The position numbers and the translations under genes were made by a program. A stretch of DNA of 32,545 bases, from positions 1 through 32,545 of the forward strand of contig CASCUT010000022.1 in NCBI GenBank assembly GCA_949155365.1. The letters run 5' to 3'. The notes beneath the pieces are model-generated. The model was not told the DNA's origin and did not search any database. It saw only the letters and a list, made by a program, of their open reading frames with translations. This DNA is from an uncultured Clostridia bacterium (GTDB lineage: Bacteria; Bacillota; Clostridia; TANB77; CAG-508). Each line of letters begins with the position of its first letter. The stretch's first letter is position 1. This document shows positions 1 through 32,545 of the stretch, one piece after another.

Positions 1-492
1 TATAATAAAACAAATGATAGAGTTGGATTTGTTTTTAGAAATCGTTTTCAAAGTCAATATATAACAGATGAAAGCTATTTGATAAATTGTATAAAATATA
101 TTCATATGAATCCTGTAAGAGCAGGAAAAGTAGAAAATGAAGCAAGGTATCGATATTCTAGCTATCAGGACTACTTTAAGAGAAAAGAAAGTTATGTTAT
201 AGACAAAGAAAATTTAATAGAAATATTTGGAGAAGAAAATATGCGAAAAAGAATACAAATGGCAACAGATGAGATTGAAATTATGGATATAGAAAGAGAA
301 GAGGAAAACTTTCATATAGCAGTAAAACAATATTTGAGAGAAACAAAATTAAATTTGCAAACGATAAAAGTGGATAAGGATAAAATGATTGAGTTATATC
401 AATATCTAAAAGGTAAAAAGTATAAACAAATTCAATTAGCAAGATTGTTAAATATGAGTCCAAAGACCCTATCTCAAAAAATGAAAAGATAA
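1..492 (+). CDS. REP-associated / IS200-like transposase, C-terminal part (5' end outside window)
   Basis: The frame is open from base 1 and ends with TAA at 490-492, so the N-terminus with the HUH motif lies outside the window. The visible 163 codons carry the family signature: FVFRNRFQSQYI, then YIHMNPVRAGK at about residues 34-44 of the visible part, typical of the C-terminal end of the Y1 transposase domain in TnpA-REP (RayT) proteins. These are single-strand DNA transposases that process REP palindromes. The last 30 residues (IQLARLLNMSPKTLSQKMKR) look like a helix-turn-helix tail. An internal TTG at 79 is not a real start because the family signature continues upstream of it. REP-like sequence follows directly downstream, as expected for this family. 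Whether the gene is intact cannot be judged here. Confidence 0.85.
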   Translation, partial: YNKTNDRVGFVFRNRFQSQYITDESYLINCIKYIHMNPVRAGKVENEARYRYSSYQDYFKRKESYVIDKENLIEIFGEENMRKRIQMATDEIEIMDIEREEENFHIAVKQYLRETKLNLQTIKVDKDKMIELYQYLKGKKYKQIQLARLLNMSPKTLSQKMKR

Positions 493-494
493 GA

Positions 495-530
495 TTTTTT
501 TGTACGTCCCAAAAATCCCCGTCCTAGAAA
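495..530. repeat. REP-like element flanking the transposase
   Basis: Directly after the transposase stop lies a segment with ACGTCCC and CCCCGTCCTAG. Related GTCCC/GGGAC-bearing segments occur at 10737-10766, 18709-18730 and 23596-23628. Their position next to a RayT-type transposase gene suggests the REP substrate of that enzyme. Copies are degenerate, so family membership is an inference. Confidence 0.45.
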
Positions 531-635
531 TCTCTATGGAAAATGTTAAAATCTCTAAGAAAATTAGAAAAATGTCTTTACATTTGCGGAATTTATGGAT
601 ATAATAAACACGTTCTGGAAAAATATTCTAGGACG
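520..635. repeat. Inverted repeat pair flanking the ppdK promoter
   Basis: CGTCCTAGAA at 520-529 is matched by its exact reverse complement TTCTAGGACG at 626-635. The pair brackets the ppdK promoter. A further half-site, CGTTCT at 611-616, can pair with AGGACG at 630-635 through one G-U pair. It may be part of the REP-type structure or act in the ppdK leader. Confidence 0.45.
577..605 (+). promoter_or_regulatory. Sigma-A promoter for ppdK
   Basis: TTTACA at 577-582 and TATAAT at 600-605 are separated by 17 nt. The predicted start near 612 leaves a leader of about 90 nt before the ppdK RBS (AAGGAGG, 689-695). Confidence 0.7.
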
Positions 636-703
636 AGCTTAAATATAGTAAGTTTTAACAAAATCATATAGTTAAGACGCAAAAAAACAAGGAGGTTTTT
701 TAT

Positions 704-3328
704 ATGAGTCAAAAGTATGTATACCTTTTTAGTGAAGGAAATGCAGACATGCGTGAACTTTTAGGAGGAAAAGGTGCTAATTTAGCAGAAATGACTAATT
801 TAGGTTTACCAATTCCACAAGGTTTCACAGTAACAACAGAAGCTTGTACAAGATATTATGAAGATGGTGAGAAAATAGCATCAGAAATTGAAGAGGAAAT
901 CTTTGCAAGTTTAGCAAAATTAGAAGAAATTACAGGAAAGAAATTTGGAGATTTAGAAAATCCATTATTAGTATCGGTACGTTCAGGAGCTAGAGCTTCT
1001 ATGCCAGGTATGATGGATACCGTATTAAACTTAGGTTTAAACGAAGAAGTAGTAAAATCAATTGCTGCTAAAAATGAAAGATTTGCTTACGACAGTTACA
1101 GAAGATTTATTCAAATGTTCAGTGATGTTGTTATGGAAATACCAAAGCCTTTCTTTGAAAAAATTATAGATGAAGTAAAAGAAGCGAAAGGGGTAAAATT
1201 AGATACCGAATTAACAGCTGAAGATTTAAAAGAATTAGTAGTTCGTTTTAAAGAAGTATATAAAAATGCAAAAGGAGAAGAATTCCCATCTGATCCAAAA
1301 ACACAATTAATCGAAGGTGTTAAAGCTGTATTCCGTTCTTGGAACAATGCAAGAGCTATCACTTATAGAAGATTAAATGATATCCCAGGAAGTTGGGGAA
1401 CCGCTGTTAACATTCAAGAAATGGTATTCGGAAATATGGGAGAAGATTGTGGAACTGGTGTTGCCTTTACTCGTAACCCAGCTACAGGAGAAAACAAAAT
1501 CTTTGGTGAATACTTAATGAATGCACAAGGAGAAGACGTTGTTGCTGGTGTTAGAACTCCTGAACATATCGACCAATTAAAAAATGTAAATCCAAAAGCA
1601 TATGAAGATTTCGTAATGTATGCTGAAAAATTAGAAAAACATTACAAAGATATGCAAGATATGGAATTCACAATTGAAAGAGGAAAATTATTCTTCCTTC
1701 AAACAAGAAATGGTAAGAGAACAGCAAACGCTGCACTTCAAATTGCTGTTGATTTAGTAAATGAAGGAATGATTACAGAAAAAGAAGCAGTATTAAGAGT
1801 AGAACCTGCACAACTTGACCAATTATTACATCCAAACTTTGACCAATCAGCTTTAAAAGCTGCAAAAGTTGTTGCAAAAGGACTTGCTGCATCTCCAGGA
1901 GCTGCTACTGGTAAAGTAGTATTTACTGCTGAAAGAGCCGTTGAATTACATGAAGCAGGAGAAAAAGATTTAGTATTAGTAAGACTTGAAACATCTCCAG
2001 AAGATATCGATGGAATGAATGTATGCCATGGTGTATTAACAGTACGTGGTGGTATGACATCACACGCAGCCGTTGTTGCTCGTGGTATGGGAACATGCTG
2101 TGTTGCAGGTTGTGGTGAAATTATTGTAAATGAAGAAGAAAAATACTTCACTCTTCCAGAAGGAAGAAAAGTAACAGAAGGAGAATGGATTTCTCTAGAT
2201 GGTTCAACTGGTAATGTATATGGAGAAAAAGTAGAAACTGTTGCTGCATCTGTATCAGGAAACTTTGCTACTTTAATGGGATGGGCTGACCAATATAGAC
2301 AACTAAAAGTAAAAACAAATGCAGATACTCCAAGAGATGCAAAACAAGCGTATGACTTTGGTGCACAAGGTATTGGATTATGCCGTACAGAGCATATGTT
2401 CTTTGCTCCAGATAGAATTGCTGCTATTCGTGAAATGATTGTTTCAAGAACAGCAGAACAAAGAGAAAAAGCATTAGCTAAAATTCTTCCAATGCAAAGA
2501 GGAGACTTTGAAGGTCTATATAGAGAAATGAAAGGATACCCAGTAACCATCCGTTTCTTAGATCCACCTCTACATGAGTTCGTTCCACACGAAGACGAAG
2601 CAATCGCAGAACTTGCAAAAGAAATGGGACTTTCTTTTGAAGAATTAAAAAATATCTGCGAAGGATTAAAAGAATTCAACCCAATGATGGGACATCGTGG
2701 ATGCCGTTTAGCAGTAACTTATCCTGAAATTGCAGCAATGCAAACAAGAGCAGTTATTGAAGCAGCTATCAACGTAAATAAAGAAGGAATGAATGTTGTT
2801 CCAGAAATTATGATCCCACTTGTTGGAGAAATCAAAGAATTAAAATATGTAAAAGATGTTGTTACTAAAACTGCAGACGAAGTTATCGCAAATGCAGGAG
2901 TAGAACTAAAATACAAAGTAGGAACCATGATTGAAATTCCAAGAGCTGCTTTAACAGCTGATGAAATCGCAAAAGAAGCTGAATTCTTCTCATTTGGTAC
3001 AAATGACTTAACACAAATGACATTCGGTTTCAGCCGTGATGATGCTGCTAAATTCTTAGGAGATTACTATGATAAGAAAATTTATGAATCAGATCCATTT
3101 GCTAAACTAGACCAAACTGGTGTAGGAAAATTAGTAGAAATGGCTGTAAAATTAGGAAAACAAACAAGACCAGACATCGATTTAGGAATCTGTGGAGAAC
3201 ATGGAGGAAACCCAGCATCTGTAGAATTCTGCCACAATGTAGGATTAGACTATGTATCATGCTCACCATTCAGAGTTCCAATCGCAAGACTTGCTGCTGC
3301 ACAAGCTGCAATCAAAAATCCTAGATAG
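704..3328 (+). CDS. ppdK: Pyruvate, phosphate dikinase
   Basis: The 874-residue protein matches the usual PPDK length. It interconverts pyruvate, ATP and phosphate with phosphoenolpyruvate, AMP and pyrophosphate in the cytosol. In anaerobes it often works as a glycolytic or gluconeogenic PEP/pyruvate switch. Order: N-terminal ATP-grasp domain (GGKGANLAEM near residue 22), the central phosphohistidine domain with GGMTSHAAVVARG (catalytic His454; Thr452 is the site controlled by the PDRP regulator in this family), and a C-terminal PEP/pyruvate TIM barrel with GLCRTEHMFF and GICGEHGG. The start is set by AAGGAGG at 689-695, 8 nt before ATG. The gene stands alone between its own promoter and terminator. 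Codon choice is richer in optimal codons (CGT, GGT, GCT) than its neighbours, suggesting high expression. Confidence 0.98.
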   Translation: MSQKYVYLFSEGNADMRELLGGKGANLAEMTNLGLPIPQGFTVTTEACTRYYEDGEKIASEIEEEIFASLAKLEEITGKKFGDLENPLLVSVRSGARASMPGMMDTVLNLGLNEEVVKSIAAKNERFAYDSYRRFIQMFSDVVMEIPKPFFEKIIDEVKEAKGVKLDTELTAEDLKELVVRFKEVYKNAKGEEFPSDPKTQLIEGVKAVFRSWNNARAITYRRLNDIPGSWGTAVNIQEMVFGNMGEDCGTGVAFTRNPATGENKIFGEYLMNAQGEDVVAGVRTPEHIDQLKNVNPKAYEDFVMYAEKLEKHYKDMQDMEFTIERGKLFFLQTRNGKRTANAALQIAVDLVNEGMITEKEAVLRVEPAQLDQLLHPNFDQSALKAAKVVAKGLAASPGAATGKVVFTAERAVELHEAGEKDLVLVRLETSPEDIDGMNVCHGVLTVRGGMTSHAAVVARGMGTCCVAGCGEIIVNEEEKYFTLPEGRKVTEGEWISLDGSTGNVYGEKVETVAASVSGNFATLMGWADQYRQLKVKTNADTPRDAKQAYDFGAQGIGLCRTEHMFFAPDRIAAIREMIVSRTAEQREKALAKILPMQRGDFEGLYREMKGYPVTIRFLDPPLHEFVPHEDEAIAELAKEMGLSFEELKNICEGLKEFNPMMGHRGCRLAVTYPEIAAMQTRAVIEAAINVNKEGMNVVPEIMIPLVGEIKELKYVKDVVTKTADEVIANAGVELKYKVGTMIEIPRAALTADEIAKEAEFFSFGTNDLTQMTFGFSRDDAAKFLGDYYDKKIYESDPFAKLDQTGVGKLVEMAVKLGKQTRPDIDLGICGEHGGNPASVEFCHNVGLDYVSCSPFRVPIARLAAAQAAIKNPR

Positions 3329-3336
3329 AACCGAAT

Positions 3337-3368
3337 AAAAACACTTACTTTTTAAGTAAGTGTTTTTT
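3337..3368 (+). terminator. Rho-independent terminator of ppdK
   Basis: ACACTTACTT (3341-3350) pairs perfectly with AAGTAAGTGT (3354-3363) around a TTT loop and extends through A/T pairs into a T run ending at 3368. Confidence 0.85.
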
Positions 3369-3462
3369 GTTAAAAAGATAAAAATGAAAATTTGAAAATA
3401 TTACATAAAATAATTATTACTAAAATAAATTTATTTTGTTGATTTAAAAATAATGCTGAAGA

Positions 3463-3570
3463 GATAATAAAGAAAAACAAAGGAGGGAGGTTAGGCTTAC
3501 CTTAATAGCATTAGTAGTAACTATTGTTAAGGAAGTAGCATTAAAGAAGATAATAGTGAATAAAAACTGA
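3463..3570 (+). pseudogene. Relic of a prepilin-type leader (paralogue of the 17653 gene)
   Basis: Read from 3481, the frame gives RREVRLTLIALVVTIVKE. This lines up with RREKGITLIALVVTIIIL at the N-terminus of the protein starting at 17653, and the DNA also matches closely (for example ATAGCATTAGTAGTAAC). The upstream stretch GATAATAAAGAAAAA resembles the -10 and leader of that gene too. There is no ATG, the leader motif is altered, and the frame ends at TGA 3568-3570 after the hydrophobic core. Nothing resembling the FGE domain follows. It is best read as the decayed 5' end of a second member of the family. Confidence 0.6.
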
Positions 3571-3577
3571 TTTTGAC

Positions 3578-3606
3578 TTGAAATTCACATAAAAATACCT
3601 TATACT
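3578..3606 (+). promoter_or_regulatory. Promoter of the PARG-like gene with overlapping palindrome
   Basis: TTGAAA at 3578-3583 and TATACT at 3601-3606 are spaced by 17 nt. The inverted repeat ACCTTA-TACTAG-TAAGGT (3597-3614) covers the -10 box, a typical position for a repressor operator. Confidence 0.5.
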
Positions 3607-3661
3607 AGTAAGGTAACAAAATAGTATTCAATTATCTAATTAGAAAATGGAGGAAAAGGTT

Positions 3662-4567
3662 ATGAAAGAAGTAAATAACGGTACACATTGTAGTAGAACA
3701 AGTAAAATGGACAAAAAAGAGAAAAATAGGAAGGTATTCAAAGACACAAAACGGCGAAGCATGAAAAATCAATATTTGAGAGATGCCATAGAGAAATCTA
3801 GTGCAAAGCAGTATGTAGTAAAAGAACAAGAAAATATGGAAGGGAAGGAAGAGCACAGATTTAAAAAGCCAGCCAATATTTTGGTATCTAAAAGAAGGAG
3901 TTTGGAAGCGGCGAGGAGGTATACTGGAGAAAAAGTATGTGTGCATAACTTTGCTTCTGCTACCAACCCAGGCGGAGGAGTACTTAGAGGTGCTACTGCT
4001 CAGGAAGAAGCCATTTGTAGGTGTAGTACCTTATATTTCAATATCAGCGAAGAAAACATGGTTGAGCAGTTTTATGATAGGCATAAGAAAATGTTGAAAG
4101 AAGGAACAATGGATGTAAGATATAATGACGATTGTATTTATACACCAGAAATCGTTGTTTTTAAAACAGATTCTGAATTTCCAGAGATAATGCCAAAAGA
4201 ACAATGGTATCATGTTGATATTATAACTTGTGCAGCACCCAACCTACGGAAAGATCCAAGCAATGCAATGAATCCAGATGCAGGAAACGAGGCGATACAA
4301 CTTCATAATAATGAAATTATAGATTTACATGTAAAGAGAATGCATAGAATTCTTGCAATTGCTAAGAAAGAAGAAGTCGATGTTGTAATTTTAGGAGCAT
4401 TTGGATGTGGAGCATTTTACAATCCTTCTGAAGCAGTAGTAGAGGCAATGAATATAGTATTACAAGAATATCGATATGATTTTAAGACAATAGAATTTGC
4501 TGTTTTTTGTACAGAGAAAGATTCACAAAACTATGATGTATTTTATAACAGGATTGTTAGAAACTAG
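3662..4567 (+). CDS. Microbial poly(ADP-ribose) glycohydrolase-like macrodomain protein (TIGR02452 / PARG_cat_microb)
   Basis: This 301-residue protein contains FASATNPGGGVLRGATAQEE. GGG sits at 104-106 and QEE at 114-116, matching the PARG signature GGG-X(6-8)-QEE, where the second Glu is catalytic in characterised enzymes. Later family marks are ITCAAPNL and VVILGAFGCGAFYNP. Such enzymes remove ADP-ribose chains or related adducts from macromolecules, and bacterial copies often sit in accessory, stress or phage-related settings. An upstream in-frame ATG at 3647 is less likely, because GGAGG (3649-3653) lies 8 nt before ATG 3662. The first 70 residues are Lys/Arg-rich. Two in-frame CGG codons (3752, 4247) are unusual for this window. 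The gene is monocistronic, with its own promoter, palindrome and terminator. No ADP-ribosyltransferase partner is visible nearby. Confidence 0.85.
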   Translation: MKEVNNGTHCSRTSKMDKKEKNRKVFKDTKRRSMKNQYLRDAIEKSSAKQYVVKEQENMEGKEEHRFKKPANILVSKRRSLEAARRYTGEKVCVHNFASATNPGGGVLRGATAQEEAICRCSTLYFNISEENMVEQFYDRHKKMLKEGTMDVRYNDDCIYTPEIVVFKTDSEFPEIMPKEQWYHVDIITCAAPNLRKDPSNAMNPDAGNEAIQLHNNEIIDLHVKRMHRILAIAKKEEVDVVILGAFGCGAFYNPSEAVVEAMNIVLQEYRYDFKTIEFAVFCTEKDSQNYDVFYNRIVRN

Positions 4568-4601
4568 GTAATAATAGTTTGGTAAGAAAAATGTAAAACG
4601 A

Positions 4602-4644
4602 AGAGAAAATAGAAGGATAAATTTCCTTCTATTTTTTCTCTTTT
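4602..4644 (+). terminator. Terminator after the PARG-like gene
   Basis: AGAAAATAGAAGGA pairs with TCCTTCTATTTTTTCT across a short loop, followed by a TTTT run. Confidence 0.75.
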
Positions 4645-4650
4645 AAAAGA

Positions 4651-4679
4651 TTGCTTTTCTTTGTCTTATCAAGTATAAT
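4651..4679 (+). promoter_or_regulatory. Sigma-A promoter for the phosphodiesterase gene
   Basis: TTGCTT (4651-4656), 17-nt spacer, TATAAT (4674-4679). The transcript would start about 30 nt before the ATG at 4716. Confidence 0.65.
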
Positions 4680-4715
4680 GAAAAAAATAAAATGTAAAAA
4701 TAACAGGAGCATATC

Positions 4716-5864
4716 ATGAAAGAAGAAATTGTACTACCAAACTATAATCACTGTATACTAAATACCATAAATTCTATTTTGAAGCATTATCAAGTAAAAA
4801 CAAAATATAAAGGACTACCAGAATTAGATGAAATACTAAAAAAAGGTTATCAAAATATTATCTTAATTGTATTAGATGGGATGGGAGAAAGTCTAATAAG
4901 AAGCGTATCTCCGAATGGTTTTTTTATGAAGCATCATGCTACAACATTAACAACAGTATGTCCATCTACTACTACTGCAGGCATGAACACCTACTATTCA
5001 GGGAAACCACCAATTGAAACTGGTTGGATTGCGATGTCACAATATTTTAAAGAATATGGAAGAGCAATTGAAATGATGAGGCAAATAGATACTTATACAG
5101 GGGAACAATATACAAACATAGAAAAGGATATTTTTGAGTTAGTGAAATACGAACCAGTATATGAACAAATAGAGAGAGCTTCCCAAAACGTAAAAGCCTA
5201 TGAAATTAGTCCGAATTTTTGCCAGAGAAGAGGGAAAAGAAAGATAGATGCAGATAATCTCAACTTAATGGCAGACGCGATTGAGACATTATGCAAAAAT
5301 CCAGAAAAAAAGTTTATTTTTGCTTATCAAGAAAATCCAGATTCTATCTTACATAAATATGGTTGTCAATCAGAAGAAGCAAAGCAATTTATTAAGCAAG
5401 CAGAAGAAATATTAGATACTATGTGTGAGAAAATAAAAGAGACAAATTCTTTAGTGATTATTTCAGCTGACCATGGACATAAAGACATTGAAACAATATA
5501 TGATGTGATGAACTTAAAAGAAATACAAGACTGTCTTATTATGCCACCAAGCTTAGAGTCAAGAGCGGTTACTTTTTGGGTAAAAGAAGAGAAGAAGCAA
5601 AAGTTTGAAGAATTATTTAAAAAGCAATTTGAACAGAAATTTATTTTATATAAAAAAGAGGAATTGTTAGAACAAAATTTATTAGGTTATGGAAAACAGC
5701 ATCCTAAGGTAGATGATTTTATAGGAGACTATATTGCAATTTCTATTTCAGATTCCATTATAAAATTAGGAACGAATTTATCAAAACAGAGAAAAGATAA
5801 ATTATCAACCCATTGTGGTTTTTCAAAAGAGGAAATGGAAGTACCACTAATTATAATAAAATAA
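4716..5864 (+). CDS. Alkaline phosphatase superfamily phosphodiesterase / nucleotide pyrophosphatase-like
   Basis: The 382-residue protein shows the two metal-binding blocks of the type I phosphodiesterase family (PF01663). LIVLDGMGES contains the metal-ligand Asp54, and CPSTTTAGMNTYYSG follows, in which a Thr near residue 85 is the expected nucleophile. SADHGHKD (Asp252, His253, His255) supplies the second metal site, and a C-terminal THCGF adds another His. No signal peptide or membrane segment is seen, so it should be cytosolic. The substrate (a nucleotide phosphodiester or phosphonate) cannot be deduced. RBS ACAGGAG precedes ATG 4716. It is a single-gene unit bounded by its own promoter and a strong terminator. 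Confidence 0.85.
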   Translation: MKEEIVLPNYNHCILNTINSILKHYQVKTKYKGLPELDEILKKGYQNIILIVLDGMGESLIRSVSPNGFFMKHHATTLTTVCPSTTTAGMNTYYSGKPPIETGWIAMSQYFKEYGRAIEMMRQIDTYTGEQYTNIEKDIFELVKYEPVYEQIERASQNVKAYEISPNFCQRRGKRKIDADNLNLMADAIETLCKNPEKKFIFAYQENPDSILHKYGCQSEEAKQFIKQAEEILDTMCEKIKETNSLVIISADHGHKDIETIYDVMNLKEIQDCLIMPPSLESRAVTFWVKEEKKQKFEELFKKQFEQKFILYKKEELLEQNLLGYGKQHPKVDDFIGDYIAISISDSIIKLGTNLSKQRKDKLSTHCGFSKEEMEVPLIIIK

Positions 5865-5865
5865 A

Positions 5866-5898
5866 GAAAAAACCAGGTAATATTACCTGGTTTTTTTT
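5866..5898. terminator. Bidirectional terminator between convergent genes
   Basis: The near-perfect palindrome AACCAGGTAATATTACCTGG, flanked by A and T runs, can terminate both the plus-strand phosphodiesterase gene and the minus-strand HIT gene. Confidence 0.85.
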
Positions 5899-5935
5899 AA
5901 TACAGAAAATACAATGATTTTACAGATTTAATTTT

Positions 5936-6997
5936 TTAAGAATAAGATAAATAGTCTTTCGTTCGTTCTTTTATTCTGTCAGGAAGTATATTCCAGTTAG
6001 CGCGGATAGCACTAGAAACTTCTACACAAGTATACATCATTTTTTCGCTAAAAGGAGAAGTTCTCCAATTCCATAATTCTCTACTGTCATTTGGAATACC
6101 GTGTTCTTCCGCTAAAACCTGGCGCACATATTGGCGAGGAATATAAAGATGGGGATTATCATTTATCATCCAATTCTTATCATGTGAAGATTTTAAAAGT
6201 AAATAGGAATTGGTTTGATGCTGAAAAAGGGAGTTGAGATTAAGAGACTCAAACTCAAATCCAGATATACGTTTAATATCTTCTACTGTTAAACTGCTAG
6301 GAGCTACATGTACATGAGAATGGACAATCGAATCTTTTGCTTTTCCAATACCACCACTGCCAGAACCATTTTCCCATATCAAAAAGGAATTTGTATGGTA
6401 AGTAAGTTGTAATAAGGAAAGAACATCTTCTAAAACAGATTCAAATTCTGCTAATACATTAGGAGAAAGTTCTGCATTAGACATGACATGTTTTGTAGGA
6501 ATGATGAGTAAATATCCACTGGTAAATTGACCAATCGTAGGGATTACAATAAAGTGCTTACTACGATATAAAGTTCTTTTATCATTGGGAACTTTACCAG
6601 CCATATACCGGCAATAAAAACAATCTTCTACACTAGGTGCACCAAGCATGCCAGAACTATTTGACTTATGGTCTCCAATATCACAAAAACAAAGCTGTTC
6701 CGCAATTGATTGAAATTGAGATGCAATATTGCCTTGCGAAGGATTTATTTGCAGTGAACCATTATCATTAGAAACAGCAATATCGTAAATAGAAGTACCA
6801 ACAAGAGAAGATTTTAGTTCTTCACTGAGGTTTGAACAAACCACACTCTTATTTTCTGCAAATACGGCATTGATTTTAGTAAGAGTGATGGGTTTTTCTT
6901 TAAGAACCACAAGCCCCTTAAATTGAATTTCATTAAATGCCTGTTCTACATCTTCCTTCAACCCATGTAAAATAAATAAATTCCGTGTTTTTTTCAT
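5936..6997 (-). CDS. HIT-domain protein with unrecognised N- and C-terminal extensions
   Basis: This 353-residue protein carries a HIT domain at about 124-240. CFYCR (126-130) is the common zinc-binding front, followed by LLIIPTKHV and SIVHSHVHVAP with the catalytic histidine motif at His226, His228 and His230. HIT proteins hydrolyse nucleotide phosphoramidates or dinucleoside polyphosphates, or act as nucleotidyl transferases. The first 120 and last 110 residues match nothing I recognise; standalone HIT proteins are only about 110-140 residues. The start at 6997 is preferred over 7024 because AAAGGA lies 9 nt before it. Codon use differs from the core genes (CGG, CGC, CTT and GCG appear), hinting at transfer. 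The gene runs against its neighbours. Confidence 0.75.
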   Translation of the reverse strand: MKKTRNLFILHGLKEDVEQAFNEIQFKGLVVLKEKPITLTKINAVFAENKSVVCSNLSEELKSSLVGTSIYDIAVSNDNGSLQINPSQGNIASQFQSIAEQLCFCDIGDHKSNSSGMLGAPSVEDCFYCRYMAGKVPNDKRTLYRSKHFIVIPTIGQFTSGYLLIIPTKHVMSNAELSPNVLAEFESVLEDVLSLLQLTYHTNSFLIWENGSGSGGIGKAKDSIVHSHVHVAPSSLTVEDIKRISGFEFESLNLNSLFQHQTNSYLLLKSSHDKNWMINDNPHLYIPRQYVRQVLAEEHGIPNDSRELWNWRTSPFSEKMMYTCVEVSSAIRANWNILPDRIKERTKDYLSYS

Positions 6998-7044
6998 CTG
7001 ACTACATCCTTTCTTAAAAAACATAGTTTACAGTTAATGAAGAA

Positions 7045-7073
7045 ATATTATCATAAAGAAGACATAAAATCAA
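7045..7073 (-). promoter_or_regulatory. Probable promoter of the HIT gene
   Basis: On the minus strand TTGATT (7073-7068) and TAATAT (7050-7045) are separated by 17 nt, about 45 nt upstream of the chosen start. The rest of the 348-nt gap up to 7372 holds the next gene's promoter and AT-rich sequence with no further gene visible. Confidence 0.45.
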
Positions 7074-7295
7074 GGAATTTGAAAAAATATGAAAAATAAT
7101 TAGTAGAAATAGTAAAATATAAATTTAAATTGTGAAAAGGTTATTTATTATTTTGAAGTATATTAGGGATAATTTTACATTTTTTTACAAAATTGAAAAA
7201 ACTCTAGAGAATACTTGATAAACCAATATACCAGTTGTAAAAGGAAAAAGCTTTATTTAATTTCCAAAGAGATAAAGTGCAAAGGAAAATAATGT

Positions 7296-7325
7296 ACTGA
7301 CCTAGTTATTACTGTCAGTTATATT
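7296..7325 (+). promoter_or_regulatory. Putative promoter with inverted repeat upstream of the small secreted protein
   Basis: CTGACC (7297-7302), 17-nt spacer, TATATT (7320-7325). The inverted repeat ACTGAC (7296-7301) / GTCAGT (7314-7319) spans the space between -35 and -10, where an operator would sit. The boxes are imperfect, so this is tentative. Confidence 0.35.
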
Positions 7326-7372
7326 ATTTAGTATGAAGAACTGTGCTTGTGAAACTGAAAGGAGATAATCAA

Positions 7373-7819
7373 ATGAAGAAAATCTTAGCACTCATTTTAA
7401 GTATAACACTTTGTGTAGGATATACAAGTACGGCCTTTGCTGTTGAAGCAACAAAGGATACAATTCAGAATGTTGAAACAGAAGCGAAGGAAAACAGTAT
7501 TATGCCACGTGCAATTAGTGGATATGGACAGGCTCTTGGACTTGAAAATACGAGCGGTTCTTTTAAAGTTCCTGTTACAGTTACATCTGGAAATGGTTAT
7601 GGTTTAACGCTCAAGACTAAGGGGAGTGGAACAGCGATAATCTCTGTATATGATCCGAATGGGAAAGCTCTCACTTTATCAGGAGGAGGAACTTATGTTA
7701 CAATGAATAATACCGATGAAAAGGCGTGGAACTTTAAAGGTATTAAAGCAGGAGATTATACAGTAAGCTATATGGTTATGGATGGACCAATGGACGTTAT
7801 TTGTCATATCTATGGCTAA
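7373..7819 (+). CDS. Small secreted protein of unknown function
   Basis: The 148-residue protein begins with a clear Sec signal peptide: MKK, the hydrophobic core ILALILSITLCVGY, and an AFA cleavage site near residue 24. The mature part of about 120 residues is rich in Gly, Thr, Val and alternating hydrophobics (for example AIISVYDPNGKAL), suggesting a beta-sandwich. I do not recognise the family. AAAGGAG (7357-7363) sits 9 nt before ATG 7373, so the in-frame codon at 7343 is rejected as start. The reading frame continues in phase past the TAA at 7817-7819 into the truncated fragment downstream. That raises the possibility of a junction or of a stop-interrupted longer gene, but the two parts look unrelated in style. 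Confidence 0.75.
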   Translation: MKKILALILSITLCVGYTSTAFAVEATKDTIQNVETEAKENSIMPRAISGYGQALGLENTSGSFKVPVTVTSGNGYGLTLKTKGSGTAIISVYDPNGKALTLSGGGTYVTMNNTDEKAWNFKGIKAGDYTVSYMVMDGPMDVICHIYG

Positions 7820-8320
7820 AACTATTATTATAATCCTTCTTCTTCAAAAGATACTCTTAATACAGAGTACTATATAAAAGACAATATTGTAGTTTGTTTA
7901 ATTAATTCAAAATTAGTGAGTTGGACGGATTATAATAAAGGAAAGGAAATAAGAGTATGGGATACAGAAGACTTGAAATTAGTATCTATAAAAACTAGTA
8001 ATATAGAAATGAAAGAGAATATCCAATATGGATATGATTTGACAAGAACAGAAGAATACAAATACTTAGGAAAAAAACAAGTAAATAATAGAAGTATGAT
8101 AATGGTACAATTAAAGACAGGGGAGCACAGAACTAAAATATTAATTGATGAAGAAACAGGTATTATTTTTGGAAGTGTAGAATTTTATAAATATGGAATA
8201 TTTACTTTCAAAGATAATAATGATAGAAAGGTAAAATTAAATATAGTAACAGAGGAAGATATAAAAGTTCCTAACTTTGAAAGTTCAGAATGGAAGGATT
8301 ATCAAATAAAAGAATTTTAG
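7820..8320 (+). pseudogene. 5'-truncated gene fragment, lipoprotein-carrier (LolA/RseB)-like C-terminus
   Basis: The open frame runs from the base after the upstream TAA to TAG at 8318-8320, giving about 166 codons, but has no RBS-supported start. The first possible start is GTG at 7916, with no Shine-Dalgarno sequence. The alternating strand pattern and phrases such as YKYLGKKQVNNRSMIMVQL and ILIDEETGIIFGSVEF resemble the second half of LolA/RseB-like proteins linked to sigma or anti-sigma loci in Clostridia. I infer that the 5' half was lost, perhaps when the secreted-protein segment arrived. The family call is tentative. A weak hairpin (GAATTT / AAATTC, about 8339-8361) follows. Confidence 0.5.
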
Positions 8321-8383
8321 TGAAACGGAAAAACGCTTCGAATTTAGAAAATAAATTCAAAGATGGAAAAAATGTTAAAAAGA

Positions 8384-8412
8384 TTGACAAAAAGAATGAA
8401 AAAAGATATAAT
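8384..8412 (+). promoter_or_regulatory. Consensus sigma-A promoter driving the repeat RNA
   Basis: A perfect TTGACA (8384-8389) and TATAAT (8407-8412) with the ideal 17-nt spacer. There is no open frame or RBS between the predicted start near 8419 and the terminator at 8585, so the promoter appears to serve a non-coding RNA. Confidence 0.85.
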
Positions 8413-8466
8413 GAATATACTAATGAATAGATAGTAATAGAAACTATCTGGATGTGCTGACATCTT

Positions 8467-8580
8467 AAAAATCCGAAACATTTGTAAGACGAATGTGCTT
8501 ACCGTTGGCGGACAACAGAAAAATTCGAAACACTTGTAAGACGAATGTGCTTACCGTTGGCGAACAACAGAAAAATCAGT
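8467..8580 (+). repeat. Two 52-nt tandem repeats plus a partial third
   Basis: Unit 1 (8467-8518) and unit 2 (8519-8570) differ at only three positions: 8473/8525 (C/T), 8481/8533 (T/C) and 8511/8563 (G/A). The first and third are paired with each other. AAAAATCAG at 8571-8579 matches the beginning of the unit (AAAAATCCG). Fractional copy number at the 3' end is also seen in ToxI-type arrays. Confidence 0.95.
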
Positions 8581-8584
8581 AAAA

Positions 8585-8626
8585 AAATATAGGGCTTATA
8601 ATTTTTTATAAGCCCTATATTTTTTG
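8585..8626 (+). terminator. Strong terminator between repeat RNA and nuclease-like gene
   Basis: A perfect 17-bp stem (8585-8601 with 8606-8622, core ATAGGGCTTATAA) closes a TTTT loop and is followed by a T run. Only about 25 nt separate it from the ATG at 8651. No room is left for another promoter, so the downstream gene must be expressed by read-through. Confidence 0.9.
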
Positions 8627-8650
8627 TTATTTTTAGAAAGGAGATAACAA

Positions 8651-9292
8651 ATGAAGGAAAAAGAAATAATGAAAAAATTAAAGGAAAGTGCAAAACTTTA
8701 TAAGGAAAATTTACAAAATAAAAACTTATTAATTATGTATGAAAAAGATAATAAAATAGAATATATTGAGATTTTATTTTTAATAAGAAATTTTATGCAT
8801 TTAACAGGAGTAAGAAGTACAGAAATAAAAAAGGCAAATCAATTTTATCAAGCATGTTTAACCAATAAACTTAATATAAAAACTTTAAAAATGAAAGAAG
8901 ATGGAACGACACAACTAAAAATGGACATTATATCAAACATGATTAAAATGGAGGAGCCGTGGAAGATAATAGGAGTATATAATGGTGCAAAAGAAAAATT
9001 AAAAACAGACATACTATTGGGAAAAGGAGATATTTGTTTAGGAGTGATAAAAGAAGTATCAAATTATTATATTCCTAACACACTATTGAAAGAAGATATT
9101 AGAAAGATAACAAAAGAAAATAATGTGATAGTAGGTATCTTTAAAAAAGAGAAACAGGAGGAAATTTATCAAAAGGTAACGAATATCAATAAGAATATAG
9201 AAATAGAGAAAATAGGAAAGAATGAGAAGTTAGCCAGTAAATTGAAGATAGAAATAATAAACGATAAAAAGAATAGCCAAACAAAAAAATAA
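8651..9292 (+). CDS. PBECR4-like predicted RNase; candidate type III toxin
   Basis: The 213-residue protein is basic and Lys-rich, with no signal peptide or membrane segment. It resembles the PBECR4 group (phage Barnase-EndoU-ColicinE5/D-RelE-like nucleases). Seen: KNLLIMYEKDNKIEYIEILF leading into NFMHLTGV (His50), FYQACL (65-70) followed by NKLNI, and SNYYIPNTLL (137-146), in the order and spacing I recall for that family. His50 is my guess for an active-site residue. The start is set by AAAGGAG (8637-8643), 7 nt before ATG. The gene sits right behind a structured repeat RNA and its terminator, with no promoter of its own, the layout of type III toxin-antitoxin pairs. The 35-residue Lys/Asn-rich tail is probably disordered. 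DUF3006 and MBL genes follow 23 nt later and may be co-transcribed. Confidence in the exact family is moderate. Confidence 0.6.
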   Translation: MKEKEIMKKLKESAKLYKENLQNKNLLIMYEKDNKIEYIEILFLIRNFMHLTGVRSTEIKKANQFYQACLTNKLNIKTLKMKEDGTTQLKMDIISNMIKMEEPWKIIGVYNGAKEKLKTDILLGKGDICLGVIKEVSNYYIPNTLLKEDIRKITKENNVIVGIFKKEKQEEIYQKVTNINKNIEIEKIGKNEKLASKLKIEIINDKKNSQTKK

Positions 9293-9315
9293 TTGTTATA
9301 ATAAGGAGGAAGTTA

Positions 9316-9630
9316 ATGTCATTAAATTTAATTCAAAGTATGATAAATGAAATGAAAAAAAGAGAGATAACAACTTTTATGGCGGAAATCTCGGAAAGGT
9401 TAAAACAAATGGAAGAAGAATTTGTAATAGATCGATTTGAAGGTGATATCGCAATTTGTGAAGATAGGAAAACAGGAGAGAAGAAGGAAATTAGAAAAGA
9501 GCTACTAGAAGAGGGGCTAATAGAAGGTAGCATAATTAAAAAAGAAAATGGAAAATATGTGCAAAGCAAGGAAAGACAAGAAGAAATAGAAGAAAGAATT
9601 GATCGAAAAATGAAGCAAATTTGGAAATAG
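9316..9630 (+). CDS. DUF3006 family protein
   Basis: The 104-residue protein has EEFVIDRFEGDIAICEDRKTGE at about 34-55 and EEGLIEGSIIKKENGKY further on. These are the two halves of DUF3006 (PF11213), a small beta-barrel-like domain of unknown function often encoded directly before a ComEC-like metallo-beta-lactamase protein, as here. The N-terminal 30 residues are an added helix. AAGGAGGAAG lies before ATG 9316. The gap to the next gene is 34 nt, so co-transcription is likely. Confidence 0.8.
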   Translation: MSLNLIQSMINEMKKREITTFMAEISERLKQMEEEFVIDRFEGDIAICEDRKTGEKKEIRKELLEEGLIEGSIIKKENGKYVQSKERQEEIEERIDRKMKQIWK

Positions 9631-9664
9631 AAAGAACATATCATTTATGAATGGGGGTCAATAA

Positions 9665-10594
9665 ATGGATAGAAAGAAGAAAGAGAAAAAAATACAAACC
9701 ATACTAAGTAGTGTGGCTATTCTTGTAATAGCAATCATCGCAACTTTATTTAGTGGAATAGAAGAAGATTTTAAAATAGAAAATACAAAAGTGGTACATA
9801 CAATAACAGCAGAAGAAAGTGAAAATATTGTATTAGAAGGAGAAAATCATCTTCAAATTCATTTTTTTGATGTAGGACAAGCAGATAGTATTTTCCTAAT
9901 TCAGAAAGGAAAATCAATGTTGATTGATGCGGGAAATAATGAGGATGGAGACTGGATTGTTCAACAGATAAAAAGATTAGGAATTCAAAAAATAGATTAT
10001 TTAATTGGAACCCATCCACATGAAGACCACATTGGAGGAATGGATGATGTTATACAAAATTTTGAAATAGGGACAATCTATATGCCAAAAGTACAAACGA
10101 ATACCAAAACCTTTGAAGATGTATTAGATGCCATATTAGAAAAGAACATGACAGTAACAACGCCTACAATAGGCCATAAATTTAATGTAGGAGAAGTAGA
10201 ATGTGAAGTAATGCTGTGTGGAAGTGGAACAAAAGAAGAACAAAAAAATTTAAATCTATCTTCTTTAGTAATAAGAGCAAATTATGGAGAGCAAAGTTAT
10301 TTGTTTATGGGAGATAGTGAGAAAGAAAACGAAAAATTACGTTCTTGGCCACAAACCAATGTACTAAAAGTAGGACATCATGGTTCAGATACAAGTTCCG
10401 GAGAAACATTTTTGACACAAGTATTGCCACAACTTGCTATTATTCAAGTAGGAGAGGGAAATTCTTATGGACATCCAAAACAAGCAACACTAGATAAATT
10501 AAAGAAGATAGGTACATTGGTATATCGAACAGATGAGAAAGGAAATATTGTAATAGAAAGTGATGGAAAGAAAAATAAAGTTTCTTTTTATTAG
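9665..10594 (+). CDS. ComEC/Rec2-like metallo-beta-lactamase-fold hydrolase
   Basis: The 309-residue protein has an N-terminal membrane anchor (about residues 10-30, ILSSVAILVIAIIATLF). It is followed by an MBL domain starting at LQIHFFDVGQADSIFL, with the metal motif GTHPHEDHIGG (HxHxDH), FMGDSEKENE, and KVGHHGSDTSS near the C-terminus. This matches the extracellular MBL domain of the competence protein ComEC, but the ComEC channel domain is absent. Standalone proteins of this type are common in Clostridia next to DUF3006. They may act as surface-exposed nucleases or phosphodiesterases, but the substrate is unknown. The RBS is an unusual G-rich GGGGGT (9653-9658). A terminator follows at 10676. 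Confidence 0.85.
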   Translation: MDRKKKEKKIQTILSSVAILVIAIIATLFSGIEEDFKIENTKVVHTITAEESENIVLEGENHLQIHFFDVGQADSIFLIQKGKSMLIDAGNNEDGDWIVQQIKRLGIQKIDYLIGTHPHEDHIGGMDDVIQNFEIGTIYMPKVQTNTKTFEDVLDAILEKNMTVTTPTIGHKFNVGEVECEVMLCGSGTKEEQKNLNLSSLVIRANYGEQSYLFMGDSEKENEKLRSWPQTNVLKVGHHGSDTSSGETFLTQVLPQLAIIQVGEGNSYGHPKQATLDKLKKIGTLVYRTDEKGNIVIESDGKKNKVSFY

Positions 10595-10675
10595 AAAACA
10601 TTATACATCCCTTTTATCAATTTTAAGGATAATAGACGAGCAATAAAAAAGGTTAAAAAGATAGAAAAATAGAAG

Positions 10676-10701
10676 AAAAAGGGAATTTGCCCTTTTTTTT
10701 T
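10676..10701 (+). terminator. Terminator after the MBL gene
   Basis: AAAAAGGG pairs with CCCTTTTT around a 6-nt loop and runs into nine T. A TATAAT box for dnaE follows at 10716-10721 with only a weak -35. Confidence 0.75.
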
Positions 10702-10736
10702 CTGGCAAAATGTTATATAATGTGGCTATCAAAAAT

Positions 10737-10766
10737 GGGACAATTAGGGACAGTCCCCAATTGTTC
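10737..10766. repeat. REP-like palindrome in the dnaE leader
   Basis: GGGAC-A-GTCCC (10747-10757) is extended by CAATT (10741-10745) and AATTG (10759-10763) across one mismatch. It shares AGTCCCyAATTG with 23602-23613. It lies between the dnaE -10 box and RBS, so the transcript would carry this hairpin. Confidence 0.6.
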
Positions 10767-10796
10767 TTTTTAGAATGAGATGTGGAGGAAAAAGAG

Positions 10797-12398
10797 ATGG
10801 CAGAATTTGTTCACTTACATATCCATAGTGAATTTAGTTTGTTAGATGGAGCAAATCGAATAAAAGAGATACCAGTAATTGCTAAAGAATTGGGAATGAA
10901 GGCGATTGCTATTACAGACCATGGGGCAATGTTTGGTGTGATTGATTTTTATAAGGCTTGCGTAGCAAATGGAATAAAACCAATTATTGGCTGTGAAGTG
11001 TATGTGGCACCTCGCACGAGAAAAGATAAAGACCCTAGTATTGATGGTAAATATAATCATTTAATTTTGTTGGCTAAAAACAAACAGGGATATCAAAATT
11101 TGTCTAAATTGGTTTCTTTAGGGTATACCGAGGGGTTTTATTACAAACCTCGTATTGATAAAGAAATATTAGAAAAATATCATGAAGGTCTAGTATGTTG
11201 TAGTGCTTGTTTGGCAGGAGAAGTGAATCAAGCTATTTTAAATAATGATATGGAAGAAGCTAAAAGGGTAGCACTATGGTTTCAACGTTTATTTGGAGAA
11301 GACTATTATCTAGAAATTCAAAATAATGGGGTAAGAGAACAAGCTTTGGTAAATCAAAAATTAATTGAATTATCCAAGGAGTTAGGAATTGAACTTGTGG
11401 CAACCAATGATGCCCATTATACAAGACGTGAAGATGCCTATAACCATGAGGTGTTATTATGCATTCAAACGGGTAAAAAAATGTCAGATGAAGATCGAAT
11501 GCGTTTTGAAACAGATGAACTTTATATTAAATCGCCAGAAGAAATGAGTGATTATTTTTCCAATGTTCCACAGGCAATTGAAAATACGGTAAAGATTGCA
11601 GAGAAATGTAATGTCGAATTTGAATTTGGTCATACCATACTTCCTAATTATGATGTACCAGAAGGATTTGTGACCCATTATGATTATATTGAAAAATTAA
11701 CCAAAGATGGGTTAATTCATCGTTATGGAAAAGAGGGACAAACCTACGAAGAATTAACAGAAGAAATAAAAAATAGAGCAGAATATGAATTAGGTGTTAT
11801 TAAGAAAATGGGATATGTAGACTATTTCTTAATTGTTTGGGACTATATTAATTTTGCCAAAACACATGATATTCCAGTAGGGCCAGGCCGTGGTTCGGGA
11901 GCAGGTTCTATTGTAGCATATGCCATCGGAATTACAGACATAGACCCATTAAAATATAGCTTGCTATTTGAACGTTTTTTAAATCCAGAAAGAATTAGTA
12001 TGCCAGATTTTGACGTGGACTTTTGCTATGAAAAAAGAGATAAAGTAATAGAATATGTATGTGAAAAATATGGATATGACCATGTATCACAGATTATTAC
12101 ATTTGGAACCATGTCTGCTAGAATGGTAATTCGTGATGTGGCAAGAGTGCTAGATGTCCCTTATGCAGAAGCAGATAAATTGGCAAAAATGATTCCAAAT
12201 GAAATTCATATTACGATTCAAAAGGCAATGGAACAAAATAGAGAACTAAAAGAGTTATATGAAACAGATGCTGAAATCAAAAAATTGTTAGATATTGCAA
12301 TGGCACTAGAAGGAATGCCACGTCAGGCTTCTACTCATGCTTGCCGGAATTGTTATTACCAAAGACCCAGTAGATACCTATGTTCCTCTTTATGTTAG
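10797..12398 (+). CDS. dnaE: DNA polymerase III subunit alpha, N-terminal part (frameshifted gene)
   Basis: Catalytic subunit of the replicative DNA polymerase III of DnaE type. The PHP domain opens with VHLHIHSEFSLLDGAN, and the palm has GPGRGSGAGSIVAYA and MPDFDVDF (Asp404, Asp406 and Asp408; the first two correspond to catalytic aspartates). The start is ATG 10797 because GGAGG at 10784-10788 is 8 nt upstream; an in-frame GTG at 10782 overlaps that RBS. The frame is normal up to MPRQASTHA (codon 515) and then runs into an unrelated tail ending at 12398. The correct continuation lies one base on, in the frame of the next entry. Joined at 12345, the product would be about 1182 residues, a normal DnaE length. 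One extra base near 12341-12345 explains the break. Confidence 0.95.
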   Translation: MAEFVHLHIHSEFSLLDGANRIKEIPVIAKELGMKAIAITDHGAMFGVIDFYKACVANGIKPIIGCEVYVAPRTRKDKDPSIDGKYNHLILLAKNKQGYQNLSKLVSLGYTEGFYYKPRIDKEILEKYHEGLVCCSACLAGEVNQAILNNDMEEAKRVALWFQRLFGEDYYLEIQNNGVREQALVNQKLIELSKELGIELVATNDAHYTRREDAYNHEVLLCIQTGKKMSDEDRMRFETDELYIKSPEEMSDYFSNVPQAIENTVKIAEKCNVEFEFGHTILPNYDVPEGFVTHYDYIEKLTKDGLIHRYGKEGQTYEELTEEIKNRAEYELGVIKKMGYVDYFLIVWDYINFAKTHDIPVGPGRGSGAGSIVAYAIGITDIDPLKYSLLFERFLNPERISMPDFDVDFCYEKRDKVIEYVCEKYGYDHVSQIITFGTMSARMVIRDVARVLDVPYAEADKLAKMIPNEIHITIQKAMEQNRELKELYETDAEIKKLLDIAMALEGMPRQASTHACRNCYYQRPSRYLCSSLC

Positions 12399-14346
12399 GG
12401 AAGGAAATATATCCACTCAGTTTATTATGACTACATTAGAGGAATTAGGATTACTAAAAATGGATTTTTTAGGTCTTCGTACTTTAACCGTTATTAAAGA
12501 TACCATAGACTTAGTAAAAAGAGACAAAAATATCGATGTGCAATTTGATCAAGAGATGAATGACCCAAAAGTATATAAACTATGGCAAGAAGGAAATTCG
12601 GTTGGTATCTTCCAATTTGAAAGCCAAGGAATGACCAACTTTATGAAAGAATTGAAACCAGATAGTTTAGAAGATATCATAGCAGGAGTATCTTTATATC
12701 GACCAGGACCAATGGACCAAATTCCAAGATATATTGCTAACAAAAAAGATACAGAACATGCTATTTATACACACCCAGCACTAAAGCCAATTTTAGAGGT
12801 AACGTATGGATGTATGGTATACCAAGAACAAGTAATGCAAATTGTTCGTGATTTAGCAGGGTATTCTTTAGGAAGAGCAGACTTGGTACGTCGTGCTATG
12901 GGTAAGAAAAAATTAGAGGTAATGGCAAAAGAACGAGAAATTTTTATCCATGGACAAGTCGATGAAGAGGGAAATGTTATAGTTCCTGGATGTGTTCGAA
13001 ATGGAATTGATGAAAAAAGTGCAGATAAGATATTTGATGAAATGGCAGAATTTGCTAAATATGCATTTAATAAATCACATGCGGCAGCATATGCAGTGGT
13101 ATCTTATCAAACAGCATACTTAAAAGCATATTATCCAGAAGAATTTATGGCTGCTACGTTAAATAGTTTTTTAGGAAATTTAGATAAAGTACCTTATTAT
13201 ATTGAAGAATGCAGAAGACTAAAAATTGAAATTTTAAAACCAGATATTAATAAAAGTGAAACTAAATTTACCGTAGATAATGGAAAAATACGTTTTGGTA
13301 TGGGAAGCATTAAGAATGTAGGAACAGTAGCAGTTGATAGTATTGTAGAAGAAAGAAAGAAACATGGGGAATATAAGAGTTTTACAGAGTTTTGTGAGAG
13401 AATTCAAGGAGAAGCGGTAAATAAAAAATGTATTGAAAGTTTGATTAAAGCAGGAGCATTTGACGAATTTGAACAAACAAGAAGTACTTTAATGGCTTCT
13501 TTTGAAGAAATATTAGATTCTATTTCAGATTCTTCCAAAAAGAATTTTAAAGGTCAAGTTTCCATGTTTGACTTAGCAAGTTCCAGCGAAGAAGAACAGG
13601 ATTTAGAAAAATTAAAATATACCTATCATACATTAAAAGAATATTCGGATAAAGAACTATTATCGATGGAAAAAGAAATGCTAGGACTTTACATATCAGG
13701 TCACCCATTAGCAGAATTAAAAGAGAAAATAGAAAAGAATACCAATATTAGTACTTTAAACATAACAGAGGCAATTGAAGAACAAGAAGAAACAGGAAGA
13801 TTCCCTTTAAAGGATGGACAAGTAGTAAAATTTGCAGGAATTATTGACAGTATTAAAAAGAAATATACAAAGAACAACAAAATTATGGCATTTGTTAATA
13901 TGGAAGACTTATATGGAAATATAGAAGTAATTGTATTTGAAAATGCTTATCAATCAGCAGGAAATAGTTTAATGGAAGATAATGTAGTGTTAGTAGAAGG
14001 ACGTTTGAGTATTCGAGAAGAAGAACAAAATGTAACCATTCTTGCTAATAAAATACAGGATTTTGATACAGCAATAGCAAGTCAAAACGATAACTTGGGA
14101 AGAACAGAAATAAATAGCACAAGAAAGACACTAAGTATTTGTATTACAGATTTAACAGAAGAACAAAAAGAAAAACTAAGAGGAACCCTTAAATTCTTTG
14201 CAGGAGACCGAAATAATGTACCAGTACAAATTATCAATGGTGAAACGAAAATGCCAGCGGGGGGAATTTTTGTAAATGGGAATACAATAGAAGAAATAGA
14301 AGAGATTGTAGGAAAAGAGAATTGTGTAATGGAAGCTAAAAGTTAG
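12337..14346 (+). CDS. dnaE: DNA polymerase III subunit alpha, C-terminal part (frameshifted gene)
   Basis: Continuation of dnaE in the +1 frame. Authentic sequence starts at GGA 12346 (GIVITKDPVDTYVPLY), so the apparent start at 12337 has no meaning of its own. It contains the rest of the palm and fingers (LGLLKMDFLGL, YRPGPMDQIP, LVRRAMGKKK, FNKSHAAAYAVVSYQTAYLK), the tandem helix-hairpin-helix region, and an OB-fold domain (VVKFAGIIDSIKKKYTKNNKIMA). The family's conserved blocks appear undamaged, so decay has not set in. This favours a very recent mutation, a sequence error, or a recoding event. It is followed by the HD-CYTH gene 62 nt downstream, apparently in one operon. Confidence 0.93.
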   Translation: MLAGIVITKDPVDTYVPLYVREGNISTQFIMTTLEELGLLKMDFLGLRTLTVIKDTIDLVKRDKNIDVQFDQEMNDPKVYKLWQEGNSVGIFQFESQGMTNFMKELKPDSLEDIIAGVSLYRPGPMDQIPRYIANKKDTEHAIYTHPALKPILEVTYGCMVYQEQVMQIVRDLAGYSLGRADLVRRAMGKKKLEVMAKEREIFIHGQVDEEGNVIVPGCVRNGIDEKSADKIFDEMAEFAKYAFNKSHAAAYAVVSYQTAYLKAYYPEEFMAATLNSFLGNLDKVPYYIEECRRLKIEILKPDINKSETKFTVDNGKIRFGMGSIKNVGTVAVDSIVEERKKHGEYKSFTEFCERIQGEAVNKKCIESLIKAGAFDEFEQTRSTLMASFEEILDSISDSSKKNFKGQVSMFDLASSSEEEQDLEKLKYTYHTLKEYSDKELLSMEKEMLGLYISGHPLAELKEKIEKNTNISTLNITEAIEEQEETGRFPLKDGQVVKFAGIIDSIKKKYTKNNKIMAFVNMEDLYGNIEVIVFENAYQSAGNSLMEDNVVLVEGRLSIREEEQNVTILANKIQDFDTAIASQNDNLGRTEINSTRKTLSICITDLTEEQKEKLRGTLKFFAGDRNNVPVQIINGETKMPAGGIFVNGNTIEEIEEIVGKENCVMEAKS

Positions 14347-14408
14347 AAAGGAAAAGCTGGGAAAAACTTAGAAGTGGTTTTCTTTCTAAAAGAAAGGATG
14401 TTGAAAGA

Positions 14409-16619
14409 ATGAATGAGAAATTAATCATTAATGACGAAATTCATGGAATTATCGAATTAGAAGGGGGATATAAGGAACTAGTAGAGTGTCAAGAGTTTCA
14501 AAGACTAAAAGATATTATACAAACAGGAACCTCTTATTATCAATACCCAGAGATGAAACAAGAGACTAGATTTGATCATAGTATAGGGTCATACCATTTA
14601 ATGTGCCATATTATAGAACATATTGAAAAAAAACTAGAACAACATGGAATTGCAGTAAAACAAGAAGAAAAAGATATTGCTAAAATTGCGATGTTATTAC
14701 ATGATATAGGACATGGAGCCTATTCTCATACCTTAGAAAAAATAACTGGTTATTCGCACGAAAAAAGAAGCATTGATATTGTTAAGGGAGAAGATACACA
14801 AATTCATCAAATTTTGACTAAGTATTATGGAGAAGAAGTAGCAAATAAAGTTGGACTATTTTTAGAAAGAGTGTATGAACATAAAAAACAAGATAAACCA
14901 CTTGCAGATGTTAAAATAGAAGAAGGAACGGTTAATCTAGAAAGTTTACTTGCTTCTCTAATCTCCAATAATATTGATGCAGACCGATTAGACTACTTAG
15001 TAAGGGATTCTAAAAAAGCAGGTTCAAGAATTTTAACAGAGGTAGATCAGTTAATTGAAAGTTTTGAATTTGTATTAGATACGAACCAAATCATTGTTGC
15101 TCTCCCAGAAGAAAAGAAGATATATGCAGATATTGCAATCTTAGAAAGAACTAGAAATTATAGAGATATCTATTATTGCGAACCTTCCATTATAGGAGAC
15201 CATGTATTAGAATTTTTATTAGAAGAATTAAGAAATCATAAAGAAGAAGTACCAATGAATAGTAACCCTACGATTCATACTTTTTTAACAAATAGTAAAG
15301 CAGATTTTTCTACCAAAGAATATATGACAATTACCGAAACACCAATTAGAGAAGTGTTAGATAGTATCAAAGAAAAAACAAAAAATGAAAAATTAAAAGC
15401 ATTATGTGATATGGAAGCAATAACCAAGAGTTATCAAACATTAAATACAGATAAAAAAGAACAATATGTTCGTTATTTGTTACATAAAGCCATTCCAGAA
15501 ATTCCAGAAGATACGAAAGGAATTATAGAAGAAACAAGATGGGTAAAACCATATAAATCAAATGAAAACGAAAATATCAATATTATTACCAGTGATGGAA
15601 TTGAAGACTATAAAGATGTAAAACAAGATTTAATAAAATTAGACCCTTTTTCCAAAAGACTAATTGCGATTAGCCAAGAGATGATAAGATTAGAATTAGG
15701 AGTTTCAAAAGAAGAATTTAAAGAAAAATATCAAGGAACAATAGAAGAAATTATAAGTACTGTAACAAAGCCAAAAGATGAATTTGAATTACGCTATGTT
15801 GTGACAGAAGGAAGTCTAGATGGAGAAGGAATAAAAGAAAAAATAGAAAGAAAATATGAAATCGTAGATAGTGCTCAATATTTATCCAATGATATCTATT
15901 ATGATAATCCAGAAACATATGAATTATTAGGAAAAAAAGAAACCTTAAGAGTAAGAAGAGGAACAGCGATCTATAAAGGAGAAGAAGTATATCCATACAA
16001 GAAAACACGAGCTACTTATAAAGCTTATAAAAAAGACCAACAAAGTAGTTATACCATCCGAACAAAGGAAGAAGAAATTGGAGACTCTACCCATATACAA
16101 GACTATAAAGAATTCTTAGCGTCCATTCAGGTTGAACCAGAAAGTATGAAACCAATGCTAGAAATAAATAATTTACGTCGTTTATATACCGTAAAAGTAA
16201 ATGAAGTATTACTAGATATCTCATTTAATAGAGCGTTTTATCAAAATGAAATTTATGAAATGTTTGGGAATATTGGAACAATCGAAATTAAGCCAAGAGA
16301 CAACAAAGTATCAGACCGATTAAGCATGTTGGAATTTAGAGAATTTTTAGAAAAAGAAAATCCAAATTTAGCAACATTCTTATCCAATACCAATGTATAT
16401 GAAATAGGCATGTTAGATACCTATGAAAAATATAAAAAAGGGTATATCAATAGTAAAGAAATTGATGAATACGAAGAGAAGTATCCAGAAAGAGCAAAGA
16501 GATTAGAAGAAATTTCACAAAGGGCAAAACAAAATAAAGATTTCGTATGGTTAACCCAAATACCAAAAGCAGGAGAAATAAAAGGAAATATTGCTTGGGG
16601 AGAAGAAGAAAACAGATAA
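14409..16619 (+). CDS. HD-domain phosphohydrolase fused to a CYTH-like triphosphatase domain
   Basis: The 736-residue protein has two apparent enzyme modules. Residues 1-~430 form an HD-superfamily domain of the dNTP triphosphohydrolase/SAMHD1-like type: RFDHSIGSYHL (His57), MLLHDIGHGAYSHTLE (His98, Asp99) and NIDADRLDYLVRDS. Residues ~455-690 look like a CYTH (triphosphate tunnel) domain: EFELRYVV (Glu458, Glu460), YYDNPETYELLGKKETLRVRR, YTIRTKEEE, LEINNLRRLYTV, LLDISFNRAFY and IEIKPRD, the order of charged strands expected for the tunnel. CYTH enzymes hydrolyse inorganic or nucleoside triphosphates, or cyclise ATP. The fusion suggests linked triphosphate release and cleavage, an inference. 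It lies between dnaE and a Ppx/GppA-like gene, with AAAGGA upstream of the ATG. Confidence 0.75.
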   Translation: MNEKLIINDEIHGIIELEGGYKELVECQEFQRLKDIIQTGTSYYQYPEMKQETRFDHSIGSYHLMCHIIEHIEKKLEQHGIAVKQEEKDIAKIAMLLHDIGHGAYSHTLEKITGYSHEKRSIDIVKGEDTQIHQILTKYYGEEVANKVGLFLERVYEHKKQDKPLADVKIEEGTVNLESLLASLISNNIDADRLDYLVRDSKKAGSRILTEVDQLIESFEFVLDTNQIIVALPEEKKIYADIAILERTRNYRDIYYCEPSIIGDHVLEFLLEELRNHKEEVPMNSNPTIHTFLTNSKADFSTKEYMTITETPIREVLDSIKEKTKNEKLKALCDMEAITKSYQTLNTDKKEQYVRYLLHKAIPEIPEDTKGIIEETRWVKPYKSNENENINIITSDGIEDYKDVKQDLIKLDPFSKRLIAISQEMIRLELGVSKEEFKEKYQGTIEEIISTVTKPKDEFELRYVVTEGSLDGEGIKEKIERKYEIVDSAQYLSNDIYYDNPETYELLGKKETLRVRRGTAIYKGEEVYPYKKTRATYKAYKKDQQSSYTIRTKEEEIGDSTHIQDYKEFLASIQVEPESMKPMLEINNLRRLYTVKVNEVLLDISFNRAFYQNEIYEMFGNIGTIEIKPRDNKVSDRLSMLEFREFLEKENPNLATFLSNTNVYEIGMLDTYEKYKKGYINSKEIDEYEEKYPERAKRLEEISQRAKQNKDFVWLTQIPKAGEIKGNIAWGEEENR

Positions 16620-16658
16620 ACAAAAGAGAAAAATCTTATGTAAAAATAGGAGGAAAAA

Positions 16659-17540
16659 ATGAAATACTATATTGATATAGGTTCAAGCAGGATAAAGACA
16701 TATCAAAGAGAAAAAGAAAGTCTCACTTTAATAGAAGAGAATGCGATTTATTTTAAGGAATATTTTATAGAAGAAGAAGGAATTAGCAGAAAAAACTATA
16801 GATTATTAATGTTGTATATGAAAGAACTTGTTCAAACATATGGATTGAAGCAAGAAAATTGTAAAATTTATGCAACAGGAATATGGAGAAAAATTTCGAA
16901 AGAACAATATGAAATGTTACGAGCAGACTTTAGAGAATTGGGACTTCAGTTTAATATAATGAGTCAACAAGAAGAAACTCTCTATTTCGAAAAAGTGACA
17001 CAAGACATCTATGACAACCAAAAAGTATTAATGGTAAACATAGGAGAAAAGATAACAGAACTAATAGTATGCAATCAAGGAAATGTAGTAGCAAAGCAAA
17101 AGTTACCAATAGGAATAACAAAAATATTAAATGATTTTCCAGATATCCAAAAAGAAAAGAGTAATACAACAATAGAAGAAATAGAGAAGGATATTCTAAA
17201 AGTAATCAGAAATGAAAATTTTGATTTTGGATGCGATTGTGGCATTTTTGTAGTAGGAGAATTAAAATTTCAAAAGTTAGTGAAATATCATTTAAAGCCA
17301 AATGCCATATTTCATGATGGCATTCATGAATTTATGCTATCATACCAAGAATTTGCAAGAAAAAATAAAGAATTATTGGAAGAAGTAAAGCTAGAACACT
17401 TATATTTAGTAATGCCAAGCAACAAAAAATGGATGGATAGAGCAAAGGCAGGAGGTATATTAGCACAAGCAATTTTTAAAAAAGCAAATATAGAATCGAT
17501 TATTCCATCAGATTTGAATATCATAGACATTGAGACATAG
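16659..17540 (+). CDS. Divergent Ppx/GppA-like (ASKHA-fold) phosphatase
   Basis: The 293-residue protein shows a degenerate Ppx/GppA layout. YYIDIGSSRIKTYQ at the N-terminus is the phosphate-1 motif, IYATGIWRK corresponds to the usual AT-x-x-R block, MSQQEETLYFEKVTQ to the conserved Glu block, and VLMVNIGEKITELIV plus LPIGITKI to the phosphate-2 region, where the common DIGGGS has become NIGEKI. Ppx/GppA proteins remove phosphate from polyphosphate or pppGpp. Loss of the glycine-rich phosphate-2 loop suggests altered activity or a regulatory role. AGGAGG (16648-16653) is 5 nt before the ATG. It lies 39 nt after the HD-CYTH gene, almost certainly in the same operon. Confidence 0.6.
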   Translation: MKYYIDIGSSRIKTYQREKESLTLIEENAIYFKEYFIEEEGISRKNYRLLMLYMKELVQTYGLKQENCKIYATGIWRKISKEQYEMLRADFRELGLQFNIMSQQEETLYFEKVTQDIYDNQKVLMVNIGEKITELIVCNQGNVVAKQKLPIGITKILNDFPDIQKEKSNTTIEEIEKDILKVIRNENFDFGCDCGIFVVGELKFQKLVKYHLKPNAIFHDGIHEFMLSYQEFARKNKELLEEVKLEHLYLVMPSNKKWMDRAKAGGILAQAIFKKANIESIIPSDLNIIDIET

Positions 17541-17592
17541 AGTTTGTCAAGACAATTATGTAAAAGAGCTTTTATTAAAATTTTTTATTTTA

Positions 17593-17621
17593 TTGACATA
17601 CAATGTGTATAAAGATATAAT
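17593..17621 (+). promoter_or_regulatory. Consensus promoter of the pilin-leader/FGE gene
   Basis: TTGACA (17593-17598), 17-nt spacer, TATAAT (17616-17621). It shows that the gene starts at ATG 17653 rather than at the upstream in-frame TTG 17530. A related leader sequence occurs at 3463, in front of the pilin relic. Confidence 0.85.
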
Positions 17622-17652
17622 AAAGAAAAAAGAAAGGAAAACAAAAGAAAAA

Positions 17653-18708
17653 ATGAGAAGAGAAAAGGGAATTACACTAATAGCATTAGTAGTAACAATT
17701 ATTATATTAATTATATTGGGAGGAGTAAGTATTAATTTAGTTTTGGGCAATAATGGAATTGTAACAAAAGCAAAGTTAGCCAAAAAACAAACAGAGCAAG
17801 CAAAACTAAATGAAGAAGAATTATTAAATGATGTGGCCGATTATATAGAAACATTAGGAGAATATACATACAATAATCCATATATTCCCAATGGATTTAT
17901 ACATACAGAAGGAAAATGGAATAATGGTTATACGATAAAGGGAGTTACACAAAATGTAAATGATGAATTTGTATGGGTACCATGTGTAACGGAACAAACG
18001 CAGGTAAAAGCAGAAGATACGGTAGTGACTTTTGGAAAAATTACAACTGGGAAGTATAATGAAGCTAATTTGAAATTATTACCCATAGATACAGAGGTAG
18101 AGGCAGAAGATAGCAGTGTAAATGAAATAAGAAAAAGTGTAAAAAAATATGGAGGATTCTATATTGCAAAATATGAAGCAGGAATCAATGGAATAATAGA
18201 TAATAACAGTTTAAGAACAAAAACACCAATAACAGAAAAGCCATTATCGCAGGAGGGAAAAGGAGTATGGAATTCGATATCAAGAGCAGATGCTATAACC
18301 GTATCAAAAGCAATGATAGATCCAGAAGCAACAGGAGTAAAATCTACCTTAATAAGTGGAGAAGCATGGGATACTACATTACAATGGATGGTAAATGCAT
18401 CAGAAAATAAAGATAATGAACCCAATAAAAATTATGATATAAATCCAGAAGGAAAAGGATGGTATGCAGACGTGTCATCAGGTACTATACATACAACAGG
18501 TTACTATCCAGTAAATAATATCTATGATATGGCAGGCAATATGGAAGAATGGACAACAGAGAATTGCATATATAGTAACATAAATTATATTGTAGCTCGT
18601 GGAGGTAGATTTGAATTTTCGGCTTCAACTGATTCAGTTACTTCTCGTTGTGCTCGTACTGAAGGTGTAAAAAGGCATAATGGATTTCGCGTGGTACTTT
18701 ATAAGTAG
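17653..18708 (+). CDS. Prepilin-type leader protein with C-terminal FGE-sulfatase / C-type-lectin-like fold
   Basis: This 351-residue protein begins with a type IV prepilin signal: MRREKG then ITLIALVVTIIILIILGGV, with cleavage expected after Gly6 and the hydrophobic helix continuing into a coiled stretch (KLAKKQTEQAKLNEEELL). The C-terminal half has formylglycine-generating-enzyme-like marks: FVWVPC, GGFYIAKYEAG, YDMAGNMEEWT, ARGGRF and GFRVVLY. Catalytic cysteines are not obvious, so a binding role (C-type lectin fold) on a pilus or pseudopilus is more likely than enzymatic activity. The last ~37 codons (18595-18705) switch from AGA-only arginine usage to CGT/CGC and T-ending codons. The RBS is weak (GAAAGGA, spacing about 14). 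No pilus assembly genes are visible in the window. Confidence 0.75.
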   Translation: MRREKGITLIALVVTIIILIILGGVSINLVLGNNGIVTKAKLAKKQTEQAKLNEEELLNDVADYIETLGEYTYNNPYIPNGFIHTEGKWNNGYTIKGVTQNVNDEFVWVPCVTEQTQVKAEDTVVTFGKITTGKYNEANLKLLPIDTEVEAEDSSVNEIRKSVKKYGGFYIAKYEAGINGIIDNNSLRTKTPITEKPLSQEGKGVWNSISRADAITVSKAMIDPEATGVKSTLISGEAWDTTLQWMVNASENKDNEPNKNYDINPEGKGWYADVSSGTIHTTGYYPVNNIYDMAGNMEEWTTENCIYSNINYIVARGGRFEFSASTDSVTSRCARTEGVKRHNGFRVVLYK

Positions 18709-18730
18709 ACATGGGGACGGAGATTTTGTC
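18709..18730. repeat. Degenerate REP-like half-element
   Basis: TGGGGACGGAGATTTTGTC just after the stop resembles the reverse complement of the GTCCC...CCCCGTCC segment at 505-524. Only one arm is evident. Confidence 0.35.
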
Positions 18731-18769
18731 TATAGGGTTTAAAGCTCTTTTATAAAAAAATAGTGTATT

Positions 18770-18804
18770 AAAACTTTTTCAAATTACAAATTGAAAAAGT
18801 TTTT
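18770..18804 (+). terminator. Terminator before tig
   Basis: AAAACTTTTTCAA (18770-18782) pairs with TTGAAAAAGTTTT (18791-18803) in a 13-bp stem with an 8-nt loop, ending in T residues. Confidence 0.7.
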
Positions 18805-18875
18805 AAGTTTTATAAGAAGAAAACTTAACTATGACAGATTTTCTGAAAATACCATAAAAAATAAGCATTTAGGAC

Positions 18876-18903
18876 TTGCTATTTTAAAAAAATGTGATAT
18901 AAT
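18876..18903 (+). promoter_or_regulatory. Promoter of tig
   Basis: TTGCTA (18876-18881) and TATAAT (18898-18903) with 16-nt spacing. TG at 18895-18896 makes an extended -10. Confidence 0.65.
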
Positions 18904-18943
18904 AAACAAGCAAAATTTAATTGCGTGAAAGGATGAAGAAAAA

Positions 18944-20227
18944 ATGAGTATCAAAGTTGAAAAAACAGACAAAAACAATGAAGTAAAATTAAGTTTTACC
19001 ATCGAAGCTTCTAAATTTGAAGAAGCAATACAAAAAGTATATGTTAAGAGTGCAAAATATTTTAATATCCCAGGTTTTAGAAAAGGAAAGGCACCATATA
19101 AAATTGTAGAAAAACAATATGGAGCACAAATCTTTTATGAAGATGCCTTCAATGAAGTTGCTGGCGAAGTATATGAAACAGAATTAAAAGAAGCAGGAAT
19201 TCAAGCTGTTAGCAGACCAGATATTGACATTACCCAAATGGAAAAAGGAAAAGATTTAATCTTTACTGCAGTAGTACAAACAAAACCAGAAGTAACATTA
19301 GGAAAATATAAAGGTATAGAACTAAAAAAAGTAGAGTATACTGTAAAAGATGAAGATATCGACCACGAAATTCACCATATGCAAGAAAGAAATGCAAGAC
19401 TTGTAAATGTAGAAGATAGAGCAGTAGAAGCAAACGATACTACTGTAATTGACTTTGAAGGTTTTGTAGATGGGGTTGCATTTGAAGGTGGAAAAGCAGA
19501 AAATCATGAATTAGTAATTGGAAGTAATACTTTTATCCCAGGATTTGAAGACCAAATCATTGGAATGAAAATTGATGAAGAAAAAGATATTAATGTAACT
19601 TTCCCAGAAGAATATTTTTCAAAAGATTTAGCAGGAAAAGAAGCAGTATTTAAAGTAAAATTACATGAAATTAAGAAAAAAGAATTACCAGAAGTAGATG
19701 ACGAATTTGCAAAAGATGTTAGCGAATTTGACACCATCAAAGAATTAAAAGCTTCTATCAAAGAAAAATTAGAAGAAGAAAACAAAAACAAAGCAAAATA
19801 TGAAACCGAAGAAGAAGCAATTAAAACTGTATGTGAAAACACTGAAATCGACATTCCATCTGGAATGGTAGAAATGGAAACAGACAACATGATAAGAGAT
19901 ATTGAACAAAGACTACAATACCAAGGTTTAAATTTTGCACAATATCTTCAAATGATGGGAAAAACAGAAGCGGATATGAGAAAAGAAATGGAAGAACAAG
20001 CATTAAGACAAGTAAAAACAAAATTAGTATTAGAAGCAATTGTAAAAGCAGAAAAAATAGAAGCATCAGAAGAAGAAGTATCCACAAAATTACAAGAAAT
20101 GGCAACTACTTATGGAAGAGATGCAAAAGAACTAGAAGAAAATGAAAACATTAAGACATACATAGCAGAAAGCACAAAAACAGAAAAAGCAATTGACTTT
20201 ATCGTAAAAAATGCAAAAATAAAATAG
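18944..20227 (+). CDS. tig: Trigger factor, ribosome-associated chaperone and peptidyl-prolyl isomerase
   Basis: The 427-residue protein has normal length and all three domains. The N-terminal ribosome-binding domain carries the loop NIPGFRKGKAPYKIVEKQYG, which docks at the ribosomal exit site. A central FKBP-like PPIase domain (about 155-245) includes DTTVIDFEGFVDG and FIPGFEDQIIGM. A long helical C-terminal domain forms the chaperone cradle. It acts on nascent chains in the cytosol. AAAGGATG precedes the ATG. It heads the classical tig-clpP-clpX block, separated from clpP by a long hairpin, so clpP may be expressed partly by read-through. Confidence 0.97.
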   Translation: MSIKVEKTDKNNEVKLSFTIEASKFEEAIQKVYVKSAKYFNIPGFRKGKAPYKIVEKQYGAQIFYEDAFNEVAGEVYETELKEAGIQAVSRPDIDITQMEKGKDLIFTAVVQTKPEVTLGKYKGIELKKVEYTVKDEDIDHEIHHMQERNARLVNVEDRAVEANDTTVIDFEGFVDGVAFEGGKAENHELVIGSNTFIPGFEDQIIGMKIDEEKDINVTFPEEYFSKDLAGKEAVFKVKLHEIKKKELPEVDDEFAKDVSEFDTIKELKASIKEKLEEENKNKAKYETEEEAIKTVCENTEIDIPSGMVEMETDNMIRDIEQRLQYQGLNFAQYLQMMGKTEADMRKEMEEQALRQVKTKLVLEAIVKAEKIEASEEEVSTKLQEMATTYGRDAKELEENENIKTYIAESTKTEKAIDFIVKNAKIK

Positions 20228-20239
20228 AAAATAAAGGGG

Positions 20240-20294
20240 AAAAGTTAGGGGTGAATAGGTAGTTAAAATAAGCGAGATTTACCACTAACTTTTT
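20240..20294 (+). terminator. Long hairpin / attenuator between tig and clpP
   Basis: 20240-20256 pairs with 20277-20293 over 17 positions with one mismatch and one G-T pair (AAAAGTTAG with CTAACTTTT at the base), followed by TTTTT. The loop is about 20 nt. It probably reduces or regulates read-through from tig into clpPX. Confidence 0.6.
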
Positions 20295-20333
20295 ATGCCT
20301 AATGGAAGGCAAAAGAAAAAGGAGGAAAAAGAA

Positions 20334-20942
20334 ATGTTAGACCAAAAAAACAGTTTAGTACCATATGTTATTGAACAAACTGCAAAAGGAGAAAGATCAT
20401 ACGATATTTTCTCAAGATTATTAAAAGATAGAATTATATTTTTAGGAGAAGATGTTAACCCAACATCAGCAAGCTTAGTCATTGCACAATTACTATTTTT
20501 AGAATCCGAAGATCCAGATAAAGAAATTTCATTATACATTAATAGCCCAGGAGGTTCTATTACAGATGGAATGGGAATTGTAGACACTATGAACTATATT
20601 AAATGTCCTGTATCTACTATTTGTATTGGAATGGCAGCAAGTATGGGAGCAGTGTTACTTGCATCTGGAGAAAAAGGAAGAAGATTTGCAACACCAAACG
20701 CAGAAATCCTAATTCACCAACCACTAATTGGTGGAAATGGAATTTCAGGACAAACAACGGAAATCAAAATTCACGCAGACCATATGGTAAAAACAAGAGA
20801 AAAACTAAACAAATTATTAAGTGCTAGAACCGGTCAACCACTAGAAGTAATTGAAAAAGATACCGAAAGAGATAATTATATGACTGCCGAAGAAGCCCTA
20901 AAATACGGACTAATCGACGGCATCATGGAAAAAAGACCATAG
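20334..20942 (+). CDS. clpP: ATP-dependent Clp protease proteolytic subunit
   Basis: The 202-residue serine peptidase forms the tetradecameric ClpP barrel. The catalytic triad is visible: Ser103 in GMAASMGAV, His128 in ILIHQPL and Asp180 in TERDNYM. The spacing matches ClpP of Bacillus apart from a three-residue insertion (IGGNGISGQ) between His and Asp. ATG 20334 is chosen because AAGGAGG (20319-20325) lies 8 nt before it; an in-frame ATG at 20295 lies inside the upstream hairpin region. clpX follows 18 nt later, so the two are co-translated and form the ClpXP protease. Confidence 0.97.
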
Positions 20943-20960
20943 AGATAAAGGGAGAGAAAA

Positions 20961-22274
20961 ATGCCAAAAACAGATCGAAATATAAAATGTTCATTTTGTG
21001 GAAAATCACAAGATGCTGTAGAAAGAATTATTGCAGGACCAGGAGTATTTATTTGTGATGAATGTATCAAAGTATGTACCAATATATTAGAAGATGACTC
21101 TTACGAAGATTCCGAATTTAATTATAGTTTAAATAAAGAAAACGACAAACTACCAAGTCCACAAGAAATTAAAAAAGTATTAGATAGTTATGTAATAGGG
21201 CAAGAAGATGCCAAAAAAACCTTGGCGGTAGCAGTATACAACCATTACAAACGTATCAATCACCCACAAAAAGATAACGATGAGGTAGAAATTCAAAAAA
21301 GTAATGTTTTACTACTAGGACCAACAGGATGTGGAAAAACAATGCTAGCACAAACTCTTGCTAGAATTTTAAAAGTACCATTTGCCATCGCAGATGCCAC
21401 GACCTTAACAGAAGCAGGTTATGTAGGAGAAGATGTAGAAAATATTTTGCTAAAATTAATACAAAGTGCAGACTACGACATTGAAAAAGCCGAAAAGGGA
21501 ATTGTCTATATTGACGAGATTGATAAAATTACGAGAAAATCGGAAAATCCATCCATCACAAGAGATGTTAGTGGAGAGGGAGTACAACAAGCGTTACTTA
21601 AAATCGTAGAAGGAACAATAGCTTCTGTTCCACCACAAGGAGGAAGAAAACATCCGCATCAAGAATTACTACAAATCAATACAGAAAATATCTTGTTTAT
21701 ATGTGGAGGAGCTTTTGAAGGACTAGACAAAATTATTAATGAACGTACTGGTAAAAAAGCAATTGGATTTGGTGCCAATGTGCAAAGTCAAAAAGAAATT
21801 GACAAATACAAAATTTATGAACAACTATTACCACAAGACCTATTAAAATTTGGTCTAATTCCAGAGTTTGTAGGAAGACTTCCAATTGTAGCAACACTAA
21901 AAGAATTAGATAGAGCTACCTTAATTGATATTGTAACAAAACCAAAAAATGCATTAGTAAAACAATACAAAAAATTATTAGAACTAGATGAAGTAGAACT
22001 AGAATTTGAACAAGAAGCACTAGAAGCAATTGTAGATAAAGCAATTGAAAGAAAAACAGGAGCAAGAGGACTTCGTTCTATTATCGAGGAAATTATGAGA
22101 GATATTATGTTTGATATTCCATCCAATCCTAAGATAGAAAAATGTATTGTGACAAAAGAAACCGTACTAGAAAAGAAAGAGCCAAAGCTTGTAATAAATG
22201 AGAAAAAAGAAACGGCAAAAAAAGAAGAAAAACCACAACGAAAAACAACCAATAAAAGTGCAGAACCAGCGTAA
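20961..22274 (+). CDS. clpX: ATP-dependent Clp protease ATP-binding subunit ClpX
   Basis: The 437-residue AAA+ unfoldase feeds substrates to ClpP. The N-terminal zinc-binding domain has Cys10, Cys13, Cys32 and Cys35. Walker A is GPTGCGKT (120-127), Walker B is IVYIDEIDK, and sensor/pore elements include [10 protein letters not shown] and [12 protein letters not shown]. The C-terminal small domain is complete ([22 protein letters not shown]), followed by a charged Lys/Glu tail of about 40 residues that is longer than usual. GGGAGAG serves as RBS. A terminator follows immediately. Confidence 0.97.
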
Positions 22275-22280
22275 AAATAG

Positions 22281-22317
22281 AAAAAGACAAGACCAGTGAT
22301 TTGGCCTTGTCTTTTTT
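22281..22317 (+). terminator. Terminator of the clpPX operon
   Basis: AAAAAGACAAG pairs with CTTGTCTTTTT around an interior with a further short CC/GG pairing, followed by a T run. Confidence 0.8.
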
Positions 22318-22365
22318 GGTGAATGTAGTATACCTATTTATCAATTTAATAAAAAGAGATAAAAA

Positions 22366-22584
22366 CTATGCATAATAATCTACTTCTTTTATTTTGGCAT
22401 CCTCTTGCGGAATATTTTGAATTGCTTCTGAAAAGGATTCTTCTTCCTCAACTTTTTTGTTCATTTCGAGCCATTTGGTAATACTGTAATTGAACTCGAA
22501 ACTGGAATTTGCCTTTTGATAAATTTCTTTTTTCGACATTTTTTTCTTTCTCAAAAGTTGGAATAGTTTTTGAAATACTTTCAT
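22366..22584 (-). CDS. Small hypothetical protein, 72 residues
   Basis: Minus-strand gene with a very good RBS: GGAGG lies 8 nt before the chosen ATG (22584). An earlier in-frame ATG at 22599 overlaps the RBS and is rejected. The protein starts with a basic amphipathic stretch (MKVFQKLFQLLRKKKMSKKE) and ends acidic (QEDAKIKEVDYYA). No family is recognised and no membrane segment is present. It opposes clpX. A 13-bp palindrome, TACTTGACAAGTA (22631-22643), lies about 50 nt upstream of the start and could be an operator. Confidence 0.65.
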   Translation of the reverse strand: MKVFQKLFQLLRKKKMSKKEIYQKANSSFEFNYSITKWLEMNKKVEEEESFSEAIQNIPQEDAKIKEVDYYA

Positions 22585-22729
22585 AGAATGCACCTCCATA
22601 AAATGTTGTGAGAGTTTCTGTTACCTCTTGTACTTGACAAGTAAATTTATATGAAAATAGTTTACCATAAAGAAGAGGAAAAAGCAAGGAAAACAAGAGC
22701 GATTACTGGTTATTTGTAAAATATGTAAA

Positions 22730-22764
22730 ATGGCAAGTATTATATAAATATTACGATTTTGCCA
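22730..22764. repeat. Inverted repeat in the intergenic region before the metallopeptidase gene
   Basis: ATGGCAA (22730-22736) and TTGCCAT (22758-22764) form 7-bp arms around an AT-rich centre. It lies in the 271-nt gap between the divergent small gene and the metallopeptidase gene; nothing else gene-like is visible there. Its role is unknown. Confidence 0.4.
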
Positions 22765-22855
22765 TATTTTAGGAAACAATTTAGAGGAGATTAGCTCTAA
22801 TATTGCAAAATAATAGCGATTGTGTTAGGATAAAACAAAAAAAGGAAATAAGAAA

Positions 22856-23587
22856 ATGAAAGATAGATTGAAAATGGGGGAATTCGAGATACCATTTTGC
22901 ATAAAGAACTATAAAACAGCCAAAAGTATTAAAATTTATTTTAAAAATGAGAGATTAACTATTACAAAATCACCGTATATCTCCCAAAAAGAAGTAGAAA
23001 AATTAATTCAAAAAAATAAACAAAAAATTTGTGAAGAATACAAAAAAATATTAGAACAAAAGCGTCTAAAAAGGGGAAAGTGGGAACATGGTGGAAAAAC
23101 ATTATATGGAGGAGAGGAATATACCATTCTACTATCAGATAATGCCAAAGATAGGATAAAAGTAGAATTAGACAAAGAACAAAAGGCAATTCATATTTTT
23201 TTACCAAAGCAAATACAACAGGAAAAAGAAATCTATATTGAAAAAGCAGTAGGAAGATTACGAAAAATAAACACAGAAGCAATTTTAAAAGAACGTTTAC
23301 CTTATTGGAGTAAAAAAATGAGCATTTCTTATGAAAGTGTAAAAGTAAGAGAAGCCAAAACAAGATATGGAAGTTGTGTGCCAGCCAAAAGAGCATTACA
23401 TTTTACAAGTAGATTAGTAATGTTACCAAAAGAAGTAATAGATGCAATTATCGTTCATGAACTATGCCACATGGTTTATCCAAACCATAGCAAACAATTT
23501 TATCAATTAGTAGAACAATATATGCCAAAATATAAACAAATCGACCAATATCTAAAGGATAAAGGAAAATTAGTAATGAATGGATAA
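22856..23587 (+). CDS. YgjP-like (DUF45/WLM-type) metallopeptidase domain protein
   Basis: This 243-residue protein has the C-terminal zinc site VHELCHMVYPNHSKQFY (HExxH at His201-Glu202-His205) and the preceding signature KTRYGSC, both standard for the YgjP/SprT-related family (PF01863). The N-terminal ~130 residues form the usual beta-rich region (IKNYKTAKSIKIYFKNERL). Substrates of YgjP proteins are poorly known, and a role in DNA or protein maintenance is only a guess. It is probably cytosolic. AAAGGAA precedes the ATG. The following REP-like sequence starts 8 nt after the stop. Confidence 0.88.
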   Translation: MKDRLKMGEFEIPFCIKNYKTAKSIKIYFKNERLTITKSPYISQKEVEKLIQKNKQKICEEYKKILEQKRLKRGKWEHGGKTLYGGEEYTILLSDNAKDRIKVELDKEQKAIHIFLPKQIQQEKEIYIEKAVGRLRKINTEAILKERLPYWSKKMSISYESVKVREAKTRYGSCVPAKRALHFTSRLVMLPKEVIDAIIVHELCHMVYPNHSKQFYQLVEQYMPKYKQIDQYLKDKGKLVMNG

Positions 23588-23595
23588 GGAAAAAA

Positions 23596-23628
23596 GGGAA
23601 TAGTCCCTAATTGAGAGAATGGGACAGA
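23596..23628. repeat. REP-like element between the metallopeptidase and sigma factor genes
   Basis: GGGAATAGTCCCTAATTG (23596-23613) followed by GGGACAG (23621-23627) shares its core with the palindrome at 10747-10763. It overlaps an in-frame ATG at 23619 that could be mistaken for the start of the next gene. Confidence 0.5.
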
Positions 23629-23663
23629 AAAAGACAGCCTTTTGCAGAAAGATGGAGCGAAAA

Positions 23664-24539
23664 ATGAAAAAAATAAATGAAATAGAGTTACAAGAATTAT
23701 TTTATCGATTAAAGCAAAAAGAAGAGATGGCTTATGAAGAGTTGTATCAAAAGTATTCTTCTCTTGTATATCAGATTGCATTTTCTATTTTGAAAAATAA
23801 AGAAAATGCAGAAGATATTATGCAAAATGTATTTTTGAAAATTGGTAAACTTTCAGAGGATAAATTACCAAGTAAGTATGAAGCTAGTTGGCTTTATTGT
23901 GTAACAAAAAATGAAGCAATTTCTTTTTTGAGAAAGAACAAAGAGCTTCTTCCTATAAAAGAGGATATGAATGAAGTGCAGGAGGATGAGATAGAAGAAT
24001 TAATGCAAAAAGATGCTTATGAAAAAATGATATCTTCTTTGGAACAAAAGGAAAAGCAAATTGTTTCATTAAAAGTAGAAACAGGGCTATCCTTTAAAGA
24101 AATTGCTTCTTTATTGAATATGCCAATGGGGACGGTGCAATGGAAATATTACAAGTCGTTACATCATATTAAAGTATGGATTGGAAATTTGTCTTTATGG
24201 ATAGTAGTTTCTATTTTATGTATAACTAAATGGAGATTAAAAGACAGGAAGATAGAAAAATTAGAAGAAAGTGAAAAAACAATAGAACAAGAAGAACAAA
24301 TAGAAATAACACCAGACTTAGAAATAGAGAAGGCAAAATTAGAATCCGCAGAGAAATCTACAGAAGAAGATATGAGAGTGAATACAAATCAAGAATGCCA
24401 AACAGAGCAACAACAAGTGATAGAAAATAGTAATATAGAAAGGCAAGATAGAACAGAACAGGGGATAGTAAGTTGCATTATTTTTACGATTCTTATCATA
24501 GTTAGCATTATGGTAATTAGACGAAGAAAAAGAAAATGA
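23664..24539 (+). CDS. ECF-type sigma-70 factor with C-terminal membrane extension
   Basis: The 291-residue protein begins with sigma region 2 (AYEELYQKYSSLVYQIAFSI, then NAEDIMQNVFLKIGKL), a linker, and region 4 (EKQIVSLKVETGLSFKEIASLLNMPMGTV), the DNA-binding helix-turn-helix. ECF factors usually end there at about 170-180 residues. This one continues with a membrane helix (IGNLSLWIVVSILCITKW), a Glu/Lys-rich linker of about 75 residues, and a second membrane helix (SCIIFTILIIVSIMVI) with a basic tail. That makes it a membrane-tethered sigma factor, possibly with built-in anti-sigma function. No separate anti-sigma gene is seen next to it. ATG 23664 is preferred because GGAG lies 6 nt before it; ATG at 23619 and 23652 are possible. 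Confidence 0.8.
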   Translation: MKKINEIELQELFYRLKQKEEMAYEELYQKYSSLVYQIAFSILKNKENAEDIMQNVFLKIGKLSEDKLPSKYEASWLYCVTKNEAISFLRKNKELLPIKEDMNEVQEDEIEELMQKDAYEKMISSLEQKEKQIVSLKVETGLSFKEIASLLNMPMGTVQWKYYKSLHHIKVWIGNLSLWIVVSILCITKWRLKDRKIEKLEESEKTIEQEEQIEITPDLEIEKAKLESAEKSTEEDMRVNTNQECQTEQQQVIENSNIERQDRTEQGIVSCIIFTILIIVSIMVIRRRKRK

Positions 24540-24635
24540 TAAGAATATTGTAAATAAATTACGAGTATGATAAAATCAAGTAAAAATGAAACAGAGACAT
24601 TCTAATTAAAGAGAGAATGAGATAAGGAGCCAAAA

Positions 24636-25166
24636 ATGAAAGTCATGATTGCAACGCAAAATAAAGCAAAAATAGAAGGGGCAACGCAAGCATTTGCAGA
24701 ATATTTTAAAGAATTTGAAATAGAAGGAATCGGGACTAGTAGTGACGTTCCAGAACAACCAGTAAATGAGGAGATATATAAAGGTGCTCAAAATCGAGTG
24801 AAAAATCTTAGAGAGATAGCAAAAGAGCAAGGCAAAGAAGCCGATTACTATATGGCAGTAGAATCTGGAATTACCAATTGTTTGGGAGAATGGACCATTT
24901 TAAGTATTGCGGTTATAGAAGATAAAGAAGGTTTTAAGAGTTGGGGAGTAAGTCCAGGATTTCCAGTACCACAAAAATATGTACAAGAAATTATACAAAC
25001 AGATTTATCAAAAGTAATGGACAATATCTTTCATCAAGAAGAATTAAGAGCAGGAAAAGGTGGGATTAACTTACTAACAAAAGGAAAGATTACAAGAATA
25101 GGACAAACCAAAGAAGCTTTTATTATGGCATTAACTCAATTTATTAATGAGGAAATATGGAGATAA
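24636..25166 (+). CDS. yjjX: Inosine/xanthosine triphosphatase (non-canonical purine NTP phosphatase)
   Basis: The 176-residue protein matches the NTPase_I-T (PF01931) family. It starts with the phosphate-binding VMIATQNKAKIEGATQAF, then VPEQPVNEEIYKGAQNRVKN, YMAVESGITN, and GKGGINLLTKGKITR near the C-terminus. It removes ITP and XTP from the nucleotide pool, protecting nucleic acids from deaminated purines. AAGGAG precedes the ATG. The gene stands alone and ends at a strong terminator. Confidence 0.9.
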   Translation: MKVMIATQNKAKIEGATQAFAEYFKEFEIEGIGTSSDVPEQPVNEEIYKGAQNRVKNLREIAKEQGKEADYYMAVESGITNCLGEWTILSIAVIEDKEGFKSWGVSPGFPVPQKYVQEIIQTDLSKVMDNIFHQEELRAGKGGINLLTKGKITRIGQTKEAFIMALTQFINEEIWR

Positions 25167-25174
25167 TTCAGAAG

Positions 25175-25211
25175 AAAAATGGTAGACAAATAGGTGTCTA
25201 TCATTTTTTTT
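25175..25211 (+). terminator. Terminator of yjjX
   Basis: AAAAATGGTAGACA pairs with TGTCTATCATTTTT (one G-T pair), followed by a run of T. Confidence 0.8.
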
Positions 25212-25242
25212 GAATAGAGGAAAATAAATAAAAAGAAAGAAC

Positions 25243-25271
25243 TTGGAAAAAGAGGAAAAAGGTGTTATAAT
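25243..25271 (+). promoter_or_regulatory. Promoter of the Cys/His protein gene
   Basis: TTGGAA (25243-25248), 17-nt spacer, TATAAT (25266-25271), about 55 nt ahead of the ATG. Confidence 0.6.
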
Positions 25272-25327
25272 AATAGATAGAAGTTTTTGTCAAAGTAATT
25301 CCTTAAATAAGGGAGAGGAGAGGCTAA

Positions 25328-25807
25328 ATGGATAAAATAACAGCATTACAATACCAAGCACATTCTAAACCATTATATGAAAATTATAATCAGACGAATG
25401 TACGGGACAATACCAACTGCTACTCTCACGCCTTAGGACTAACACTTCCCTATTCAGAGCTATATTGCCGTATTGGAGCAATAAGTGGAAAAAAGCCAAT
25501 TGACCAAAATTACGTTTCGATAGAGGAAATAACAAGATTATTGTTTTGGGATTGCGAAACATTGCAATTAGAAATCAAAGAGTCTTTCCTTGAAGAAAAA
25601 TTGCAAGAAAATCAATACCAAATTGCACTTTTTGTAAAAATATGGGCAAATGGTACGATAGGTGGTTGTCATTTTTGGCGCTATGAAAACGGCATATGGA
25701 CAGAGAAGTGGCCTAGAAGGAAAATGTACGTAATAGAAGATTTTCAAGGGGAAAAATTAGATTACTTCCCATGGCACTTTGTTGGAATTTATAAAATTTC
25801 GAAATAA
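25328..25807 (+). CDS. Hypothetical protein with Cys...His arrangement suggestive of a papain-like fold
   Basis: This 159-residue protein was not assigned to a family. It has NCYSHALG (Cys31) near the N-terminus and GCHFWRYENGIWTEKWP (His115) in the C-terminal half. This order (Cys at a helix start, His before a Trp/Arg-rich strand) recalls NlpC/P60-like or other papain-fold cysteine peptidases and amidases, but that is an inference. No signal peptide or membrane segment is present, so an extracellular wall target is unlikely unless it is exported some other way. The RBS is GGGAGAGGAGAGG. It is monocistronic with its own promoter and terminator. One in-frame CGG (25403) is notable for the window. 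Confidence 0.6.
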   Translation: MDKITALQYQAHSKPLYENYNQTNVRDNTNCYSHALGLTLPYSELYCRIGAISGKKPIDQNYVSIEEITRLLFWDCETLQLEIKESFLEEKLQENQYQIALFVKIWANGTIGGCHFWRYENGIWTEKWPRRKMYVIEDFQGEKLDYFPWHFVGIYKISK

Positions 25808-25837
25808 AGAATGCGTTCTAAGCATTCTTTATTTTTT
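25806..25837 (+). terminator. Terminator overlapping the stop codon
   Basis: AAAGAATGC (25806-25814) pairs with GCATTCTTT (25822-25830), followed by ATTTTTT. The left arm begins inside the TAA stop. Confidence 0.75.
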
Positions 25838-25926
25838 ATAGGAAATTTAGTGGAGAAGGAACCATCTACAGGAGAAAAGCCATTCATTTTTAGTAAAGAG
25901 TTCTAAAAGAAGAGAAGGTGAATAAA

Positions 25927-26343
25927 ATGGATAAAAAAGGAAGGGATGGAAACGTGGAAAATTTGGATAAAAATGAATGGAAACAAAATTTGATTCGAAT
26001 TGTAAAAGGTAGTATAGTAGCTATCATTATTACACTAATTTTACTATTCCTATTTGCTAGTTTATTAACGTATACATCACTACAAGAAACGATAATAATA
26101 CCAGTAGTAATGATTATTACAGCCATTAGTATTTTAATTGGAAGTAGTATTAGTACTTTAAAAATAAAGAAAAATGGAATGGTAAATGGTGCTTTAGTAG
26201 GAATGATTTATATGGTAACCATTTATCTTATTTCTAGTTTAACAGGTACTGGTTTTGCGTGTAATGTTAATACCATTATTATGATGGTATCAGCTGTTCT
26301 AGCAGGAATGCTAGGGGGAATTATAGGGGTAAACTTAAGCTAA
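25927..26343 (+). CDS. TIGR04086 family membrane protein
   Basis: The 138-residue protein has four membrane segments: VAIIITLILLFLFASLL, IIIPVVMIITAISILI, ALVGMIYMVTIYLISSL and IIMMVSAVLAGMLGGIIGV. The glycine-rich C-terminal helix and overall layout fit TIGR04086 (YrzE-like), which in Clostridia is often found near the secD/secF genes, as here. Its function is unknown. ATG 25927 is chosen because AGAAGG lies 9 nt upstream; a GTG at 25918 overlaps that RBS. Confidence 0.8.
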   Translation: MDKKGRDGNVENLDKNEWKQNLIRIVKGSIVAIIITLILLFLFASLLTYTSLQETIIIPVVMIITAISILIGSSISTLKIKKNGMVNGALVGMIYMVTIYLISSLTGTGFACNVNTIIMMVSAVLAGMLGGIIGVNLS

Positions 26344-26402
26344 AGGAAAGAGAGAAAAGGTATTTTTCATAAGGATAGAAAAAGTAATTTTACAGTGACA
26401 GG

Positions 26403-26443
26403 AAAATTCAATCAATTTACAAAAAATGGTTGAATTTTTTTTT
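26403..26443 (+). terminator. Terminator after the TIGR04086 gene
   Basis: AAATTCAATC pairs with GGTTGAATTT (one G-T pair) and runs into nine or more T. The right arm and T run also contain the -35 box of the next promoter. Confidence 0.65.
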
Positions 26444-26458
26444 ATTTTAAGATACAAT
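26430..26458 (+). promoter_or_regulatory. Promoter of the HD-secD-secF operon
   Basis: TTGAAT (26430-26435), 17-nt spacer, TACAAT (26453-26458), embedded in the preceding terminator. Confidence 0.5.
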
Positions 26459-26489
26459 GAGCAATAGTAATAAAGTGGAGGAAGAGAGA

Positions 26490-27149
26490 ATGATAACATT
26501 AGAAGATGTTAAAAATAATGAGGAAATCCAAGAATTAATTGTAGGGTCCCAAAAGCAGTTAAATGCATTGGGATATACAGAACATTCTGTGAGACATATC
26601 TCGATAGTTTCAAGTAGAGCTGGAAGAATTTTAGAAACATTAGGGTATCCCAAAGAAAGAATTGAACTTGCTAAAATTGCAGGGTATATGCATGATATTG
26701 GAAATTGTGTAAATCGAGTAGATCATGCGCATTCAGGAGCAATTCTAGCCTATCAAATTTTAAAAGAAATGGGAATGGATATTCAAAGAAGAACAGAGAT
26801 TATGATGGCAATTGGAAACCATGATGAGCAAACAGGAACCGCTGTTAGTGACATCTCTGCGGCTTTGATATTAGCAGACAAGTCCGATGTTCATCGTGAT
26901 AGAGTGGTAAACCAAAACATGTCTACTTTTGACAAGCATGATAAGGTGAATTATGCCGTAACAGATGCTAATTTCACCATTGACAAAGAGACAAGAAAAG
27001 CAACCTTAGATTTAAGTATTGATAATAAAATATGCCCTGTGCTAGATTATTTTGAAATTTTTATGGATAGAACCATGATGAGTAAATATGCAGCGAAATA
27101 TTTGAATATTTGGTTTGAACTTATCATTAATGGAACAAAATTATTATAA
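26490..27149 (+). CDS. HD-domain phosphohydrolase
   Basis: The 219-residue protein has the HD metal ligands in order: HSVRH near residue 30, AGYMHDIGN (HD pair), DHAHSGAI, IGNHDE and LADKSDVHRDR, as in HD domains that cleave nucleotide or other phosphoesters. The specific substrate is unknown; related clostridial proteins lie next to the Sec accessory genes. ATG 26490 is supported by GGAGG (26477-26481) 8 nt upstream; ATG 26457 falls inside the promoter -10 and is rejected. secD follows after 15 nt, indicating a common transcript. Confidence 0.85.
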   Translation: MITLEDVKNNEEIQELIVGSQKQLNALGYTEHSVRHISIVSSRAGRILETLGYPKERIELAKIAGYMHDIGNCVNRVDHAHSGAILAYQILKEMGMDIQRRTEIMMAIGNHDEQTGTAVSDISAALILADKSDVHRDRVVNQNMSTFDKHDKVNYAVTDANFTIDKETRKATLDLSIDNKICPVLDYFEIFMDRTMMSKYAAKYLNIWFELIINGTKLL

Positions 27150-27164
27150 AAATAGGAGGAAACA

Positions 27165-28505
27165 ATGAAAAAATTAAAAGGAATGAAATTAACAGTTATC
27201 ATACTAGCAATTGTATTACTAGCAATGGTATCTTTTGTTGGGATTTATGTAGAAGACAAAAATGCAATGAAAAATCTTTTACCAGAGTATTTATTAGGAA
27301 GAGACTTAAAAGGACATAGAAGAGTAGAACTAAAGGTGGATGATACAGCACAAACCATTAAATATGATGCAGAAGGAAATGAAATTGGAGCAGAAGACAC
27401 ACAAAAAGAAGTAGCAAGAACAGAGGAAAAAAGAACAAATCCAGAGGAAAATTTAACAGAAGAGAATTTTAAAGTAGTCAAAAAAATACTAGAAGCAAGA
27501 CTTTCTAGTATGCAAGCAAATGACTATTTACTAAGACAAGATTTAGCGAATGGAAACATAGTATTAGAACTTCCAGAAACAGCCAATACCGATCGTATTG
27601 TAGGACAACTATATTTACAAGGAAAATTAGAAGTAGTAGATAAAGATACAAACGAAGTATTAATGACCAATGAAGATGTACAATCTGTAAAAAGTGGATA
27701 TGGAACAGCAGGAAATGGAACAACAGTAGTATTTGTTAATATTCAATTTAATAAAGAAGGAACAGAGAAATTTAAAAATATTACCAATACTTATGTAGAA
27801 ACAAAAGTAGAAAAAGAAGCCACAGAAGAAGGCGAAGAACAGAAAGAAGAAACCGTAAAGAAAGAGATTGCTCTTAATATAGATGGTTCTACATTACTTA
27901 CGACTTACTTCGAAGAAGAAGTAGCCAATGGATTATTACAACTATCCATAGGAGCATCAAGTGAAAACACAACAGCAAAGGAAATGCAAGACTATCTATT
28001 ACAAGCCAATACAATGGAAGCTCTATTAGATAATGGAAAATTGCCAATTGTATATCAAGTAGAACAAAACAAATATGTATTTTCTGTTGTGACAGAAAAT
28101 ATGGTAAAAATAGTAATTGTTATTTCTATTATTGTACTTGCTATTGCTATGATTTATGCAATTTTAAAATACCAAGCAAAGGGAATGATAGGAAGTATTT
28201 CATTAATTGGTTATATTGCATTGTTATTAATAGCACTTCGCTATTTCAATGTAGAAATCACGATCGGTGGCATTGTAGCAATCTTGTTTAGTATAGCAAT
28301 AAGTTATGCAATATTAATTGGTATTCTAAAAGAAAAAGAAATAATGACAGTTATGAAAAAATATAGTGTTATGCTAATTCCTACACTGATTATTGCAATT
28401 GTATTTACTTTTATGAATATTGCAATTGGAATTGTGTTATTCTGGGGAATTATAATTAGTTTATTATACCATATTAGTATCACCAATATAATGTTAAAAG
28501 ACTAG
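27165..28505 (+). CDS. secD: Protein translocase subunit SecD, divergent
   Basis: The 446-residue membrane protein has SecD layout: one N-terminal membrane helix (residues 9-27), an extracytoplasmic domain (about 30-310) with LLGRDLKGHRRVEL in place of the usual DLxGG motif, and a C-terminal block of five hydrophobic segments (about 310-440). SecDF uses the proton gradient to pull translocating proteins through SecYEG. Here the fourth membrane helix reads LFSIAISYAILIGILKE where canonical SecD has a conserved Asp (VDANVLI type), so the proton-relay Asp seems to be missing. The outer domain also has a Glu/Lys-rich insert (KEATEEGEEQKEETVKKE). AGGAGG precedes the ATG. secF follows 20 nt later. 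Confidence 0.8.
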   Translation: MKKLKGMKLTVIILAIVLLAMVSFVGIYVEDKNAMKNLLPEYLLGRDLKGHRRVELKVDDTAQTIKYDAEGNEIGAEDTQKEVARTEEKRTNPEENLTEENFKVVKKILEARLSSMQANDYLLRQDLANGNIVLELPETANTDRIVGQLYLQGKLEVVDKDTNEVLMTNEDVQSVKSGYGTAGNGTTVVFVNIQFNKEGTEKFKNITNTYVETKVEKEATEEGEEQKEETVKKEIALNIDGSTLLTTYFEEEVANGLLQLSIGASSENTTAKEMQDYLLQANTMEALLDNGKLPIVYQVEQNKYVFSVVTENMVKIVIVISIIVLAIAMIYAILKYQAKGMIGSISLIGYIALLLIALRYFNVEITIGGIVAILFSIAISYAILIGILKEKEIMTVMKKYSVMLIPTLIIAIVFTFMNIAIGIVLFWGIIISLLYHISITNIMLKD

Positions 28506-28525
28506 CAAAAAAGGAGGAACAAAAT

Positions 28526-29164
28526 ATGAAAAATAAAAAAATAATACCGATTCTAATGATTGTTTTCATAATAATTGGAATTGTAGTAACATGTGTATTA
28601 GGATTAAATTTTGATTTATCCTATTCTGCTCATAAACAAATCGACATACAAATTGGAAAAGAATTTGACAACCAAGAAATAAAAGCAATTGTAAAAGAAG
28701 TAGTAGGAAATCGAAAAGTAACCATTCAAAAAGTAGAATTATATGAAGATATGGTATCAATTGGAATGAAAGATATATCAGAAGAAGAATTACAAACCAT
28801 AACGACAAAAATAAATGAAAAATATGGGATTGAAAATACAGTAGAAAATATTGCTGTAACTTCTGTTCCAAATGTAAGAGGAAGAGACCTAATCAAACCA
28901 TATCTAATGCCAGTTGCTATTTCCTTCCTTATTATCTTAACTTATATCATATGCTATGTACTTATTAAAAATCACTTAGGAAAGAAAATAAACATGTTAA
29001 AAGCAATTTTTGGAACCATTGAAATTATTTTAGAATTTCAACTACTATACTTAGCACTAATTGCCATCACAAGACTTCCAATAACAACACTAACCATACC
29101 AATCGCTATTATCATTTATGCACTTACCACAATAGGAAGTATAGCATGTTTAGAAAAACAATAA
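28526..29164 (+). CDS. secF: Protein translocase subunit SecF, short and divergent
   Basis: The 212-residue protein is about 80-100 residues shorter than a typical SecF. It has an N-terminal membrane helix (7-28), an extracytoplasmic domain (about 30-115) and three or four hydrophobic segments (LMPVAISFLIILTYIICYVL, AIFGTIEIILEF with LLYLALIAI, and LTIPIAIIIYALTTIGSIA). The canonical SecF motif with a conserved Asp (NDTVVVFDR type) is not visible; the protein ends soon after IPIAIIIYALTTIGS. The identity rests mainly on position after secD and on layout. AAGGAGG precedes the ATG, and a terminator follows. Confidence 0.6.
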   Translation: MKNKKIIPILMIVFIIIGIVVTCVLGLNFDLSYSAHKQIDIQIGKEFDNQEIKAIVKEVVGNRKVTIQKVELYEDMVSIGMKDISEEELQTITTKINEKYGIENTVENIAVTSVPNVRGRDLIKPYLMPVAISFLIILTYIICYVLIKNHLGKKINMLKAIFGTIEIILEFQLLYLALIAITRLPITTLTIPIAIIIYALTTIGSIACLEKQ

Positions 29165-29171
29165 AATAACA

Positions 29172-29220
29172 AAAAATAGACATCTATCATAAAATATAGA
29201 ATAGGATGTCTATTTTTATT
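29172..29220 (+). terminator. Terminator of the secDF operon
   Basis: AAAAATAGACATC pairs with GATGTCTATTTTT across a loop of about 20 nt that contains further A/T pairing, followed by T-rich sequence. Confidence 0.75.
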
Positions 29221-29255
29221 TTTTAGAACAAACGAAAGAAGGAAGTGAGAAAAAG

Positions 29256-29609
29256 ATGAAAGAAACAATATATAAGACATTTGAAAAGATATTTCGAAAA
29301 TATAGAAGTGAGAATGAAAATGGTATTGATTATGAAAGCGCAAAGATAATTCTGAAAAATGATAAACAGGCAATATTAGTAGATGTTAGGAGCCCACAAG
29401 AATATAAAGAAGGACATCTAGAAGGAAGCATCAATATACCATTATATGATTTAGAAAGAAATTGTAAAGCATTGGTAGATAAAAAAGAAAATACAATTAT
29501 ACTATATTGCCAATCTGGAAGTAGAAGTAGAAAAGCAATGCAAATACTACAAGAGCAATCTTGCTCAAACATATATCAAATTGATGGAGGTCTTGATAAC
29601 ATAGACTAA
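29256..29609 (+). CDS. Rhodanese-like domain protein
   Basis: The 117-residue single-domain rhodanese has VDVRSPQEYKEGHLEGSINIP and the active-site loop LYCQSGSRSRKA with Cys85, then IYQIDGGLDN at the C-terminus. Such proteins carry persulfide sulfur from thiosulfate or other donors. The 30-residue N-terminal helix is typical for clostridial forms. It is likely cytosolic. GAAGGAAG precedes the ATG. It is a single gene between two hairpins. Confidence 0.92.
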   Translation: MKETIYKTFEKIFRKYRSENENGIDYESAKIILKNDKQAILVDVRSPQEYKEGHLEGSINIPLYDLERNCKALVDKKENTIILYCQSGSRSRKAMQILQEQSCSNIYQIDGGLDNID

Positions 29610-29623
29610 GAAATGAAAGAGAT

Positions 29624-29656
29624 GGGATAAAAATTTACATTTTGGATTTTTATCCC
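29624..29656. terminator. Hairpin between convergent rhodanese and ytxC genes
   Basis: GGGATAAAAAT (29624-29634) pairs exactly with ATTTTTATCCC (29646-29656), with pyrimidine-rich sequence on both sides. It probably stops transcription from both directions. Confidence 0.65.
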
Positions 29657-29663
29657 GTCCCTT

Positions 29664-30522
29664 TTATTTCCTTTTTTGGGCATTGTTTAGAATACGGTAG
29701 GTTCGGCAAAGATTGCAATCGGTACAGATATAGATACGAGTGCCAAAAATTAGCTTTAGCGTATCAATAAATTCATCTTCATATCCGATAAGATGGATTT
29801 CAATCTTTTCAGGAAGTAATGTCAGCAATGAGTTTAAAGCATAATCGTTAGAAGAAAAGGAAATGTCAGAAAGATATTTGGCATTAAAAATATTATCTTC
29901 TAAATTGATTATATTCTTTTCTTGGTCTAGCAAAATAGATTCCCCATTACTATAAATTAAATGTACAATAGGACAAATGGCATCTTTCGATTCGATATAT
30001 AGTTTTAACAAACTAATAAATTCATGATATTCTTTTTCTATAATATATTGATTTACAGCAGAATCTACGACTTCTTCTAGCGTTTTACAATAGGTGCTTA
30101 AACGAAAATTAACAAATCCATCTAAAATCATAGATTTATTTTCTTGTAAATAAGAGAAAACAGAAGTCCAAATTTCTTCATTTCGATAGTGCAAGGTATT
30201 GGCCTCATCTAGAACAATAGCTTCATAACAGTGTTCTTCAATTTGCTTTTTCTCAAATTCATCAAAATAAAAATAGTAAAAATTAAGGAATCTTTTTAAT
30301 AAAATAGGCTCATAGAAAAACAAAATGCAATTGGTTAAGATATCAGAAAGTAAACCCAAAAAAAGATTAGGTGTATTTCCGAGAATAATGAACAATGACA
30401 TTTTGATAATGTTTAAATTCCTTACTAGTATAATAGATATTTTCTAAGGAAGAGGTTTCTAAATTTTTTAATAGATAATGAATAATTTCCCTATTATTGG
30501 TTTTGATACAAAAAGATTTCAT
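29664..30522 (-). CDS. ytxC: Putative sporulation protein YtxC (frameshifted in the N-terminal part)
   Basis: The product resembles YtxC (PF08812): YYFYFDEFEKKQIEEHC, LQENKSMILDGFVNFRLSTY, VNQYIIEKEYHEFISLLKLY, then a C-terminal half ending in a Cys pair (CTDCNLC). The role in sporulation is inferred from the family. An uninterrupted frame is open only from 30401 down. But reading from ATG 30522 gives the family N-terminus (MKSFCIKTNNREIIHYLLKN ... FKHYQNVIVHYS) until a stop at 30369-30367. The two frames join if one base is skipped at CGG (30381-30379), giving GNTPNLFLGLL and a 285-residue protein of normal length. The ATG at 30401 lies within the conserved part and lacks a good RBS. Confidence 0.8.
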
Positions 30523-30527
30523 AACGT

Positions 30528-30609
30528 AAAAAAATCCCCTTTCTTTATATGTATTAGTATCTACTAAAAAATCTTAGATATACATATTTTATTCAGAAAG
30601 GGTTTTTTT
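30528..30609. repeat. Imperfect palindrome upstream of ytxC
   Basis: Seven A and CCC-TTTC (30528-30544) face GAAA-GGG and seven T (30596-30609). Inside, TATGTAT and ATACATA can also pair. On the minus strand the 3' arm contains the ytxC Shine-Dalgarno-like AGAAAGGGGA, so the hairpin could hide it. On the plus strand it looks like a terminator ahead of the 30622 promoter. Confidence 0.5.
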
Positions 30610-30621
30610 GGTAACTTGGGC

Positions 30622-30650
30622 TTGAAATTTTTAAAGAATTAATGTATAAT
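30622..30650 (+). promoter_or_regulatory. Promoter of the small membrane protein gene
   Basis: TTGAAA (30622-30627), 17-nt spacer, TATAAT (30645-30650). It excludes an in-frame ATG at 30642 as translation start. Confidence 0.75.
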
Positions 30651-30701
30651 ATAAAAAAATGTAACAGCAAATCATCAAGCAAAGCAAAAGGAGGAGACAG
30701 T

Positions 30702-30947
30702 ATGATGAAAGTGTTAGTACTTGCAATTGTAATTACAATTGCGTATTTGTTCTTTTCTGTATGGAATGTTTTTGTTACAGGAAGACAAAGAAAATTAGGT
30801 GTTGTTGATTATGTTTACATCGTTCTGTTTATGTTGTTTACAGGATTAATAACATCGATGAAAGTTATCTTTCTACTTCAAGTGTTATTCATGATGTGGT
30901 TGTTTATTATGATAATGCAGGTAAACAGAAATGCTCAGATGAAATAG
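30702..30947 (+). CDS. Small membrane protein of unknown function
   Basis: The 81-residue protein has three hydrophobic helices: VLVLAIVITIAYLFFSVWNV, YVYIVLFMLFTGLITSM and VIFLLQVLFMMWLFIMIMQV, separated by short basic loops (TGRQRKLG). No family is recognised. AAGGAGG (30688-30694) is 7 nt before ATG 30702; a second ATG follows at once. It has its own promoter and terminator. Confidence 0.75.
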   Translation: MMKVLVLAIVITIAYLFFSVWNVFVTGRQRKLGVVDYVYIVLFMLFTGLITSMKVIFLLQVLFMMWLFIMIMQVNRNAQMK

Positions 30948-30972
30948 TTTAGATATAATAGGGAAAGCAAGG

Positions 30973-31012
30973 GAGAGCTTAAATAAGGACAAATCGTTCT
31001 TATTTGGCTCTT
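30973..31012 (+). terminator. Terminator of the small membrane protein gene
   Basis: AGAGC and AAATAAG pair with CTTATTT and GCTCT around a short loop, followed by T/C-rich sequence ending in six T. Confidence 0.7.
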
Positions 31013-31057
31013 CTTTCTTTTTTGGGTGTGAAAAGATATCAAATCAATAGAAAATAA

Positions 31058-31093
31058 GAGCATTATCAATCGTATTCTTTATTGATAATGCTC
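31058..31093 (-). terminator. Terminator of the GH57 gene
   Basis: GAGCATTATCAAT (31058-31070) and ATTGATAATGCTC (31081-31093) form a perfect 13-bp stem. On the minus strand it follows the GH57 stop by 17 nt and runs into TTATTTTC. Confidence 0.75.
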
Positions 31094-31110
31094 CTAAATA
31101 GCCTTTGAAA

Positions 31111-32545
31111 TTAGTAATAAATTCGATAATCAATCTCTGGAAAAATACAATCTTTTTCTTGTAAACTTTCTAAAAAGTCAGGATCAATCGTATTTTCTTT
31201 TATTTGTTGATAAAGTTTTGTAAAACGTCCAATATGATCTTTAATTCTTTTTTTGGCATAATCTACCATTGTGCCATTTGTAATAATAAATAACCAGTCA
31301 CTACTTTGAGCAAGTAATAATTCACGTGCACATTGATTTAAAGCACTAATTTTTAAGGCATCTGTCTCATTTAAGTAAGTATGAGCAAGTTCTACCATAT
31401 GTTCACCAGCAACATGAAGATGACGATGAGCATAGTCATTGGTTTGATTAAGCCATACTTCGCTATAACCATTTGCTCCCCAACTAGAACGACAAGGATT
31501 ACAAACTTGCATTTCAGGATATTGGTCAATATATTCGCCAGGGGTAATTAGTTTGAAGTCCTGTTGGTCAAAGTGAATTTTCTTAAATAAAATGTATAAC
31601 CAATAAGGACCTTCATACCACCAATGCCCATAAAGTTCAGCATCATAAGGACAAAGAATGATAGGAGGTTTATCCATGTAAGAACTGGCAAGTTCAATTT
31701 GTTTTCTTCTAGAATCTAGGAAGTGACCAGCTTGTTTTTCACCAGAATCTTTTGCCCATTGTAAATCATAAATATCTTTTTCACAATCTTTGCCAGTAAT
31801 ACGATGATATTTAATTCCAGTATGAACACGAACACCATTATGAGCAATGTAAGGTTTAATATAGTCATAATCAGCATCATAACCAATATCACGATAAAAT
31901 TCACGATAATTAAAATCACCAGGATATCCATTAATAGAACTCCATACTTGTCTTGAAGATTCCATATCCCTACCAAAGCAAGTAATGCCAGTAGGAGAAA
32001 CAATAGGGGAACAAGTGCCATAGATAGGAGTAGGGTCAGCATACAAAATGCCATGAGATTCGGTAATTACATATTCAATACCAAATTCTTTTAAATATTT
32101 ATCAGCTTCAGGTACATAACCACATTCAGGAAGCCAGATGCCACGAGGTTTTCTTCCAAAATATTTTTCATAAGTTTGTACGCCAACAGCAATTTGGGCT
32201 TTTACCGTTTGTTCTGTTACATACAGAATAGGGAAATAGCCATGTGTAGCACCACAAGTAATAATCTCTAAAACTCCTAAATCTTGAAAATGTTTAAATC
32301 CTTCTATGATATTATCATGATATACCTCATGAAATAGGTGTAAATCATTTTGATAACGTTCCAAATAATAAAAAGAAAGTTTATTTATTCGTTCATCATA
32401 AGTCGTTCTTTTGGTTTCTTTTTCTGCAAGTTCAATATGTTTCTTTAAATACTTAATATATCTTTTTTGCAATAGTTTGTTATCTAACATATTTAAAAGA
32501 GGAGGTGTCATAGACATTGTAATACGGAAATCAACTTGTTCTTCT
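31111..32545 (-). CDS. Glycoside hydrolase family 57, 1,4-alpha-glucan branching enzyme type (N-terminus outside window)
   Basis: The frame is open to the window edge: residues EEQVDFRIT precede MSMTPPLLNM, so the ATG at 32517 is internal and the protein is cut off upstream. The 477 visible codons show GH57 marks: SMTPPLLNML near the front, GIWLPECGYVPEADKYL with the nucleophile Glu, and ILCPYDAELYGHWWYEGP with the acid/base Asp, followed by the helical C-terminal DUF1957-type region (ARELLLAQSSDWLFIITNGT). These enzymes create alpha-1,6 branches in glycogen-like glucans. A role in glycogen storage fits a spore-forming anaerobe. The gene continues beyond the right edge, so its operon cannot be judged. 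Confidence 0.92.
   Translation of the reverse strand, partial: EEQVDFRITMSMTPPLLNMLDNKLLQKRYIKYLKKHIELAEKETKRTTYDERINKLSFYYLERYQNDLHLFHEVYHDNIIEGFKHFQDLGVLEIITCGATHGYFPILYVTEQTVKAQIAVGVQTYEKYFGRKPRGIWLPECGYVPEADKYLKEFGIEYVITESHGILYADPTPIYGTCSPIVSPTGITCFGRDMESSRQVWSSINGYPGDFNYREFYRDIGYDADYDYIKPYIAHNGVRVHTGIKYHRITGKDCEKDIYDLQWAKDSGEKQAGHFLDSRRKQIELASSYMDKPPIILCPYDAELYGHWWYEGPYWLYILFKKIHFDQQDFKLITPGEYIDQYPEMQVCNPCRSSWGANGYSEVWLNQTNDYAHRHLHVAGEHMVELAHTYLNETDALKISALNQCARELLLAQSSDWLFIITNGTMVDYAKKRIKDHIGRFTKLYQQIKENTIDPDFLESLQEKDCIFPEIDYRIYY

Follow-up and report, generated by a model that had tools for sequence, protein, structure and literature searches.

In a stretch of DNA of 32,545 nucleotides from an uncultured Clostridia bacterium (called the window here, meaning the whole stretch that was analysed), a locus was found that is best explained as a type III-like toxin-antitoxin locus. 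It would combine a BECR-type toxin with an interlocked two-unit RNA, in a family that is absent from the libraries and the literature searched, and the probability of this reading is estimated to be about 0.84. Computed here were the gene order, the conservation, the covariation within the RNA, its co-variation with the protein tree and the absence of a conserved protein neighbour. The locus appears type III-like by comparison, and full membership in type III would depend on the toxicity of the protein and its binding by the RNA, which are presumed here, as are inhibition and RNA processing. Most descriptions of type III systems centre on one toxin fold, that of ToxN/CptN/TenpN, from which AbiF and avcID stand apart. 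The type would be widened by an RNA-controlled toxin of the BECR kind that occurs in Clostridia and Bacilli, on plasmids and in phages.

Layout of the locus and the PBECR4 protein

The locus is situated on the forward strand and comprises the following elements.

8384–8412, + strand: sigma-70-type promoter TTGACA-17-TATAAT, 12/12 consensus matches
8429–8449, + strand: leader stem-loop AGATAGT..ACTATCT, predicted fold; similar stems seen in relatives by eye
8451–8464, + strand: leader hairpin H0 with loop TGCTGA; stem with 94.3% of cells paired
8457–8460, + strand: CTGA of the H0 loop, partner of the trailer P3 by covariation of the H0-P3 helix
8467–8577, + strand: tandem array, proposed RNA antitoxin; period 52, 2.1 copies (Tandem Repeats Finder)
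8472–8475, + strand: segment P1, TCCG; pairs in relatives with the H2 loop, 99.3% of cells
8484–8502, + strand: inner stem S1, GTAAG/CTTAC, with a 9-nt loop; 92.4% of cells paired
8504–8516, + strand: hairpin H1, GTTG-GCGGA-CAAC; stem with 100% of cells paired
8524–8527, + strand: segment P2, TTCG; pairs in relatives with the H1 loop, 97.0% of cells
8536–8554, + strand: inner stem S2; 82.9% of cells paired
8556–8568, + strand: hairpin H2, GTTG-GCGAA-CAAC; stem with 100% of cells paired
8576–8579, + strand: trailer P3, TCAG; pairs with H0, and corresponds to the beginning of the third repeat described earlier
8582–8625, + strand: intrinsic-terminator-like hairpin between RNA and toxin gene, by consensus scan; T-rich stretch after it
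8637–8643, + strand: ribosome-binding site AAAGGAG, from the sequence
8651–9292, + strand: PBECR4-family protein of 213 aa, proposed toxin (endoRNase), by Pfam PF18813

From 5′ to 3′ the order of the RNA is leader stem, H0, P1, S1, H1, P2, S2, H2, P3 and terminator. On the 3′ side of every hairpin an A-rich linker and then a P segment follow, which is the layout of an H-type pseudoknot. The array had 93% matches and a score of 201, while the other six repeat rows of the window scored 56 at most (Tandem Repeats Finder). The folding energy of the single sequence was unremarkable (z −1.66; the minimum free energy was equalled by 11 of 200 shuffles), but the covariation among relatives is very strong. 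An Rfam scan of the stretch yielded only 16 sub-threshold matches, all over the terminator hairpin.

Much of this layout had been predicted in the initial annotation. The perfect promoter and the two 52-nt tandem repeats with the beginning of a third were recovered as described. The claim that the toxin gene has no promoter of its own was borne out by a plus-strand scan, which revealed no second promoter-like site with at least 9 of 12 matches between the promoter and the ATG. The ribosome-binding site and the 213-residue reading frame had been placed about 25 nt behind the terminator, and the ATG at 8651 indeed lies 25 nt past the terminator-like hairpin. The hairpin itself was also found, but its proposed stem of 17 bp only came close to the 20 pairs counted here, which is the maximum of the scan. 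Concerning the 52-nt unit, the inner stem with its 9-nt loop stood, whereas TCCG/CGGA had to be given up as an outer, nested closing stem. The CGGA is located in the loop of a further hairpin, GTTG..CAAC, and therefore its pairing with TCCG makes a pseudoknot, which in relatives is mostly formed between units.

The protein was compared with Pfam and matched PF18813 (PBECR4) with an E value of 1.5e-29 and 104.2 bits at a gathering cut-off of 27, so that the earlier label "PBECR4-like" holds. The AlphaFold2 model had a pLDDT of 90.6 and a pTM of 0.86. Two residues, H50 and T144, were invariant across 33 sequences; in the predicted model they are situated in a helix (45–52) and a strand (140–146), respectively. 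A fold search with the predicted structure gave weak RelE matches and no ToxN-like rows, the lack of which is no evidence that the folds differ. The Foldseek rows of best probability (0.11–0.16) belonged to a toxin-antitoxin module of S. pneumoniae and were very weak, with an E value of about 1. Searches of PADLOC and of PDB sequences with the protein gave nothing useful. NCBIfam contained no match at E ≤ 1, including the models for TenpIN (NF047358), which a ToxN matches weakly, and for CptIN (NF047359), which no control genome matched either. The ToxN profile (PF13958) was unrelated to the protein, and the solved ToxN/AbiQ structures did not match it, while a control search found 4ato, 2xd0, 7d8o and 4glk; weak Csm5 rows (E 0.025 and 0.059) in the same comparison with solved proteins were treated as chance.

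PBECR domains have been described as predicted RNases in phage and mobile-element proteins, and the accessible part of that source makes no mention of an RNA partner for them (PMC5512222). The name "PBECR4" is absent from the accessible main texts of PMC5512222 and PMC9403866, though both use PBECR-type names. Neither "PF18813" or "PBECR4 domain" nor a connection of PBECR4 with an RNA antitoxin or a new type III family was found in the literature searched, which for the most part did not include subscription papers and preprints.

Elsewhere in the window, a protein with a Microbial-type PARG domain (PF10021) is encoded at 3647–4567, which may be an enzyme that removes ADP-ribose. One gene is apparently split into two overlapping frames (10782–12398 and 12337–14346); by its sequence we take it to be DNA polymerase III alpha-like, and the split is either a sequencing error or a real frameshift.

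Distribution of the pair and RNAs without a toxin gene

The window protein matched once in its own genome (an assembly of 1.86 Mb in 72 contigs). With that genome counted each time, PF18813 was present in 15 of 195 genomes of the same family, in 26 of 385 of the same order and in 4 of 398 spread over the phylum. Further relatives comprised 37 loci from genome contigs and, using alignment A1, three loci from viral contigs; a scan of the viral contigs with the single protein matched 13 stretches, none of which was a relative. In addition, 4 phage records and 78 plasmid records matched, 76 of the latter from Enterococcus. The RNA-PBECR4 pair was present on both plasmid records examined (Enterococcus, Macrococcoides) and in the three phage records examined (Streptococcus, Erysipelothrix, Enterococcus). 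In one of these, an Enterococcus phage record, matches to RatA (RF01776) at 2101–2188, 3178–3263 and 3618–3703 flank the PBECR4 locus (L078). One locus from a record titled "Bacteroidales bacterium" (L034) groups in both toxin and RNA with a Clostridiales record (L035), which is due either to gene transfer or to a mis-binned contig.

After the removal of duplicates, 58 distinct upstream regions remained, and the same RNA was found upstream in 53 of them, with two units in 52 loci and three units in one (L033). In the other five loci the tandem RNA was missing: L006 and L061 are truncated by the end of a contig, L062 has a deletion, and a different RNA is present in L020 and L022. The covariance model R1 matched the window at 8451–8586 with 136 bits, the window being one of its own rows, and had no match at E ≤ 1 in L006, L020, L021, L022 and L062. 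In 37 of 46 relatives, the 110 nt before the leader hairpin contained a promoter with at least 10 of 12 matches, compared with 5.2% of 920 random stretches of the same length. A possible new type III family had been proposed in the initial annotation. The assignment to PBECR4 by Pfam, the order RNA-terminator-ORF in 53 of 58 relatives and the absence of a match to any known type III toxin model make this the best reading by the comparative evidence.

The flanks of the loci were also searched for a protein partner. No cluster of ORFs of at least 50 aa covered more than 4 of 54 loci, the flanks being of differing length, and therefore a protein antitoxin next door is unlikely.

Model R1 was found at 20 places in 16 of the 195 genomes of the same family; at the threshold of the genome search it misses the subtype-II copies of two genomes (G015 and G029), both of which were detected in a smaller search. 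Two-unit RNAs without a toxin gene behind them (L124, L118) and a one-unit copy of the same kind (L125) were identified, with promoter-like sequences recognized by eye. Such toxin-less RNAs suggest a role in trans, and they are what a trans-acting antitoxin would allow. Free-standing copies could be anti-addiction or counter-defence elements. Two further places (L121, L119) are decayed alleles in which about half of the RNA is gone, suggesting turnover. L121 has retained about 21 toxin codons together with the downstream genes of the window (DUF3006-like and metallo-beta-lactamase-like, by eye), and no toxin was found in L119 within the stretch examined. One RNA (L109) runs into the end of its contig.

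Pairing between the RNA units

In 46 loci, hairpins were located by their stems, chosen from a stem list, and their loops were matched against the 22-nt stretches that follow the hairpins. The longest Watson-Crick match had a mean of 5.37 for H0-P3 (null 3.52, sd 0.15), 4.09 for H1-P2 (null 2.78, sd 0.11) and 4.11 for H2-P1 (null 3.32, sd 0.10). The pairs within units also exceeded their nulls (means 3.48 and 3.28 versus 2.94 and 2.85), because the units are equal in many loci. A sequential scheme, H0-P1, H1-P2 and H2-P3, was tried and rejected, as H0 with the next region averaged 2.63 pairs and H2 with its own trailer 2.17. Six further RNAs were added with hairpins picked by eye, one of which (L040) is without a leader hairpin. 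For H0-P3, at least four contiguous Watson-Crick pairs were present in 50 of 51 loci. The loops of H1 and H2 are unequal, and thus discriminating, in 32 of 52 loci; pairing across units was better in 29 of these and pairing within units in one, namely the window, and two were ties. This count leaves out L033 (three units, equal loops), L006, L061, L062, L020, L022 and L021, the last of which had no match to the A1 profile.

Covariation was analysed with alignment A5, which contains 36 of the 46 RNAs (34 distinct) and leaves out nine with 6-nt loops as well as L041. For the cross-unit structure 95.2% of the cells were paired, and changes on both sides were observed at 31 of 34 pairs, including all 5 pairs in each of S1 and S2 and all 4 pairs of the H0-P3 helix, in which 99.3% of the cells were paired. 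Shuffles reached the cross-unit structure in 0 of 500 cases on four of five measures and in 3 of 500 on the fifth. When the partners were slid by 1–3 columns, pairing fell to 47.6% or less. The covarying helices between loops and strands would cross the hairpin stems, as in pseudoknots. Taken together, the comparison of sequences suggests that each unit's 3′ hairpin loop finds its main partner in the other unit, while the leader hairpin is joined to the trailer, which would be a new feature. With such contacts, the RNA would be a pre-closed, interlocked dimer.

A maximum-likelihood tree (quick search) was calculated for 43 intact toxins, leaving out nine that are broken or partial; the support was below 80 on 15 of 39 inner branches. 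On this tree, the loops changed at least 17 times in H1, at least 6 times in H2 and at least 10 times in H0, and RNA subtype II, which has 6-nt loops, had one origin. Therefore, RNA and protein travel together.

The same system could also be built from units that fold separately, with the pseudoknots P1-H1 and P2-H2 within each unit as in ToxI and CptI, and the toxin would then cut the units apart. The window copy would agree with this, as its units differ in such a way that UCCG/CGGA (P1 and H1) and UUCG/CGAA (P2 and H2) stay paired within units, while pairing across units requires a G-U pair in one helix and has a C.A mismatch in the other; either within-unit pairing is used in this copy or it has drifted. 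The relatives argue against separate folding, as pairing across units is better in 29 of the 32 discriminating loci. The within-unit structure has six of eight helices in common with the cross-unit structure and reaches 91.2% of cells paired overall; its own two helices reach only 86.0% and 76.9%, against 97.0% and 99.3% for the cross-unit helices. Separately folded units are thus judged to be improbable. A similarly low probability is given to the view that the RNA is a cis-acting leader (attenuator) only, in which the protein or another signal binds this leader and thereby sets the read-through of the terminator, and no antitoxin acts in trans. That promoter, RNA, terminator and gene follow one another implies one transcript, and a coupling of the terminator with the neighbouring H0-P3 helix is conceivable. 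However, a leader could do without two tandem units, the two-unit RNAs L124 and L118 and the one-unit RNA L125 persist without a downstream PBECR4 gene, and a PBECR4 nuclease lacking a conserved protein neighbour would require another inhibitor.

The two remaining explanations concern the protein. PBECR domains have been described in phage and mobile-element proteins (PMC5512222, accessible part), so that the protein might be a PBECR effector of the phage type whose antitoxin or immunity partner is another protein encoded nearby, and the RNA would be incidental. This is considered very improbable, as a neighbouring ORF is common to at most 4 of 54 loci, in contrast to the RNA, which is present in 53 of 58. 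That the locus simply belongs to ToxIN, CptIN or TenpIN is extremely unlikely. The gene order is identical to theirs, and 52 nt × 2.1 resembles the repeats of TenpI and CptI (50 and 45 nt × 2.1, as quoted in PMC12373285). Yet no ToxN profile, no NCBIfam family (E ≤ 1) and no solved ToxN/AbiQ matched, although models for TenpIN and CptIN exist, and the same genome has two classical ToxN genes.

Drum RNA, proposed mechanism and known systems

According to the initial annotation, homologues of the protein lacking any upstream repeat RNA would speak against the proposal. Such homologues were found in a distant branch, and most of the loci examined there carry the drum RNA in the same place. In the divergent PBECR4 loci L020 and L022 this RNA (RF02958), which Rfam lists as sRNA only and which has been reported to contain a k-turn (PMC8191799, in the part accessible), is situated just before the ORF. 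The 24 drum loci that were analysed consist of L126, 16 more including L127 (the L020 locus) and seven from a further search; L022 is outside this set because stricter filters missed it. Using a profile of divergent PBECR4 proteins, a PBECR4-like ORF was detected directly downstream of drum in 18 of the 24 loci. The profile had been built from L020–L022, and therefore L127 is counted by construction and Pfam serves as the independent check: it was applied to 13 of the 18 (including L020, L143 and L149), and all 13 contained PBECR4 above the cut-off. L131, outside the 18, had a sub-threshold PBECR4 fragment (17.4 bits), and the profile found nothing in L126, L128, L132, L139 and L140. The RNAs of L137–L140 score below Rfam's cut-off; PBECR4 is present in L137 and L138. 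In the drum loci displayed, RNA, terminator-like hairpin and PBECR4 gene have the same order. For 23 distinct drum RNAs, the complementarity between the 3′ tail and the internal sequence had a mean of 5.65 pairs, compared with a null of 4.69 (sd 0.19), which was obtained by dealing the tails among the loci; the highest value of 1000 shuffles was 5.30. In several loci the complement of the tail is a loop, as seen by eye.

The drum model had no match in the window stretch (E ≤ 5) or in the genome of the window. In a third divergent locus (L021), the noncoding sequence upstream of a PBECR4 protein of 199 aa has a terminator-like hairpin at its end and was recognized by neither the drum model nor the tandem RNA model; this is perhaps a third RNA class. 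The position before PBECR4-like ORFs points to a likely function for drum, so far an orphan RNA. It is somewhat more likely than not that PBECR4 comprises a wide range of toxins inhibited by RNAs of two or more classes, the interlocked two-unit RNA as a pre-closed cyclic dimer and drum as an RNA antitoxin.

For the window family, the following mechanism is proposed. One strong promoter would drive a short, structured two-unit RNA. Most transcripts would stop at the terminator, keeping the RNA in excess, and some would read through and yield the PBECR4 protein, probably a toxic, metal-independent endoribonuclease of the BECR group. The two-unit RNA would bind this protein directly and block it, probably as a closed 2:2 particle in which each toxin is held by one unit. 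Loss of the RNA, by plasmid loss or by a phage shutting off transcription, would free the toxin. Such a closed scheme of pairs points to a 2:2 particle that forms on a single RNA left uncut, as reported for AbiF/RCd22, and not to ToxI-like cutting; this is the least certain step. By cross-unit pairing, an RNA cage would be built in a new manner, closed before and not after cutting.

As in type III systems, a tandem-repeat noncoding RNA is situated upstream of the putative toxin gene behind one promoter, and a consensus scan placed a terminator-like hairpin between RNA and gene. The comparisons with published systems are based on the accessible parts of the sources cited. ToxIN/AbiQ shares the gene order and an RNA of tandem units that form pseudoknots. 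It differs in its units of 33–37 nt in about three copies (from the 12 of 23 ToxN loci in which a repeat was detected), in a toxin (PF13958) that is unrelated to the window protein by profile, and in pseudoknots that are described per unit (PMC5086642). Candidate RNAs upstream of ToxN have been reported (PMC8040213). The genome of the window contains two classical ToxN genes (G000:C28:13745-14212 and C1:25063-25572), and another genome of its genus (G174) has 12 ToxN matches. TenpIN has the same gene order and a unit of 50 nt in 2.1 copies (quoted in PMC12373285), whereas the window protein has no match to NF047358. CptIN is also similar in its tandem RNA upstream of the toxin gene, with about two CptI repeats of 45 nt (quoted as 45 nt × 2.1 in PMC12373285, versus 52 nt × 2.1 here). 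The H-type pseudoknot of CptI, with a 1-nt L1 and an A-rich L2, resembles the succession of hairpin, A-rich linker and P element, and CptIN forms a 2:2 complex, a ring (PMC4627078). In contrast, CptN has a fold resembling ToxN and Kid and the window protein is PBECR4, the loops of the window family pair mainly between units, and a helix like that of leader and trailer is not described for CptI in the accessible part of PMC4627078.

Other systems resemble the locus in the RNA or in the protein. In AbiF/RCd22 of a C. difficile prophage, two linked RNA motifs precede the toxin gene, and RCd22 is reported to remain uncut and to bind directly, with action both in cis and in trans; the toxin, however, is of the Abi_2/AbiD/F family, and the motifs have 33 and 35 nt (PMC12373285). 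An RNA antitoxin is also combined with a non-ToxN toxin in avcID, but this toxin is a deoxycytidylate deaminase (PMC10511110). The PBECR proteins of phages and mobile elements belong to the same domain group, but the domains occur in polyvalent proteins and in solo phage proteins (PMC5512222). The drum loci displayed share the order of RNA, terminator-like hairpin and PBECR4 gene, drum RNAs also have a complementarity of loop and tail behind an A-rich linker, and the difference lies in a single, non-tandem RNA. Through the link to PBECR4, a family that Rfam lists only as sRNA would acquire a function.
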